Assembly: GCA_003054695.1 (NCBI GenBank)
Contig: QAZA01000017.1
Coordinates: forward strand, 124,001 to 188,000
Source of the DNA: Verrucomicrobia bacterium LW23
Lineage (GTDB): Bacteria > Verrucomicrobiota > Verrucomicrobiia > Methylacidiphilales > UBA1321
Reading direction: 5' to 3'
Length of the DNA: 64,000 bases
The notes beneath the pieces were generated by a model, which was not told where the DNA came from, ran no database searches, and was given only the letters and a program-made list of their open reading frames with translations. Shown piece after piece: positions 1 to 64,000 of the stretch. How positions within the stretch are numbered: the stretch's first letter is position 1; every line of letters begins with the position of its first letter. Made by a program: the position numbers and the translations under genes.

Positions 1-1
1 G

Positions 2-79
2 ATTCCAGGGGGATGGAGCCAGGGCACGACCCTGCGCAGGCAGGCCGATGCCTCCACCGTTAGCACAGCCATCCTCTGA
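2..79 (+). CDS. C-terminal end of an unidentified protein (partial)
   Basis: An open frame enters from the left edge and ends at TGA 77-79, giving 25 residues that finish ...STVSTAIL. The codons have the GC-rich third positions of the neighbours, and the stop lies 17 bases before the next ATG, as expected for an operon partner. The fragment is too short to name. Confidence 0.45.
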   Translation: MPGGWSQGTTLRRQADASTVSTAIL

Positions 80-96
80 TTCGCCCTACTTTGCGT

Positions 97-1782
97 ATGA
101 CTTCCTCTTTGTCCTCTCAACAGTCTCGCCGGTACGATGATTACTTCGATCCTGAAGTCGGGATGATCTGGCAGATCTTCAAGAATCCAGGCTACCACTC
201 CCTTATACCGACGGGCGAGCGGGTGCACGATATCCGCGCGTCCTTCCACTATGCGCGCGAGTTGATGGAAGCGGAGGATGCGGCCGGGCACCAGCGGGCG
301 ATCGGCATTTTGCGCAAGCTGCTGCCGCTGCAGGATCGCGACCCCGTCAGCGCAACGTACGGCCTGTGGTCGTGGCACCTGGAGGAGCCGCTGGAGAAGA
401 TGGACAGACCGGACTGGAACTGGGCGGACTTTTGCGGGCTGGCCCTCATTGCCCTCCTTAATACTTCCGCGCCCCGGTTGCCCGAAGATGTGCGCACCGC
501 CGCGCGAGACGCGGTGCATCACGCCGCCGGTTCCATCTACCGGCGCAACATGGGCCCGCACTACACCAACATCTCCATCATGGGCGGCATTGTGTGCTCG
601 CTGGCCGGGGAGCTGCTCGGCGAATCACGGATGTTGGAGTATGGTGTGAGGAGGCTTCGCCAGGCCGTGGAGTATTTCGGGGCGCAGGGCGGATTCAACG
701 AGTACAACAGCCCGACCTACACGCGCGTGGTGCTGCTGGATTGCGAAGAAGCTTTGCGCTTCCTCAAGTCACCGTATGCCCGCGAGTCCGTCCGTTTTCT
801 CTACGAGAAAGCGTGGGAGACTCTGGCCCGCCACTATCATCCCGCCACCGGACAGTGGGCTGGTCCGCACAGCCGGGATTACCACACGTTTATGCGCGCA
901 GAGATGTGGGCCTGGCTCCGTACGCGCACCGGTATAGCGGCGCCGCTGCATCCTCTGGCGGAGAGCAAGGAATTCGTCGGGGCATCGCATGCGGTGGCGG
1001 AGGGCGTGGCCTGCCCGCCGCGGCTTCTGGAGCGTTTCATCGCACTGCCGAGTGCGGAGTACACGTTTTCGGAAACCTTCCATCGCGGCAAAACCCGCGA
1101 CGTTGTCGGCACGACGTGGATGCATCAGGAAGCATGCCTGGGGTCTGTAAACGAGGAGTTTTTTTGGGATCAGCGCAGAGTGCTGCTCGGCTTCTGGAAT
1201 GGCGCAGCCGGATCGGCGGTGGCCCTGCGACTTCGCTTTCTGCACGACGGGCAGGAATTTACGTCCGCCTATGTGCGCAACGTGCAGGACGGCCCGCGCG
1301 TCCTCAGCGCCGTGCATCTGCTGCTGGGCAGGGGCGATATCCACCCGGAGTGGGGCAATCCCGGTAACGACGAGTTTCGGGCGCATGATTTCCGCCTGCG
1401 CTACGAGCTGCGCGGCCTCGATGTGCAGGCCGACGAGCTTTCGCCGGGCACGTTTGCCTTGAGATCCGGCCGCTGGCAGGCCGTCATCCGCCCGGCGCCA
1501 GGCAGATTTGGGGAGGCAGCCGCGGAGTGGCGGATCGAGCGGCACCAGGACTGGGTTGCGCTGGACGCTGTATGCTATCAGGGCACGAGCCGGGCATTCC
1601 CCTTCCGCGAGCTGCGCCCGGTAATCCTGGCCGCCAGTTTGCAGGTGCAGCGCGTGGGTGAGGAGGAGGAGCGCCCGGCCGCGCCGACGGAGATTCGCCA
1701 CTCCATTACCGAGGGTAAGCTGACAGCTGTGGCGGGCGACTTGTCGGTAACCGTGCCGGATCACTCCGTACCGATCCCGTAG
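97..1782 (+). CDS. Putative alpha/alpha-toroid carbohydrate-active protein (unassigned)
   Basis: A 561-residue protein. I chose ATG 97 over TTG 91 two codons upstream. There is no signal peptide or membrane segment. The first ~330 residues are helix-rich and contain aromatic- and histidine-rich stretches such as GGFNEYNSPTYT and GPHSRDYHTFMRAEMW, which recall the alpha/alpha barrels of heparinase or alginate-lyase-like enzymes. The C-terminal ~200 residues look like a beta-rich domain, again as in those lyases. This is a fold impression, not a family assignment. The next gene encodes a secreted glycosidase-like protein, which supports a role in polysaccharide breakdown, but the reaction and substrate cannot be read from the sequence. 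Confidence 0.6.
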   Translation: MTSSLSSQQSRRYDDYFDPEVGMIWQIFKNPGYHSLIPTGERVHDIRASFHYARELMEAEDAAGHQRAIGILRKLLPLQDRDPVSATYGLWSWHLEEPLEKMDRPDWNWADFCGLALIALLNTSAPRLPEDVRTAARDAVHHAAGSIYRRNMGPHYTNISIMGGIVCSLAGELLGESRMLEYGVRRLRQAVEYFGAQGGFNEYNSPTYTRVVLLDCEEALRFLKSPYARESVRFLYEKAWETLARHYHPATGQWAGPHSRDYHTFMRAEMWAWLRTRTGIAAPLHPLAESKEFVGASHAVAEGVACPPRLLERFIALPSAEYTFSETFHRGKTRDVVGTTWMHQEACLGSVNEEFFWDQRRVLLGFWNGAAGSAVALRLRFLHDGQEFTSAYVRNVQDGPRVLSAVHLLLGRGDIHPEWGNPGNDEFRAHDFRLRYELRGLDVQADELSPGTFALRSGRWQAVIRPAPGRFGEAAAEWRIERHQDWVALDAVCYQGTSRAFPFRELRPVILAASLQVQRVGEEEERPAAPTEIRHSITEGKLTAVAGDLSVTVPDHSVPIP

Positions 1783-1849
1783 TGTGCACCTGGTGCACAG
1801 CAATGGATTCGCCTTCATCGCCCCTTTGGTTGTATCTTTTGCTCATCTT

Positions 1850-4800
1850 ATGGAACGGCGCGCTTTTCACTCGATTTTGCTTCTTCTGGCGGTGCAGCTT
1901 GCGCTGTCTCTCTCCTGTGCACGGGGAGAAAATGTCTCCGTGCCCGTGCCGGTGCAGTTGGGAATAGAAACAGAACAGTCGGCTTCCGCCCCGGCCACCG
2001 CTCCTCGCGGACCGCATGCTGTTATCAGACTTTCCGGACAGGCTGCTCCCCTCATGCTTCCTGTGGAGGCTGAGACGACGTTGCTGAACAAGAGCGACAA
2101 GGCTCCCAAAGACGCGGCCGTTCTGCAGCTCCGCGATAATCGCTTTCACCAGGTTCTCATCAAACTCAATCTCGATGCATTGCCCGGCGACGCACGGATC
2201 GAGTCCGCGGAGCTTCGCCTGCACGCCGGCTGGAAGGAGCGCACCGGCACGGCAAAGATCGAGCTTAACCGCATGCTCAGCGAGTGGGCCCCCGCCGCCA
2301 CGTGGCAGAAGCCCGATGCGGCCCAGAGCCGGGAGTGGAACGGCATGCAGAAGGGCGCGGATTACGAAAGCGACCCGTTTGCCTCATGGGAGACGGACGA
2401 CTTCAAAACCGGGTGGATCACCATCCCCGGCCTGGAGAGGCAGATTGCCGCGTGGAAGTCGGGCAGCGAGGAGAACTACGGATTTGCCCTCCAGCTATTT
2501 GGCCGCGTCACGCAGATCAATGTGACAGGAAGCGCCTATGTGGCGCCCAGGTCCGAGGTCAGAGAAGTGAAACTGGAGCCGGGCGTGCCCGTTCGGCTGA
2601 TCGTGCAGGTGGATCCCGCGGTGATTCGGCGCCTTGTCCTGGACAAGGCAGATATCCAGGATGCCGGGCTTCTGTTCCATAAAGTCAGCAGGGAAGGCTC
2701 GCTGGAAAACCTCAGGGTAACGCTCCCGCAAATCCCCGGCGCCGTAGCAGCGCGCGTTGAGGATCGCCTCTCCATCAAGGGCCTGGGATCTGTCCTCAAA
2801 ACCGCCCTGGAGACAGAGGGAAGAGACAGCAGCCCGGTACGCATGGAGATGGAGCTGGTGGCGACCGAAAAGCTGGTCCTCTCCGGCCCAAACTATAAGG
2901 AGAAGCCAAAGCGTGCCGGATTTGCCGTGGACATCACAAAACATCCCTCGGCGGCGCTGTTTGAGAGTCCGGTGAAGATTCGTCCCGGCGTCTACACGAC
3001 GTCCCGCAACGGCCACCTGTATTACGGCAACGAGCGCCTGCGCATCTGGGGATCGCTTGGCTATGGCAACATCGAGCGCATCAAGAACATGGGCTTTAAC
3101 GGCTGGCGGCTGTGGCCTGTCCTGAGCAAATCCTATGGGGACGCCAGCGTTACCACCGGCGAGTTTGCCCCCAGCACCAAAGGCGACGGAGGCGAGCTGG
3201 ACAAGATGGACGCCATGTTTGCTGAGCTGAAGTCGCGCGACATATTTGTGATGGCCACGCAGCTGATGGGTATCATGCCCCTGGATCTGCTGACAAAAGA
3301 CGGCTCATTCGTCTCTGGCGGCGCGGACTGGGAGGAGTGGCGCAAGGCGGTCCGCCAGAAAGGTGTGAACTGGCAGCGGTGCGGCTTTGTAGACGAGCGC
3401 CTGCTGGCCGCGCGCAAGCAGCACATCAGGAATGTGCTCACCCACGTCAATCCCTACACCGGCCGGCGCTATGCGGAGGAGGAAGGTGTCGCCATCTGGG
3501 AGATCGACAACGAAATCGGCTTTGTAAAGCGCATGCTGGACGGCGAGTACGAAGGCTGGCCCGAGTACTTCCGCAACAAGCTGCAGGCCCGCTGGAACGC
3601 CTGGCTGTTGAAGCGCTACGAGACTCCGGCGGCCATCCGTACCGCCTGGGGTACGCTTGGCGAGGGCGAGACGGATGGCGCTATTCTGCCGGGGCCAAGC
3701 CTCAGGCACGACAAAAAGTACCCCCAGGCCCGTGGTCGCGATTTCGTGCGCTTTATCATCGAGCTGGCAGATGCGCACTATCAGGAGCTCCGCGCGTTTG
3801 CCCGGACTCACGCGCCCGCCGGGGTGGGCGTGGCCGTGGCGCCGTTCAGTTTCGATACGCAGTACCGCCCCAGTCTGCCGTGGCTGTACTCGCAGAGTCG
3901 CAGCGACGTGGCCAATTTTGGCATGTACTTCTGGGGGCTCAACAGCGCTCTCACCTCACCGCCGTCCGCGTATGTCATGGACAGCAGCACCGTGGAGGGC
4001 AAACCCACCATCATCTACGAGACCAACCAGGGCCGGCCCAGCCCGTTCCGCGCGGAGTACCCCTACAAGCTCGCGGCGCTCGCCTCGTGGCAGGACTGGG
4101 ACGCAATCTTTTTCCACTACTGGGGCGCCTGGGATATGAACACTAACGAGGAGTTTCTGACCGCCACGATGCCCCACGTTACGGTGGATCACTTCTGGAA
4201 TGGCGTGCATCATCACTCGGACCCCGTGATGACCTCCGCCATGGCGGTTGCGGGACGCATGTTTCTGAGCCAGAGCATCCGGCCCGCCGCCAAGCCGGTG
4301 ATCTACAAAGCCGGCTCTCAGGCCATCTTCAGCTATGACTTTGTGAATGGGCTCTCCATGGGCAAGGACGCTTTTGCGCACGGCGCCAGGATCCGCTTCG
4401 AGCCGGCGGCCGATGCCCGACTGGACATGGAGAACGCCCGGCAGGAGGAAGCACCCTCTCCGACCAGCGTGAAGGCGGGCGATGAACTGACATGGGACTG
4501 GCAGAACGGACGGCTCATCATCGACGCACCTCGCGCCAAGGCATTCGTCGGGCCTGTGCCCGCGCAGGGCTTTGCATTCAAGGACGGCATCACGCTCAGT
4601 GGTCTCAGCACACCATGGATTTCCTTCGGGCTGGCCGCGGAGGGCAACGAGGACAAGCCGCTGACGGAAGCCTTCAGATCGTATGTCAGCGCCGTGTTCG
4701 ATGCACGCAACACCGGCTACGTCTTCGACTGGACCGTTGAGGGCGGCCCTGTGGATCAGGCGAAAGCAACGAAGAATCGCGGCACCGCACCCGCCCTTGT

Positions 4801-5575
4801 GGATAAGGTGGATTTCACTCTCTCCTTTCCGCACAATGCCGCATGGAAGTTCCGGGGCTATGACTTTGCCCTCCGTACGATTGCGGAGCAGACCGGCCTT
4901 AACAACGTGGTTCGCGTTCGCAGAGAGGCTGGCTCTGCGGAAGGCGCAGCGGTCAACAAGCACCAGCAGGAAGTGTGGGTGGGAATTCTGGAGAGAAAGC
5001 CCACGGCGGACACCGGCGCGACGACGACGACCGAGGCGACGGCGATGACGCCCGCAACGCCCGTGGTGGATCCAAGCCCGGGCGCTCAGCAAAAGGTGAG
5101 CACGGGCGGGACAGCGGAATCGGAAACCTCCGACGCGCGGCTGGCCGGTGTCTGGAGCCCCCTGCAGGGCGTCGCATGGGGAGATTCCTACGCACGCGTG
5201 CATCGCAGCATTCGGGAGTCGGGCGTGCGATCCAGCAGCATTTCCCCTTATCTGCCCGGCTCAAAAGGCGAAAAGGGTATCCTGTGGGGAGAATCGAACG
5301 CCATTCTGGACTCCGCGGCGAACATCGAAATACGCTTCGAGAACGGCGTTATGCGGAAGATTATCGCCACCTTTGTGCAGCCGCCGGACTTCAGGCAAAG
5401 CGTCGCCGCCTACGAGAAACTCTTCGGCGCCCCTGCGGAAAAGCTGATTGCCGAGCACCAGTACAACCAAAGCACCGTGCGCTGGCTGGTAACGGGCTCA
5501 CCAGCCGGCTCCCTGACAGTACAGATGACCGATGCACAGGGCATCATGAAGATTACCTACGAGCTGAAGCCATGA
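1850..5575 (+). CDS. Secreted multidomain glycosidase-like protein
   Basis: I chose ATG 1850 because it places a clear signal peptide at the N-terminus (MERRAFHSILLLLAVQLALS, then SCARG); the frame is open from GTG 1784. The product is 1241 residues. Residues ~70-230 resemble a DNRLRE-type beta-sandwich (paired ESAELRLHAG and GWITIPGLERQ elements) that may bind carbohydrate. Residues ~390-800 look like a clan-A TIM barrel, with a candidate acid/base in AIWEIDNEIGF and a candidate nucleophile in PTIIYETNQGRP, as in GH5/GH42-type enzymes. A low-complexity T/A linker (~1060-1105) leads to a ~130-residue C-terminal domain that recalls small envelope SmpA-like domains (inference). It lies 82 bases upstream of the pseudopilin cassette, so the two may be exported or expressed together. 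The substrate is unknown. Confidence 0.65.
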   Translation: MERRAFHSILLLLAVQLALSLSCARGENVSVPVPVQLGIETEQSASAPATAPRGPHAVIRLSGQAAPLMLPVEAETTLLNKSDKAPKDAAVLQLRDNRFHQVLIKLNLDALPGDARIESAELRLHAGWKERTGTAKIELNRMLSEWAPAATWQKPDAAQSREWNGMQKGADYESDPFASWETDDFKTGWITIPGLERQIAAWKSGSEENYGFALQLFGRVTQINVTGSAYVAPRSEVREVKLEPGVPVRLIVQVDPAVIRRLVLDKADIQDAGLLFHKVSREGSLENLRVTLPQIPGAVAARVEDRLSIKGLGSVLKTALETEGRDSSPVRMEMELVATEKLVLSGPNYKEKPKRAGFAVDITKHPSAALFESPVKIRPGVYTTSRNGHLYYGNERLRIWGSLGYGNIERIKNMGFNGWRLWPVLSKSYGDASVTTGEFAPSTKGDGGELDKMDAMFAELKSRDIFVMATQLMGIMPLDLLTKDGSFVSGGADWEEWRKAVRQKGVNWQRCGFVDERLLAARKQHIRNVLTHVNPYTGRRYAEEEGVAIWEIDNEIGFVKRMLDGEYEGWPEYFRNKLQARWNAWLLKRYETPAAIRTAWGTLGEGETDGAILPGPSLRHDKKYPQARGRDFVRFIIELADAHYQELRAFARTHAPAGVGVAVAPFSFDTQYRPSLPWLYSQSRSDVANFGMYFWGLNSALTSPPSAYVMDSSTVEGKPTIIYETNQGRPSPFRAEYPYKLAALASWQDWDAIFFHYWGAWDMNTNEEFLTATMPHVTVDHFWNGVHHHSDPVMTSAMAVAGRMFLSQSIRPAAKPVIYKAGSQAIFSYDFVNGLSMGKDAFAHGARIRFEPAADARLDMENARQEEAPSPTSVKAGDELTWDWQNGRLIIDAPRAKAFVGPVPAQGFAFKDGITLSGLSTPWISFGLAAEGNEDKPLTEAFRSYVSAVFDARNTGYVFDWTVEGGPVDQAKATKNRGTAPALVDKVDFTLSFPHNAAWKFRGYDFALRTIAEQTGLNNVVRVRREAGSAEGAAVNKHQQEVWVGILERKPTADTGATTTTEATAMTPATPVVDPSPGAQQKVSTGGTAESETSDARLAGVWSPLQGVAWGDSYARVHRSIRESGVRSSSISPYLPGSKGEKGILWGESNAILDSAANIEIRFENGVMRKIIATFVQPPDFRQSVAAYEKLFGAPAEKLIAEHQYNQSTVRWLVTGSPAGSLTVQMTDAQGIMKITYELKP

Positions 5576-5657
5576 TCAGCCCCAGCCTTGGATTCCATGC
5601 TTTCGCTCGCACTTCTTTCCTTCCTCCCTTTCCATCCTTTCCCTTAACCCGCGTCTT

Positions 5658-6146
5658 ATGAACGAACCCATCGCCACAGCTCTCCGTTCGGATCACCCCG
5701 GCTCCTCCCCACATCGACGCCGCGCGGTCGCGAAAGCGCGTTCAGGCTTCTCCATGGTGGAGGTTGTGTTGGCGCTGGGCATGATCTCGACGTCGGCCGT
5801 TGTCCTCATGGGCGTGCTGGCAACCGGGCTGCAATACCTTCGCGCCGAAATGGATATGACGATTCAGGCGCGCATCGCCCAAAGCATCCTTACCCATGCG
5901 CAGCAGACCAGCTTTACCAACCTTGGCTCTCTGGAGGGCACCTACTACTTCAACCGCGACGGGATTCCCGATACCTCACCGGACTCCCCCTACAAGGTGA
6001 AGGTGCTGGCCCCCACGCCAAGCACGGAGGTCCCCGGCGGCGCCAGCATCTCCGGAGTCGCCACCATCAGCCTGGAGATCCAGTCCACGGCCACCATCGG
6101 CAAACCGCGCAGGTGGAATGTGTATGTCGCGGACACGGGCCTCTGA
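5658..6146 (+). CDS. Verru_Chthon cassette protein B, GspI-like minor pseudopilin
   Basis: A 162-residue protein with a charged leader of ~29 residues, then a type IV prepilin motif SGFSMVEVVLALGMI: Gly at -1, Phe at +1 and Glu at +5 of the processed protein, followed by a hydrophobic helix. It should be cut and N-methylated by a prepilin peptidase and assembled at the inner membrane. Length and hydrophobic pattern match GspI-type minor pseudopilins, and the order B-C-A-D matches the Verrucomicrobia-specific cassette families. No prepilin peptidase, assembly ATPase or secretin is in the window, so it must rely on machinery encoded elsewhere. Confidence 0.8.
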   Translation: MNEPIATALRSDHPGSSPHRRRAVAKARSGFSMVEVVLALGMISTSAVVLMGVLATGLQYLRAEMDMTIQARIAQSILTHAQQTSFTNLGSLEGTYYFNRDGIPDTSPDSPYKVKVLAPTPSTEVPGGASISGVATISLEIQSTATIGKPRRWNVYVADTGL

Positions 6147-6188
6147 TTATCGGCATTGCTGACTTTGTTGACTCTGCTCTCGACGCAC

Positions 6189-7280
6189 ATGAATCGCCGC
6201 AGCCGCCACCCTCTCGCAACTCGCGCGCCAATCAGATGCTTCTCTCTGGTGGAGATGATGGTGTCGGTTGCCATCCTCTCCATCATCCTGGTCCTTTTGG
6301 TACAGATGGTGGATATGACGGGCAAAGTGTGGAAATCCAGCTCCATGGAGTCCGCCTCGTTTCGCGAGTCGCGGGCGTCGTTCGAGTCCATGTCGCGCAA
6401 GCTCAGCCAGGTCATCCTTAATCCGTACTGGGACTACGATCCGCCCCTCAGCGCCACACAGCTTTCCCCGTCAAAGTACGTGCGGCAGTCGGACCTGCAC
6501 TTGGTATGCGGGCCGGCTCTGGGACCCAAAGGCTTGCTGACAGGAACGCCCGGGCTGTTCTCGCCGGGACACGCCGTGTTCTTTCTCGCGGAGCTTGGCT
6601 ACTCGGAGCCCGGTGCGGCGCCGGACGGCTCCGTGCCGCTTCCCGGGCTGCTGAACGCGGCCGGATATTACCTTTCGTACGAGGATACCATCCCGCGACT
6701 CCCGAAGTTTGCCCGCGAGCTGAAGGCCGGCCAGCAGCGCAACCGCTTTCTCCTGATGGAGATGTGCCAGCCTGCGGAGGAATGCCGCATCTTCCAGTAC
6801 AGCGGCACGGCGTTAACGGCAGCCAACGCCATGGACTGGTTTCGCGTCCCGCTCGCGGCGTCGCCTCCGCCCTCGCGGGTGATTGCGGAGAATATTGTGG
6901 CGCTGGTGTTTCGTCCGCGCACGTCGCTTGCGGACAGCGGCGCGGCACCGCTCTCCACCGATTATGTGTACGACACGCGCAAATACCTCAGCGCGCCCGG
7001 CGAAACTTTATCGCGCAACCAGTTGCCGCCGCTTATCGATATCACCCTGGTGGCGATTGACGAGGCATCCGCCACGCGGCTCGATCAGCGGTACCCCAAC
7101 AGCGCCGCACTTCCCTCCATGCTCCAGCCCGGCACGCTCTTCAACGTGATGTCCGACGCGGACTATCAGGCGGACCTGAAGATGCTGACAGATTTCCTGG
7201 AGAAGGAACGTTTCACCTATCGTGTGTTCACCACCACAGTGTCCATTCGCCAGGCCAGGTGGAACGCCAGTGCGAATTAG
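6189..7280 (+). CDS. Verru_Chthon cassette protein C, GspJ-like minor pseudopilin
   Basis: I chose ATG 6189 over an upstream TTG (6156); the product is 363 residues. The N-terminus carries a prepilin-like signal IRCFSLVEMMVSVAILS followed by a ~20-residue hydrophobic helix. The residue before the cleavage point is Cys rather than the usual Gly. The long, mostly beta-type C-terminal domain is larger than classical GspJ (~200 residues), typical of this cassette family. It lies between the GspI-like and GspK-like partners, with which GspJ normally forms the pseudopilus tip. The assignment rests on gene order and architecture. Confidence 0.78.
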   Translation: MNRRSRHPLATRAPIRCFSLVEMMVSVAILSIILVLLVQMVDMTGKVWKSSSMESASFRESRASFESMSRKLSQVILNPYWDYDPPLSATQLSPSKYVRQSDLHLVCGPALGPKGLLTGTPGLFSPGHAVFFLAELGYSEPGAAPDGSVPLPGLLNAAGYYLSYEDTIPRLPKFARELKAGQQRNRFLLMEMCQPAEECRIFQYSGTALTAANAMDWFRVPLAASPPPSRVIAENIVALVFRPRTSLADSGAAPLSTDYVYDTRKYLSAPGETLSRNQLPPLIDITLVAIDEASATRLDQRYPNSAALPSMLQPGTLFNVMSDADYQADLKMLTDFLEKERFTYRVFTTTVSIRQARWNASAN

Positions 7281-7329
7281 CCGTCCGGCGCCCCCTGCAG
7301 CCCTGCGCCCCTTGCAGCCCATCACTCCC

Positions 7330-10300
7330 ATGAATAGTCCTGTTTATCGCAGGCGCACGCGCGGCGCCGCCATTGTCATCGTACTTGCGTGTCTTGTGCT
7401 GATGACCACCCTGCTTCTGGCCATGCTGGCAACGCTGAAGAGCGATGCGCAGTCGTCCAGCCTGTATGCCAGCGGAGTGTCATCGCGAAGTCTCGCCGAT
7501 TCGGCGCTTAACCTCGTGATGGGGGAGATAAGGGAAGCATCCTCCCAGGCCAACACGGCCTGGATTTCCCAGCCCGGCCTGCTGCGCACCTTTGATACAC
7601 GCGGCAACGCGGTCAAGGCGTACAAGCTCTACTCCAGCAGTCAGATGGTTGTGACGGGCGAGTATGACCCGGCCTCCGTCACCGGCACGGACTATCCCCG
7701 TGCCGAGTGGCTTACGCTGCCCCAGGTGTTTGCGGACATGAACGAGCCGGTCCGGACGGCGGATGGCTTTACCATCTACCCGATTGTCAGCCCGGACGCT
7801 GTAACGGAGGTGGAAGGCTTTTCGTCTTCTTCCAGCGACCTTAACTTCAGCATGCCGGTGCGGTGGCTGTACGTGCTTAAGGACGGCACTCTGGCCGCCG
7901 CGGAGCCGGGCTCTTCTTCGGATGAAGTACGCATCCCCGGCGCGGGCAAAGACAATCCGCCCTATGGACGTATCGCCTTCTGGACCGATGACGAGTCGAC
8001 GAAGGTGAACATCAACACGGCCTCGGAGGGGACTTTCTCGGAAATTCCCGTTGCATGTACCTACAAGAGCGGTTTTCGCGAAAAGACCGGGCCTCCCGCG
8101 GGCTACACGCCCAACCCCAACGAGGTGGTTTATGAGGTGGATCTGGCCTATTACCAGCCCGCGCAGCGGGAGTACCAGCGCTATCCAGGCCATCCTGCGA
8201 GTACAAGCCTGTCCACGGTGCTGTGGAATCCCCTTGCGCGTGCTCTCGGAACGACGGATCGCAAACAGATTCTGGAGGCCATCTGCAGCCTGACGCCACG
8301 CTATAACGGTGGCGCAAACTCCAGCATGGGCGGCACGGCGCGGCCTCCGCTCAGCGGAGTGCTTACGGGCAGCGCCCGGCGATTCTATGCGTCGATCGAC
8401 GAGCTGCTGTTTACCGCGCCTTTCAGCGGTTCCGAGCGCACGCAGTCAAACATTGATCGCAGCGAACGCCGGCGCAAGACGCTGGATGAGGTCAAATTCT
8501 TCCTCACAGCTAACAGCAACAGCCCGGAGCAAACCCTGTTCAATACGCCGCGAGTCGCCATCTGGCCGATCTCCAGTGACCCCGCAAAGCGTACCGGCTT
8601 TGACAGCCTCATCCAGTTCTGCTCTTCCGTCCGGGGTTCCGACAGCACTCCCAGGATGTACTGCCTGCAGCGAAGCAATCCCCACAGCCCCACGATGGAC
8701 TGGAATCTGGGCCGCAACCGGGACATCTACGCCTATCTCCAAAAGCTGACAGGCCGGCCCATCCCCGGGTTTACCACCGATACGTTTGCCGGCAAGTACC
8801 CCGGAGCGGAGCGCGACCAGATTCTGACGAGCATTTTCGACTTTATCCGCACCACCAACCTTGTCGATGTGAGCAGCGGCACGGACGCCAATGTCTACAC
8901 GCAAAAGAACGCGCGGGAGTCCGGGCTGGTGGTGCCGCTGGATCCCGGCAACGGCACCAAAGGCTTTGGCAGGTACATCACGTTAAGCGAGCTGGCACTG
9001 GCGAGCGTGGCCGTGAAGCGGAATGGCGCCGCCCCCTCCTACAACTACAATCTGCAGTTTGCGATAATCCCCGAGTTTTTTAACGTAACGCCCGGCCACC
9101 CGCAGATGGCCAGCCACTTTCGCCTGGAGTTTAGCGGACTGAAAAGCTTCCGGTTTGGAACGCAGGATCTGTTTGCCAACGATACGCATACGATGAAGCT
9201 GGACGAGTTTCAGGCTCCCTCGCAGGCGTTTGCCAGAGCGGAGCCGTTTGTGCGCATGGGCGGGCACCTGGGCTATCGCAGCCTGGTTACGTGGGACAAG
9301 CTGACGGATGCGGGCGGCAATGCATCCACGGGCATGTTCCCCGTGGGTAAAGTCAACAACGTGGCGCCGGCTGCCGGGCTCACGATATCGGGCACCGTAA
9401 CGCTTCAGCTCTACTATGATCCTCCCTCCGGCGCGCCCGTGCTGGTGCAGAGGGGCACCTTCACGTTTCCATCGACGCCGTTTCAGGTTCCCACCACCAC
9501 CATCGAGACAACGAACGAGCCCACGGGATTTCTCTGCAACGCGGATGTCGATTACTCGCGCATGCAGCCCAACTCTCTGGTGCAGACGAACGACTGGATT
9601 CGCTCGCTTACTCCAAAGAAGGCGTTTAACAGCGATTACCGGCTAATCGCCGCAGTTCCGGCAACCGAGAATCTCGGCGCCTACTTTGAGAAGCATCCTT
9701 TGTGGGATCTGCCGGATCGCCTCGTGCACTCCCTGCGCCCTCCCATCATCAGCCCCAGCCAGGCGTCTACTTCGCCCAAAAAGCCAACTCCCGGCAGCCG
9801 CATTGGCAAGCTGACGGACGTGGCCACCTTCGATTTTATTACGGAATGGCCCGACATCGTTGCCAACGACCTCGCCGTCGCCAACGACAAAGGCGTACTC
9901 AACAGCCTGGGCAAGAGCGGGGACTGGCAGAACGGTCCCGGCCTCATCCCCGACGGTTGTTACATCGGCAAGGTGGATGAGGGCGAAGCGCCGGCAAAGT
10001 CCGGCCGTGCGGACTCGGCCATTCCATACCTGGGCCACATGTACATTACGGACGGCAGCGCGGCCATGGAGGAGCAGGCTGGCACCTACTTCAGCCCAAG
10101 CCGCCTGATGGCCTCACCCGTCGTGTTTGGGTCGATACCCACTGGGGTGAAACGCGGGTTGCCGTGGCAGACGCTGCTCTTCCGCCCCGCGAGAGCGTAC
10201 CTGCCCGGCGCGAGCGACCATCCCGGCGGTGTAAATCCGCCGGATCACCTGCTGCTTGATCTCTTCTGGATGCCTGTGGTTGAGCCGTATGCCATAAGTG

Positions 10301-11013
10301 AGCCGTTTTCGACAGCAGGCAAGATCAACCTGAACTATCAGATCGCGCCGTTCTCCTACCTGCGCCGCGACACGGGTCTGCGCGCCGTCTTTAAATCCGT
10401 AATGCTTACCGCGCTAAACCCAATGGATACCGCGAGTTCCGCAGGCAGCAAAGCCCTGGCCAAGCTGCATAAGAAAGGGCTGTACGGCGACGGGCTGACC
10501 TCCTTTTACGGCGGCGCTGCGGATATCGTGATTCGCCACCCCTTGCAGCCCGGCGCAACACTGCAGTTCTTTGAGGACCGCTTCAGCCGCAACAAGCCGT
10601 TTATCTCCGCATCGGAAATCTGCACCGTGCCGCTTGTCCCGCGAAGCGCTGGTGCGTCGGACACGGACACCGTTTCCACGCTGGAGACGCGCCTCGCCGC
10701 CTTTTGGCAGAATCGTGTGAAACTGACGGGCGATAACTCCATCGAGCTGCCCTATAACTCCATCTATCCCCGCGTGACGACGCGGTCCAACACCTATCAG
10801 GTGCACGTGCGGGCCCAGCAGGTCAAAATGCAGCACGTTGCCAACGACACGTTCCGCCTGGGATCGGGCCGGCAGGAGGCCGAGTTCCGTGGGTCATTCG
10901 TGATCGAGCGCTATCTGGATCCTACGTCGCAGACTTTCAACGACACGGATGCGTCGGCGATCCTTGGCCCCTACAAACTGCGCGTTATCTCCACGCGGCA
11001 GCTGAGCTATTGA
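7330..11013 (+). CDS. Verru_Chthon cassette protein A, giant GspK-like pseudopilin
   Basis: ATG 7330 is preferred because it gives a short basic leader (MNSPVYRRRTRG) directly before a hydrophobic helix (AAIVIVLACLVLMTTLLLAM); the open frame begins at 7222 and overlaps gene C, which is less likely. The product is 1227 residues. The N-terminus resembles GspK/PilX proteins, which lack Glu5, and residues ~210-230 hold a KVNINTAS element like the one seen in GspK. Bacterial GspK is about 300 residues, so this is roughly fourfold larger, with many beta-rich regions and no recognised catalytic domain. It probably caps the pseudopilus and may contact substrate or surface (inference). Confidence 0.78.
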   Translation: MNSPVYRRRTRGAAIVIVLACLVLMTTLLLAMLATLKSDAQSSSLYASGVSSRSLADSALNLVMGEIREASSQANTAWISQPGLLRTFDTRGNAVKAYKLYSSSQMVVTGEYDPASVTGTDYPRAEWLTLPQVFADMNEPVRTADGFTIYPIVSPDAVTEVEGFSSSSSDLNFSMPVRWLYVLKDGTLAAAEPGSSSDEVRIPGAGKDNPPYGRIAFWTDDESTKVNINTASEGTFSEIPVACTYKSGFREKTGPPAGYTPNPNEVVYEVDLAYYQPAQREYQRYPGHPASTSLSTVLWNPLARALGTTDRKQILEAICSLTPRYNGGANSSMGGTARPPLSGVLTGSARRFYASIDELLFTAPFSGSERTQSNIDRSERRRKTLDEVKFFLTANSNSPEQTLFNTPRVAIWPISSDPAKRTGFDSLIQFCSSVRGSDSTPRMYCLQRSNPHSPTMDWNLGRNRDIYAYLQKLTGRPIPGFTTDTFAGKYPGAERDQILTSIFDFIRTTNLVDVSSGTDANVYTQKNARESGLVVPLDPGNGTKGFGRYITLSELALASVAVKRNGAAPSYNYNLQFAIIPEFFNVTPGHPQMASHFRLEFSGLKSFRFGTQDLFANDTHTMKLDEFQAPSQAFARAEPFVRMGGHLGYRSLVTWDKLTDAGGNASTGMFPVGKVNNVAPAAGLTISGTVTLQLYYDPPSGAPVLVQRGTFTFPSTPFQVPTTTIETTNEPTGFLCNADVDYSRMQPNSLVQTNDWIRSLTPKKAFNSDYRLIAAVPATENLGAYFEKHPLWDLPDRLVHSLRPPIISPSQASTSPKKPTPGSRIGKLTDVATFDFITEWPDIVANDLAVANDKGVLNSLGKSGDWQNGPGLIPDGCYIGKVDEGEAPAKSGRADSAIPYLGHMYITDGSAAMEEQAGTYFSPSRLMASPVVFGSIPTGVKRGLPWQTLLFRPARAYLPGASDHPGGVNPPDHLLLDLFWMPVVEPYAISEPFSTAGKINLNYQIAPFSYLRRDTGLRAVFKSVMLTALNPMDTASSAGSKALAKLHKKGLYGDGLTSFYGGAADIVIRHPLQPGATLQFFEDRFSRNKPFISASEICTVPLVPRSAGASDTDTVSTLETRLAAFWQNRVKLTGDNSIELPYNSIYPRVTTRSNTYQVHVRAQQVKMQHVANDTFRLGSGRQEAEFRGSFVIERYLDPTSQTFNDTDASAILGPYKLRVISTRQLSY

Positions 11014-11073
11014 CCGCGATTGGATTGGCAGGTCGGTCCCGTCCCGTCCAGTATCCAGCAACCAGACATCCCC

Positions 11074-11691
11074 ATGGATTCCCCTATTTCCAGCTCCCGG
11101 CGCAACAGCGGCGGCTTTACCCTTATGGAGCTTGTGGTGGTGATGACCATCATAAGCATTGTCGCCGTGCTGAGCCTGACCGCCTTTGGACGCGCCACGG
11201 AAAGCAGCAGCCTCGCAGGCGTGCGCTCCACGCTGACGGCCATGCTGGAGCTTGCGCGGACACACGCGCTCAGCAGCGGACGCACCGTGGAGATCCGCTT
11301 CTACAAACTCCCCGCGGAAAAGCCGGGCTACTGCGCGCTTCAGATCCTGGATTATCAGACCTCGCGCCCGCTGACCCCTCTGACGCGCATGACCGGCAAC
11401 ATCACGCTGCTGGCCGACGAAGCGTTTTCCTCGCTTCTGAGCGACGCCAACCCCAACGGCGGCACCGCGCCTCTGACCAATCCCGCCATCACCGCCAGCT
11501 ACAAATGCTTCCGCGTCCGCCCCAACGGCTCCACAGATCTCCCCCGCGAAGGTACGCCCGTAAACCGGGACAGGTGGTGCATCACTGCCGCGCCAGCCAG
11601 TGCCGTAGCAACGCCCCAAAGGCCCGCACCGAACTTCGTGACGTTCATCATCGACCCGCTGAACGCCCGCACGACGACTTTTCAGCCTTAG
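11074..11691 (+). CDS. Verru_Chthon cassette protein D, GspH-like minor pseudopilin
   Basis: ATG 11074 gives 205 residues with the prepilin motif GGFTLMELVVVMTIISIV: Gly at -1, Phe at +1, Glu at +5. The segment after the helix (LAGVRSTLTAMLELARTHAL) is the typical GspH/FimT region. It ends with TAG just before a strong hairpin, so it is probably the last gene of the operon. With B, C and A it completes a set equivalent to GspH, I, J and K. There is no major pseudopilin (GspG) here, so the cassette probably forms a tip complex rather than a whole fibre. Confidence 0.8.
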   Translation: MDSPISSSRRNSGGFTLMELVVVMTIISIVAVLSLTAFGRATESSSLAGVRSTLTAMLELARTHALSSGRTVEIRFYKLPAEKPGYCALQILDYQTSRPLTPLTRMTGNITLLADEAFSSLLSDANPNGGTAPLTNPAITASYKCFRVRPNGSTDLPREGTPVNRDRWCITAAPASAVATPQRPAPNFVTFIIDPLNARTTTFQP

Positions 11692-11736
11692 GGCAAAGCC
11701 TCTTTTATGCTGTCGCGGGGTCAGGTCTCCGAGAAC

Positions 11737-11756
11737 GGCTCCGCCGAAGCGGAGCC
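11737..11756. terminator. GC-rich hairpin between converging genes
   Basis: A perfect 8-bp stem, GGCTCCGC and GCGGAGCC, closes a CGAA tetraloop. It lies between the pseudopilin operon (+) and the cupin gene (-), whose stop is 14 bases further on. No T-run follows on either strand, so it is a plausible bidirectional or Rho-assisted terminator rather than a classical intrinsic one. Confidence 0.4.
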
Positions 11757-11770
11757 GCATCCGGTGGCCG

Positions 11771-12979
11771 CTACACGTCCAGCTTTAGCGCAGCCGGCCC
11801 AAAGTGCTTGAGCATGACGAGCGGATCGGTGGCGGACGGATTCTTGATCACCACGCCTTCGCGGGCGGCCGGTTCCGTCACGAAAAACTCATCGGACGTA
11901 AGCTGGCCGTAGCGGATGAGCGTGGGCGTATCCACCTGCCAGTTGCCCATGGTTCCATGGCCCTGGACGAGGATCAGGCCGTAGGCCGCTTCATCGCGGA
12001 TCGTGACGGTGTGCCCGGGCAGCACGGTAAGTTCCTTGGCGCTGAAGGCATCCGAGCGATAACAGACCCACTTCTCCACATAACCGGGCGTCTCCTGCGC
12101 CGGCCTCACGAGCCGGGGACGCATGAAATGGTTGCTGACGAAGTGGGGATCCACATTCGCCTCCCAGTCCAGAACATCGATGAGATAGTCGAAGTCTCCC
12201 CTGCGATCGGCCGGGCTGTCCTTCCAGAGCAGATCTTCCGACACGATCTGGTTGCCTGTCAGCGACTGATACATCGCGTACACGTCGGAGTTGCGCTGAG
12301 GCTCGTACGTGCAGAGGCTTCCGGGGGCGTGCAGAATGCCGGGCGCAACATCCCATCCCGTGCCCGGCTCCAAGCGACAGGCGCGGGAGAGATTGGTGAT
12401 CTTGTTATCGCCTTTGGTAAAGTTGACCAGGCACTCGCGAAGCTGGTCTTTGGTTGTGCCGGGCTCGAGGCCAAAGAAGGTGTAGGGGAAATCCCCGCCG
12501 TGGTTGTTCATCTGGGGCGGAAAGTAGTACGCCTCCGGCTTTCCGTTCTGCCCCACCAGGGCCGCGTGCTGATCCCGGTGATGCACGTGGTGAGGAAGCG
12601 CGCCCATGTTGTCAAAGAACTTGGCGTACATGGGCCAGCACCCATGCTCGCTCCAGATGCGCTCGCCGATGACGGCGCCCCTGAGTTCTTCGATGACATC
12701 CCGAAACAGCATTCTCTCCGTTCTGCCGCCACCCTCAAAGACAACGAAGCTGAGGCCCTCGTGCGGAGCGGTAAGCGGCCCGTTATCCGCCGGCGTTGTG
12801 GACGATAGCCAGCGCTCGTCAAAACCGCCCCGGGCGCTGCCCAAAGCGTAGTAGTCGTCGGGATGCAGCTTGATGCGTCGGCCGGGCACGCAATAAAAGC
12901 GCGGCACCCAGTTAGGAGCCAAACGCAGAATGCCGCCGCCCTGATCCAGGGCAAGCGACGCGACAGATGTAGAACTCAT
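11771..12979 (-). CDS. Phosphomannose-isomerase-like bicupin protein
   Basis: ATG 12979 (MSSTSVASLALDQ) is preferred because the longer frame from 13054 would overlap the next gene by 28 bases; the product is 402 residues. The middle of the protein holds a metal-site-like block HHVHHRDQHAALVG followed by GKPEAYYF, which resembles the H/Q...KPE...motif of class I mannose-6-phosphate isomerases. A second cupin-like block, DVAPGILHAPGS, corresponds to their PAGTxHA element. This suggests a Zn- or Mn-dependent sugar isomerase or related cupin, but the substrate is not evident. The gene follows a glycoside-hydrolase-like gene by 47 bases on the same strand, so the two may process the same sugar. 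Confidence 0.6.
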   Translation of the reverse strand: MSSTSVASLALDQGGGILRLAPNWVPRFYCVPGRRIKLHPDDYYALGSARGGFDERWLSSTTPADNGPLTAPHEGLSFVVFEGGGRTERMLFRDVIEELRGAVIGERIWSEHGCWPMYAKFFDNMGALPHHVHHRDQHAALVGQNGKPEAYYFPPQMNNHGGDFPYTFFGLEPGTTKDQLRECLVNFTKGDNKITNLSRACRLEPGTGWDVAPGILHAPGSLCTYEPQRNSDVYAMYQSLTGNQIVSEDLLWKDSPADRRGDFDYLIDVLDWEANVDPHFVSNHFMRPRLVRPAQETPGYVEKWVCYRSDAFSAKELTVLPGHTVTIRDEAAYGLILVQGHGTMGNWQVDTPTLIRYGQLTSDEFFVTEPAAREGVVIKNPSATDPLVMLKHFGPAALKLDV

Positions 12980-13026
12980 AGCAAATGAAAAGCGGAAATG
13001 ATTGTAATTAAGGGACTTCAGCAGAT

Positions 13027-15231
13027 TCAGGCGTTCGTGTAGTCGACCTCCCACATGGCGAAGATCTCCAAGCCCTCGAAGTCGAACGCAATGCCGCCCG
13101 GAATCGCGCGGAACGGATACGCTTCCCCACCGGGAAGCCGCCGCAGCGCTGTGGGGATCACCTTACCGCCCGGCCGTACCAGTACCGTCCCCTTGCACGG
13201 CAGCGGCTCCTGATCCTGATTCAGCGAGACAAGGCTGATGTTCATGCGATGAACCGCGGGCTTGTCGAAGACCGTCAGCTCGACGGACGCGTGCGTAGTG
13301 GCTTCCACCGGGATGGTCCCCCCGTGAAGATGGCGGATCAGTTGCGCAAAAACGCGCCGGTTCACTTCCTGATCTTCATGCTCCATCGCTCCCGCCGAAT
13401 AACAGGCCTTTCCCGCCTCGTACCGGTGAAGCGTTACGGCCGGACCCTGCGAGGTAAGCCCCGGCGGAGAGCTATGGATACTCGCGAACGAATGCCGCAG
13501 CGCGGACCCCTCGTTCTCCGGACACCACGGCCTTGTAATGCTGGACAACACCGTTGCCGTGCGGTTCTCTATCTCCATCCAGCCATTGCGATGGATGAGA
13601 TGCTCCTGCGGTGCGCACATCGCGGCAAAAGCCGCGGCTTCCGGCGAGCTTTCAGGCGAAATATACGCCAGGGAGTGCTCCATCATCTTGTTGGCGGAAA
13701 CACCAAAGACGTCGGCCAGGCCAAAGTCATCGCGCAAACGTCCGTCCTCCGCCACCAGGCTGGAGTAACCGCTCGCATACAGCGTCCCGCCCGCCGCCAC
13801 GTACGATCGGAACGCCTCGACTTCCTCGTCCGAAGTCACCAGCACGTTGGGCAGAATGACAACGCGATACTTCTTCAGGGACTCCAGATTGCGCTTCGTC
13901 ACCACCGCGTATGGAATATGCGCCGCCTGAAGGCTGCGACCCGCGCCGATCGCGGCTTCCAGATGCGGCATTCCGGATTGCGTTGCCATGTTATCCGCCC
14001 TCACCGTCCAATCGCGGATGTGCGTTCCGTTGGCGCGAAAACTGAAGCGCGATTCCCCGCTGACGTAGATCGCGACATCCGCCGCGAGGTCGCCGCCCAG
14101 AAACTTCTCGTACGGCTCCAGCCTGGGGAAGATCCGTCCGATCCGCTCGTACACGCGCGGATTCAGCGTTCCCACAGGGTCAATCGCGTCAATAAACATA
14201 AACCCCGCCGCGTGAGCCGGTGCGAGAAACGCCTGCATCTCCATCTTGGACGCCGTTTTCATCGTCACGTGATCCCAAAGATGGATGCAACGCGAGGTCA
14301 TGAATTCAAACGGCTTGCGCACGCTCAGCGCCTCAAAAATCTTGCACACAAAGCTTTGGTGCGCGGGAGGGCCATAGAAATCACCGCTCGCGTAGTCGCA
14401 AACGTCGGTAAGGTCGTACGGCATTGCCATCCGCCACCCATGCAGCACGGGGCTGAGCTGGTGCGTCGCCGTCATGGAGGGGCGCACGCGGCGAACCACT
14501 TCCGTCAGCAACCCCGCGAGCTCCTTCATCCAGCGCTCGCGCGCGCGTTGAAATGCCATCCATGTCGGATCGTTCCAGTTGACGATGACCGGCAGCTCCT
14601 TGCCCTCCTCCTTCAGAAACCTGCTTTTACAATGCGGACAGTAACATGCAAACGGCCAGAATAGCATGTCGAAGAAAATGCCGTCAAAATCATACCGCGC
14701 ACAAAGCTCCTCCGTCTGCGCAATGGCAAAATGCCGGTAAGGAGAGTTGGGACAGCAGGTGCCATAGCGATTTCCCTCGTACGCCTCCTCGCCCACAAAC
14801 GGCACAATCCGCCAGTCCGGATGTTCGAGAAACGCCGCGTTGTTGTAAATGACGCTGTAGTAAGCGACAACGGAGAGTCCCCTCCCCCGCGCACGTTGTA
14901 AAACTTCGGCCACAAAGTCCCTGTGCCCCAGCGACTTGTGCACCGGCCCCACCTTGGACGGATAGAGCGCCGGCCCCGCATGGGAGTTGCAGTACACCAT
15001 GACAGAGCTGCTCCTGCCCTTCACCAGCGTGTCGACAAAGTCGCCGGCGTCCAGCCTGGAGAGAAACTTCTCATCCCAGTCCGGAATATGCATATCCACC
15101 AGAAACCGCCGGTAGCATCGGCGATACCAGTAATTCAACGCACCATCACTGTCAGGCTCCTTTCCAACCGCCCCACCACCCCCCGTTGCAAGCGCAGACT
15201 GAGACAAATTCGACTCCAGGCACATTTTCAT
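13027..15231 (-). CDS. Putative glycoside hydrolase with trimerisation domain (GHL6/GH42-like)
   Basis: 734 residues, no signal peptide, so probably cytoplasmic. Residues ~35-370 look like a TIM barrel: VVAYYSVIYNNAAFLEHPDW near the start, FDGIFFDMLFWPFACYCPHC in the middle, and IDAIDPVGTLNP near the end. This resembles the putative glycosyl hydrolase family GHL6 and GH29/GH42-type enzymes, with the Asp of IFFDM a candidate catalytic residue. Residues ~450-620 (YRVVILPNVLVTSDEEVEAF, then GGTLYASG) match the alpha/beta trimerisation region of GH42 beta-galactosidases. A small C-terminal beta domain follows. It precedes the phosphomannose-isomerase-like gene, suggesting a two-gene sugar operon. 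The substrate is unknown. Confidence 0.65.
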   Translation of the reverse strand: MKMCLESNLSQSALATGGGGAVGKEPDSDGALNYWYRRCYRRFLVDMHIPDWDEKFLSRLDAGDFVDTLVKGRSSSVMVYCNSHAGPALYPSKVGPVHKSLGHRDFVAEVLQRARGRGLSVVAYYSVIYNNAAFLEHPDWRIVPFVGEEAYEGNRYGTCCPNSPYRHFAIAQTEELCARYDFDGIFFDMLFWPFACYCPHCKSRFLKEEGKELPVIVNWNDPTWMAFQRARERWMKELAGLLTEVVRRVRPSMTATHQLSPVLHGWRMAMPYDLTDVCDYASGDFYGPPAHQSFVCKIFEALSVRKPFEFMTSRCIHLWDHVTMKTASKMEMQAFLAPAHAAGFMFIDAIDPVGTLNPRVYERIGRIFPRLEPYEKFLGGDLAADVAIYVSGESRFSFRANGTHIRDWTVRADNMATQSGMPHLEAAIGAGRSLQAAHIPYAVVTKRNLESLKKYRVVILPNVLVTSDEEVEAFRSYVAAGGTLYASGYSSLVAEDGRLRDDFGLADVFGVSANKMMEHSLAYISPESSPEAAAFAAMCAPQEHLIHRNGWMEIENRTATVLSSITRPWCPENEGSALRHSFASIHSSPPGLTSQGPAVTLHRYEAGKACYSAGAMEHEDQEVNRRVFAQLIRHLHGGTIPVEATTHASVELTVFDKPAVHRMNISLVSLNQDQEPLPCKGTVLVRPGGKVIPTALRRLPGGEAYPFRAIPGGIAFDFEGLEIFAMWEVDYTNA

Positions 15232-15567
15232 TTCTGCACTCTGACAACAAGCTCTCGTGCACAGGAATAGAATATTCTTGATATTGATGCGACGAAATTG
15301 ATTTATGAACCGCTGGGGCCGCGTCTGACCGAGCGTGAAGAACCGAGGGGAGGCCGAGGCCGTCGATACATTAACGCCAAGGCCGGAAAGATCGCCAAGG
15401 GGAGGGACCGCGGAACGTGCAAATGTCGACAGCCGCCAGATAGAGCGGTTTCAATACGCGTGTAACCTCACCCAGGGCTTACGCCCTGGGCTTTAGGCTT
15501 TCGCGCCTGTGGCGCTTCCGATGGTGTCATGTCTATACTCGTATTGAAAACCGATCCAGAATTAGCG
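15232..15567. other. 336-base gap between two minus-strand genes
   Basis: No coding region is supported here. The segment holds the small MITE-like palindromic element at 15446-15553 described separately. The rest (15232-15445) should hold the promoter of the glycosidase gene, with an AT-rich stretch around 15265-15305, but I cannot place convincing -35 and -10 boxes. Confidence 0.5.
15446..15553. repeat. Small MITE-like element with terminal inverted repeats
   Basis: The ends are inverted copies: CGGTTTCAATACGCGTGTA at 15446-15464 and the complement of CGGTTTTCAATACGAGTATA at 15534-15553, differing by one indel and two mismatches. Inside is a perfect 8-bp hairpin, CCCAGGGC (15471-15478), TTAC, GCCCTGGG (15483-15490). 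There is no open reading frame. The CCCAGGG/CCCTGGG core is shared with the larger element at 32.9-33.2 kb, so both probably belong to one family of REP- or MITE-type repeats. It ends 15 bases past the stop of the hybrid kinase. Confidence 0.6.
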
Positions 15568-17850
15568 CTAAAACACCAGCCGCTCTGCGTCTGCGGCCGA
15601 GGGCATGGCGCCGCCGCGCAGTTGCGCCTCCTCTACCAGGGCGTGCACGGTGCGTAGCAGGGCTTGCACGTCAAAGGGTTTATGGAGGATTTGGGTCACT
15701 TCAATCTCCTCAAGTTCCTTCTTATCAATGCTTTCCTCCCGGCCGGAGATGACGGCGGCGGTGAAGTTGCGGCCCAGCTTGCGCAGCGTTCGCACCGTGG
15801 AGATTCCGTCCAGGTGCGGCATCGTCATGTCGGTAAGCACGCAGGTTACGTGTTGGTGATTCTGTGCAAACCAGGCGATGGCGCTTACACCGTCCTCCGC
15901 GGTGTGCACGCGGTAGCCGTAGAGCTCCAGCGTGGAGCAGGCGGTGTTGCGGATCGCCTCCTCATCATCCACGATGAGCACAAGCTCGTCATTGCCCCGG
16001 TAAAGCTCCATGCACCGCTTTTCGCCGTGAGGAATATGGCCGTCCGTCTCCGCCGGCAGGTAGACGTCGAATGTGGTGCCGTGGCCTATCTCGGTGTGCA
16101 CCTCAATAAACCCACCGTGCGCGCGCACAATGCCCAGGATGGTGCTGAGCCCCAGGCCCGTGCCTTTGCCGGGCGGTTTGGTAGTAAAGAACGGCTCGTA
16201 CATGCGCTCCAGCACCGCGGGCTCGATGCCCGAGCCCGTGTCGCTCACGCTCATCAGCACAAACGCGCCCGGCCGCGCCTGCTCGCGCGCGCTGGCCTGC
16301 AGGGCATCAATGACGACGTTGTTGGCGGAGATGGTGATAAAGCCGCCGCCCGGCATGGCGTCGCGAGCGTTTACGCACAGGTTCAGCAGCACCTGATCCA
16401 GCTGCGTGTCGTCGCCGTTAACGGGCCACAGCCCCTCAAACAGTTCCGAACGAAGCCTTACGTTGGGCGGGAAGGTTTGCCCCAGCACCTTCAGGCTTTC
16501 CTCGATCATCAGCGAGATATCGAGCAACTCGTAGTCCGCATCACCGGTGCCGCGCGCAAAGGTCATCAGCTGCTTGATCAGCCGCGAACCGCGCCGCGCA
16601 CTCTGGTTAATGGTGTCGATAATGCGCAGTGAGGACGGGTCCGTCTGCGACATCTGCAGCAGCTCCGATCCCATCAGGATGGGCGCCAGCACGTTATTGA
16701 GATCGTGCGCAATGCCGCCCGCCAGCGAGCCGATGCTATCCATGCGCTGGTTGCGCAGAATGTGGTTCTCCATCTGCTTCTGCGACGTAATGTCGCGCAG
16801 TGCCACCACCACCCCGCCCAGGCTCCCCTGGGCGTCGCGAATCGGCTGTGCAGTGACGCTTAGCACAATGCCTTCGGGATGCGGCTCCGTCGTCGCAAAA
16901 ATCTCCACATTGCTGGTGGGCTGGCCCTTCAGCGCCATGCTGATGGGGTTGGCCTCCGCCGGCAAAGGTGTCAGGCGGTCTGCCTTAAAGAAACTCGGCC
17001 GCGAGGGGTCCGGCGTGGCGCCCTCGCCAACGGCGGGGTCCGGGCCCGGCGGCAGCGCCTCGAGGCTGATGCATTGCGCGCCCAGGATCTTGATGGCGGC
17101 CGGATTCATCATCACCAGTTCATGCTCCATGCTTACCACCACCAGGCCGTCGCCCATGCTGTGGATAACCGACTGGAGGATGTTGGCCTGCTTCTGCACG
17201 GCGTGCTCCGCCGCTGCCGCCTTGGCGGATTCGGCGCGAAGCTCGGCCGTGCGCGCCTCCACGCGGCGCTCCAGCGTCTCCGTCAGCGCGCGCAGTTCGT
17301 CCTGCGCCTGTACCAGGGCCAGGTTGCGCTGCACGGCGGTCTCGTAGCTGCTGAGCAATAAGTTGAGGATCTGCAGGCGGTCCGAGTTAATAACAAAACG
17401 CTGCCCGCCAAACACAATCTGGATCGCCACTTCCATTCGATGCTCGTCCGTACGCAACTCTCTGTTGGAGATGATGTTGCGCACGCGGGCAAGCAGATAC
17501 TCCTCCTGAAAAGGCTTGACGATAAAGTTATCCGCGCCTGACTCCAGGCCGCGAATCACATCGACCGGATCGGAGAGCGTCGTCACCAGTATCACCGCCA
17601 CCTTGTTAAGCCTGGGATGCTTCTTCACCTCGCGGCACAAGTCGTAACCGCCCATCTCCGGCATGTTCACGTCGGTAAGTACCAGGTCCGGCTCAAAGGA
17701 TTCCATCAGCGCGAGCGCCTCCCGGCCATTGCTTACGGCGCGGATCTCGCAGTCGATCTTCTCCAACACAATGCAAAGCTGCGCGCGCTGAGTCGCACTG
17801 TCTTCGGCAACAAGGATTCGAATAGGCTCCCTGGAGGCGTAAGTTGTCAT
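15568..17850 (-). CDS. Hybrid histidine kinase REC-PAS-HisKA-HATPase-REC
   Basis: 760 residues, no membrane segment. Order: N-terminal receiver (phospho-Asp in DLVLTDVNMPEMGG, Lys in FIVKPF), coiled coil (~180-215), PAS (~225-360), HisKA with the phospho-His in GGIAHDLNNVLAP, HATPase with N box LNLCVNARDAMPGGG and G boxes DTGSGI and GKGTGLGLS, then a C-terminal receiver (Asp in CVLTDMTMPHLDG). Its start overlaps the cheB stop (ATGA, 17847-17850), so the two are translationally coupled. The position, last in a Wsp-like operon, is where a REC-GGDEF output protein sits in Wsp. It may therefore receive phosphoryl groups from the upstream CheA and pass the signal on; its final target is unknown. 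Confidence 0.85.
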   Translation of the reverse strand: MTTYASREPIRILVAEDSATQRAQLCIVLEKIDCEIRAVSNGREALALMESFEPDLVLTDVNMPEMGGYDLCREVKKHPRLNKVAVILVTTLSDPVDVIRGLESGADNFIVKPFQEEYLLARVRNIISNRELRTDEHRMEVAIQIVFGGQRFVINSDRLQILNLLLSSYETAVQRNLALVQAQDELRALTETLERRVEARTAELRAESAKAAAAEHAVQKQANILQSVIHSMGDGLVVVSMEHELVMMNPAAIKILGAQCISLEALPPGPDPAVGEGATPDPSRPSFFKADRLTPLPAEANPISMALKGQPTSNVEIFATTEPHPEGIVLSVTAQPIRDAQGSLGGVVVALRDITSQKQMENHILRNQRMDSIGSLAGGIAHDLNNVLAPILMGSELLQMSQTDPSSLRIIDTINQSARRGSRLIKQLMTFARGTGDADYELLDISLMIEESLKVLGQTFPPNVRLRSELFEGLWPVNGDDTQLDQVLLNLCVNARDAMPGGGFITISANNVVIDALQASAREQARPGAFVLMSVSDTGSGIEPAVLERMYEPFFTTKPPGKGTGLGLSTILGIVRAHGGFIEVHTEIGHGTTFDVYLPAETDGHIPHGEKRCMELYRGNDELVLIVDDEEAIRNTACSTLELYGYRVHTAEDGVSAIAWFAQNHQHVTCVLTDMTMPHLDGISTVRTLRKLGRNFTAAVISGREESIDKKELEEIEVTQILHKPFDVQALLRTVHALVEEAQLRGGAMPSAADAERLVF

Positions 17851-19109
17851 AGGTGGGGTACGGCTTTGGTGGGGTTGGACGGCGTAAGGCGAAACAAGCG
17901 GGTAAGCGCAACGGCGATTTGCTCCGGCGAAAGGACAAGCTCGGCGGCATCCAGACGCACCGCGTGGCCGGGCATACCGAAGACGACGGAGGACTCGGCG
18001 CTTTGCGCAATGGTAAGGGCGCCGCGGTCGCGCAGCTCGCGCAGTTCCGCCGCGCCGTCCGTACCCATCCCCGTCAAAAGCATCGCCACCGCGCGCGAGC
18101 CGTAGCCCGCCGCCACGGAGGAAAACAGCTCGCTCACGGCCGGCCGCAACCCGTTCACGGGCTCCGCCCGGGAAAGGAGAGCGCGGCCGAAGCCGTTAAC
18201 GGTAAGGTGCGCGCCGTCCGGCGCCAGGTAAACGCGCCCCGGCTGCAGCATGCCGCCGTCCGTCGCAAGCTCCACGGGAAACGGCACAGCGCGCTCCAGC
18301 CACTGGGTGTAGCCGGGCATGAAGCCCTCCGTCATATGCTGCACAATCGCCACCGGCACCGGCAGCGGCGCGGGCAGTTGCGAGAACAGGGCGTGCAGCG
18401 CCTGCGGCCCGCCTGTGGAGGTGCCGATCGCCACGATATCCACGCGGCGCTTTTGCAAACACGCCGACGCTGGCACGTGATAGAGCGCCGTGCCCGGAGT
18501 ACGCGACGCTCTCTCGCCGATCGGTGTAAGCGCCGCTGATGCCGCCGCGAGGGTGGGCAGGGCCGAAGTGTCCGACCGGGACGTTGCCGGCGCGGGGCGA
18601 TCCGAAGGCCAGCGCCGCACCACCTTGACCTCCGCCATCGCCTTGATGATGCGCACCAGCGCCAGCGTATCCGCGCCAAACGAGGGATGCCCCACTCCGC
18701 GAGGGCGCTGCACCACCGCCACCGCACCGGCCGCCATGGCCTGAAAGCTTACGCTCACTTCGGTAAGATCCAGGCTGCCGCTGATGATCACGATAGGCAC
18801 CGGAAAACGCTGCATGATCTGCTGCGTTGCGCCAAAACCATCCAGCACCGGCATGTGGATATCCATCGTAACCACATCTGGCTTAAGCTTTTCCACAAGG
18901 CGCACTGCTTCCTCCCCGTTGGTGGCCGTGGCAGCCACCTGCAAGGCGGGGTCCTGCTGCAGCATCTCCCGCAACAACTCACGAACCGCAGCGGAGTCAT
19001 CGACGACCAGCACCCGAATGGCTCCGCCGGAGGACCGCGACGGAATGCCATTGGGCGCCTCCGGATAGAGGCCGGCGTGGGGCCGAAGTGGTTCGAGAGA
19101 CTCGGGCAT
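17847..19109 (-). CDS. cheB: CheB-like receiver-methylesterase
   Basis: I chose ATG 19109 (MPESLEPLRPHAG), giving 420 residues and leaving a 91-base gap from cheA; the longer frame from 19244 would overlap cheA by 44 bases. The N-terminal receiver has RVLVVDDS and the phospho-Asp in VVTMDIHMPVLDG. After a ~70-residue linker, the C-terminal CheB domain shows the catalytic triad: Ser in IGTSTGG, His in IVQHMTEGFMPGY, Asp in LLTGMGTDGA. It should remove methyl groups from glutamyl residues of the receptor encoded in the same operon when phosphorylated, opposing CheR and giving adaptation. It is the WspF counterpart by gene order. Confidence 0.9.
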   Translation of the reverse strand: MPESLEPLRPHAGLYPEAPNGIPSRSSGGAIRVLVVDDSAAVRELLREMLQQDPALQVAATATNGEEAVRLVEKLKPDVVTMDIHMPVLDGFGATQQIMQRFPVPIVIISGSLDLTEVSVSFQAMAAGAVAVVQRPRGVGHPSFGADTLALVRIIKAMAEVKVVRRWPSDRPAPATSRSDTSALPTLAAASAALTPIGERASRTPGTALYHVPASACLQKRRVDIVAIGTSTGGPQALHALFSQLPAPLPVPVAIVQHMTEGFMPGYTQWLERAVPFPVELATDGGMLQPGRVYLAPDGAHLTVNGFGRALLSRAEPVNGLRPAVSELFSSVAAGYGSRAVAMLLTGMGTDGAAELRELRDRGALTIAQSAESSVVFGMPGHAVRLDAAELVLSPEQIAVALTRLFRLTPSNPTKAVPHL

Positions 19110-19200
19110 TCGGATTTTTGGTTGATCTGAGTCGACCAGTGCTCTGCGCCAACCGTTAGTGTACCACAAGCAAGCGCATTCGCCTAGATTGCTATTATTA

Positions 19201-22038
19201 TCAGAAAAGGCGATGTATTGTATCAAGAAGATTACTTTCTTCAAAGTTACGTTTCACAATGTAGGCATTGGCGCCGGCCATCAGGCCCCGCTCGCGGTCC
19301 TCGCGGGAGTCAAGTGAGGTGACCAGCACCACCGGCATCTCGGACAGCCGCTTGTCGGCGCGAATCTTCTCGGTAAGTCCGACGCCGTGCAGGCGAGGCA
19401 TATCCACGTCGGTAACCACCATGTCGAAGGAGGAGCTGCGCAGGCGGGCGAGGGCGTCGATGCCGTCAACGGCTGTCTCCACCACAAAGCCGGCCGAATC
19501 CAGGATGGAGCGCAGGAGCGTGCGCGAGGTAATCGAGTCGTCCACCACAAGAATGCGGCGCCGCGTGGGCGCCTCCGTCTCCGGGCGCGCGGGGGCGACG
19601 GCGGCATCGGCCGATGCCTTCGATACCCGCATAAGTTCTTGGACATCAAGGATAAGTGCCAAAGATCCATCGCCCAGGGCCGTGGCCCCGACCACACAGG
19701 GGGGCTTGCCTACCGCCTGCCCGGCCATTTTCGACACAACCTCTTGCTCCCCACACACTTCGTCCACCACCAGGGCCACGTGCGCGCCCCCGGCCGTGGC
19801 CTCCACCACCGTCAGGCGCGGTTGCGACGAGGGCGTCCAGCCCTTGCCGTTGGCGACAACCGGGTTGGTGCGTGCTTTATCATCGTCCGGTTCCGGCGAC
19901 GGCGCCTGCCGATGAGCGGAAGGTGAGCCACGGATACCGAGCAACCCAGCAAGTCTCACAACGCCCACGGGTTCGCCATTGTTCAGGATCGTCTCGCGAT
20001 TCTCGAACGTGCGGATCTGATTCGCCGCCAGCCGCGTGACCCGCGACACGTTGTTGACAGGCAGCACAAACCGGCGCTCCGCCACCCGCACCACCACCCC
20101 GCGGAAGATGCTGAGCGACAACGGCAAGCGCAAGCGCAACGTGGTGCGGCGCCCGGGCAGCGTCTCCGCCACCACAGTTCCGCCCAGCTTTTCGATCTTT
20201 TCCCGCACAATCGCCAGGCCCAGTCCGTGACCGGAGATGTCGGTGATCATGGGGCTTGTGGTGATGCCGGAGCCAAATATAAGCTGCACATCCGCACCAC
20301 CTTGCATCGGCTGCACGCCATTGGTTTCAGCAGGGACATCACTTGTCCCGGGGACACGTATTGTCCCAGGGACATGCGATGTCTCCCCCTCCCCTGCCGG
20401 CATCATCAATCCAGCCTTCAGCGCGGCCGCCCGCACCCTTGCCGTATCAATTCCCCGCCCGTCGTCGGTAATACTCACCTCCACCGTACCGTTGCGCGGC
20501 TGCTCCACTTTTACGGCGATGGTGGCAAAGCGGGGCTTGCCGGCTGCCAGTCGATCATCGGGAGTCTCCACACCATGGTCCACGCTGTTGCGGAGCATGT
20601 GCATAAAGGGGATTTTCAGCTCCGACAAAATGCGGCGATCCAGCTCCACCGCCTGCCCCTCCACCACAAACTGCACCTCCTTGCCCTGCGAGCGCGCGAG
20701 GTCGCGCACCGGCTGGTGGACGCTGTCCAGCAGCCAGGAAAAGGGGAGCATCAGGAGCTCGCGCGTTCCTTCCAGCAAGGCGTCCACGCGGCCGGCCAGC
20801 GCGTTGCGATCGCGCACAAATGAGCGAGCCATCCGCTCCAGGTCGGAGCGCAACGTGTGCATAAAGTGCGCATTCCACTCCATAAACGCGCGCGCCATAT
20901 CGGCGGAGGTGTGCGGCCGGGCGATCGCCTCCTGCCCCCCAACCATTGCGTAAGATGTTCCGCCCGAAGAGGTAACGTGATGCTCCGGAATCTCCTCCAC
21001 CAGCCGCGTGCGCGGGCGGCCCTGGCCGGACCTGGGCCCCGCGGCTTTCCCGATCGCAGAGTCCATGTCATCGCGCACGGCGCTCCACCGGCGCGGCCAC
21101 TCGGCAATCTGGGTGACCAGCGCTTGTAAGTCCCTGGCGTGCTGAAAGATGGCGAGTTTGTCGGCGAGCAGTTCTTCCGCCTGCGTCCGCACGGCGTCCA
21201 ACGTGGCGATGGACACACGCACGGTCTCCTCGGCGGAGCCCAAGTCCTCGCGCTGCCGGACGGGCGGCGGCAACTCCGGGGGCGTCTCCTCGCGCGGCGG
21301 GCGCGACAACTCCGGCACTAGCTGCTCGGCAAGTCGTTGATGCGAAACGCTTTTGCCATGCAGCGCCTTCAGCATCTCCGCCTCCGCCGAGGCGGCGTGG
21401 CCACGGACAAGTTCCGGATCATCCTGCACCGCGCCCGGCGCCCGCGAAGGAGGAGGCGGGGGCTTCGGCAGCGGCTCTTCCACCTGGTGCGATCCGCCCG
21501 CAGGCGCCAGGCTGGCCCCCATAAACTGGGGCACCGGCGGGGCTGCCGTGATCGGCGATCCCCCTCCGCGCCGGTCCGCCTCCGCGCCTGCGGTTGCGGG
21601 ACCGCGGGCCGATGGCACGGCATCGCCCGACGCGGCCACGCTCTTGAGCGTGGAAAGTGTGATACCAATAGGCGGAGGCGCTGTCTTATTATCCTCTGCC
21701 TCAAGCAGTTGGGATGTAAGCCTGGTGCCGTCCAGCAGCGCGTCCACCCGCGCGGAGGTCAGCGTCAGCTCGCCTCGCTTTACCCGGGAAAGTACCAGCT
21801 CCATGCCGTGGCAAACGGACTCCACGTCCAGCTGGTTGACCGATCGCGCGGCCCCTTTCAGGCTGTGCGCCTCGCGAAACGCCGTTTCGACGACACCCGC
21901 CCCCACCCCGCCGGCTTCGGCGCGCAGGGCCGATTCCATCTCCAGCAAAAGCCGGCTCAGCGTTTCCAGGTGCTCCTGGGCTTCCACCCGAAACACCTGC
22001 CACAGTCGCTCGCGCAGTGCTAAGTCTCGCTCATTCAT
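19201..22038 (-). CDS. cheA: CheA-type histidine kinase fused to a receiver (WspE-like)
   Basis: 945 residues. Hpt domain at residues ~5-110 with the phospho-His in FREAHSLKGAARSV; a long Pro/Ala-rich linker; dimerisation helices (~440-500); HATPase with N box FMHMLRNSVDHGVE, DDGRGID and ISGHGLGLAIV; CheW-like domain (~650-800); C-terminal receiver with Asp in MVVTDVDMPRLHG. The fusion of CheA with a receiver matches WspE/FrzE-type kinases used in alternative chemosensory pathways. A good Shine-Dalgarno (GGGAGGAG) lies 7 bases before ATG 22038. The ATP lid carries an extra ~18 residues encoded by a triple palindrome (20333-20386), reported separately. The receptor gene lies 32 bases upstream. 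Confidence 0.92.
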   Translation of the reverse strand: MNERDLALRERLWQVFRVEAQEHLETLSRLLLEMESALRAEAGGVGAGVVETAFREAHSLKGAARSVNQLDVESVCHGMELVLSRVKRGELTLTSARVDALLDGTRLTSQLLEAEDNKTAPPPIGITLSTLKSVAASGDAVPSARGPATAGAEADRRGGGSPITAAPPVPQFMGASLAPAGGSHQVEEPLPKPPPPPSRAPGAVQDDPELVRGHAASAEAEMLKALHGKSVSHQRLAEQLVPELSRPPREETPPELPPPVRQREDLGSAEETVRVSIATLDAVRTQAEELLADKLAIFQHARDLQALVTQIAEWPRRWSAVRDDMDSAIGKAAGPRSGQGRPRTRLVEEIPEHHVTSSGGTSYAMVGGQEAIARPHTSADMARAFMEWNAHFMHTLRSDLERMARSFVRDRNALAGRVDALLEGTRELLMLPFSWLLDSVHQPVRDLARSQGKEVQFVVEGQAVELDRRILSELKIPFMHMLRNSVDHGVETPDDRLAAGKPRFATIAVKVEQPRNGTVEVSITDDGRGIDTARVRAAALKAGLMMPAGEGETSHVPGTIRVPGTSDVPAETNGVQPMQGGADVQLIFGSGITTSPMITDISGHGLGLAIVREKIEKLGGTVVAETLPGRRTTLRLRLPLSLSIFRGVVVRVAERRFVLPVNNVSRVTRLAANQIRTFENRETILNNGEPVGVVRLAGLLGIRGSPSAHRQAPSPEPDDDKARTNPVVANGKGWTPSSQPRLTVVEATAGGAHVALVVDEVCGEQEVVSKMAGQAVGKPPCVVGATALGDGSLALILDVQELMRVSKASADAAVAPARPETEAPTRRRILVVDDSITSRTLLRSILDSAGFVVETAVDGIDALARLRSSSFDMVVTDVDMPRLHGVGLTEKIRADKRLSEMPVVLVTSLDSREDRERGLMAGANAYIVKRNFEESNLLDTIHRLF
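20333..20386. repeat. Three tandem GGGACA/TGTCCC palindromes inside cheA
   Basis: Three adjoining inverted repeats of ~17 bases: GGGACATCACTTGTCCC (20333-20349), GGGGACACGTATTGTCCC (20350-20367), and GGGACATGCGATGTC followed by TCCC (20369-20384). The first two close as perfect 6-bp stems; the third has a 7-bp core with one extra T. The tract is in frame and adds the sequence SHVPGTIRVPGTSDVP to the ATP lid, a loop that tolerates variation. The repeated unit, its palindromic nature and the jump in local composition suggest a dispersed repeat that landed in the gene. Confidence 0.75.
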
Positions 22039-22070
22039 GTGCGTCTCCTCCCGGCACTGGCGGCCGGCGT

Positions 22071-23819
22071 TCAGGCGGTCGCCCGCAGTTGATATTGGTT
22101 GACCAGCGTCTGGATCTTCTGCCCCACCCCGTAGAGGTTGCGGGCGGCCGCTTCTGTCTGGCGGGTGCCGCTCACATTCTGGTTAATCGCCTCCTTGATG
22201 TTTTCCATCGCGCCGGCGATCTGATCCATCCCCACAGACTGCTGCTGGCTGGACGCCGCGATTTGCAGCGCCGCCTGCGCCCCGCTTTCAATCACCTCCG
22301 TAAGGGAGCGTATGGAAGCCGCCGCCGCGTTGGCCTGCCGCATGCCTGCCTCCACCGTTTTGTCGCCCTGCTCGGCGGCCATCACGCTGCGGCTAATGGC
22401 CTTTTGAATCTCGCTGAGAATAACGCGCACCTGCACGGTAGCCTGTTTGGACTGATCGGCCAGGCTCTTCACCTCCTGCGCCACCACGGCAAAGCCGCGC
22501 CCCTGCTCGCCGGCGCGCGCCGCCTCGATGGCGGCGTTGACGGCCAGCAGGTTGCTTTGCTCCGCAAGGTCGGCCACGGTCGCCACAATCTCGCCGATCG
22601 CCTGGCTTTGTTCGCTCAGCTTCACCACGGTTTCGGCGATGGACCCCATCTGCAGCTGGATCTTGCCGATACTCTCGTGGTAAGCGTCCACAGCGCCGCG
22701 GCCCTCCTGCGAGAACTCGGCGGCGCGGTGCGCGTTGTCGGAGACGAGGCGCGCTTTCTGGCTGGCAAGCTGGGCGGTCTGCTTCACCTCCTCAATCGTC
22801 ACGGTTGTCTCCGAGACAGCCGTGGCCGTCTCCGCCGCGCCGGTGGCCGCCTGCGTGGTGGCGGCAAGAATTTCGCTTGCCGAGGAGCCGAGCACGGTGG
22901 CGGCCTCCTGCATAGCTGTGGTGTTGCGACGCAGGCCGGCCAGCATGGTGGTAACCGCATTGCCCAGCAAGTCCTTGTCGGACTGCGGTTTAACCTCGAG
23001 ATTCAGGTCGCCGTCCGCAATGCTGCGCGCCACGCGCGCCATTTCGCTCAGCGCCGCCTGCATTTTCGCAAAGGCGCGCAGCATGTCGCCCACTTCGTCT
23101 GTGCGTGTAACGGCGGGTATGGGGGTGGAGAGATCGCCCTCGGAGATGCGCTTCGCCGCACTGGTAACATCGCGCAGCGGCCCCACAAACGCAACGTACA
23201 GGTAGAGGCCGACCGAGGCCACAAGCACGCATTTAAGGAGAGCGCTGGCGGCCACAATCCCGCGAACAATGTTGAATTCTTCCTGACGCGTAATGGCGCG
23301 CTGACTCAGCAGGTTTTTCTCCTCGGAGATCATCTCCCCTACCTTTTCGCGTACTTCCAGCATACGCGTCTCCCCTTCCCCGGAGGCGACGACCTTGACG
23401 GCGGCGTCCATTCCGCCAGGGCCGCGGCGCGTCTCGGCAAGGTCCGCAAGTTGCCGCATTTTACGGTTGACGGTTTGCTTGAGCGCGTCCATGCGTTTGC
23501 GCTGATCTTCATTGTCCCGAATAAGGTTCTCCAGGCCGGCCATGACTTCCCCGGCGCTGTCAATTGACCGATTGTACGGCTCGAAAAACGATTCGTTTCC
23601 TGTTATAACAAAGCCGCGCACTGAGTTTTGCGCGTTGGCAACGTGCTTGCCCAGCTCCTCCAGCTGCCCGATGACCATGTGCGTGTGCGTGGTAATCCGC
23701 GCCGCAGCCTCGAACCGTTGCACGGAATAGAATATGCAAGCGGCAACCGAAACAATGGCAAGGAGTAACGTTGTAAACGCCGCGACTAGCTTGATACTTA
23801 TTGTCCACTTGAAAGGCAT
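22071..23819 (-). CDS. Methyl-accepting chemotaxis protein
   Basis: 582 residues. First membrane helix ~8-30 ([20 protein letters not shown]), a ~150-residue periplasmic four-helix-type sensor with a CHASE3-like motif ([17 protein letters not shown]), second membrane helix ~185-207, HAMP (~208-262), then a cytoplasmic coiled coil with the conserved hairpin tip [20 protein letters not shown]. No C-terminal CheR-tethering pentapeptide is seen (ends YQLRATA). In Wsp the receptor (WspA) answers surface contact; a CHASE3-like sensor here hints at an envelope or small-molecule cue, but the ligand is unknown. It lies directly upstream of cheA. Confidence 0.92.
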
Positions 23820-23957
23820 GGCAGGTTAGAGAGGAAGGGATAAAGTTAAGGTGAACGTTTGGAGGGGTAACAGGGTAAGAATGGATCCGCGGACCGCGCT
23901 GTCATGAAGTCGACCTGACACACGACGCGACAGCGGTTTACCAAGGAGTACACAAAC

Positions 23958-24659
23958 TCAGCCATGCCCCCTTGCCGGCAAAATACCGTCGCCAAAAAAG
24001 CGCCGCTCGCCCAGCAAACGTGAGGCGCTGAGCACCATCAGCCGGCCCGCTGCAATGCCCAGGCAAAAGTCCGAGCGCTGGTCGTCGGGACGAGGGGCGG
24101 GCGGGCGGATGTTGACAAGCGCCACGCGCAACAGGCCGCCGGAAATGTCGTCCGCAAGCAGGCCAAACTCCCGATGCGGGGACGTTGCGCCCTGGATAAC
24201 CACCACTTTGTTGAGGTTGGTAAGGCCCGCCGCAGGCAGGTTGAAAAATGGCTTGAGGTTAATGACGCTCAGCATCCGCCCGCGCCACAGCATCAGCCCC
24301 TCCAGCCACGGCTCCGCGCCGGGCACGGGCAGCAGATCATCCAGGCGCACGACGCCGGCAACGGCCCGGGCATCCACACCGTAACTCTCGTGCAGCAGAG
24401 TAAATTCTACCAGATCCAGCATGCGCTCGCGAGACTCTACGGGCGGCGGCTGGGCCACGGCCATGGCGCGGCGCCGCAGGATGGTGGCGCGGGCTTCGTC
24501 GGAGAGCTCGGCCCCGCGCAACAGTGTCTCGCCGGCGCGCTCCACGCGCGCGCGAAGGGCAGCCCAGTCCGTCGCGATCGGGCGCGGCTCCGCGGCGGCG
24601 GCCGTCGCTGTGCGCAGGCGGGCCGTGACCGGGAATGGTGTCAGGGGCGGCGATCTCAT
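23958..24659 (-). CDS. cheW: CheW-like adaptor (second CheW)
   Basis: 233 residues: an N-terminal ~75-residue helical extension rich in Ala/Arg, then a CheW beta-barrel (~80-220) with LVEFTLLHESYGVDARAV, the typical motif GLMLWRGRMLSVINLKPF, and EFGLLADDISG. CheW links the receptor tip to the CheA P5 domain. The start overlaps the cheR stop (ATGA, 24656-24659), indicating coupled translation. The order CheR-CheW-MCP places it where WspD lies relative to WspC, although the receptor gene here follows rather than leads the operon. Confidence 0.88.
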   Translation of the reverse strand: MRSPPLTPFPVTARLRTATAAAAEPRPIATDWAALRARVERAGETLLRGAELSDEARATILRRRAMAVAQPPPVESRERMLDLVEFTLLHESYGVDARAVAGVVRLDDLLPVPGAEPWLEGLMLWRGRMLSVINLKPFFNLPAAGLTNLNKVVVIQGATSPHREFGLLADDISGGLLRVALVNIRPPAPRPDDQRSDFCLGIAAGRLMVLSASRLLGERRFFGDGILPARGHG

Positions 24660-26149
24660 GCAGGGAAATGGGCGGGTGGGGCCTGGGCGAGCACGGGCCA
24701 GGCGGTGGCTTGCAGCGCCAGAACCATTTGCGTCAGGTGGCCGGCAGTCAGTCCCTCGGCCCCCGGCACTTCTCCTTCAGGATCAAGCGGTTGCAGCAGG
24801 CGAAGGGCGCCTTTGAAGTGACGCACGGCATGGGCGCGATTTCCGCCGCGCAGCGCCAGCGAACCGGCGGCCAGGTAGGCGGGGATGAAGGAGGGATCCA
24901 GATAAAGCACTCGCCCCAGGGCGGTGGCGGCGTCGTCGGAGCGCCCCAGTTCCTCCAGCACGCGGGCGCGGAGAAAGTGGAGCCCGGGGTTAACCTTGTC
25001 CGCATCAAGGGCTTGCGTGCACAGATGCAGCGCGGATTCCAGCCTGCCGCTGTCCGCCTCCGCCCGCGCGCGGGCCAGCGATTCCGCCGCGCCGATGCCG
25101 GTCACGGTCTCGCGCGCATCCTGTTGATGCGCAGGCCTTTGCCGGATGGCCACCGGCGGCGAAGCCGCGACGCGCGGGGGCTCCGAACGAGTAGCGCTGC
25201 GTGGCTGGGGCGTGACGCCGCGAAACGTGCGGCTGGGAGGACTTCCTGCCTCGCGATCCGCCCGCTGGTACAGGCACACGCCGTCAAACGTGCGCACGTG
25301 AAAGCCCGAGGGCCGGTGCATCATGTACTCGGTCGGGCTCAGAGCCATCCATCCCCCCTCGTGGAGCGCCGACTCCCTGCCGCTGCGGGACTCCGGCCGC
25401 AGCACGCTGCGCAGCCGCTGAAGCACCGCCTGCGACTGCCGCTGCGAGAAATACATCAACACGTTGCGGCACAACACGATGTCCATCGCCTCCCCCTGCG
25501 TTATCTTGCGTGGAAGCAGGGGCGCGGCCAGGTTGTGCTCCAGGTACGTCACCATACGGGCAATGCGCGGCGCCACCCGCCAGAGGCCGGGCCCCGCCTC
25601 GCTGAAGTACTGCGTCCGCAGCTGGGGCGGCGTGCCGCGGAAGGACCATTCGCCAAACACTCCCTCGCGCGCGCGGTCCAGAAAGGTGCGGTTTACGTCG
25701 GTGGCGACGATTGAAACGTGCCAGCGTTCCACGTCGGGCAGCAGGCGGTCCAGAATCATTGCCAGCGAAAGCGCCTCCTCCCCTGTACAACAGCCGGCGC
25801 TCCACAGGCGCAGCACGCGCGGCCCCTGGGCACGGGCGTTGATGATCCGCGGCAAAACGTTGGTCTCCAGCACTTTAAGCGTGGCGGGCTCGCGATTGAA
25901 ATAGGTCTCCCCCACCGTCAGCTGCCGCACTACCTCCTGGGGGATCGGCTCGGCCGTAAGCAAAGCGTCAAGCTTGTCGCGGATGCCCGGGGCGCCCAGA
26001 ACCTCCGCCCGGCGCGAATGGCACGGGGAGAGGCCCAGGCGCTTTTCGATCGCGTCCAGGATATGGCGGGCCGCCTCCTCAGGGCCGTCGTCAGCGGCGA
26101 CAGTGGAAGTAGCGGCGGTTGCCGGGGCTTGCAGGGAGCGATCAGTCAT
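24656..26149 (-). CDS. cheR: CheR methyltransferase with C-terminal TPR repeats (WspC-like)
   Basis: 497 residues. The CheR domain (~20-290) has the N-terminal helical part, the substrate-site element VGETYFNREP, the SAM-binding motif LRLWSAGCCTGEEALSLAM and IVLCRNVLMYFS. After a low-complexity linker (~300-350) come about three TPR units (~355-470; for example ALHLCTQALDADKVNPGLHF and AATALGRVLYLDPSFIPAYL). CheR with TPRs is the architecture of WspC and other alternative-function pathways; it methylates glutamates of the linked receptor. The start overlaps the upstream cheW stop by 8 bases. Confidence 0.9.
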   Translation of the reverse strand: MTDRSLQAPATAATSTVAADDGPEEAARHILDAIEKRLGLSPCHSRRAEVLGAPGIRDKLDALLTAEPIPQEVVRQLTVGETYFNREPATLKVLETNVLPRIINARAQGPRVLRLWSAGCCTGEEALSLAMILDRLLPDVERWHVSIVATDVNRTFLDRAREGVFGEWSFRGTPPQLRTQYFSEAGPGLWRVAPRIARMVTYLEHNLAAPLLPRKITQGEAMDIVLCRNVLMYFSQRQSQAVLQRLRSVLRPESRSGRESALHEGGWMALSPTEYMMHRPSGFHVRTFDGVCLYQRADREAGSPPSRTFRGVTPQPRSATRSEPPRVAASPPVAIRQRPAHQQDARETVTGIGAAESLARARAEADSGRLESALHLCTQALDADKVNPGLHFLRARVLEELGRSDDAATALGRVLYLDPSFIPAYLAAGSLALRGGNRAHAVRHFKGALRLLQPLDPEGEVPGAEGLTAGHLTQMVLALQATAWPVLAQAPPAHFPA

Positions 26150-26696
26150 CGCCCCCTCCCGTAGCGGGGCGTTCGCCGTAGACCGGCGCGGGCGCGTGGG
26201 GTGCCCTCAGCGCCGCCGCAAGGGCCGCGTCGTCCTCCGCCGAGAGGCACTTTTCGATGTCGTGGATAAGCACGAGGCGTTGGCGCACCGTGGCTACGCT
26301 GCTGATGGAACCCGTGCCGGCCGGGTTAAGGGACTCTGCGGACTGCCAGGCGGTGGCGGGAACCTCCTCAAAACCGCACACCTCATCCGCCAGAAGGGCG
26401 ACGCGCCGGCGGGGCGTGGCGGCCAGAACGATGTGGTCGCTCAGCGCGGGGCGACCGTCCGGAAGGCCAAAGCGCCTGCGGAGGCTTACCAGAGGCAGCG
26501 GGAGGCCGTGATATTGCACCACGCCCAGTATAAAATGGGGCGCTTCCGGTAAAAACGCGTAGTCCACAAGGGGAATAATACGTTCCACCGCAACCAAGTC
26601 CAATCCATAATAGTACTCGTATACTTTTAGGACCACAATGGGATACGCCGCAGATGAGTAGATCGCCATATACGTCAGCTTTCCTCTGTGCCTCAT
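26142..26696 (-). CDS. cheW: CheW-like adaptor (first CheW, operon leader)
   Basis: 184 residues from ATG 26696; an internal ATG at 26669 (MAIYSSAAYPIVVLKV) would also give a complete CheW domain of 175 residues, and the choice is open. Typical CheW elements are LDLVAVERIIPLVDY, HFILGVVQYHGLPLPLVSLR and RVALLADEVCGFEE. It is the first gene of the seven-gene operon and should recruit CheA to the receptor. Two CheW copies, one before and one after CheR-TPR, is the WspB/WspD pattern. Confidence 0.88.
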   Translation of the reverse strand: MRHRGKLTYMAIYSSAAYPIVVLKVYEYYYGLDLVAVERIIPLVDYAFLPEAPHFILGVVQYHGLPLPLVSLRRRFGLPDGRPALSDHIVLAATPRRRVALLADEVCGFEEVPATAWQSAESLNPAGTGSISSVATVRQRLVLIHDIEKCLSAEDDAALAAALRAPHAPAPVYGERPATGGGDD

Positions 26697-27225
26697 CGTT
26701 CTCTGACAACCCCTCTCCGTGGCCGAGCAGGCATGCTGCGGCTGGAGCGATCATGATCAGCGTGTCGTCCGGCCGTTTCCGGGAGTCAGGAATCCGATTG
26801 CCGCGCGCGGCGTGTCGAGAACCTCTAGAAAAGCTGAATCAATGATGAAATCAACTTATGCAGATTTATGATGTTTCATCAAGTGAATTAGGACGTTCGC
26901 GGAACAAATAATTCGTCGTTCACTTTTCTGTGTGACAGCACGTCAAAGATTTCTCTTCCTTGCTGCGAGGCATCGCGATCCTCATTCAATTCTATCACAA
27001 CCATTGTAGAAATGGGCCAGATGTAAGCGCCTTGGCCGTCCGTCCGCTTTGTCATTAATGCTGTGGCACTTAGAAAGTCTGGATATTTCCACAACATCGT
27101 TACCAAAAACGTTTAATCTCTCAGCTTGATGATTCCTGAAAGGCTGTAGTTCATTGTAACTCATTAACGGAATATTTTTCCGCCGGCTGGCGAAATCCGT
27201 TCTTGCACTGGCGCGCAACCCCGTT
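26697..27225. other. AT-richer gap upstream of the chemosensory operon
   Basis: No gene is well supported. A minus-strand frame of 72 codons (26888-27106) reads plausibly as protein but has no homology I recognise and no clear start signal. At 26843-26881 there is an imperfect inverted repeat, TGATGAAATCA against TGATGTTTCATCA, 150-200 bases upstream of the first cheW start; it could be an operator. The region is clearly lower in GC than its surroundings. Confidence 0.4.
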
Positions 27226-28845
27226 TCAGTTCGCAAAGTCCGCTTTGCTCAGCACGCCATCGTTGTTGGTGTCCAGGCGCTCAAACAGGCGGGGGCGGCC
27301 GGACCACTTCTCGCGGGTCACCTTGCCATCCACGGGTACGCCCTCGCGGCGGGAGATCATCTCCCACGTGGGGCGGCGGCGCCCGCCATCCTCGCCGGGC
27401 TGGGCGGGGGTGGTGCCAGGTGCGGTCGCGCCGGTGGCGCTGCGCTCGCCGGGCGTTGCGGGGCGATCTCCACCGGCGGAGCGGTCGCGGCCGGGGGCGC
27501 CGGGCACGCCGGACGGGCGACGCTCCTCCACCGCGTCGCTTTTGCTTTGCTTGCTGCCGCCGGGGTTGATGACAGCGACGGCCTGCGCTTTGGGATCGCC
27601 CTTAAGGGTGGCCGCAAAGAAGGTGTTAACGAGCTCCTCAATCTCGCTACCACCAAAGCCGCGGCCATGGCCGGCGCCCTGGATGACGTGGAACTGCACG
27701 GGGCTGCCAGCGGCCGTTAATGCTTTAAACAGGAGCTCGCTTTGTCCCACCGGCACGGCCGGGTCGTCGCTGCCGTGCACAATCAAAAAGGGCGGCAACG
27801 CTTTGGCGGCGGCGGCCGTCTGGATGTAGGTGATGGGGTTGGCCTTTGCCGTTTTTTCCTTCGCCTCCTGGATGGGCGCGCCGATCAGTCGCGACTCAGG
27901 CGAATCCGCCATGTTGTGGCGGCCACGCCCGCCGGGGGAGGCGGCGTCCATCTGCAGAAAGTCGGTCGGCCCGTAAAAGTCGCACACCGCCTGGACCTGG
28001 CTGGAGACGTTCAGGTTGGCCCCCACATCATACTGGGTTGCCTTGCCAGTGGTGCCGACAAGCGCCACCAGGTGCCCGCCCGCGGAGCTTCCCCACACGC
28101 CAAACCTGGTGGGATCCAGCTTATACTTGCCCGCGTTGGCGCGCAGCCAGCGGATGGCCGCCTTGCAATCCTCAATCTGCGCGGGAAAGACCGCGTGCCC
28201 GCTAAGCCGATAGTTAATGCTGGCCACCGCAAACCCTTGCGCCGTAAGCCGTTGTGCCGGGCACCCATCCTTGCTCCCCTGCGCCCAGCCGCCACCGTGG
28301 ATCCAGATAACCAGCGGGTAGGGCCCGGCCTTGGCGGTGGCGCCTTTCTCCGACGCCGATGCCTTGGGCAGGTAGAGATCCAGCTTCTGCCGCTCGTGCC
28401 CGCCCTCCACATAGGGCTGGTCCGTCAGCACCTTCTCGGCCGTCGCGGCGGTGGGGCGGGGGCCCGAGGCGGGCCGGCGCTCCGCTCCCGCGGGGCGCTC
28501 GGGACGGCTCGGGCGATCCGCGCGCGGGGACGGGCTCATCGGCTCGTCTTCCATCGACTCCATCGGGGAGGCCGCGTCGTCCATCCTCGTCGAGTCCTTC
28601 CCGGTCGCGGTCGCCTTCGGCTTCTCCCCGGCAGAAGGCGGCGATGGCGGCGGCGCAGGTTCCAGAGCTTTCTTCGCCGCCTCCGCCTTCCGCCGCGCCT
28701 CTACTTCCTCGCGGGAGAGGATTGTCGGCGCGTTCGTATTCGCGGCGTGCAGGGGGGACGTTGCATCCGCCACAACCAGCGGCGCGAGATAAGTTACGGC
28801 AACAGCAAGCGAGCGAAGCAAAACCGCGTGGCGTCGATGCATCAT
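27226..28845 (-). CDS. Secreted alpha/beta-hydrolase esterase with C-terminal EF-hand-like motif
   Basis: ATG 28845 (MMHRRHAVLLRSLAVAVTYL) starts a signal peptide; the frame is open to 28890. The product is 539 residues. After a Pro/Ser/Arg-rich disordered region (~40-150) an alpha/beta hydrolase (~165-430) of the BD-FAE/acetyl-esterase type follows: oxyanion motif IHGGGWAQG, nucleophile Ser in WGSSAGGHL, Asp in VHGSDDPAVP, His in GAGHGRGFG. A second low-complexity linker (~430-500) leads to a terminal single EF-hand-like calcium loop, DTNNDGVLSKADF. It likely de-esterifies plant polysaccharides in the periplasm or outside. It is a single gene, without obvious operon partners. Confidence 0.82.
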   Translation of the reverse strand: MMHRRHAVLLRSLAVAVTYLAPLVVADATSPLHAANTNAPTILSREEVEARRKAEAAKKALEPAPPPSPPSAGEKPKATATGKDSTRMDDAASPMESMEDEPMSPSPRADRPSRPERPAGAERRPASGPRPTAATAEKVLTDQPYVEGGHERQKLDLYLPKASASEKGATAKAGPYPLVIWIHGGGWAQGSKDGCPAQRLTAQGFAVASINYRLSGHAVFPAQIEDCKAAIRWLRANAGKYKLDPTRFGVWGSSAGGHLVALVGTTGKATQYDVGANLNVSSQVQAVCDFYGPTDFLQMDAASPGGRGRHNMADSPESRLIGAPIQEAKEKTAKANPITYIQTAAAAKALPPFLIVHGSDDPAVPVGQSELLFKALTAAGSPVQFHVIQGAGHGRGFGGSEIEELVNTFFAATLKGDPKAQAVAVINPGGSKQSKSDAVEERRPSGVPGAPGRDRSAGGDRPATPGERSATGATAPGTTPAQPGEDGGRRRPTWEMISRREGVPVDGKVTREKWSGRPRLFERLDTNNDGVLSKADFAN

Positions 28846-29012
28846 GATTCTGGTAAATGGGATGAAAGTTAGTGCCGGCAAGTACATCATCCGTCAGCAA
28901 TCCAGCTTTCATAAACCCTTGACTCGCCCGAAAGTCGCTGCGACAGCGAGTTTTAACGGCCAGATAAACAAGGCGCCGCGTCCGCCCCTGGCAGCTTTGT
29001 CCCCCAACCTCC

Positions 29013-29177
29013 CTTTCCCCTCCGAGTAATCCGTGTGATCCGTGGTTAAAATTCCCCTCTCCAGGAAAGAGCGAAATGAACCACGGATCGCACGGATTAC
29101 ACGGAGGGGAAAGCGGAATGTCCTCGCCCCCTTCGCGTCCTTTGCGTTCCTGGCGCCCTTTGCGTGGTGGTTAAACC
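29013..29177. repeat. Composite dispersed repeat with 35-base inverted arms
   Basis: Arms of 35 bases at 29013-29047 and 29079-29113 are inverted copies with two mismatches, around a 31-base spacer. They contain the phrases TAATCCGTGTGATCCGTGGTT and AACCACGGATCGCACGGATTA. Next to them, 29128-29177 holds the periodic tract CTTCGCGTCCTTTGCGTTCC and so on to GGTGGTTAAA. Translations of such tracts give TTDHTD- and NAKDAK-like peptides often found as spurious proteins in Verrucomicrobia and Planctomycetes. The rest of 28846-29279 shows no gene; it must hold the promoters of the diverging esterase and ClpX-like genes. Confidence 0.65.
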
Positions 29178-29279
29178 GTTCATCCGTTGCCCCTCCCCGC
29201 AAATTTCTCCTCGCAAAGTGGAAAGGCGTGCTATTTTGAGGGGACTCGGCGGTTTGCCCGGGTTTTGCTACTCTTATCA

Positions 29280-31013
29280 ATGACTGCATCCAACTTTCCC
29301 GGTCCGGAGGAGCTGCACGCTCGTATCCAGGAGTTTCTCAAGCGCGGTTTTGCGGGGGGATCGGGCGGGAGCTTTGGCGTGTTTCCTTCCGATACCTCCG
29401 AGGAGGAGAAAAGCGAGGCGACGGAGGCTGAGGACCAGCCGGTCGACAAGTACGCCTTCCCGTACACGCCCCGCGATATCAAGGCGTATCTGGACCGCTT
29501 TGTGATTCGCCAGGATGAAGCCAAAAGGGTGCTGGCCGTTGCGGTGTGCGACCACTACAACCACGTGCGCCGCATCGAGAAGCGCCAGCGCGAGGACTAC
29601 CTGGACGGCAAGCACACCGGCGTCGCCTCCGGCTTTGGCGCCGCGCCGGCGGTGGCTGCTGCCGCGGCGGCGGGTAAGCAGGGCGATTCCGCCGCAGCAA
29701 GCGCATCCCCCTCCGCGGAAGACACTTACGTCAAGCAAAACATCATCCTCCTCGGCCCCACGGGTGTGGGCAAAACCTACCTGGTGCGGTGCCTGGCCAA
29801 TCTTATCGGCGTGCCGATGGTGAAGGCCGACGCCACGAAGTTTACCGAGACCGGCTACGTGGGCGGCGACGTGGAAGACCTGGTGCGCGACCTGGTTCAG
29901 CAGGCCGATGGCGACGTAGCCCTGGCGCAAAACGGCATCATCTACATCGACGAAGCCGACAAGCTGGCCAGCGCCGCCAACTCCAGCGGGCGCGATGTAA
30001 GCGGGCGCGGCGTGCAAACCAACCTCCTTAAGCTTATGGAGGAGACCGAGGTGCCGCTGCGCAGCCAGCACGACATCCAGAGCCAGCTGGCCGCCGCATT
30101 TGAGTTTCAGCGGCGCGGCGGCAAAAAGGTAAAGGAGACGATCAACACGCGCCACATCCTCTTCATTGTCAGCGGCGCTTTCGACAAGCTGCCCGATATC
30201 ATCCGCCGCCGCCTGGCCAAGTTTGAGATGGGCTTCCACGCCGGCCTGAGCGCGCGGCCGGAGCTGGAGGCGATACTGCAACAGGCTGCCACCAAGGACT
30301 TTATCGAGTACGGGCTGGAGCCCGAGTTTATCGGCCGCCTCCCCGTGCGCGTGGCATGCGCCCCGCTCGATGTCGACGACCTCTACCACGTCATGCGCAC
30401 CAGCGAGGGCTCCCTCGTTCGCCAGTACGAGGCCGCGTTTCGCGCCTACGATATCGAGGCCATCTTTACCGACGACGGCCTGCGCGCCCTGGCCGAGCAG
30501 GCCGCCGCCGAGCAAACCGGCGCGCGCGGCCTGATGACGGTGTGCGAGAAAGCCATGCGCCACTTTAAGTTTGAGCTGCCCGGCAGCGGCATCCGCCAAC
30601 TCATCATCAACCGCGACCTGGTGGAAAACCCCGCGCGCGAGCTGCAACGCATCCTCAGCGACACCAACTACGAGGAGCACGTGGCGATGGCAGAGATGGC
30701 CCGGGAATTCGCGCGCCGCTTCCAAAGCCGCCACGGCTTCACCCTCAAGCTGCAGCCCGACGCCATCGACGCGCTCGTACGCGGCGCGGAATCCGGCAAC
30801 CGCCCGGTGCTGGAGCACTGCGCCGGCGTCTTCAAGGACTGGGAGTTTGGCCTCAGGCTCATCCAGAAGAACTCCGGCCAGACGGAATTCACCATCACCC
30901 GCGACGTCGTCGAGAACTCCGACCGCCGCCTCAGCGAGTGGGTCGTCGAATCCTACGGCCGCAACGGTAATGGCGCCGCCCCCCCGGCCGAGCCGGCGCC
31001 TTCAGCGGCGTAG
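29280..31013 (+). CDS. ClpX-like AAA+ unfoldase without zinc domain, with duplicated lid
   Basis: I chose ATG 29280 (MTASNFPGPEELHAR); 577 residues against ~420 for ClpX. The N-terminal four-Cys zinc domain is absent. AAA+ elements: Walker A GPTGVGKTYLVR, pore loop TETGYVGGDVED, Walker B IIYIDEADKLAS, sensor region EYGLEPEFIGRLPV. At the position of the ClpP-docking IGF loop there is KFEMGFHAG, so docking to ClpP may be kept. An Ala-rich insert (~120-150) lies between the first AAA helices and Walker A. The lid domain (~400-455, ending LIINRDLVENPARELQRI) appears again at ~490-560 (ending FTITRDVVENSDRRLSEW). It is a probable ClpP partner or stand-alone unfoldase. Confidence 0.8.
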   Translation: MTASNFPGPEELHARIQEFLKRGFAGGSGGSFGVFPSDTSEEEKSEATEAEDQPVDKYAFPYTPRDIKAYLDRFVIRQDEAKRVLAVAVCDHYNHVRRIEKRQREDYLDGKHTGVASGFGAAPAVAAAAAAGKQGDSAAASASPSAEDTYVKQNIILLGPTGVGKTYLVRCLANLIGVPMVKADATKFTETGYVGGDVEDLVRDLVQQADGDVALAQNGIIYIDEADKLASAANSSGRDVSGRGVQTNLLKLMEETEVPLRSQHDIQSQLAAAFEFQRRGGKKVKETINTRHILFIVSGAFDKLPDIIRRRLAKFEMGFHAGLSARPELEAILQQAATKDFIEYGLEPEFIGRLPVRVACAPLDVDDLYHVMRTSEGSLVRQYEAAFRAYDIEAIFTDDGLRALAEQAAAEQTGARGLMTVCEKAMRHFKFELPGSGIRQLIINRDLVENPARELQRILSDTNYEEHVAMAEMAREFARRFQSRHGFTLKLQPDAIDALVRGAESGNRPVLEHCAGVFKDWEFGLRLIQKNSGQTEFTITRDVVENSDRRLSEWVVESYGRNGNGAAPPAEPAPSAA

Positions 31014-31046
31014 CGAAAGCACGGGGGGGGTTCACAGGCAGCAGCG

Positions 31047-31409
31047 TTACTTCTTTCCATCCAGCCACCAAATCCCGCGATACTCCGCCGCGGGATCAGG
31101 CCACATGCTCTTAAGCTCCGGGTGTTCCTGCTCCAGCGCTTGCAGGCGGGCGGGCGTCCACTGATAGGTCCAACGCCACTGCACGGTGGCAGACGGCGCA
31201 CGGGAAGCGCATTTGAGGTACAGCCGCCCGTGCCGGATGAAGAAGAGCTCGGAACTCCTCGTGGAGAGAATCAGGTTCCCGCTCCCTTTCCAATCCTCCT
31301 CACGCATGACCCATCTGTAGTCCGAGTGATCGAGACTTATGGGAATAGTCGCCACAACCAGGACGCACAAGGCAACGAATGCAATATTTCGGATGAGTCT
31401 CTGGCTCAT
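31047..31409 (-). CDS. Small membrane-anchored protein of unknown function
   Basis: 120 residues with one N-terminal hydrophobic segment (IAFVALCVLVVATIPISL) acting as signal anchor or signal peptide, followed by a soluble Trp-rich part (for example WRWTYQWTPARLQAL). It converges on the ClpX-like gene, whose stop is 33 bases away, and is divergent from the sugar kinase. I do not recognise a family. Codon use resembles the neighbours. Confidence 0.5.
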   Translation of the reverse strand: MSQRLIRNIAFVALCVLVVATIPISLDHSDYRWVMREEDWKGSGNLILSTRSSELFFIRHGRLYLKCASRAPSATVQWRWTYQWTPARLQALEQEHPELKSMWPDPAAEYRGIWWLDGKK

Positions 31410-31638
31410 ACTTTATCTACGTTGAGACAGGTCCATTATTACAGGCAACACGGCCTCCGAAATCGCCGAATTCGCTTCAGATTGTGCACCTGCTCAAAAA
31501 ATCCGGGGGCAACACGCCTTCCGCCCCCTGCGGTTTAATAGCGAGCTTACACTTATTGAACCAAAGGCGAATAAAGTCTTGGCCCTGGCGCAGAAAGGAT
31601 TAATCTTATCGCTCTGATCGTTCCTTTCTACATTCACT

Positions 31639-32736
31639 ATGAGCCTTCCAATCAAGCCAGCCTCTTCTGCAATATACCATCAGGTTTCCCTCGGCGAAGT
31701 CATGCTTCGCCTCGATCCCGGCGAAGGCCGCATCCGCACCGCCCGCTCCTTCCGCGCCTGGGAGGGCGGCGGCGAATACAACACCTCGCGCGGTCTGCGC
31801 AAATGCTTCGGCTACAAAACGGCGGTGTGCTCCGCGTTTGTTGACAACGAAGTGGGCCACCTGGTGGAGGATTTCATCATGCAGGGCGGCGTCGCCACCG
31901 ACTTTATCAAGTGGCGCGACGACGATGGCATCGGCCGCACCGTGCGCAACGGCCTCAACTTTACCGAGCGCGGCTTTGGCGTGCGCGGCGCCGTAGGCAA
32001 CCCGGACCGCGGCAACACCGCCGCCTCGCAGATCAAGCCCGGCGACTTTGACTGGGACGACATCTTTGGCAAGCACGGCGTGCGCTGGTTCCACACGGGC
32101 GGCATCTTCGCGGCCCTCTCCACCTCCACGGCGGAGGCCACCATCGAGGCCGTCAAAAAGGCCAAGGAGCACGGCGTTATCGTCTCCTACGACCTCAACT
32201 ACCGCCCCTCGCTCTGGAAAACCATCGGCGGCCTGAAGAAGGCGCAGGAAGTGAACCGCGAAATCGCCCGGTACGTCGACGTGATGATCGGCAACGAGGA
32301 AGACTTCACCGCGTCACTCGGCTTCCAGGTCAAAGGCCAGGAGGAGACACTCGGCGAGATTGAGCTCGACGCGTTCAAGAACATGATCGAGACCGCCGTC
32401 AAGGAGTTCCCCAACTTCAAAGTGGCCGCCACCACGCTGCGCCACGTCATCACCGCCACCAAGAACGACTGGTCCGCCATCCTGTGGCACGACGGCCAGT
32501 TCTACGAGAGCCGCAAGTACCCCGGCCTGGAAATCCTGGACCGCGTCGGCGGCGGCGACTCTTTCGCGTCCGGCCTGCAGTTCGCGTTCATGGAGTTCAA
32601 CGACCCGCAAAAAGCCGTCGAATACGGCGCCGCCCACGGCGCCCTCGCCTCCACCACCCCCGGCGACACCTCCATGGCCACCCGCAAAGAAGTGGAAAAG
32701 CAGATTGCCGGCGGCGGCGCCCGCGTGGTGCGCTAA
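31639..32736 (+). CDS. PfkB-family sugar kinase, 2-keto-3-deoxygluconate kinase-like
   Basis: 365 residues. The N-terminal SLGEVMLRLDPGEGRIRTA with GGGEYNTSRGL matches the substrate-binding start of PfkB kinases. VSYDLNYRPSLW and VDVMIGNEEDF are typical of KdgK-like members. The C-terminal PfkB signature is DRVGGGDSFASGLQ with the catalytic Asp in GGGDS; the usual GAGD is GGGD here. It probably phosphorylates 2-keto-3-deoxygluconate or a related keto-sugar acid, products of uronate breakdown, which would fit a polysaccharide-degrading life style. No operon partner is adjacent, and a hairpin follows at 32790-32826. Confidence 0.82.
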   Translation: MSLPIKPASSAIYHQVSLGEVMLRLDPGEGRIRTARSFRAWEGGGEYNTSRGLRKCFGYKTAVCSAFVDNEVGHLVEDFIMQGGVATDFIKWRDDDGIGRTVRNGLNFTERGFGVRGAVGNPDRGNTAASQIKPGDFDWDDIFGKHGVRWFHTGGIFAALSTSTAEATIEAVKKAKEHGVIVSYDLNYRPSLWKTIGGLKKAQEVNREIARYVDVMIGNEEDFTASLGFQVKGQEETLGEIELDAFKNMIETAVKEFPNFKVAATTLRHVITATKNDWSAILWHDGQFYESRKYPGLEILDRVGGGDSFASGLQFAFMEFNDPQKAVEYGAAHGALASTTPGDTSMATRKEVEKQIAGGGARVVR

Positions 32737-32789
32737 CGCCAACGCACCCGCATTCGCCTCGCGCGGATATCGTAAAGTGTTGCAGAGAA

Positions 32790-32826
32790 GCCCCTTGCGC
32801 GCATCCTATCGGTTCGCGCAAGGGGC
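32790..32826 (+). terminator. 12-bp GC-rich hairpin after the sugar kinase
   Basis: A perfect 12-bp stem, GCCCCTTGCGCG (32790-32801) and CGCGCAAGGGGC (32815-32826), with a 13-base loop, lies 54 bases past the kinase stop. No T-run follows, so it would be a terminator or an mRNA 3-prime stabiliser rather than a classical intrinsic terminator. Confidence 0.45.
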
Positions 32827-32857
32827 GGCTCCGACCTTATCCCGAATCACATTCTTT

Positions 32858-33221
32858 TGCAGCACTAGTGCTGCAGCAAGGATCTATTTGAGGGTTATGG
32901 CGGTTCAAGAACAGATGTTCGCAAGGCTCTGACAACCTCAACGAGGTTGTATAACCTAGCCCAGGGTTCCCCGAGCGAAGCGAGAGAACCCTGGGTAAAG
33001 GCGCGAAATCGAACGACCCCAACGCGGGTCGCATCCCTTTGCTACGCAGATGGATACAACCCGCGGTGAGGTTGATCTGAAACTGCCGCTTACCCAGGGT
33101 TCTCTCGCTTCGCACGGGGAACCCTGGGCTAGGTTATAGAACCTCTTCGAGGTTCTCGGAAACTCCCTGTCCATGCACGTCCGATCCTAAAATAGATCTT
33201 TGCCGATGCACTAGTGCTGCA
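32858..33221. repeat. 364-bp MITE-like element with nested inverted repeats
   Basis: Outer ends of ~32 bases are inverted copies with a few mismatches: TGCAGCACTAGTGC...GATCTATTT (32858-32889) and its complement (33190-33221). An inner pair of ~66-base arms (32935-33000 and 33089-33155) is also inverted, each containing CCTAGCCCAGGGTTCCCC, GAAGCGAGAGAACCCTGGG and a self-pairing ACCTC...GAGGT. The centre (33001-33088) is unique. No transposase is encoded. The right end supplies the last codons and the stop of the adjacent SirB1-like gene. The CCCAGGG/CCCTGGG core links it to the element at 15446-15553. The rest of 32737-33210 shows no gene. Confidence 0.75.
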
Positions 33222-34035
33222 GCACGGCCAGGTACTGATCGACTTTCTTCTGGCGCTCGGCGTCGTCGCGCTTGATGTAGGCGTTGCGCATGTAGATCAG
33301 GAGCCGGTGCATGATTTGCAGGGGGGTGCAAGGCTTGTTGATCTGGTCGCGGTTCTGCTCGGAGATTTCAGCGTTGATGCGGTCCCACTCGCTTTCGGTA
33401 AGGATGCGGCCGCTGTAGTACGGGTCAAAGTAGACGTGGCCGAGGCGGGCGAGGAAGTGGCCGGGGGCGCTGATGCCTTCGACATCCAGGCCGGCGCGGC
33501 GGCCGACGAGGATGTAGATGAGGGTGAGAGTAATGGGCAGGCCCTGGCGGAACTCGATAACCCAGGGGAGGAAGCAGTTGCGGGGGTGGTAGTAGTCGTG
33601 ATGATTCCCCGTAAGGCGTTGATCGTACGCGAGATAGCGTGTAAGTGCACGTACCTGCTCCTCGGTCGTCGCGCCTTTGGCCAGGTAGGCGCGGAGCGCT
33701 TCGCCCCAGGCGTCCAGCTGGCGGCTGTAGGGGCCGCCGTCAAAGCCGGGCTGGTCGGCGCGGGCCAAATCCCAGCACAGGTCCTCCAGTTGTTGAAAAG
33801 TCTTCAGCCTGGCAAGCCCGCGCGAGATGGTGCCGAGGTTTTGCGCGGACTCGATGCGGCCGATCACATCGCGCAGGTGCTGTGTGGCGTTGCTGTTGCC
33901 CAGCCGCAGCAACTCTTCCAGTTCCTCCAGTTTCGTGTCGTGGGACTCGATGAGGCCCCGTTTAACCATTTCGATTGTCTGGGCGTCACCGTCCTCCAGA
34001 AGGGCTACAAGGGCGCGCTGGTTCGAGGAGTTCAT
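33211..34035 (-). CDS. SirB1/transglutaminase-like family protein
   Basis: 274 residues, soluble. The N-terminal ~90 residues are helical repeats; the C-terminal part has the SirB1-type motif YYHPRNCFLPWVIEFRQG (a Cys in the transglutaminase-like position), then LPITLTLIYILVGRRAGLDV and the His-bearing ISAPGHFLARL, with DPYYSGRIL supplying the Asp. A Cys-His-Asp arrangement is typical of this fold, but the biochemical role of SirB1-like proteins is poorly known. The last four codons and TAG stop lie within the terminal repeat of the MITE-like element, so the C-terminus may have been changed by its insertion. Confidence 0.8.
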   Translation of the reverse strand: MNSSNQRALVALLEDGDAQTIEMVKRGLIESHDTKLEELEELLRLGNSNATQHLRDVIGRIESAQNLGTISRGLARLKTFQQLEDLCWDLARADQPGFDGGPYSRQLDAWGEALRAYLAKGATTEEQVRALTRYLAYDQRLTGNHHDYYHPRNCFLPWVIEFRQGLPITLTLIYILVGRRAGLDVEGISAPGHFLARLGHVYFDPYYSGRILTESEWDRINAEISEQNRDQINKPCTPLQIMHRLLIYMRNAYIKRDDAERQKKVDQYLAVLQH

Positions 34036-34351
34036 GGGAGGGAATCCTGTGGCTGGAGTTGGAGCAACTGTAACTCAGGAAAGAGGGCGTTTGGCGGGCG
34101 CAATGAGGCTGTGCAGAATATCATCGACCTGATTGCGCGAAAACTAAAGGCTAATTTTCGTCGTTTAAACGTCTTATCAATCAGGGGCTCACGATTATCG
34201 GCACATTTTCTTCATCGTCACCAGCATCCGTAGCGCAGGGGGGGGCATCCGGGGGGAATTCGAGCCCTGGCCGTGCGCCGCGGAAGGGCCCGGCCAGAGC
34301 TTCAGCTTCTCGCAGATCAACCTGCGCCGCAACGGTTTGCCTGGTGCCTGG
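34036..34351. other. 316-base gap with no gene seen
   Basis: Between the SirB1-like gene start and the glutaredoxin-like gene stop. It contains G-runs near 34239-34256 and an AT-richer stretch at 34120-34210, which should hold the SirB1-like promoter. I see no open frame with coding character and no repeat. Confidence 0.4.
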
Positions 34352-34684
34352 TTACTGCTTGAGGACGATCACCGGGGCACCGTGATCGGCGCAGGGTGCG
34401 TTGATAGGCACGCCGGCGGGGGTGTTGTCCTTCGTCACCACCTTGTTCTGGATCATCCAGGTTTCAAGCTCCTCGCCGCTGATGTCGGCCAGCATTTTGC
34501 CGTCGACCTCGACGCAGGGGGAGAGCTCCTGCCCGCTCTTCTGGATCATTTCAAAGCGTTGTTCCGGATCGTTCCAGATGTCGCGGTCCTCGAAAGGAAG
34601 CTGGTATTTCCGCAACACGGCGCGTACGCCCTGGCTCCATCCACAATGAGGCTTAAGATAAGCGACGATTTTGGGTTGACTCAT
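34352..34684 (-). CDS. Glutaredoxin-like protein with CGWS active site
   Basis: 110 residues. KIVAYLKPHCGWSQGVRAVL shows the thioredoxin-fold first strand and a CGWS active site, a monothiol form related to the CGFS of Fe-S-linked glutaredoxins. The cis-Pro element appears as LSPCVEVDG, with an extra Cys beside Pro; classical glutaredoxins have TVP here. The C-terminal tail (~80-110) adds an extension ending APVIVLKQ. It likely handles glutathione-type thiol exchange or Fe-S trafficking, but the altered cis-Pro loop leaves this open. It diverges from ligA. Confidence 0.75.
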   Translation of the reverse strand: MSQPKIVAYLKPHCGWSQGVRAVLRKYQLPFEDRDIWNDPEQRFEMIQKSGQELSPCVEVDGKMLADISGEELETWMIQNKVVTKDNTPAGVPINAPCADHGAPVIVLKQ

Positions 34685-34718
34685 ATGAGCACATCATAGC
34701 GCACAATCGCGCGCATGA

Positions 34719-36887
<2,169 letters not shown>

Positions 36888-36940
36888 AACCCGAGTAAAT
36901 CTTTGACAATCGCACAGAGCATGCGGAGCTTGCGTACAAG

Positions 36941-37693
36941 ATGGATCACACTGGCGTGAAAATGGTATTCCCCCCCTGCACATGCGCCCCCGGCGTGCCC
37001 TTGCTCGCGTTTGCGCCGCGCAAAGTATGGCTGCTAAGGCACGCGTTAGTGTTTGCCCTGCTGATGGTTACGGTGTTTGCGGCGGATGCCGCCCGGCCCG
37101 CAAATCCCGGCAAGAGGGAGGACGCGGCGGCGGAGCGGGAAAAGATGCTCAGCACGATCGACAAGATTGAAGTGCTGGAGACAAATCAGGAGATAACCCG
37201 GGCCGAGATGGCCGAGATGAAGGCGGAAATGGAGCGGCTGAAGGCCGAGAACGCAGCCCTGCGCTCCGCGCTGGAAAAGAGCGAACAGGCTCGCCTGAAG
37301 GAGCGCGAAATTTTGCTGGAGGAAGTGGGGAAGATGATCGCCGCCAACAGCGCCGGGGCCAAAAAAGCGGGCCGCGCAACTTCCCCAAAATCAACGGGTT
37401 CTGGTACTACGGCCCGACCGCAGCAGCCGCAGGGCGATGGCGCGTCCGGCCCCGCCGACAAGCCGGCAACGGCAACCGCCGGCACTGGCACTGGGACTGG
37501 GACCGTGAAGACGCGGCCGGCTTCAGAATCGGGCTTTCATCACGTGGTCCAGAAAGGGCAGTCACTCACGCTGATCGCGCAGGCGTTTCGCGAGCAGGGA
37601 GTGAATGTCTCGGTGGACGACATTGTGAAGGCCAACGAGCTCTCCTCGCGCGAGGTGCGTCCCGGCCAGAAATTATTCATTCCAAAGAAGTAA
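36941..37693 (+). CDS. Coiled-coil protein with C-terminal LysM domain
   Basis: 250 residues from ATG 36941 (36962 is also possible). A hydrophobic segment (ALVFALLMVTVFAADAA) at ~35-52 suggests export. Residues ~68-130 form a long heptad coiled coil rich in Glu, Lys and Met. A Pro/Thr/Gly linker (~135-195) leads to a LysM domain (~198-250; HHVVQKGQSLTLIAQAFREQ, then GQKLFIPKK). LysM binds peptidoglycan, so this may be an envelope-organising protein. It follows ligA by 53 bases on the same strand; shared transcription is possible but unproven. Confidence 0.78.
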   Translation: MDHTGVKMVFPPCTCAPGVPLLAFAPRKVWLLRHALVFALLMVTVFAADAARPANPGKREDAAAEREKMLSTIDKIEVLETNQEITRAEMAEMKAEMERLKAENAALRSALEKSEQARLKEREILLEEVGKMIAANSAGAKKAGRATSPKSTGSGTTARPQQPQGDGASGPADKPATATAGTGTGTGTVKTRPASESGFHHVVQKGQSLTLIAQAFREQGVNVSVDDIVKANELSSREVRPGQKLFIPKK

Positions 37694-37769
37694 AGGCTTG
37701 CCTGTCAACAGTCTATAGACTATTTCAGCAGTTCTTTATCTGCCATATTCGGATTCTCCCCGCAACGCC

Positions 37770-38486
37770 ATGACCGATACGCCGCCCATCGCCTCCGAGA
37801 CAACTCCCGAGCCAGCGCCGGAAACCGCTGTTGCCCAGGCGGTTACAGATACTCCTCCCGCCGAGGTCATCCATCAGGAGCCCTCCGAGCTCGCGAAATT
37901 CTATCGCCTGAAAAAAGGCGAGGACGGCGGCGTTTTCGGCCCCATCACCGGGGCCACGCTGCTGGCCTGGGCCAACGAGGCGCAGGTGGCGCCGATTGAC
38001 CTGGTGGACGAGCAGGACGATAACTGGACGCCCGCCTGTCAGTACGACTTTCTGAAGATGGAGTGGCACGTGCGCCTGCAGGACGGCCAGATGTACGGCC
38101 CCACCACAGTGGGCACGCTGCGCGAATTTCTGCGCGAACGCATTGTGGTGGAGGACGCCATGGTGACGCACGACCACAAAAAGACGCGCATGCCCCTCGT
38201 CGCCCTGCTGGCGATGAACGACTTTGAGCCGAAGAAATACATCGCCGTCGACGTGGCCGGCCAGCGCCATCTTGCCGTGCTGGTTACCGCGCTTGATGAA
38301 TCCCACGGCGGCAACCTCCCCCGCGGCGCCCAGATCGATCTGAACGAAGGCTCCGTCGGCATCGCCAGCGCCCGCGAGCTTCGCATCCGCAACCTGGAAG
38401 AAGAACTGCGCGCCAGCCGCCGCGAGTACGACGAACTTCTCCAGCGCTTCCGCCAGCTTTCCCAGCAGAAAGTAGGCGGGAGCTAA
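37770..38486 (+). CDS. Protein with two GYF_2-like (DUF4339-type) modules
   Basis: 238 residues, no membrane segment. Two similar blocks appear: FYRLKKGEDGGVFGPITGAT at ~45-65 and WHVRLQDGQMYGPTTVGTLR at ~92-112, each with the G-x-(V/M)-x-GP pattern of GYF_2 modules, which usually bind membrane or protein partners. The C-terminal ~40 residues are a charged coiled coil. The N-terminal 40 residues are Pro/Thr/Glu-rich. Function is not known. It starts 76 bases after the LysM gene on the same strand. Confidence 0.7.
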   Translation: MTDTPPIASETTPEPAPETAVAQAVTDTPPAEVIHQEPSELAKFYRLKKGEDGGVFGPITGATLLAWANEAQVAPIDLVDEQDDNWTPACQYDFLKMEWHVRLQDGQMYGPTTVGTLREFLRERIVVEDAMVTHDHKKTRMPLVALLAMNDFEPKKYIAVDVAGQRHLAVLVTALDESHGGNLPRGAQIDLNEGSVGIASARELRIRNLEEELRASRREYDELLQRFRQLSQQKVGGS

Positions 38487-38507
38487 TAAACTCTATTTTA
38501 GTTTATT
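38485..38507 (+). terminator. AT-rich hairpin at the GYF-like gene stop
   Basis: A perfect 8-bp inverted repeat AATAAACT (38485-38492) and AGTTTATT (38500-38507) with a 7-base loop overlaps the TAA stop and is followed by TTC. A weak stem, so termination is uncertain. Confidence 0.3.
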
Positions 38508-38672
38508 TTCTAGGTGTGCATGGGGAGGTCGGCGTAAGCCGGCGACTCCAGACGCAAAGCGGCTTCCCGTCCCGCCGCGTCAAAGTCGTTTCCCATACAA
38601 GGTGAAAGACTTGCCGTTCCCCATAGTTGTCACTCACCGTGCGAAGCGGCGTGATATCACCAGACATCCCCC

Positions 38673-38885
38673 ATGCCATCCGGCGGGATTCAGCCCAAAG
38701 AGTTCTACCTTCATGAAGTATCTGAATCGACCTTAATGAAGCGAATAAGCTACGGAGCGGCCCACGATGCTTCATTGCTCAAATACAACGTGTCGCCGTA
38801 TAGTGTATATGCACCTGAAGTAATTCAGGCAAATCCTGGAAATTTCAATGAGAATTGGCGTAATTTCTGGGGGTTTGGACAATGA
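38673..38885 (+). CDS. Small unknown protein, possibly a remnant
   Basis: 70 residues from ATG 38673; the frame is closed 21 bases upstream, so it is not longer without a frameshift. The sequence is aromatic- and Asn-rich at the end (NENWRNFWGFGQ), with no family I recognise; it reads like the C-terminal end of a larger protein. From about 38700 the DNA becomes AT-rich compared with its surroundings. Its TGA overlaps the ATG of the next gene (ATGA, 38882-38885), as in coupled gene pairs. It could be a decayed accessory gene. Confidence 0.4.
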   Translation: MPSGGIQPKEFYLHEVSESTLMKRISYGAAHDASLLKYNVSPYSVYAPEVIQANPGNFNENWRNFWGFGQ

Positions 38886-39298
38886 TGAAGCACATTAAGC
38901 TTCCAAAATTCGCTGAAGCTCGCGTTTGGACAAATGAACTGCCTGGGTATGCAATGATGAAAGGCAAAGTGTCGCCCATGCTTCAAAAACCTGCTTCGGT
39001 TGAAATTGCACCGCGCGATGGTGCGATAGAGTGGCTCGTTCCGGTTGGTTCGCGCAGTCTTTATGGTTTGCTAGGAGCAACAGTGCGTTATTGTGAAACT
39101 CGACTGCGGGTCGAAATCGTGAACGAAACTCCTAACCGTCCAGCTTCGGAAGCTATCGCGTCCCGTATTTCCGATGCACCGCTTGTCGGCCTGCAAGCCG
39201 ATTACATAGCGGCGGTGAAGCGGGGGTTGAAGCAGCGATTACTGAGCGCAACACCTTGCCTGCATGCCGTGTCAGGAGGTGTAGCGGCACTCAAATGA
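38882..39298 (+). CDS. Unknown protein coupled to the preceding gene
   Basis: 138 residues, soluble, starting MMKHIKLPKFAEARVW; no motif that I recognise. The core (IEWLVPVGSRSLYGLLGATV) looks like a folded alpha/beta domain. Overlap with the upstream small gene and the AT-rich codon choice, unlike the GC-rich neighbours, point to acquisition as a pair. Such two-gene units beside tRNA sequences are often accessory (toxin/antidote or element cargo), but nothing here proves that. Confidence 0.45.
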   Translation: MMKHIKLPKFAEARVWTNELPGYAMMKGKVSPMLQKPASVEIAPRDGAIEWLVPVGSRSLYGLLGATVRYCETRLRVEIVNETPNRPASEAIASRISDAPLVGLQADYIAAVKRGLKQRLLSATPCLHAVSGGVAALK

Positions 39299-39365
39299 CG
39301 AAAGGATGCACGTGTTGTAGATACGCGATACATCGACATTTCGTTATATTGCCTGACAGCTTTGC

Positions 39366-39423
39366 CCGGGTTCGAATCCCGCCCCGCCGATTTCTTCCGG
39401 CGGGTAGCTCAACTGGTTAGAGC
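39366..39423 (+). other. tRNA halves in permuted order (3-prime half before 5-prime half)
   Basis: 39366-39390 is a tRNA 3-prime end: T stem CCGGG, loop TTCGAAT, stem CCCGC (one C-C mismatch at the outer pair), acceptor strand CCCGCCG and discriminator A. After 7 bases (TTTCTTC), 39398-39423 is a tRNA 5-prime end: acceptor strand CGGCGGG, TA, and a canonical D arm GCTC AACTGGTTA GAGC. The two acceptor strands pair perfectly (7/7). No anticodon arm joins them on either side, and no CCA is encoded. It may be a circularly permuted gene, or the ends of two truncated tandem tRNA genes. Confidence 0.6.
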
Positions 39424-39499
39424 GGGAAAAGTTCGTTTCACAAATCCTTGTTGCCGACAGATATCGGAGGCGCGCCCGTCCGGCAGCCGCAGTCTGGGC

Positions 39500-39574
39500 G
39501 CCTCGGTAGCTCAATTATGGAGCAGCTGACTTTAAATCAGCGGGTTACAGGCTCGAGTCCTGTCCGGGGCACCA
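39500..39574 (+). tRNA. tRNA with anticodon TTA (ochre-decoding, Lys-like body)
   Basis: A complete cloverleaf with encoded CCA. Acceptor GCCTCGG pairs with CCGGGGC (one G-U); T8 A9; D stem GCTC/GAGC with loop AATTATG; anticodon stem GCTGA/TCAGC with loop CTTTAAA, putting TTA at positions 34-36; variable loop GGGTT; T stem ACAGG/CCTGT with loop CTCGAGT; discriminator A. The anticodon pairs with the stop codon UAA. A tRNA-Lys loop CTTTTAA changed at position 36 gives exactly CTTTAAA, as in known ochre suppressors. The D loop lacks the usual GG, and T54 is C, so it may be degraded or functional but unusual. Confidence 0.75.
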
Positions 39575-39737
39575 TCTCTTCTGATTTCTTTGCGGCAGGC
39601 ACCACAAATGTCCCTGGCTGGGTGGTAAGGTGGGTCTCCAGGCGCTGTTGTGCGGCGCGAGGTTCCTTGCCAATCCTTAACCTCAACGCCTGCCATTCGT
39701 CGCTATGACAATTTTTTGACAAATTTTTAGCAAGCCG

Positions 39738-39768
39738 ATGACAACTCGTTGTGGTATCCATGGATAAT
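39738..39768 (+). promoter_or_regulatory. Possible promoter for the alpha-2-macroglobulin gene
   Basis: ATGACA (39738-39743) and GATAAT (39763-39768) are separated by 19 bases. The start codon is only 9 bases past the -10 box, so the message would be nearly leaderless; no Shine-Dalgarno is present. Sequence-only inference. Confidence 0.3.
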
Positions 39769-39776
39769 ATCACGAC

Positions 39777-42700
39777 ATGAAGTTTTCATCCCCTTACTCC
39801 GCGTGCACCACGCGCTTACCGCGGTGGTGCGCCGCGGTGATCCTTCTCGTCGGGGCGGCCGCGTTTTTCGGCCTGCTTCTCCAGTCACCGGTGCTTGTCA
39901 ACGCCATTGCCCAGCAGGAGGCGTCGCCGGCATCTTCCTCCCCCGCAACGACTTCTGAGTCCGAGAACGAGGCCAAGGCAGTGAAATTTTACGACAATAA
40001 GTCCTACGCCCAGGCTGCCGAGCTTTATGCCAGACAGCTGGCCGAGGAAAAGCCCCGCAAGCAGACGGAGCGCTGGCGCGAGCTCACCTACCGCGTCTAC
40101 GACGCCCGCCTGCGCGCCTTTGGCCGCAACACGCCCACCAACCAGCAGGCGCAGTTGCAGGAGGCCATTGCCGCGCTGACGCTGCTGACGACCGGCGCGC
40201 AGCCTGTGGAGGAGGATACGGCCGCCACGCCCTCCGCCGCCGCGCCGTCCTCGGTGCCGGCATCGCCCCGCGCCGTTGCCCCGGGCCGTGGCCGCCGCCC
40301 ATTGCCTCCGCCGATTCCCCGGCCCACGCCAACAAATGTGGCGCCTAACATGGATCTATGGGCTGCGCTGGCCAATGAGTCGCTGGGCGATTTCTACCTC
40401 AAAAGTGTTTATGGCTACAGCTACATGCATAGCCAGCCGTACAACCACTTTAACGCCGCGCGCGCCTGGTGGGCGGAGCAGGAGCAGAGCGAAGAGGCTC
40501 GCGCCGCGTGGCTGCGCCTGTACTTCAAGCCGCTGCGCTCGCAGCGTAGTGATTTCTATATCAATAACTTGCAGTGGGTTCCCGCTGAGGCGGAGACGGC
40601 CGTGCGCCTGGCCACGGGCAAGTTCGATTTTGCCACCAAACAGACGGCGGCCGACACGGCGGCGGCTCATTATACGTATGTTGTCTCTCTAATGCGCGGC
40701 AACGCCAACAATCCGGCCCTGCGCAAACGCCTGCTGGAGAGCGTGGAGCCCGCGCTTTCCCTGGGCAAGCAAAGCGGCTGGAATGATGATCTGCTCTTCT
40801 CCCTCGCCCAGTTTTATCAGAATTATGGCGAGCTGCAGGAGATCGCGCCAGGCCAGTACCGCGTGCGTCCGGACTTTGTGACGGCGCTGAAGTATTACCG
40901 CCGCCTTACGTCGGAGTTCGCGAAGGGTGACTCGCAGTTTTACGATCAGGCGCAGAATGCCATCAAGGAGATCAGCGAGCCGAGCGTGGAGATGGGGCAA
41001 AATGTGGCGGGCTTCCAGCCCGGCTCCCTCATCCGCTTCAGCTTCAACACGCGCAACGTGACGAAGGCCACGATGTCGCTGCGCAAGCTCAATCTGCCCA
41101 CAGCGCTCGATTTTAGCGGGGTGGAGTCCCACAACGACACGCCCGCCAAGCGCCGCGCTGCCATGGCCAAAGGCATTGGCGAGGAAGTGCGCTCCTGGAC
41201 GGTGGAGCCGAAGCCGGAAGTGCCGCACCAGCCCACCTACGAGTCGCAGACGACTGAGCCGCTGCCGCCCGGCGCTTACTGGCTGGACATCACGGCCGCC
41301 GGCGCCAGCGATAACGCGATGATCTTCGTCACCAACACCGCGGTTACCACGGTGCAGGGCGGCGGCGAGAAAATCGTGGCGTATGTCACCGATGCCACCA
41401 CGGGCCTGCCCAAAGCCAACGCCGAGGTAACGGTGCTGCGCTATGTGGCGCGCGACAGCTGGTCTGGTCGCCGCAACGCCCTTTCCACGCGCACGGCCAC
41501 CGGCCGCACCAACGAAAACGGTACAGCGGAAATCACCGTTCCCCAGGCGGGCTCCGACGAGAGCGAGAGGCACGTCAGTGTGGTGGCCATGGCCGACGAC
41601 CAGCCGGCGGCTTGCATGCAGCAGTATTTCTACCACTATTCGCACTCGCCAACGGAAAGCCGGGCTTATGTGTATACAGACAGCCCCGCCTACAAACCCG
41701 GCAACACGGTTAAATTTCGTGTCATTTACCGCGAAAACAAGGGCGACGGCTACTCCACGCCCGTCAACCAGCGGATGACGATGGAAGTACGTAACCCGCA
41801 GGGCGAGAAGCTGTTGGAGAAGGAGTACGAGCTGGGCGAATTCGGCAGCTTTGCGGGGGATTTTGCGATTCCCAAGGATGCGCCACTGGGCTCCTACATG
41901 GTAACGCTGCGGGCAGGCGACGCCTCCAACTCCGACAAGTTCTATCACTCGGCGGAACTCTTTCGCATCGAAGAGTTTAAGCTGCCGGAGTTTCGTGTGG
42001 AGGTAAAGGTGCCGGAGAAAGACGGCAAGCCCGTCATCTACCGCCCCGGCGACAAGGTAAAGGCTGAAGTGAAAGTGACTTACTACTCCGGCGGCGTGGT
42101 GGCCAACGGCGACGTGGAGTTTGATATCAGCCAGAATGTGTACTACGGGGACAACCCGTGGCCGGAGCCCTATCCGTGGTATTACCAGGGCATCCAGTCC
42201 ACCAATCCGTGGATGCGTTATTATCGCGACGACTTTAATCAGCGAGGTCAGAACATCATCAAGCGCGGCAACGTCAAGACAGACGACAAGGGAGTCGCCT
42301 ACGTGGAGTTTGACACGCCGGCCACACTGGGCCAGACCATGCAATATGATATTGCCGTGCGGGCCTCCGACGCCAGCCGCCGCGTGATTAACGGCAGCGG
42401 CTCCGTGAAGGTAAGCCCGGCTCCGTTCTTCATCCACCTTAAGCCGGACAGCCGCGTTTACGCGCCGGGCACCACGGCCCGGATCGAAGGCCGCGCGGTA
42501 GACGCGAACGGCAAGCCCGTGGAGATGAAAGGCACGCTTACCCTCACCCGCAAGCGCTGGGTGCACAAGGTGGCCAAAAACAAGGAAGGCAAGATTGTGC
42601 GCACCGTGTTTAACGGCTACGACGACAAGGAGATGGAGCGTCGCGACATCGCCACCGATAAGGAAGGCAACTTCAAGGTAAGCGTGCCCGTGGCCGAGGA

Positions 42701-45700
42701 GGGCTGGTACGAGGTGGCCGTCGTCTCGCCGCCTTTTGACGCCAAGGCAAGCGCGACCGGCGACCAGAATCTGGTGGAGCGCGCGCGCGGAGAGGCTAAC
42801 TTCTTCGCCGCCAGCAACGCCAGCAACTGGATCGGCTACCGCACAGGCGGGCTGCAGATCATCCCGGACAAGGTAACGTACCGCGTGGGCGACACAGCGC
42901 GGCTGATAATCCTGGCGCCCAAAGGCGGCGGCGCGGCCCTCGTGTCCCTGTGCGGGCAGGATCTGCTGAGCTACCAGGTGGTGCGCATGGACGGCGCCGC
43001 CAAGCTTGTGGAAATACCTGTAACGCAGGCACTTCAGCCCAATGCGCTGATTGCCGCGGCGATGATTCGCGACGGGCAGCTTAACGCCGCGCAGGAGGAA
43101 ATTATAGTACCGCCCGACGAGCACTTCCTCAACTTCGACCTTAAGCCCGAGCAAACCGAACTGCGCCCCGGAGCCAAAAGCGCCTGGACCGTGCAGGTTA
43201 CCGACCGCGAAGGCAAACCGGTGCGCGCGGAAGTCTCTCTGGGCGTGGTGGATGCAGCGATCTATTACATCCAGCAGGATCTGGCCGGCGACATCCGGCA
43301 GTTCTTCTATGGCGAGAAGCGCAGCTTCCGCTACCAGGTAGCCAGCTCCGTAAGCGAGCTGACGCTGGAGAAGATAGAAAAGCCTGCGCCTGAAGAAGAT
43401 GTGACGATTGTTGAGGTAACAGACGCCGAAGTTGTGGCCATGGGCGGGAAGGGGCAGCCGATGGAAGAGAATGCTTTTGGCGATTCCAGCGAATTCAAAC
43501 GGGACCGTCGCAAAAGCGCGCCTGGTGGTCGATCGGATTTGGAAGGAGGCTCCGCCAACATGGCGTATCTGCCCGCGCCCCCCGCCCCTGCATCCCCAGC
43601 AGCCGAGCCACAAACCGCCGCTGCCTACACACCCGCTGCCAGAGCTGTGTCCCGTCCCCGCAGTGCCGCCAAGGCCAAAAACGGCGCCGACAAGGACAGC
43701 ATGCTCGCCGCCGAGTCCGCCCCGCTGGACGAACTGGCGAAGGAAGGCACCGACGCCCCTGATCAGCCCCTTACCGTGCGCTCGGATTTCCGCGTCTCGG
43801 CCTTTTGGGACGCCGCGGTGAAGACCGACGCGCACGGCAAAGCGCGGCTGGAAGTTGCTTATCCGGAAACGCTTACGGAGTGGAAGGCCATCGCCCGCGG
43901 CGTTACCACCAAAGCGCAGTTTGGCTCCGGCGACGCTGTCGTCAAAACCGCCCAGCCCCTGATGGTGCGCCTGCAAACGCCCCGCTTTGTGGTGGAGGGC
44001 GACAAGTTCACCCTCACCTCCGTTATCAATAACGAAACGGATAAGCCCGTGACGGTGAAAACCAAAATCGAAGCGAAAAACCTCGAGACCATCAAGGCCG
44101 CCCCAGCCACCGTCGTGGTGGAGCCCCGCGTGCAGGCCAAAGCAGAGGCCGAATTCGAGGCGAAACTCCCCGGCGGCACGGCGGAAATCACCGCCAGCGG
44201 CACAAGCCCCGCCGGCTCAGACGGCATGCGCCTGCCGCTTCCGATCGTCGAGCACGGCATCGAGAAGTTTATCGCCCGGTCCTTTGTGCTGGATGTGGCC
44301 AAAGGCGACGCGAAAATCCCCGCCACCACCGAGGCAAACTTCACCCTTAACGTGCCGGAAAAGCGCAACCCCGGCACCACCAGGCTGGACTTCGTCATCA
44401 CCCCGTCCCTCGCCTCCACCTGCCTGGACGCCCTGCCCTACCTGGCCGACTACCCGTACGGCTGCGTGGAGCAAACGATGAGCCGCTTCCTGCCCGCCTG
44501 CGTGGCCAGCCGCACCCTGCGCGACCTCAAACTCGACCCCGAGTACGTCGCCGGCCGCCTCTTCGGCGGCGTGGAACCCGCCTACGCCACCGCCATGAAA
44601 GTCAAGAAGGGCGACCTGACCAAGCTGGACGACATGACGAAGAAGGGCCTGGCCCGACTGGCCGATTTTCAGCACGGGGACGGTGGCTGGGGCTGGTGGA
44701 AGGACGACACGACCAACGACTACATGACGGCCTATGTCGTTCAGGGCCTTGCGCTTGCAAAGCGCGCCGGCGTCGACGTTCCCGACGCCATGATGCACCG
44801 CGGCGCCGAGTACCTGAAAAACCGCCTCGTTCAGTATAAGAATGACCCCGATAACGCCGCCTGGCTCCTCTACGCCATCGCCCTCTCCAGCCCCACCTGG
44901 GAGCAAAAATGCGAGCGCGCCGCCAAACTGGCCTACGACAATCGCCAGGACCTCAGCGCCTTTTCCCGCAGCCTGCTGGCCCTGGCCCTGTGGGAGAAAC
45001 GCCCGCCCGCCGGCGGCCAGTACGAGGAATGGGCCAAAACGCTCATCCAAAACCTGGAGAATGGTGTGCAAGAGGTTAAGGCTGAATCGGATCTGATCGG
45101 CAAAGCCGGCAGCGCCACCATGCCCACCACCTGCTTCTGGGGCGAGCCCGCGCACACCTGGCGCTGGCGCGACGGCTCGATCGAATCCACCGCGATGGCC
45201 CTGCGCGCCATGCTGGCCATCGACCCGCAAAACAAACGGGTCGACCAGGCCGCCCGCTGGCTCATCAACAACCGCCGCGGCGCCCAGTGGAAGAACACGC
45301 GTGACACTGCCATGACAATCCTGAGCATGCTGGATTACATCCGCACCACCAGGGAAGGCGCCCCCGATCTGACTGTGGAAGTGCTTGTCAATGGCGAAGT
45401 TGCGGAGAAGCTGACGATCGGCAAGGAAGAAGCGCTCGGCACCCTCCCCATCAACGTCCCGGAGAGCAAACTCAAAACCGGCGAGAACAAGGTGACAGTA
45501 AAGCTCAGCGGTCAGGGCCGGCTCTACGCCAGCGCCTACCTCAGGTACTTTACCAAAGAAGTCCCCATAACTGCCGCCGGCAACGAGATTTACGTCAAGC
45601 GCGAGTACTTCCGCGAGAATTCGGTGCCCCGCCTCATCCAGGGCATCACTACCCGCATGGAAGCACTGAAAGACGGCGACGAAGTGCAAAGCGGCGACAA

Positions 45701-46070
45701 GATTACCGTCAAGCTGACGCTGGAGGCCAAGAACGATTACGAGTACCTGGTGTTTGAGGACAAAAAGCCCGCCGGCTTTGAGGCCGTGCAAATCCGCAGC
45801 GGCGAGCCCGCGTACGCCCGGCAGGACACGGGCGACGGCAAGTTCCAGGGCCCCAGCACGTGGATGAACCAGGAGCTGCGTGACCAGCACGTGGCGTTCT
45901 TCATCACCAAACTGCCCAACGGCAAGCACCAGATCTCCTACGAGCTGCGCGCCGAAACGCCCGGCCGCTTCCACGGCCTGCCCACCTTGGGCCACGCCAT
46001 GTATGTGCCGGAGATCCGCTGCAACTCGGACGAATTCCGCGTTACGGTAAAGGACAAGGCGACACCCTGA
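39777..46070 (+). CDS. Bacterial alpha-2-macroglobulin family protein
   Basis: 2097 residues. N-terminal signal peptide or anchor (~20-47, WCAAVILLVGAAAFFGLLL); no lipobox Cys is evident. Residues ~50-400 are helical, TPR-like; then macroglobulin beta domains, including the MG2-like TDSPAYKPGNTVKFRVIYRE and the YRPGDKVKAEVKVTYYSGG block. A Pro/Ala-rich insert (~1240-1310) resembles a bait-region-type linker before the family motif RSDFRVSAFWDA. The thioester-type motif is YPYGCVEQTMSRF (CVEQ; vertebrate form CGEQ) within the helical thioester domain (~1540-1830), followed by the receptor-binding-like end. Such proteins trap attacking proteases in the periplasm. The usual partner PbpC is not adjacent. 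Confidence 0.88.
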   Translation: MKFSSPYSACTTRLPRWCAAVILLVGAAAFFGLLLQSPVLVNAIAQQEASPASSSPATTSESENEAKAVKFYDNKSYAQAAELYARQLAEEKPRKQTERWRELTYRVYDARLRAFGRNTPTNQQAQLQEAIAALTLLTTGAQPVEEDTAATPSAAAPSSVPASPRAVAPGRGRRPLPPPIPRPTPTNVAPNMDLWAALANESLGDFYLKSVYGYSYMHSQPYNHFNAARAWWAEQEQSEEARAAWLRLYFKPLRSQRSDFYINNLQWVPAEAETAVRLATGKFDFATKQTAADTAAAHYTYVVSLMRGNANNPALRKRLLESVEPALSLGKQSGWNDDLLFSLAQFYQNYGELQEIAPGQYRVRPDFVTALKYYRRLTSEFAKGDSQFYDQAQNAIKEISEPSVEMGQNVAGFQPGSLIRFSFNTRNVTKATMSLRKLNLPTALDFSGVESHNDTPAKRRAAMAKGIGEEVRSWTVEPKPEVPHQPTYESQTTEPLPPGAYWLDITAAGASDNAMIFVTNTAVTTVQGGGEKIVAYVTDATTGLPKANAEVTVLRYVARDSWSGRRNALSTRTATGRTNENGTAEITVPQAGSDESERHVSVVAMADDQPAACMQQYFYHYSHSPTESRAYVYTDSPAYKPGNTVKFRVIYRENKGDGYSTPVNQRMTMEVRNPQGEKLLEKEYELGEFGSFAGDFAIPKDAPLGSYMVTLRAGDASNSDKFYHSAELFRIEEFKLPEFRVEVKVPEKDGKPVIYRPGDKVKAEVKVTYYSGGVVANGDVEFDISQNVYYGDNPWPEPYPWYYQGIQSTNPWMRYYRDDFNQRGQNIIKRGNVKTDDKGVAYVEFDTPATLGQTMQYDIAVRASDASRRVINGSGSVKVSPAPFFIHLKPDSRVYAPGTTARIEGRAVDANGKPVEMKGTLTLTRKRWVHKVAKNKEGKIVRTVFNGYDDKEMERRDIATDKEGNFKVSVPVAEEGWYEVAVVSPPFDAKASATGDQNLVERARGEANFFAASNASNWIGYRTGGLQIIPDKVTYRVGDTARLIILAPKGGGAALVSLCGQDLLSYQVVRMDGAAKLVEIPVTQALQPNALIAAAMIRDGQLNAAQEEIIVPPDEHFLNFDLKPEQTELRPGAKSAWTVQVTDREGKPVRAEVSLGVVDAAIYYIQQDLAGDIRQFFYGEKRSFRYQVASSVSELTLEKIEKPAPEEDVTIVEVTDAEVVAMGGKGQPMEENAFGDSSEFKRDRRKSAPGGRSDLEGGSANMAYLPAPPAPASPAAEPQTAAAYTPAARAVSRPRSAAKAKNGADKDSMLAAESAPLDELAKEGTDAPDQPLTVRSDFRVSAFWDAAVKTDAHGKARLEVAYPETLTEWKAIARGVTTKAQFGSGDAVVKTAQPLMVRLQTPRFVVEGDKFTLTSVINNETDKPVTVKTKIEAKNLETIKAAPATVVVEPRVQAKAEAEFEAKLPGGTAEITASGTSPAGSDGMRLPLPIVEHGIEKFIARSFVLDVAKGDAKIPATTEANFTLNVPEKRNPGTTRLDFVITPSLASTCLDALPYLADYPYGCVEQTMSRFLPACVASRTLRDLKLDPEYVAGRLFGGVEPAYATAMKVKKGDLTKLDDMTKKGLARLADFQHGDGGWGWWKDDTTNDYMTAYVVQGLALAKRAGVDVPDAMMHRGAEYLKNRLVQYKNDPDNAAWLLYAIALSSPTWEQKCERAAKLAYDNRQDLSAFSRSLLALALWEKRPPAGGQYEEWAKTLIQNLENGVQEVKAESDLIGKAGSATMPTTCFWGEPAHTWRWRDGSIESTAMALRAMLAIDPQNKRVDQAARWLINNRRGAQWKNTRDTAMTILSMLDYIRTTREGAPDLTVEVLVNGEVAEKLTIGKEEALGTLPINVPESKLKTGENKVTVKLSGQGRLYASAYLRYFTKEVPITAAGNEIYVKREYFRENSVPRLIQGITTRMEALKDGDEVQSGDKITVKLTLEAKNDYEYLVFEDKKPAGFEAVQIRSGEPAYARQDTGDGKFQGPSTWMNQELRDQHVAFFITKLPNGKHQISYELRAETPGRFHGLPTLGHAMYVPEIRCNSDEFRVTVKDKATP

Positions 46071-46212
46071 GCGCGTAGGCTTCGACTGGCGCCTAAGCAA
46101 CAGCCCACCAACATCTTGCTACGCCGGATTGCCAGGGCATTCCGACAACAAGCCGACTGGAATCCGGCATAGCAAGAGCCCCGCGCGCGCACGCACAACG
46201 AGTAATCGAGCC

Positions 46213-46734
46213 ATGAAGAAGCCGATCAAGCGCAAGCCCAAGGACTTTTTTGGTGAGCTTTTTTCCGCCATTATCGAAGCCAATCCGACTCCGCTGTACA
46301 CTGTCGAAAGCCACTCGGAAATTGTGGAGAAATGGCAGCAAGTTTTTGCCCGGAAACTACATGCGGCTACTGGCGAGTGGAGACACTGCAACTTCGACTG
46401 GCACGTTTTCTGTGCCGGCTATGCACAAGCGCTGGAGCACCAGGCGGCGGTCGACGCCTACGATGCTCGCCGGCCTAAAGCAAAGGGCTATATCTTTTCC
46501 CACCACGACTTAAAGAAGCCTCTCTGCTGCCTCGCGCGGCGTCTGCCGTCCGCAGCAGGGATAGAAGAGACGCTCACCCGCTTCTCCCACATGGCCGATA
46601 TCTACGTTGTCGCTCATGACTTCTCCTGGACGTACGTCCTCACCCACGAATCGTACTCCAGTATGAATCTGGGCCCTTACTTCTGCGAGGCATCCCCTTC
46701 CATCCAGAGGAAGGTAAAGTTAGGATTGATTTGA
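46213..46734 (+). CDS. DUF4275-like protein
   Basis: 173 residues from ATG 46213 (MKKPIKRKPKDFFGELF). The C-terminal half carries ADIYVVAHDFSWTYVLTHE and LGPYFCEA, which match my memory of the DUF4275 family (DIYV...WTYV.THE...GPYF). No catalytic motif or signal peptide is seen. DUF4275 members are small stand-alone proteins of unknown function, often considered immunity-like or accessory. It follows the alpha-2-macroglobulin gene by 142 bases on the same strand. Confidence 0.6.
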   Translation: MKKPIKRKPKDFFGELFSAIIEANPTPLYTVESHSEIVEKWQQVFARKLHAATGEWRHCNFDWHVFCAGYAQALEHQAAVDAYDARRPKAKGYIFSHHDLKKPLCCLARRLPSAAGIEETLTRFSHMADIYVVAHDFSWTYVLTHESYSSMNLGPYFCEASPSIQRKVKLGLI

Positions 46735-46754
46735 AGTTATCCGCCTAAACGTTT

Positions 46755-46775
46755 TATCATATCTAAGCTATGATA
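46755..46775. promoter_or_regulatory. 7-bp inverted repeat, possible operator
   Basis: TATCATA (46755-46761) and TATGATA (46769-46775), perfect arms with a 7-base spacer, lie in the 100-135-base gap upstream of the Lon-like gene. The spacing of 14 bases between arm centres is plausible for a dimeric regulator. No regulator is identified. Confidence 0.3.
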
Positions 46776-46869
46776 CGCCGTCGGCCTCTCGGAAATCCCC
46801 CCGCATTTCCTGCGATTTGTCAACATTACCTGCTTGCATATACAGGCGGTACACAGCCATACTGTTCGA

Positions 46870-48948
46870 GTGAAAGCCGGGTACATTGTCGCCTTCATCG
46901 CCGTTGCAGCGCTTGCCTTCTATGTCGTTAAGACTCAGCAGGATAGCCTTAGCACGCCCACGCCGCAGCTACAACCGCGCCACTTGTCGGACGCCGCGGA
47001 AGAACCCAGCGAACGGGAGGAGCCCAAACCGAAGCCGAAGCCCAGAAAGGACAAGGATTCCGATAAAAGGCTCGTCCAGACATCCGATCGCGCACCAGCC
47101 CCTCCCGTCACCCGCGACCGCTCCGACAACGCCGAAGCTGTCATTACCGACCGCCCCGAGGACGAGAACCAGGGCATGTCCGAGGAGCCTCTCAACGATA
47201 CGTCGCACCTGCTGACCGCCAAAAAGGAGAGCTCCGAGCCTGCCGCGCCTGCCCCTGAGCCATCCACAATAGCCCCGGCGGAATCCACTTACGTTCCGCC
47301 CGACCTGACGAAGCAACTCTTTGTCACAGAGTCACTTCCCATCTCCCCCGACGACCGCGCCGCGCTTGCCACGGCCACCGCCGACTACGTGCGCGGCCTG
47401 CCCAACAACGCCACAAAGAACGCCGAAACTTCCGCGCGTTTCCTCGGCATCGCGCTGCGCCTGGACAGCCGCAACCGCAACGCCATCGTCACCAACGGCC
47501 AGCTTCGACGCGGCGGTGCCACGACGGCAAGCGACCCGAAGTTCACCGCGTCCAACTACGCCAAGCAGCTCGTCTTCGCCGTCAAAGCGCTGAAAAACGC
47601 AGGCGACGAAAACAGCGGCAAGCTCGCGACCTATCTCATTGATATGGCTGCCACTGCGGACCCCGGCAACGAGGACGCCATTTACTTTGCCGAAAGCAGC
47701 GCCAAGCCCGACTGGGCCGCGATCGTCCCCCCTGCGGCCAGCGCGACCGCCGCGGCCGACCCCGCCAAAACGCCCGAAGCAGCCGCGGGCGATGTCCCGA
47801 CCCTCAAGCGCGACAAAGCCGTCGTCAAAACCATGGTGGTACAGGATTTGCCGGCCGGCCAAACCGCTGCCCCTTCGGAACTTACCATTTCTGCCGTAGC
47901 TGAGGGCGACACCACGCAATACCTGATGCCCACCCCTTCCACCGAAGACGCACGTATCGCCTCCGACATCGCCCGCTACTACGTCGCCTCGCGTCCTGTA
48001 GCCTCCAAGGTAAAAGCGCGTCTTACCGTCACACTGCCGGGCGAAAATGCGCGCCTGCCCGGTTCGGCCGGCATTGCGCTAGCCCTTGCCGCCGTCTCCG
48101 TGCTGGAGAACATCGAGCTCGATCCGGGCGTTGCCGTTACCGGCGACATCACAGCCGTCGGCGCCACGGAACGCGCAAATTGGCTAACAGCAAGGATTAA
48201 CGGCGCCGCCGCTGCCGCGTCCACCCTGCTTGCCGTGCCGCACGCCAATGTGGCCGAAGTCGCCGACGCCGCCCTGCTTTCCTCCCCGGCCCCTCTGGCC
48301 CGCACCCAGATTTTTGGCGTAACCACCTTGGACGACGCCCTGGCAGTGGCGCGCAAGGACCGCACTGCCAACCTGCAAAAAGCGATCGACCTTTTTGCCG
48401 CGTTTGCCAAGGAGCTCGACTCCTCCGCATCGCCCGCCAGCCTGGCCAAAGCGGGCGCCGCCACCCGCCTCAAGGAGATCCTCACTCTTGCGCCTAACCA
48501 CCTCTCCGCCAAGTATTTGCTGGAGCTCGCCAACGGAACCGCTCCCCGGCGGCTCACCCAGCGCGCCTCCATCGAGCAGGTTTTTGAGGCAGCCCGCCCC
48601 ATCCTCCAAATCTACAGCCCCACGCCCTCCGGTAACACCTATAACTTTGCGCCCGGCGACTACACCCGCGTCGACCGCGCGCTAACGGCCAAAGCCCCCC
48701 TGCTTGCGCCGGATTGCGAGGAGTTTTACTTCTCCATCAAAGCCCTCATCAGTGCCATTGAGGTATTCAATACGATGTACGGTGAAGTCCCCGCCATGCG
48801 CCAGGCTTCCGGCTACCTCACGTCGCATCCCAATGATCCCACGCGAGTTACAAAGCTTCGCGATATTGACAGCCGCCGCGTCACCTGCGCACTCATCTTG
48901 CAGAAGTTGAATCCGGACCCCGAGGTTCTCCTCCAAATCTGGCGGTAA
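46870..48948 (+). CDS. Membrane-anchored protein with a degenerate Lon (S16)-like domain
   Basis: I use GTG 46870 (MKAGYIVAFIAVAALAFYVV), which puts the membrane helix at the N-terminus; TTG 46834 is an alternative with 12 more residues. About 692 residues. A long Pro/Glu/Lys-rich linker (~25-145), a repeat-like helical region (~150-270), then residues ~330-520 resembling the Lon peptidase fold: the Ser-bearing LPGSAGIALALAAVSVLE, VAVTGDITAVGATERANWL, and AASTLLAVPHANVAEV. At the position of the catalytic Lys (Lon REKxLAA) there is TARINGA, an Arg. It is probably catalytically dead or reworked. It stops 4 bases before the regulator gene. Confidence 0.55.
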   Translation: MKAGYIVAFIAVAALAFYVVKTQQDSLSTPTPQLQPRHLSDAAEEPSEREEPKPKPKPRKDKDSDKRLVQTSDRAPAPPVTRDRSDNAEAVITDRPEDENQGMSEEPLNDTSHLLTAKKESSEPAAPAPEPSTIAPAESTYVPPDLTKQLFVTESLPISPDDRAALATATADYVRGLPNNATKNAETSARFLGIALRLDSRNRNAIVTNGQLRRGGATTASDPKFTASNYAKQLVFAVKALKNAGDENSGKLATYLIDMAATADPGNEDAIYFAESSAKPDWAAIVPPAASATAAADPAKTPEAAAGDVPTLKRDKAVVKTMVVQDLPAGQTAAPSELTISAVAEGDTTQYLMPTPSTEDARIASDIARYYVASRPVASKVKARLTVTLPGENARLPGSAGIALALAAVSVLENIELDPGVAVTGDITAVGATERANWLTARINGAAAAASTLLAVPHANVAEVADAALLSSPAPLARTQIFGVTTLDDALAVARKDRTANLQKAIDLFAAFAKELDSSASPASLAKAGAATRLKEILTLAPNHLSAKYLLELANGTAPRRLTQRASIEQVFEAARPILQIYSPTPSGNTYNFAPGDYTRVDRALTAKAPLLAPDCEEFYFSIKALISAIEVFNTMYGEVPAMRQASGYLTSHPNDPTRVTKLRDIDSRRVTCALILQKLNPDPEVLLQIWR

Positions 48949-48952
48949 TCCC

Positions 48953-50065
48953 ATGCCCGAGCCGCCCCGACGCGTCTCGCTCGTTCATCAAACCGTCGTC
49001 GCGCTGCAGGACGCCATAGCGCGGCAAACCTGGCGGGAGTGGCTGCCGGCGGAGCGCGAACTCACGGCGGCGATGTGCATCAGCCGCAACACCTTACGAG
49101 CAGCGCTCCGCTCACTTGCCGCTGCCGGGATTATTCAGATCATCCCTCGAAGCGGCTGCCGTATTCTCCTTCAGGCGCCCGTGCCAGGCAGAATCCCGCA
49201 AGTACCTCCCCGCAAGGCGCTTACGATTGGCCTGCTTTGCCCCATCGCCCCTGGAGACCTACGCCCCGTCGCATTCCGCTGGATCAGCCATCTCCGCAAC
49301 ATACTGCAGGAGAAAGGCATACATCTCGAGCTGCATCATGGCGCGCAGTACTGCCATACGGGTTCCGTTAGCGCTTTGGAGAGGCTGGTGCAAAGCCGCG
49401 AGCACACGTGCTGGATTCTCGCGCTGAGCAATCGCACCACACAAAAGTGGTTCTGCGACAACCATTTGCCATGCATCATTGCCGGTTCGGCACATAAGGG
49501 GATCACCCTTCCCTCCGTCGATGTCGACCATCGCGCAGTCTGTCGCCATGCAGTTGGCGTGCTGCTTGCCCATGGACACCGCCGCATGGCGTGGCTTGGA
49601 CCCACGCCCGTATACGGAGGCGACCTGGAGAGTGACGCTGGAATTGCGGAAGGTGTTGAGAACTCGGGACATACGGATGCCACTGTACAAACGTGCCGTT
49701 ACCAGCCAACCCCTGCGGGCGTCGCCACTACTGTCCGCCGGCTCATGCGCTCCCCCAACCGCCCCACGGCCCTGCTTATTGCTCACTCGCACTTCTATCT
49801 CACTGTCGCTACGGAACTTGCGCGCATGGGGCTAAGAGTGGCAAAGGATGTGTCTCTAATCTGCCGCGACTCTGATCCGTTCCTGACATTTGTCGTTCCC
49901 GCCCCTGCCAGGTACGAGATCGATGCAATGCAGTACGCCCGCACGCTCTTCAAAATGCTGAACGAGCATGACTTTGGGGCCCTTTCCATCGCCTCCGGCA
50001 CCGTACGTATTTTTCCACAACATATTGCGGGAGAAAGCATTACCAATCTGCCGCTTACAGCCTGA
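48953..50065 (+). CDS. GntR-type wHTH regulator with LacI-like sensor domain
   Basis: 370 residues. N-terminal GntR winged helix (~10-72) with PAERELTAAMCISRNTLRAA and LRSLAAAGIIQIIPRSGCRI. The C-terminal ~270 residues look like a periplasmic-binding/LacI ligand domain: LTIGLLCPIAPGDL, LPSVDVDHRAVCRHAVGVLL, HGHRRMAWLGP, PTALLIAHSHFYL. The chimera of GntR and LacI parts is common in Verrucomicrobia and Bacteroidetes sugar regulators. Directly downstream are sialic acid genes and a palindrome, so it probably senses a sialic acid or product. It starts 4 bases after the Lon-like gene. Confidence 0.85.
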   Translation: MPEPPRRVSLVHQTVVALQDAIARQTWREWLPAERELTAAMCISRNTLRAALRSLAAAGIIQIIPRSGCRILLQAPVPGRIPQVPPRKALTIGLLCPIAPGDLRPVAFRWISHLRNILQEKGIHLELHHGAQYCHTGSVSALERLVQSREHTCWILALSNRTTQKWFCDNHLPCIIAGSAHKGITLPSVDVDHRAVCRHAVGVLLAHGHRRMAWLGPTPVYGGDLESDAGIAEGVENSGHTDATVQTCRYQPTPAGVATTVRRLMRSPNRPTALLIAHSHFYLTVATELARMGLRVAKDVSLICRDSDPFLTFVVPAPARYEIDAMQYARTLFKMLNEHDFGALSIASGTVRIFPQHIAGESITNLPLTA

Positions 50066-50077
50066 CACCGCTATCTG

Positions 50078-50100
50078 GTACCAGTAAAGTACCAGTACTT
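50078..50100. promoter_or_regulatory. Repeated, palindromic operator candidate upstream of nanA
   Basis: GTACCAGTA occurs twice as a direct repeat (50078-50086 and 50089-50097), and AAGTACCAGTACTT (50087-50100) is a perfect inverted repeat with 6-bp arms and a 2-base spacer. It lies 41 bases before nanA and directly after the regulator gene, the expected place for its operator. Confidence 0.5.
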
Positions 50101-50140
50101 TGCGATCCTCTCTCCGCCGCCATCGCGTACGATTGTATCC

Positions 50141-51079
50141 ATGCAACAACCCATTCGCGGCCTCGTCGCCGCGCCATTCACGCCGTTTCATCCCGACGGC
50201 TCCCTTAACCTTGATGTAATCCCTGCCTATGCACGCCACCTGGCGGATACGGGCGTTGTCGCCGCGTTTATCTGCGGAACGACCGGCGAAGGCGCCTCGC
50301 TGACCACGGCCGAGCGTAAGTTAGTGGCAGAGAAGTGGTTAGAATCCGCCCCGAAGGAGCTCTCCGTAATAATCCATGTGGGCCACGCCTGTACCGAGGA
50401 TTCGCGAGATCTCGCCTACCATGCCCAACATATTGGTGGCGCGGCAGTTGCAGCGATGGCCCCCTACTTTTTCAAGCCCCGCAATACGGGCGAGCTCGTC
50501 AGCATATGCAGCCATATCGCAGCCGCCGCTCCAGCACTGCCTTTCTATTACTACCACATTCCTTCAATGACCGGCGTAAGTCTCTCTGTAACAGCATTTT
50601 GTCGTGAGGCGGCTTCGGCCATCCCTAACCTTGCGGGCGTTAAGTTCACCTTTGAGGATCTGGTCGACTACGCGGGATGCTTTTCCGTGAGAACGCCGGC
50701 CGGCGGTTCCCTGGACATCCTCTTTGGGCGCGACGAGTTGATGCCTGCGGCCTGGGATGCCGGCGCGCGAGGCTTTATCGGGAGCAGCTATAACTTTGCG
50801 GCGCCACTCTTTGGTTCTGTGCTGGAGGCACTTGCATCGGGTGACAGCGATCGCGCGATGGAGCTGCACGGCAAAGCGGTGCGCCTGATCGACGCCGGGC
50901 TTGCCATCGGAGTCCCCGGCACAGCCGCCTTTAAGGCGATCATGCCCATGATTGGCATCGACTGCGGGCCGGTGCGGCCGGCCCTGGCACAGCCTGCGCC
51001 CGAGCAGATTGCCCGCCTGCGTAACGCTCTGGAGCTTAACGACTTCTTTACAAGCAAGTACGAACTCGCCCACTCATGA
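50141..51079 (+). CDS. nanA: N-acetylneuraminate lyase (DapA/NanA family)
   Basis: 312 residues, class I aldolase (TIM barrel). FICGTTGEGASLTTAERK is the family signature 1; the Tyr in YYYHIPSMTGV, typical of N-acetylneuraminate lyases of the human NPL type, and the Schiff-base Lys in LAGVKFTFEDL are present. It should split N-acetylneuraminate into pyruvate and N-acetylmannosamine. Its TGA overlaps the ATG of the sialidase gene (51076-51079). No NanK, NanE or transporter is adjacent, so those steps must be elsewhere. DapA is a less likely identity given the HIPSxTG motif and the neighbour. Confidence 0.85.
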   Translation: MQQPIRGLVAAPFTPFHPDGSLNLDVIPAYARHLADTGVVAAFICGTTGEGASLTTAERKLVAEKWLESAPKELSVIIHVGHACTEDSRDLAYHAQHIGGAAVAAMAPYFFKPRNTGELVSICSHIAAAAPALPFYYYHIPSMTGVSLSVTAFCREAASAIPNLAGVKFTFEDLVDYAGCFSVRTPAGGSLDILFGRDELMPAAWDAGARGFIGSSYNFAAPLFGSVLEALASGDSDRAMELHGKAVRLIDAGLAIGVPGTAAFKAIMPMIGIDCGPVRPALAQPAPEQIARLRNALELNDFFTSKYELAHS

Positions 51080-52164
51080 TCCAGAAATTCACGGTAAGTC
51101 GCGACGACTCGATCTACCAGGCGTGGCCGGACGTTGCACTCCACGCCTCAACGGGGCGCCTGATTTGTGTGTTTAGCGAATGCACCCACCATGGCGACCG
51201 CAGCTACACCCGCATCATGGTGACGACCTCCGACAACCACGGCCGCAGCTGGACACCCAAGCGCCCTGTTACCAATGCCTTACACAAGGCGAGTGTAGAC
51301 GACCCGCACTGGAACTGCCCCCGCATAACCGCGTTGCATGACGGACGCCTTGCAGTCGTTATCGATAAGGTTGCGGGCACGCGCGAAGGAAACGTGCCTT
51401 TTGCTTTGCAGAGCAACTGGCTGTACTACAGTTCCGACGCTGGTGAAACCTGGCACGGCCCGCACGCAACTCCAGTCATCGGCATCGTGCCGGACAAGCT
51501 GCTGGAGCTGAGGCGCGGCCCGCATGCCGGCCGCTGGTTTCTCTCCGCCCATCGCTATGAGAAAGCTCCCCCCGAGCAGGGTGGTACGGAAAACTGGATG
51601 CAGCAACTATGGCACAGCGACGACAAGGGCGCGAGCTGGCATGGCCCGGTGCGGATTGCGGCGTCGACCAAATTAAAGCTTTGCGAAGGCAGCATTCTGG
51701 AGTGTCCCGGCGGGGAGCTGGTGTGCTTTTTGCGAGAGAATTCTTTTATCGGCCTGGATGGCTTCAAGTCCATAAGTCGCGATGGGGGAATGACATGGAG
51801 CGAGGTAACTGCAATGCCGATGCCCGGTTGCCATCGCCCTGTGGCCGGCCTTCTTAACAACGGACGCGTGCTTATTACCCACCGCTACCTTCCCGGTGGA
51901 AAAGCGGGCTGGGGGGCGTGGACGCAGAACACGTTTGCGACGCTGACTGACGTTGCGGGGTGTCTCGCTGAGTCGCGCAACGATGTTGAGACACGCGTTC
52001 TTCCTCTGGATTTTGACCGCAGCCCGAACGCGGATACCGGCTATACGGGCTGGGTGCAGTTTGACGATGGGGAGATTTACGTCGTCAACTATATCCTGGA
52101 CGACGCCCCTCAAGCGCAAATTCGGGGTTACTCCTTGCGGATGAAGGACTTCCTTCTGGACTAA
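51076..52164 (+). CDS. Sialidase/BNR-repeat family protein
   Basis: 362 residues, no signal peptide seen, so probably cytoplasmic. Four Asp-box motifs occur at intervals: TSDNHGRSWT, SSDAGETWHG, HSDDKGASWHG and SRDGGMTWSE. A candidate six-bladed propeller with an Arg-rich entry (GDRSYTRIMV) and a late Tyr-containing block (VNYILDD) fits the exo-alpha-sialidase fold, but the full catalytic set is not confirmed by eye. Its start overlaps nanA, and the context strongly supports release or handling of sialic acids. Alternative: another BNR-fold glycosidase. Confidence 0.78.
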   Translation: MIQKFTVSRDDSIYQAWPDVALHASTGRLICVFSECTHHGDRSYTRIMVTTSDNHGRSWTPKRPVTNALHKASVDDPHWNCPRITALHDGRLAVVIDKVAGTREGNVPFALQSNWLYYSSDAGETWHGPHATPVIGIVPDKLLELRRGPHAGRWFLSAHRYEKAPPEQGGTENWMQQLWHSDDKGASWHGPVRIAASTKLKLCEGSILECPGGELVCFLRENSFIGLDGFKSISRDGGMTWSEVTAMPMPGCHRPVAGLLNNGRVLITHRYLPGGKAGWGAWTQNTFATLTDVAGCLAESRNDVETRVLPLDFDRSPNADTGYTGWVQFDDGEIYVVNYILDDAPQAQIRGYSLRMKDFLLD

Positions 52165-52288
52165 GGACGTACATCGAGCCAGGTTTATACGCTTGGCGAG
52201 GATTCTCAGGACAGCATCGCGCCCATGGTGGTGATGCTGTCCACCCTAACCTGAGCAAGCCCGTGCACTCTTAGCCCGACTATTTCGG

Positions 52289-52675
52289 TTAGAAATCGTA
52301 GCCGAACAACTTGATGCCGCCAAAGGTGTAGCGTGCTTCGTTGGCGTTGTCCTGTGCTGCGTCACGAGGGAAAGGAGCGGCGGCCAGGTACTTGCTGCCC
52401 ATGCCATAGCGTGCGGGGGCAAAGGGGCTGATCATGACCGGGCCCTTTTTCCACACTGCGGTGCCGGCGCCGGTCTCCTCGGGGCTCAGGTCGGGCTGCG
52501 GGTTGACATTGTTCAGCTTGGCCCGCTGCTTCTCCATGTAGCTGGGCTCCGTGTAGGTACCACGGCGATAGGTTTTCCCATCGCGGCCCGAGGTATAGTT
52601 CTGGGCACTGGCCGTGAGGGCCGTGGCCGAGAGCACGACAATTGCGATGGAAAGCGCCGCTAGTACCTTTTTCAT
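52289..52675 (-). CDS. Small exported protein of unknown function
   Basis: ATG 52675 (MKKVLAALSIAIVVLSATALTASAQ) opens a textbook signal peptide with AxA-type cleavage at SAQ; 128 residues. The mature part begins NYTSGRDGKTYRRGTYTEP and has no family I recognise; it is polar with several Tyr and Pro. The upstream open frame is not needed. It is probably a periplasmic or secreted protein. Confidence 0.65.
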   Translation of the reverse strand: MKKVLAALSIAIVVLSATALTASAQNYTSGRDGKTYRRGTYTEPSYMEKQRAKLNNVNPQPDLSPEETGAGTAVWKKGPVMISPFAPARYGMGSKYLAAAPFPRDAAQDNANEARYTFGGIKLFGYDF

Positions 52676-53035
52676 AACGCCAGTACAATAGGCTTCGGGC
52701 GTTGCGGCGTCAAGTATTTGTGTAGGTGCGTTGCGAAAGTGCGAAGGAATTTTGTATTGTTCGGTGCGTATCCCATCCAGCGCATGCTTACGGCAAATGC
52801 AGTAATAATGCATCAATATATAAAAACTGAACAGATTCGCTTACCATCCGTAACTTTTCCCGCACTTGCCTTCAGTCACCCGCCGAGGGCTCCTGGAATC
52901 AGAAAATCCTGTATTGCTCATCTCTTCATAAACATTCGCATTCTTACCCTCGCTTTCTCTCGCTTTATTTGGGCCGTTTCTGTATCTTTATCCAACAAAT
53001 CATCGCAGCACACTATATTATCTATAACATCACGT
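52676..53035. other. Divergent intergenic region, AT-rich
   Basis: 360 bases between the small exported protein (-) and the small membrane gene (+). AT-rich runs such as TATATAAAAA near 52818 and ATATTATCTATAAC near 53016-53029 look like promoter material, but I cannot assign -35/-10 pairs with confidence. No further gene is seen. Confidence 0.4.
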
Positions 53036-53164
53036 ATGAATTGGCTTTTTTTCCTTACCACTGCGGTCGTCAGCTTTGCACTGTTGTGGACGGTCTATGA
53101 GCTGCTCCATTTTGTGCTGGACGCAGCGCTGACGCCAGATTCGCCGGAACATCACCACGTATGA
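53036..53164 (+). CDS. 42-residue single-helix membrane protein overlapping nadE
   Basis: ATG 53036 to TGA 53162-53164. The sequence is a single hydrophobic helix (LFFLTTAVVSFALLWTVYEL) with a short polar tail ending SPEHHHV. Its stop overlaps the nadE start (ATGA, 53161-53164), which supports real translation and coupling. No homolog is known to me. It could tether or regulate NadE, but that is speculative. Confidence 0.5.
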   Translation: MNWLFFLTTAVVSFALLWTVYELLHFVLDAALTPDSPEHHHV

Positions 53165-55152
53165 AACTCATCAAGGTCGCGGTTGCGGTGCTGAACCAGA
53201 CACCGATTGACTGGGACCATAACGAGGCGAATATTCGCCAGGCGCTGCGCCTTAGCCGCGCAGTGGGGGCCACCATTGTGTGCCTGCCGGAACTTTGTGT
53301 GACCGGTTACGGGTGCGAGGATGCTTTTCACGCCAGCGGCACGCACCACATGGCCTGGCAAATTCTGCAGAATTTGCTGCCGGAGACGCGCGGCATGGTA
53401 GCCTGCATTGGCCTGCCTGTGCTGTATCAGAATGGCTTATACAATTGCGCCGCGCTCGTCGTCGATGGCACGGTGGCCGGCTTTGTGGCCAAGCGTTTTC
53501 TCGCCGGCGATGGCATTCACTACGAGCCCCGGTGGTTCAAGGCCTGGGCAAGCGGCGCGCGCCGGGAGATTGTGCTGGATGGACATGCGTATCCCATTGG
53601 GGATCTGAGGTTTGAGGTGGGCGGTGTCAAAATTGGCTTTGAGATTTGCGAGGACGCCTGGGTGGCGGCGCGCCCCGGTGCCGCGCTGGCCCTGCGGGGC
53701 GTCGACATTATCCTGAACCCCAGTGCCAGCCACTTTGCCTTTGGCAAAATTAACGTGCGCAAGCGCTTTGTACTGGAAGGCTCGCGTGCGTTTGGCGTCT
53801 CGTATTTATACAGCAATCTGCTCGGAAATGAGTCCGGCAGAGCTATTTACGACGGCGGCGCTCTTATCGCCAGCAACGGGCGAATGCTGGCGGAAGGCCA
53901 GCGCTTTTCGTTCCGCGACGCAGGCGTGCTGACCGCGGTGATTGACGTTGATGCCACGCGTATGAGCCAGGCGCGCACGGCAAGCTTTCAGCCGGTACTT
54001 ACCGAGACGGTGAACGATCTGGTAAGCGTAGCGTTTGTGTGGCCGCGGGTAAATCCCCCTGCCGTGCGCCAGCCCCAGGACAGCTGGGAGACTTCGCAAT
54101 ATATTAAGGAGCAAGAGTTTACACGTGCCATGTGTCTGGGGCTCTACGACTACATGCGCAAGAGCCACAGCAACGGTTTCGTGGTCTCGCTCAGCGGCGG
54201 GGCAGATTCTGCGGCGGTGAGTGTATTAGTGGCCCTTATGGTCGAGCAAGGGATAGCCGAAATGGGGGCGGCAGCGTTCCTCGCCAAGCTTACGTATCTC
54301 CCTGGGCTGCAAGGCCTTTCCTCGCCGCGAGAGATCACAGGCAAGCTTCTGACCACCGTCTACCAGGCCACCGCCAACAGCGGCGATGTGACCCGCAGCG
54401 CAGCAAAGGCCGTTGCCGAAGCTATCGGCGCAAAGTTCCATGAGTTTGATCTGGAAGCACTTGTGCAGGGATATCGCGCCCTTGCCCGCGGCGCGGCGGG
54501 TCGCGAGCTGAACTGGGAGCAGGACGACATTGCGCTGCAAAACATCCAGGCGCGCGTACGCGGCCCGGGCGTGTGGTTTCTAGCCAACATGCAGGGCGCG
54601 TTGCTGTTAGCTACCAGCAACCGCAGCGAGGCGGCCGTGGGTTACGCCACGATGGACGGCGACACATGCGGCGGCCTCAGCCCGATTGCGGGCATTGATA
54701 AGGCCTTTTTGCGCAAGTGGTTGCGATGGATGGAGACCGATGGAATCTCCGGTCCCCTGCCCGCGCTGCGCCATATTAATCGCCAGGCCCCCACCGCGGA
54801 GCTGCGCCCCGCCGAGAGCAAGCAGACGGACGAGAATGACCTGATGCCCTACCCTGTGCTGGATGCCATCGAGCGTGCGGCTATTCGCGACAAAAATGGG
54901 CCGCTCGATTGCTATCGCCTTATGCGCGTGCAGTTTCCGGATTATTCTGGCGCGGCGATGTCGAAGTGGGTGGAACGCTTCTTTAACCTCTGGTGCCGCA
55001 ATCAGTGGAAGCGCGAACGCTACGCACCTTCTTTCCATCTGGACGACGAGAATCTGGACCCCAAAACATGGTGCCGGTTCCCCATCCTGAGCGGCGGCTT
55101 TGCCCGAGAGCTGGAGGCGCTGCGCTCGTACGTGGACGAGGAGGATGATTGA
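53161..55152 (+). CDS. nadE: Glutamine-dependent NAD(+) synthetase
   Basis: 663 residues, two domains. N-terminal nitrilase-like glutaminase with Glu in LPELCVTGYGCED, Lys in GFVAKRFLAGDG and Cys in FEICEDAWV. C-terminal ammonia-dependent synthetase with the P-loop-type VSLSGGADSAAVSVL and the FLANMQGALLLATSNRSE block. It amidates deamido-NAD to NAD with glutamine as nitrogen donor. The gene heads a block with PncA, a NUDIX hydrolase and an ADP-ribosylglycohydrolase, an NAD and ADP-ribose theme. Confidence 0.94.
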   Translation: MKLIKVAVAVLNQTPIDWDHNEANIRQALRLSRAVGATIVCLPELCVTGYGCEDAFHASGTHHMAWQILQNLLPETRGMVACIGLPVLYQNGLYNCAALVVDGTVAGFVAKRFLAGDGIHYEPRWFKAWASGARREIVLDGHAYPIGDLRFEVGGVKIGFEICEDAWVAARPGAALALRGVDIILNPSASHFAFGKINVRKRFVLEGSRAFGVSYLYSNLLGNESGRAIYDGGALIASNGRMLAEGQRFSFRDAGVLTAVIDVDATRMSQARTASFQPVLTETVNDLVSVAFVWPRVNPPAVRQPQDSWETSQYIKEQEFTRAMCLGLYDYMRKSHSNGFVVSLSGGADSAAVSVLVALMVEQGIAEMGAAAFLAKLTYLPGLQGLSSPREITGKLLTTVYQATANSGDVTRSAAKAVAEAIGAKFHEFDLEALVQGYRALARGAAGRELNWEQDDIALQNIQARVRGPGVWFLANMQGALLLATSNRSEAAVGYATMDGDTCGGLSPIAGIDKAFLRKWLRWMETDGISGPLPALRHINRQAPTAELRPAESKQTDENDLMPYPVLDAIERAAIRDKNGPLDCYRLMRVQFPDYSGAAMSKWVERFFNLWCRNQWKRERYAPSFHLDDENLDPKTWCRFPILSGGFARELEALRSYVDEEDD

Positions 55153-55250
55153 TGCTGCTCGGTCTGGGCGGGGGCGGGCGCCCTGGTTGACGGCGCACGA
55201 TTTTGCGCTAAATTAAGGGCATTGGTTGTTTTTCCCCGAAAATTTAGAAC

Positions 55251-55727
55251 TCATTCCACATACTTCTTCCACTCTTCCCCCTCTGCTACCTCGCGGATTA
55301 TCTCATTGCGACGGGCAAGGAAGTTCCGCATATAATTCTTAAGCAACAAAGCATCTACAGCAGTACCCAATAGCCCAAAGGGAGAATTATAATCAAAAAT
55401 CTCGCGCACGAACGTAAGATCGTTCGACACGCTGCGAAAATAATGATCATGATCGAATCGGGCAAATACACCCCGTACCATGGAGTCGCGAAAATGCTCG
55501 GGTCGGGAGAACGCGGTAATGCGGGCCGTAAGGGTCTGCCAGACGCCGAAGTGGCGGGCGCGCCAGGTAACCTCCTGGCCCATGCCAATGAGACCGCGCG
55601 TCACACCGCCGATGGCACGCTCGCCTGTGGCCTCCGCGGAGCGCATGTGCAGGTCGATGCTCCGGGTGAGATCAAAAACACGCTCGACAGGCGCGCGAAT
55701 TGTGGATTCGAGAGTGAGGACAGGCAT
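55251..55727 (-). CDS. SRPBCC (START/Bet v1-like) ligand-binding protein
   Basis: I use ATG 55727 (MPVLTLESTIRAPVERVFDL); ATG 55739 or 55766 are alternatives. 158 residues. The N-terminal ESTIRAPVERVFDLTRSIDL is typical of SRPBCC cell-division-inhibitor-like/polyketide cyclase proteins, followed by GMGQEVTWRARHFG and a C-terminal helix (LLLKNYMRNFLARRNEIIRE). The ligand is unknown. It converges with nadE and is divergent from pncA. Confidence 0.8.
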   Translation of the reverse strand: MPVLTLESTIRAPVERVFDLTRSIDLHMRSAEATGERAIGGVTRGLIGMGQEVTWRARHFGVWQTLTARITAFSRPEHFRDSMVRGVFARFDHDHYFRSVSNDLTFVREIFDYNSPFGLLGTAVDALLLKNYMRNFLARRNEIIREVAEGEEWKKYVE

Positions 55728-55816
55728 CGCAAGGCGCATAGTAGCGCCGCCGCAGCTGTCGCGCAATCCCCCTCGCCTTCTATCCCTAAGGCGTTGCTTT
55801 TCAACACTTTGCTGCT

Positions 55817-56476
55817 ATGATATCATCACACCTCCCTCCGCCGGATACCGCCCTTATTCTTGTCGACATCCAGAACGACTTCCTGCCCGGCGGCTCCCTG
55901 GCCGTGCCGGACGGCGATGCCATTATACCGCTTGTCAACGAGGCGATGGCCCTCGGTGCCTTCCACGTTATCGCGACGCGCGACTGGCACCCTGCAAACC
56001 ATTGCTCGTTTGCCGCAAACCATCCTGGAAAGGAGCCGTTTGATTCCGCAATCATCGGCGGCCTTCCGACAACGCTATGGCCAACCCATTGCGTACAAAA
56101 TACTTATGGTGCCGAATTCGGGCCGGCGCTCGATCAGTCGCGCATCGATTATGTGTTCTCCAAAGGCATGGGCGAGGACGTTGAAAGCTTCAGCGGCTTC
56201 TACGATGCACGGCGCAAGCCCACGCTCCTGGGCGAGTACTTGAGAGAGACGGGCATCCGCCAGGTTGTCGTGGCCGGACTCGCCACCGACTATTGCGTGC
56301 GGGCCACCGTGATTGACGCGCTGTCATACGGCTTTCCTACCTCCGTGTGGCTGAGCGCCTGCCGGGGCATTGATGCCCAGGCTGGAGATATTGACCGGGC
56401 GGTTGCCGAGATGGAAGCGGCCGGAGCTGTCGCCGTCCGCGCGCGCTCGGCAGTGTCTCTGCTGGCGTTGGTATAA
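55817..56476 (+). CDS. pncA: Nicotinamidase/pyrazinamidase PncA
   Basis: 219 residues. Catalytic triad of the isochorismatase-like fold: Asp in ILVDIQNDFLPGG, Lys in YVFSKGMGED, Cys in LATDYCVRATV. The metal site is TRDWHPANHCSF and the substrate-site WPTHCVQNTYGAEF. It converts nicotinamide to nicotinate, feeding the salvage route to NAD that ends with NadE, encoded 0.7 kb upstream. All key residues are present. Confidence 0.93.
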   Translation: MISSHLPPPDTALILVDIQNDFLPGGSLAVPDGDAIIPLVNEAMALGAFHVIATRDWHPANHCSFAANHPGKEPFDSAIIGGLPTTLWPTHCVQNTYGAEFGPALDQSRIDYVFSKGMGEDVESFSGFYDARRKPTLLGEYLRETGIRQVVVAGLATDYCVRATVIDALSYGFPTSVWLSACRGIDAQAGDIDRAVAEMEAAGAVAVRARSAVSLLALV

Positions 56477-56509
56477 GTTACTGTCGCTACGGCATTTAGA
56501 TTGGGTGTG

Positions 56510-56532
56510 GTGTCACCTCCATTTGGTGTGAC
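56510..56532. promoter_or_regulatory. Inverted repeat upstream of the NUDIX gene
   Basis: TGTCAC (56510-56515) and GTGACA (56527-56532), perfect 6-bp arms with an 11-base spacer, within a GGTGT-rich stretch 58-80 bases before the NUDIX ATG. It may be an operator; the sequence does not match the NrtR consensus that I remember. Confidence 0.25.
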
Positions 56533-56589
56533 ATCGCGTACAGATCTGCTACATTCGCGCAGAAGCACGCTACTTTCACTTCCTTTTTC

Positions 56590-57135
56590 ATGGCTATTCA
56601 AACTGTCGAACCCCTTGTAAAGAACGTTAAGTATGAAGGCAGATTCCTTCGCTTTGTCGAAGCCGGTGGCTGGGAGTATGTAGAAAGAACAAAAGTAAGT
56701 GGTATTGTTGTTATCCTGGCCGTAACGCCGGAAAACAAGATGATTTTTGTTGAGCAGTACCGCCCTCCCATCGCCAGCCTGTGTCTTGAAATTCCCGCCG
56801 GGCTGGCTGGCGATATTGTGGGGCAGGAGCTGGAGGCCCTGGAGATTGCCGCCTCGCGCGAATTGCTGGAAGAGACTGGATATCAGGCAGATACGATGAC
56901 TTATCTTACCCACGGAGCGAGCTCCGCCGGGCTGTGCACCGAAATCGTGACCTTCTTTCGCGCCGAGGGACTGAAAAAGGTTACCCTGGGCGGCGGAGAT
57001 GCCTCGGAGCAAATCAATGTCATCGAGGTGCCGCTGAATGAGGTGGCCGACTGGTTGCAGAAGCGCATTTCGGGCGGCGCTTATGTGGACTTTAAAGTTT
57101 ACACCGCGCTCTTTTTTGCCCTGCAAAAGGCATAG
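56590..57135 (+). CDS. NUDIX hydrolase, ADP-ribose pyrophosphatase-like
   Basis: 181 residues. The NUDIX core ASRELLEETGYQ is intact, but the segment before it, PAGLAGDIVGQELEALE, is five residues longer than the usual G-x5-E spacing. Family members with AGL plus YRPPI (EQYRPPIASLCLEIPAG) are ADP-ribose pyrophosphatases, which hydrolyse ADP-ribose to AMP and ribose 5-phosphate. The ADP-ribosylglycohydrolase gene 47 bases downstream would supply free ADP-ribose, so the two probably act in sequence. Confidence 0.85.
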   Translation: MAIQTVEPLVKNVKYEGRFLRFVEAGGWEYVERTKVSGIVVILAVTPENKMIFVEQYRPPIASLCLEIPAGLAGDIVGQELEALEIAASRELLEETGYQADTMTYLTHGASSAGLCTEIVTFFRAEGLKKVTLGGGDASEQINVIEVPLNEVADWLQKRISGGAYVDFKVYTALFFALQKA

Positions 57136-57182
57136 TACCCCGTCGCTAGCCTGTTCTGCAACGTCCTTATAAACAGCCATTT

Positions 57183-58253
57183 ATGAAGCCCACTGAACGC
57201 GCGTTTGCCGGCTTGTGGGGCTCCGTTATCGGCGACGCCCTTGGGGTGCCGGTGGAGTTCCAGAGCCGGGCGCGCCTGGACGCTGATCCGGTGACGGACA
57301 TGCGCAGCTTCGGCTCCCACAACCAGCCGCCGGGCACCTGGTCGGATGATACGTCGATGATGCTCGGCATTATCGATAGCCTGCTGGAGCGCGATGTGTT
57401 TGATACCGAGGATATTGCAAAACGCTTTATACGCTGGTACCGCGACGGCGAGTACACCCCGCACGGCCGCGTCTTTGATATCGGCGGCACGACGGCGCAG
57501 GCGCTGACCCGCTATGAGCAGCACCGCGTTCCCGCAGAGCAGGCGGGGATGACCGGCGAGCACAGCAATGGCAACGGCGCCCTCATGCGCACGCTGCCGC
57601 TGGCGCTGGCTTACTCGCACCTGCCGGCCGCGGAGATGGCGGAGCGGGTGGAGCGCGTGGCCTCCATCACCCACGGCCACGCCGTCTCGCGCATGAGCTG
57701 CGTGCACTATTGCCTTGTCGCGCGCCGCGTCATGTCCGGCCAGCCGCTGGAGGGCAGCCTGCACGCGGCTAACCTGGAGTTTGCGGAGCTTTACCGTGGG
57801 CGGCCGGAGGAGCTTTATCTGCCGCGCTTTCACAGGTTGTTGGATGCGAGCATCTTAACGCAGCCGCGCTCGGAGATTCAGTCGAGCGGCTACACCATCC
57901 ACACGCTGGAGGCCGCCATCTGGTGCACCCACCGCGCCGCCACGTTTGAGGAGGCGGTGCTCGCGGCGGTCAATCTTGGCGAGGACACCGACACCACAGG
58001 GATGGTGACGGGCGGCCTGGCCGCGATGATCCACGGAATCGCCACGCCCGAGGTGCGCAACTGGGCGCGGGTGATTGTGCGCACCAAGGATCTGCAAGGC
58101 AAGTTCAAGTCCTTTATCAGCAAGATGTTGGAGACGCAGATGAGGACGTCGCTGTACGAAAAGTTCTCCAGGCTGGCCAAGGGCGCGCAGGCGGCGAGCC
58201 CTCATTCGGTGGCAGCGTCGGCACAGCCGCAAAACCCCGGCGGGCTGGTGTAG
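57183..58253 (+). CDS. ADP-ribosylglycohydrolase family protein (DraG-like)
   Basis: 356 residues. GLWGSVIGDALGVPVEF and WSDDTSMMLGI give the first metal-binding acidic cluster; GNGALMRTLPLAL is in the middle; GEDTDTTGMVTGGLAAMIHG supplies the second acidic cluster binding the Mg pair. These are the family hallmarks of enzymes that remove ADP-ribose from proteins, nucleic acids or small molecules. Length and motifs are complete; the C-terminal ~30 residues are Ala/Ser-rich and probably disordered. It lies after the NUDIX gene on the same strand. Confidence 0.9.
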   Translation: MKPTERAFAGLWGSVIGDALGVPVEFQSRARLDADPVTDMRSFGSHNQPPGTWSDDTSMMLGIIDSLLERDVFDTEDIAKRFIRWYRDGEYTPHGRVFDIGGTTAQALTRYEQHRVPAEQAGMTGEHSNGNGALMRTLPLALAYSHLPAAEMAERVERVASITHGHAVSRMSCVHYCLVARRVMSGQPLEGSLHAANLEFAELYRGRPEELYLPRFHRLLDASILTQPRSEIQSSGYTIHTLEAAIWCTHRAATFEEAVLAAVNLGEDTDTTGMVTGGLAAMIHGIATPEVRNWARVIVRTKDLQGKFKSFISKMLETQMRTSLYEKFSRLAKGAQAASPHSVAASAQPQNPGGLV

Positions 58254-58284
58254 CATTTCACCCGGCATGGGTGGCAGCTTGTGT

Positions 58285-59241
58285 CTACACGGGGCTGTAG
58301 TCCAGGCCGGCGACTTCCTGAGCGGCGCGGACGATGTTGGTCCACAGTTCGCTGTCGCGGATGACGACGGTCTGATCAATAAGGCTGAGTTTGCCAAGGC
58401 CCGCGGCAGCGAGCATATGGCTGGGCACTTTGAGGAACACGCGGTACACCGCAAGCTGCCCCTTGGTGCCACCACCGGCTTTGGCAATGATGGCGTCCAC
58501 CAACGGCTTAAGCTGCTGGCCCTGTGGAAGTTGCGTTTGCTTTTGCGCGGGGGGTACGGCCGGTTGAGGCTGGGGCCGGGGAGCGACAGGCTGGGACGCC
58601 GCAGCGGGTGCGGCGGCTCGTGTGGCGGGCTGCCCGGCGGCGAAGCCAGGGGGCACCGGCGCGGCTGGGGAGGGCCCGCGACCGGAGGTTACGCCGGCGC
58701 GGGTTGGCAAGGCGCTGGGCGCACGCTGGGCGAGCGGGGCGGCCTGCTGCTGAGCGGTGGCGGGAGCGGCGGCTTCCGGCGCAACCGCTTGCGGGGCAGG
58801 CACTTCTACAGCCGCAACGGGCGCGGGTGCGGCGGCGGCGGTGGGCGTATGGGCTTGCAGGGTGCCCAGGGCATTGGTCAGCGCTTGCTCCAGCTGGGCG
58901 ATGCGGGCGGCGACAAGCTCGACGGCGGAGAGCATGGCTTTATGCTCGGCCACTCGCTCGGCGTTGGCGCTGGTGGCGCGTTCCTTTTTGCCGTGGGACT
59001 GGCTGGCGTGCCAGTAGTCTCCGTAGTTAATGGCCTCGGCCTTGATGAGGCCGTGGGTCAGCAGGCGCTCCAGCGATTCGGTTATGGCGAACTCGCTGAT
59101 GCCCAGGTCCTTGGCAACGGAGCTTGCCGGCTTTACGCCGTCGCAGTGCTCCAGCAGTTGCCAGTCATGGTAATACAGCAGCGGCTCGGCGCCTACGTGG
59201 CTGCAGGCGGAGGTACGGCGGTAGGGCAGGTGCGGGTTCAT
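58285..59241 (-). CDS. Winged-helix-like protein with Ala/Pro-rich linker, signalling operon
   Basis: 318 residues. N-terminal ~20-75 looks like a winged helix (LLEHCDGVKPASSVAKDLGI followed by AITESLERLLTHGLIKAE). A short coiled coil (~95-130) precedes a long Ala/Pro/Gln linker (~130-240), and the last ~75 residues form a folded domain (QLAVYRVFLKVPSHMLAAAG, IDQTVVIRDSELW). I know no name for this architecture. The start lies 3 bases beyond the stop of the CheX-like gene upstream, so it belongs to the operon. It may be the DNA-binding or effector output, or another partner of the pathway (inference). Confidence 0.6.
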   Translation of the reverse strand: MNPHLPYRRTSACSHVGAEPLLYYHDWQLLEHCDGVKPASSVAKDLGISEFAITESLERLLTHGLIKAEAINYGDYWHASQSHGKKERATSANAERVAEHKAMLSAVELVAARIAQLEQALTNALGTLQAHTPTAAAAPAPVAAVEVPAPQAVAPEAAAPATAQQQAAPLAQRAPSALPTRAGVTSGRGPSPAAPVPPGFAAGQPATRAAAPAAASQPVAPRPQPQPAVPPAQKQTQLPQGQQLKPLVDAIIAKAGGGTKGQLAVYRVFLKVPSHMLAAAGLGKLSLIDQTVVIRDSELWTNIVRAAQEVAGLDYSPV

Positions 59242-59244
59242 CGT

Positions 59245-59709
59245 TTAGGAGGGAAGGACGGCGGCCTCGGGGGCAAGTACAATGCCAAGAATGCCCTTGT
59301 GGCTCTCCCAGTTAATGTCGTAGGCAAACTGGGGCATGCCCTCGGGTATGGGCAGGTCTTCGCCCTTGGAGATGGCGATGGGGAGGGAGACACGGAAGCT
59401 GCTGCCAAAGTGCTCGCGCGCGTTGCTGGTAACAATGCTGGCGATTTCGCCAACGGCATCGCGAATCATCTCGGAGTCCTGCTGCTGCTCGCCCAGTTTG
59501 GTGAGCAGTGTGCGCGCCATGGGCTGGGTAAACGAGATGTAGATCCAACCAGGGGATGCGCCGCTGAAACGGATAAAGCCGGTGTAATCGAGCAGGCGGG
59601 GTGTGCCAAACTCGATGGAGGGGCTGCCAAGCTGGGGCGTGCTGCGGGTGGAGGCACTGAAGTAGTTGCAGATAAGTTGCACGAATACCGCGAGTTGTGC
59701 GTCGTCCAT
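59245..59709 (-). CDS. CheX-like protein with altered ExxN motif
   Basis: I chose ATG 59709 (MDDAQLAVFVQL), 154 residues; the frame opens at 59733. The CheC/CheX-type fold is seen in DYTGFIRFSGASPGWIYISF and the central helix AVGEIASIVTSNAREHFG. In CheX this helix carries the catalytic pair ExxN; here it is GEIASI, Ser in place of Asn, so phosphatase activity may be lost. Its paralog 210 bases upstream keeps Asn. It may instead be a binding or regulatory subunit in the same operon. Confidence 0.75.
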   Translation of the reverse strand: MDDAQLAVFVQLICNYFSASTRSTPQLGSPSIEFGTPRLLDYTGFIRFSGASPGWIYISFTQPMARTLLTKLGEQQQDSEMIRDAVGEIASIVTSNAREHFGSSFRVSLPIAISKGEDLPIPEGMPQFAYDINWESHKGILGIVLAPEAAVLPS

Positions 59710-59918
59710 AGGCGAGGGTCCAATTGCCGGCATGTGGTCGGCGGGTGTGGGGGAAGAGGCTGCGGCTGGATAGCGGAGGAGACTTGGATGTAAACTGGTT
59801 AGGGTAGTTTACCCCATTTCCCTTTCACGGTCCAGACGTACGCGGTCTTTGGGTGAAGTATCGGCCCTTTTCCGGCAGAAAGAACCGATTTCGGTCCGAA
59901 TCTTCAGCCCATGGCGCC

Positions 59919-60368
59919 CTATTTGTTTGTTATGGCGATGACCATGAACGACTTATGCTTCTGCCAGGTAATCGGGATGATGAAGTGGGGAATTTCCTTC
60001 GGCAGGCGAACGGTGGATATACCCTGGATGACGACGGGCACCGAGATGAGGAAGCCGGCGCCGAGATCACGCTGCGCGTTGCCGGCGATGGTGTTGGCAA
60101 TCTCGCCGACAAAATCAAGCACAAGCTCGGGGTGGGTGTTTTGCTCGCCCACGGTTTTCATCAGTTGCTCCAGCATCTCTCGCGTGGCGGAGAAATAGAC
60201 GCAGCCGCGATAGGAGCCGGAGATGCCGATGACAGCGGCGCAATCGAGCAGAAAGTCGTCGTTATCGGGTTCCTTAAGGTACGGAAGGCCGACTTCGGCG
60301 TGCTGTTGGGCGACTGTCTCGAAGTAGCGGACGGCGCCGGCGACAAAGGTTTTCAGTTGGGTTTCCAT
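59919..60368 (-). CDS. cheX: CheX-like CheY-P phosphatase
   Basis: 149 residues. GISGSYRGCVYFSATREM and the helix FVGEIANTIAGNAQRDLG contain the ExxN pair (Glu and Asn) used for CheY-P dephosphorylation; the C-terminal FIIPITWQKHKSFMVIAI is the usual last strand pair. It should reset the CheY encoded 157 bases upstream. The next gene downstream encodes a CheX paralog. Confidence 0.85.
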   Translation of the reverse strand: METQLKTFVAGAVRYFETVAQQHAEVGLPYLKEPDNDDFLLDCAAVIGISGSYRGCVYFSATREMLEQLMKTVGEQNTHPELVLDFVGEIANTIAGNAQRDLGAGFLISVPVVIQGISTVRLPKEIPHFIIPITWQKHKSFMVIAITNK

Positions 60369-60524
60369 AGGACAACAAAAGGGCGAAAGGTTGGCGGATC
60401 GAGGGGAGTTGAGCAGATGCGACCGCCGCGTGCCCGGGCTGTTAGCGCTGTGAAAGCGCTTCGGGCGGGTGGCGGCGGGGCGGGCTGCTTGTGGGTGCCC
60501 GGAGCGCGAAGGGGGGCTCCGGTG

Positions 60525-60884
60525 TTAGTCTTCCAGCACGTCCGCCACAGCCTCGCGCAGGGAGTCCTCGTTGAAGGGCTTGAGCAGGAAGCCGTTGGCG
60601 CCGCGCTTGAGGGCCTCTACGGCCATGGAGCGATCCGAAAGGGCGGAGATCACGAGGATGCGCGAGGTGGCGTTGACGCGGCGAATGGCTTCGACACAGG
60701 TCAGGCCGTCCATCTCGGGCATGGTGATATCCATGGTGATGAGATCCGGGACAAAGTCGTTGAGGGCACGGAGGGCTGCCTTGCCGGTGTTGGCCGTGCG
60801 GATCTCCTTGATATTGAACGACTCCGCATGGCGCTCGATAGCACGGCGGATGAAGTTGGAATCATCAACAATAAGTAATTTCAC
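60525..60884 (-). CDS. cheY: Stand-alone receiver domain, CheY-like
   Basis: GTG 60884 gives MKLLIVDDSNFIRRAIERHA and 119 residues, the usual CheY length; the frame runs to 60962, but the extra 26 residues do not look like a receiver. Acidic pair VDDS, phospho-Asp in DLITMDITMPEMDG, Thr/Ser in VISALSD, Lys in FLLKPFNE. No output domain. It should be phosphorylated by the transmembrane CheA-like kinase encoded upstream and dephosphorylated by CheX. Confidence 0.9.
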   Translation of the reverse strand: MKLLIVDDSNFIRRAIERHAESFNIKEIRTANTGKAALRALNDFVPDLITMDITMPEMDGLTCVEAIRRVNATSRILVISALSDRSMAVEALKRGANGFLLKPFNEDSLREAVADVLED

Positions 60885-61344
60885 GAAGGGTAGAGGGATT
60901 GTGTGGACTAGTCGAACGATGGCGGACGGAACGGACCGCGACAGGCCTTTGGGTAAGGGCATCGGCGGACCGGGCTGGCAACCTCAAGATCGCAGGCAGA
61001 CAAGCGGCGAATAACACGCGGTGGCTGCACGATAAAGGTGTAATACAGCAGGCGGATACTTGGGTAAAGTCGAAATGCATTGATGCGCAATATCTTACAC
61101 ATCAGTACATAAGCATCGGGGGCAATCAGTGCAGGGTTACTACGGGTTACATAGGCGTGGGTAAAAGGCCGGAGAGGAACGATGACGATGAGCTTGATGC
61201 AACGAGCACCCGTACGGGCCGGGAGGTTGCGCGGAGGGGCGCGGGAAGCAATGTGCGGAAGGGGCACTTGCGGGACATCACTGCGGGCAAAGCCACCACA
61301 AGTCCCCTCCCCGTCGACGGGGCAACGGGGGGGGGGGCGGCCGA
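60885..61344. other. 460-base gap between kinase and cheY
   Basis: No gene is supported. An 11-base G run (61327-61337) lies 7 bases beyond the kinase stop on the + strand. A part-AT-rich stretch (61030-61150) lies before cheY and may carry its promoter. The distance means cheY could be transcribed separately from the kinase. Confidence 0.4.
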
Positions 61345-63651
61345 TCAGTTGCGCAGGGCGGCCGTGCGGCTGGATTCGGCGTCCGCGTCTTCCTCCGCGC
61401 CGGCAAGGTTCCTGGAGCCCAGGCGGAAGTAGTACTCGCAGTTGATCTTAGGCTCGGAGCACACGGCGATTTCGCCGCCGCACTGCTCCACAATGGCATT
61501 GTAGACAAAGTCCATGCCAACGCCGCGGCCGGCATCCACGGTAACGCCTTCGCTGGTGCTGAAGCCGGGGTGGAAGATGAGGCCGGCAAGCGCATCGTGG
61601 TCATACTTTGCCGCGTCGGCTTCGGCAATCATGTCCATATCGATGGCGCGCCTGAGGATCTTGCTGTAGTCCAGGCCGCGACCGTCGTCCATAAAGTGGA
61701 TGCCTTCGACGCCGCCCTCCTGGTTGTAAAGCAGGGCGATGGTGATGACGCCTTCGACATCCTTGCCGGCCTTCTTGCGCTCCTCGGGCGTCTCAATGCC
61801 GTGCGTGACGGCGTTGCGCACCAGCTGAATCAGCACGTCTCTTATCGTCTGGTGGATATCGGTGCGGAAAGCGTTGACGTCGAACTCGCTCGTCTCCAGT
61901 CGCACTTTCTTCTCCTGACGGCCAGCGATGGTGTTGGCCAGGTTGGCCAGGCCGGCGATGATGTCATCCCCGGGCGCCACGACGCCGTTGGTGGGTTTGC
62001 CGGGCTTGCCGCCGCCCGCGTTGGCCTTCTCGTTCTCCGGCAGGGCCAGCTGCTGGGCCCGGGTGGGGGCGCCGGTGCCGATTTGCATGGAGGGCTGGCG
62101 GATGCCGCTCAGACGCTGGCTGATGTCCTGCAGCTCGGTCAAATCGTTGCGCAGCTCCGATTGTGCGATGACCAGCGCCAGGAAGTCGTCGCCCGTCAGC
62201 ACGGGGCGATGGCGCAGGAGGTGGATCTTCTCCTCAAACTCGCCGACAACGCGCTCAAAGTAGGTAAGCTGCAGGTAGGAGGCGCGGCCTTTGATGTTGT
62301 GGACGTGACGGAACACGATATCCAGCGTCTTGCGCAGCTGGTCGGCCTTGCTGCCGCCGCCGGTGGCCTGGGCAAAGTCTTCGGCCTTCAGCACGCCGTT
62401 CAGGGAGTCGAGCTCCTGGCCGGTGGTAACGATGAACTCGCGCACCTGGGCGGGCTCCACGTGCAGGATGCCCAGGAGCAGGTCGAACTGGCGCTCCTTG
62501 CGTTTTTCCGAGGCGCGCAGTTCCTGCTCCAGCTGAACGCGTTGCGTCACGTCGTTGACGGTGACGAGCACCTGCTCCACTTCGCCGTCGCGCATAATGC
62601 GGCGGAAGGAGAAGCCGAGATAGCGGGTGACGAACCCGCCTTCGGGCTTGGAGAAGTTGACTTCCAGTTCCTCCAGCGGGTTAACTTTAAGCACCTGGCG
62701 CTCCTTCAGCGCTTTGTTAAACAGCAGCTCAAAGTAGTCGCGGGTGGTGTTATACATCTTTTCGGTCAGCAGGCGCTGCAGCAGGTTCAGCAGGTTCATG
62801 CCGGCCAGGTTATTCATGCGGAAAATCGCTTCGACTTCTCGCGAGTACTTGTCGCCGATCACCCCTTTCTGGTCGATAAGGATCAGGCCCTGCAGCACGG
62901 TGTCGAGAATCAGATCGGACTGCTGCTTGGAGCGCGCCAGTTCCGCGGACGATGTCTCGAGATCCTTGGTGGTTTGCTCCAGCTGCGAAACGGTTTGGGA
63001 GAGCGCGTCGGCGGAGGAGCGCACGCGGCCCAGCAGCACGGTAACCGGGATGACCAGACCGGCACCGACGGCCAGGAGCACCGCCACGATGTTGCGCGGA
63101 ATTTCCAGGGACGACATACGCGCGGCGTTGTACGCATACTCTTCCGTCGTAAGGGCTTCCGACGCGGTGTCGAACACCTGGGAGTTTTTGTCCAGGTAGG
63201 CGATGGCCTTCTCGATGCGCGTCAAGTCGGCCGCGCCGGAGGCGACGATTTCGGAGATATCGGTATCCAGGGGTACCCACACCTTTTCCACGCCGCGCAC
63301 CGTCTCGCGGGCAACCTGCGTCTCGATGGGACGCAGCACGGCGTCGCGGCCAGTAACCGCCTTGATCATACCACCGCGCACGAAGCCGTCGAGCAGGGTA
63401 TTCATACGGGTGCGGTGGCCATCCAGCGCTTTGAGGTCATCCGCCGAGGGCTTTTCGCCGTTTCGGATCTGGGTGCGCATCTGCACCAGGGATTTGTAGA
63501 TGCGCAGGGGGAGGATACGTTCGCGAAGGGAGTTGTACACAACTTCCTTGGAAACGGAACTTTCCTCAGCCATGGCCTGGCTGAAGTGGTAGAGGAGACC
63601 CACCATGACGGCGAGGAGGGCGACAAGTCCCGCGATGATTAGTGTACGCAT
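61345..63651 (-). CDS. Transmembrane CheA-like kinase: sensor-TM-PAS-Hpt-HATPase
   Basis: 768 residues. First membrane helix ~5-21 (IIAGLVALLAVMVGLLYHF), a ~165-residue periplasmic helical sensor, second helix ~187-208 (NIVAVLLAVGAGLVIPVTVLL), coiled coil (~215-245), PAS (~250-375), then an Hpt-like helical bundle with His in VFRHVHNIKGRAS, a linker, and a CheA-type HATPase: LIQLVRNAVTHGIETPEER, MDDGRGLDYSK, and HPGFSTSEGVTVDAGRGVGM. No CheW-like (P5) domain and no receiver follow. The combination of sensor and CheA-type catalytic region in one membrane protein is unusual; it may phosphorylate CheY directly without receptor and adaptor. Confidence 0.82.
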   Translation of the reverse strand: MRTLIIAGLVALLAVMVGLLYHFSQAMAEESSVSKEVVYNSLRERILPLRIYKSLVQMRTQIRNGEKPSADDLKALDGHRTRMNTLLDGFVRGGMIKAVTGRDAVLRPIETQVARETVRGVEKVWVPLDTDISEIVASGAADLTRIEKAIAYLDKNSQVFDTASEALTTEEYAYNAARMSSLEIPRNIVAVLLAVGAGLVIPVTVLLGRVRSSADALSQTVSQLEQTTKDLETSSAELARSKQQSDLILDTVLQGLILIDQKGVIGDKYSREVEAIFRMNNLAGMNLLNLLQRLLTEKMYNTTRDYFELLFNKALKERQVLKVNPLEELEVNFSKPEGGFVTRYLGFSFRRIMRDGEVEQVLVTVNDVTQRVQLEQELRASEKRKERQFDLLLGILHVEPAQVREFIVTTGQELDSLNGVLKAEDFAQATGGGSKADQLRKTLDIVFRHVHNIKGRASYLQLTYFERVVGEFEEKIHLLRHRPVLTGDDFLALVIAQSELRNDLTELQDISQRLSGIRQPSMQIGTGAPTRAQQLALPENEKANAGGGKPGKPTNGVVAPGDDIIAGLANLANTIAGRQEKKVRLETSEFDVNAFRTDIHQTIRDVLIQLVRNAVTHGIETPEERKKAGKDVEGVITIALLYNQEGGVEGIHFMDDGRGLDYSKILRRAIDMDMIAEADAAKYDHDALAGLIFHPGFSTSEGVTVDAGRGVGMDFVYNAIVEQCGGEIAVCSEPKINCEYYFRLGSRNLAGAEEDADAESSRTAALRN

Positions 63652-63735
63652 AGCTATTGCCTAAATCAATGTCCAAGCAGACTGTATCACAAGTATTGAA
63701 CTCGTGACAATCTCATTTTCCAACTATTAAGTGCG

Positions 63736-63765
63736 ATTATACATCGCCCATCAGCACCGCAACAA
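63736..63765 (-). promoter_or_regulatory. Candidate promoter of the transmembrane kinase gene
   Basis: On the minus strand, TTGTTG (63760-63765) and TATAAT (63736-63741) are 18 bases apart; the start codon is ~85 bases downstream. The -10 box is perfect and the -35 box is weak. Confidence 0.4.
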
Positions 63766-63938
63766 GTGGTAAAGTCCACGCGCTGCGGCTTTCGCATCCT
63801 CCCAAGCAGAGAGGACAGACCCTGACTCTGTGGGGATCGGCGGCAATTGTCGCCGACTTTAGGAAAATTTTTGCAAATATTCGTTTCGAGGTCAATCCGG
63901 AGCGTACAATCCCGGCTAACTGACCTGCAAACGCTTAC

Positions 63939-64000
63939 TTATCTGGCTCCGGCCTGTCCCACGCCAAGGCCTTCGTCCACGGCCGTGTAGTAGTTCAGCA
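63939..64000 (-). CDS. Possible C-terminal end of an unknown protein (partial)
   Basis: Reading left from the edge on the minus strand gives LNYYTAVDEGLGVGQAGAR then TAA (63939-63941), with GC-rich codon choice. Twenty codons are too few to name. It could be a neighbour of the kinase operon, or chance. Confidence 0.3.
   Translation of the reverse strand, partial: LNYYTAVDEGLGVGQAGAR

Follow-up and report, generated by a model that had tools for sequence, protein, structure and literature searches.

How does a bacterial genome come to carry the 3' half of a tRNA-like structure ahead of its 5' half? The question is raised by positions 39366-39423 of the window, that is, of the whole stretch of 64,000 nucleotides from Verrucomicrobia bacterium LW23 that was analysed. 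Here a T arm and an acceptor strand stand before a second acceptor strand and a D arm, in the following arrangement:

39367-39381, + strand: T arm of the tRNA-like module of a Y RNA and presumed crossover region, with stem and loop CGGG TTCGAAT CCCG (sequence, fold, YrlA alignment); C39366 and C39382, at the fifth position of the T stem, do not pair
39383-39404, + strand: acceptor-like stem CCCGCCG - ATTTCTTC - CGGCGGG, made of the acceptor 3' strand (39383-39389), an 8-nt loop (39390-39397; alternatively a discriminator-like A plus 7 nt) and the acceptor 5' strand (39398-39404) (sequence, fold, a similar Y RNA on contig C25 of the same genome)
39405-39423, + strand: TA (39405-39406) and the D arm GCTC-AACTGGTTA-GAGC (39407-39423) of the tRNA-like module (sequence, YrlA alignment)

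A preliminary description of this DNA had placed a T arm and CCCGCCG before CGGCGGG and a canonical D arm, had paired the acceptor strands at all seven positions and had seen no anticodon arm in the flanks. All three statements are borne out by reading of the sequence and by a computed fold, in which the 7-bp acceptor hairpin with its 8-nt loop, the T arm and the D arm all form. ARAGORN and the Rfam tRNA model make no call at 39366-39423, and the sole tRNA called in the window lies downstream, at 39500-39574.

The segment belongs to a broken bacterial Y RNA of the YrlA type, of which it forms the permuted tRNA-like module. In YrlA the two ends of the RNA form a basal stem, and a tRNA-like domain resembles the D, T and acceptor arms of tRNA (PMC8394870; PMC7790460). 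The succession of T arm, loop-closed acceptor stem and D arm is the normal module order of YrlA and is seen also in the Y RNAs of this genome itself; the RNA ends exit at the position of a would-be anticodon arm and pair into the stem bound by Ro60 (Rsr). An anticodon arm is therefore not expected in the flanks, which are parts of the Ro60-binding stem. When 388 genomes from across the phylum were searched for 5' halves like this one, three further matches came up in two of them (G305 and G360), and all three are Y RNAs. Both loci are arrays with a gene for a Ro60-like protein on one side and one for RtcB on the other; a conserved stem recurs in alternation with the T arms, looped acceptor stems and D arms, and Rfam calls the units as YrlA.

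The Rfam model of YrlA, RF02553, aligns end to end with 39341-39460 at 34.0 bits (E 7.6e-6 locally, 3.2e-5 genome-wide), a score below its gathering cut-off of 69 bits. Copies in the array of the same genome also fall under this cut-off, at 27-44 bits, and 23.6 bits are attained by chance by two tRNAs that stand in tandem at another place in the genome. Since such a pair comes to 23.6 bits and the window score is under the cut-off, the covariance model alone is not decisive, and it is the 3' flank that separates a Y RNA from the rival readings:

39433-39460, + strand: 3' strand of the Ro60-binding stem, CGTTTCACAAATCCTTGTTGCCGACAG, directly 3' of the D arm (profile E 0.0003)

When the Ro60-stem 3' strands of 15 further Y RNAs are made into a profile, with the window excluded, this strand is its top match across the 64 kb; the runner-up has an E-value of 0.12. 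From the acceptor strand through to the Ro60 strand, 81% identity over 57 nt is shared with a Y RNA in the G305 array, with an alignment score of 62 as against 26 for the best of 300 shuffles. Furthermore, a Y RNA on C25 has the hairpin CCCGCTG - ACCAAT - CGGCGGG at the equivalent place, nearly that of the window. The locus thus shares with YrlA the module order, a 3' strand with the conserved motif and a Ro60 encoded in the same genome. A 5' strand of the Ro60-binding stem that pairs with the 3' strand is absent, so that the copy is a remnant and not an intact member of the family.

The phage sequence that comes closest is a module without annotation in phage Atuin (E 5e-4), in the neighbourhood of a gene labelled 'Ro-like RNA binding protein', and phage Sparky gives a weaker match with a neighbour labelled in the same way. 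Judged from the end-to-end match with RF02553 and from the presence of the same module in phages with Ro genes, the pattern at 39366-39423 is not due to chance. As a separate observation, Y RNA-like modules stand unannotated in the phage records of Atuin (L128, ~1494-1552), Sparky (L129, ~1493-1557) and EFDG1 (L130, ~1478-1578 and 2907-3014).

The machinery that accompanies Y RNAs is encoded elsewhere in the genome. On contig C25, RtcR, Ro60, tRNA genes, a YrlA array, RtcB and RtcA occupy one locus. RtcR has a Pfam match of 1.6e-80, Ro60 matches Pfam vWA_Ro60 at 3.8e-19 and has Rsr (PDB 2nvo, 1.2e-24) as its nearest solved structure, and the matches of RtcB and RtcA are 1.4e-100 and 5.5e-69. 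Arrays of about 4-7 YrlA RNAs between Ro60 and RtcB were observed in G305 (L090), in G360 (L089) and on C25 (L100, 5100-6610), the last of which additionally holds several divergent tRNA genes. Among the relatives, none of 39 has a TROVE/Ro60 match and 29 searched for YrlA give weak scores only, none convincing, so that the Y RNA/Ro60 system is patchy here. An equivalent module is absent from 59 relatives, and an empty site was not seen in any relative.

Left of the T arm, two further features come into play:

39268-39382, + strand: right end of an integrative element (attR arm and T-arm core), from homology to the ends on contigs C11 and C8
38882-39298, + strand: ORF of 138 aa from the ORF list, with no Pfam or NCBIfam match

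The first of these matches C11:282638-282754, the end of an element integrated in tRNA-Thr(CGT), with 79% identity over 117 nt, and C8:6917-7030 with 75% identity over 114 nt; the similarity to both of these element ends ceases in the T arm, as is looked for in an attR. On C11, a repeated tRNA half, the 3' half of tRNA-Thr(CGT), comes after the element end, and the intact tRNA-Thr(CGT) lies 17 kb upstream of that end with a tyrosine integrase gene directly behind it; this is an integrative element with attL and attR. The target that adjoins the C8 copy is identifiable neither as a tRNA nor as a Y RNA. A further copy, on C26, in which a right end, a tmRNA-like 3' end with its T arm, and an integrase are joined, resembles attP; its core matches the 3' end of the genome's own tmRNA (GGTTCRACTCCCGCCGCCTCCAC). 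The attP-like junction on this 12-kb contig is at L123, ~10500-10900, and its integrase is damaged by an in-frame TAG. Among public relatives of the integrase, all in Verrucomicrobia-related genomes, four of four loci start just behind a tmRNA 3' end (L124-L127, ~1550-2000).

Since this element family uses the T arms of tRNA-like genes, the window is read as its attR joined to a Y RNA, and the element-end match, taken with the sister integrations in tRNA-Thr(CGT) and tmRNA, therefore points to a broken Y RNA carrying attR. The integration is inferred from one end, because neither an attL nor an integrase was found upstream in the window or in contig C17 from position 90000. The stretch from the end of a GYF-domain gene (38486) to 39268 contains nothing but an 'orphan' coding tail at ~38658-38885 and the 138-aa ORF, which begins about where the tail ends and is probably a gene that remains from the integrated element.

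That the left part truly is an element end, and that identical tandem tRNAs do occur in the genome (three tRNA-Gly on C3), would also suit two identical tandem tRNA genes, truncated on the left by an element and on the right by decay so that a 3' half and then a 5' half were left. Of this idea, which the preliminary description had raised, the involvement of an element stands, the left half being attR, and the tandem tRNAs fall away. What follows the D arm is the 3' strand of the Ro60 stem and not an anticodon arm. An intact tRNA with CGGCGGG/CCCGCCG acceptor strands, for which a search had been proposed, is found neither in the genome nor in 59 relatives with up to 3 mismatches allowed, and the exact degenerate 5'-half pattern has no match in the GTDB genome collection or in the viral collection. 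Such an origin is quite unlikely.

If the locus is a Y RNA carrying attR, it may be asked whether the RNA still works, the element end having given it a new 5' part while the module was kept and Ro60 binding was possibly altered. The intact T arm, acceptor hairpin and D arm would speak for this, as would a short extra junction stem in the fold, CUUU.CCC/GGG.AAAAG. However, the Ro60 stem is unable to form: the RF02553 alignment of the window copy has mismatches across both outer helices, and no pairing candidate for the 5' strand of the Ro60 stem was found in C17 90000-188000. The fold is moreover no better than that of shuffled sequences (z -0.45), whereas an intact Y RNA of the same genome has z -3.5. 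A working Y RNA at this site is thus very unlikely. Two 8-nt complements at 39093 and 39183 were considered as the 5' strand of the Ro60 stem and rejected, as they stand in the wrong order.

Scarcely credible is a circularly permuted tRNA gene in working order, with a precursor made into a circle and then cut in the manner of some algae and archaea: the permuted order noticed earlier is real and the 7-bp acceptor pairing is perfect, but the RNA is a YrlA module and not a circularised or spliced tRNA, its 3' flank being a Ro60-stem strand of a Y RNA, neither flank has an anticodon arm in sequence or fold, the T stem is mismatched at its base and derives from the element end, no homologous permuted tRNA was found elsewhere and bacteria are not known to have a tRNA-splicing endonuclease of the archaeal or eukaryotic kind. 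A permuted tmRNA (RF04321) was likewise rejected, with no tmRNA match at the site; the tmRNA of the genome is an ordinary one-piece gene at C1:37013-37376. The tempting claim of a permuted bacterial tRNA gene is thereby removed, and such a pattern signals a Y RNA.

Beyond the Y RNA remnant, on the same strand, follows the one tRNA gene of the window:

39500-39574, + strand: gene derived from tRNA-Lys(CUU), with anticodon UUA, outside the Y RNA (ARAGORN; Lys-CTT genes of relatives)

All of its stems pair, its anticodon would read the stop codon UAA, its D loop lacks GG and a C stands at T54; the genome yielded no further Lys-CTT gene. Either the gene has decayed or it encodes a suppressor-like tRNA. 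Stop reassignment by a tRNA reading UAA was considered and left no clear sign, TAA ending only 9 of the 38 long ORFs of the window. The surroundings of tRNA-Lys in three genomes of the same family have no neighbours in common with the window. Clusters of divergent, foreign-looking tRNAs were observed at C10:373111-374000 (Leu, Leu, Arg, Trp) and at C56:270347-270563 (His, Asn), and an Acido-Lenti-1 RNA (RF01687) lies at 15471-15516 of the window, above the curated cut-off.

In conclusion, the locus is very probably the remnant of a YrlA-type Y RNA, into whose module T arm an integrative element recombined before losing attL and its own left part. The ancestral gene would have been a YrlA-type Y RNA in which the permuted module was functional, and its uninterrupted form would have been a YrlA whose 5' strand was of the kind CTGTCGGCAA...TGTGAAAC...T arm. 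Judging from the homology of the ends, the element would have recombined into the T arm of the module as its relatives do in the T arms of tRNA-Thr and tmRNA. All sequence 5' of the T arm would have been replaced, the 5' strand of the Ro60 stem included, and deletion or rearrangement would subsequently have removed attL and the element's left portion.

It is a general rule of insertion into tRNA and tmRNA genes that the element brings a replacement for the 3' end of the gene (PMC10111431), and the gene survives because of this substitute. In a Y RNA, an insertion should break the gene and inactivate it, because, with the permuted order, the displaced part takes with it half of the Ro60 stem as well as the D arm and the loop of the acceptor stem. 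That the tRNA-like module of Y RNAs is a genuine site for T-arm-targeting integrases which otherwise use tmRNA or tRNA, and that insertion there destroys the Ro60-binding RNA, is an evenly balanced proposition, and it is put modestly because it stands on a single, decayed case that lacks one end. In the literature searched, no account of Y RNAs serving as integration sites was found; YrlA has been reported inside a prophage, and horizontal transfer of yrlA was deemed probable (PMC8190616, PMC9569102). The case suggests that tRNA mimicry may expose Y RNAs to elements that home to tRNA-like genes, and such targeting could help to account for the patchiness of YrlA and for its presence on mobile DNA. 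The Y RNA itself belongs to a known family; the notable point is that its tRNA-like module was apparently used as an integration site.

Three known systems may be set beside this locus. With YrlA (RF02553) it has in common the permuted tRNA-like module, the 3' strand of the Ro60 stem downstream and a genome with Ro60, RtcB, RtcA and RtcR, but the window copy is without the 5' strand of the Ro60 stem, and it is single, distant from the Ro60/RtcB locus and beside a gene derived from tRNA-Lys. As in the permuted tRNA genes of algae and archaea, a 3' half precedes a 5' half and the acceptor strands pair; unlike in those genes, neither an anticodon arm nor a splicing context is present, and the RNA is of another family. 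The integration-site classes for tRNA and tmRNA genes go back to Williams (2002), as cited in PMC8190616 and PMC10111431. The elements that target such genes resemble the present one in the crossover in the T arm, in the attR fragment at the far end and, in the sister copies, in the integrase beside attL. The difference is that the target here is a Y RNA, and that the target is not simply restorable, since the tRNA-like module and the Ro60 stem each lose one half to the displaced part.
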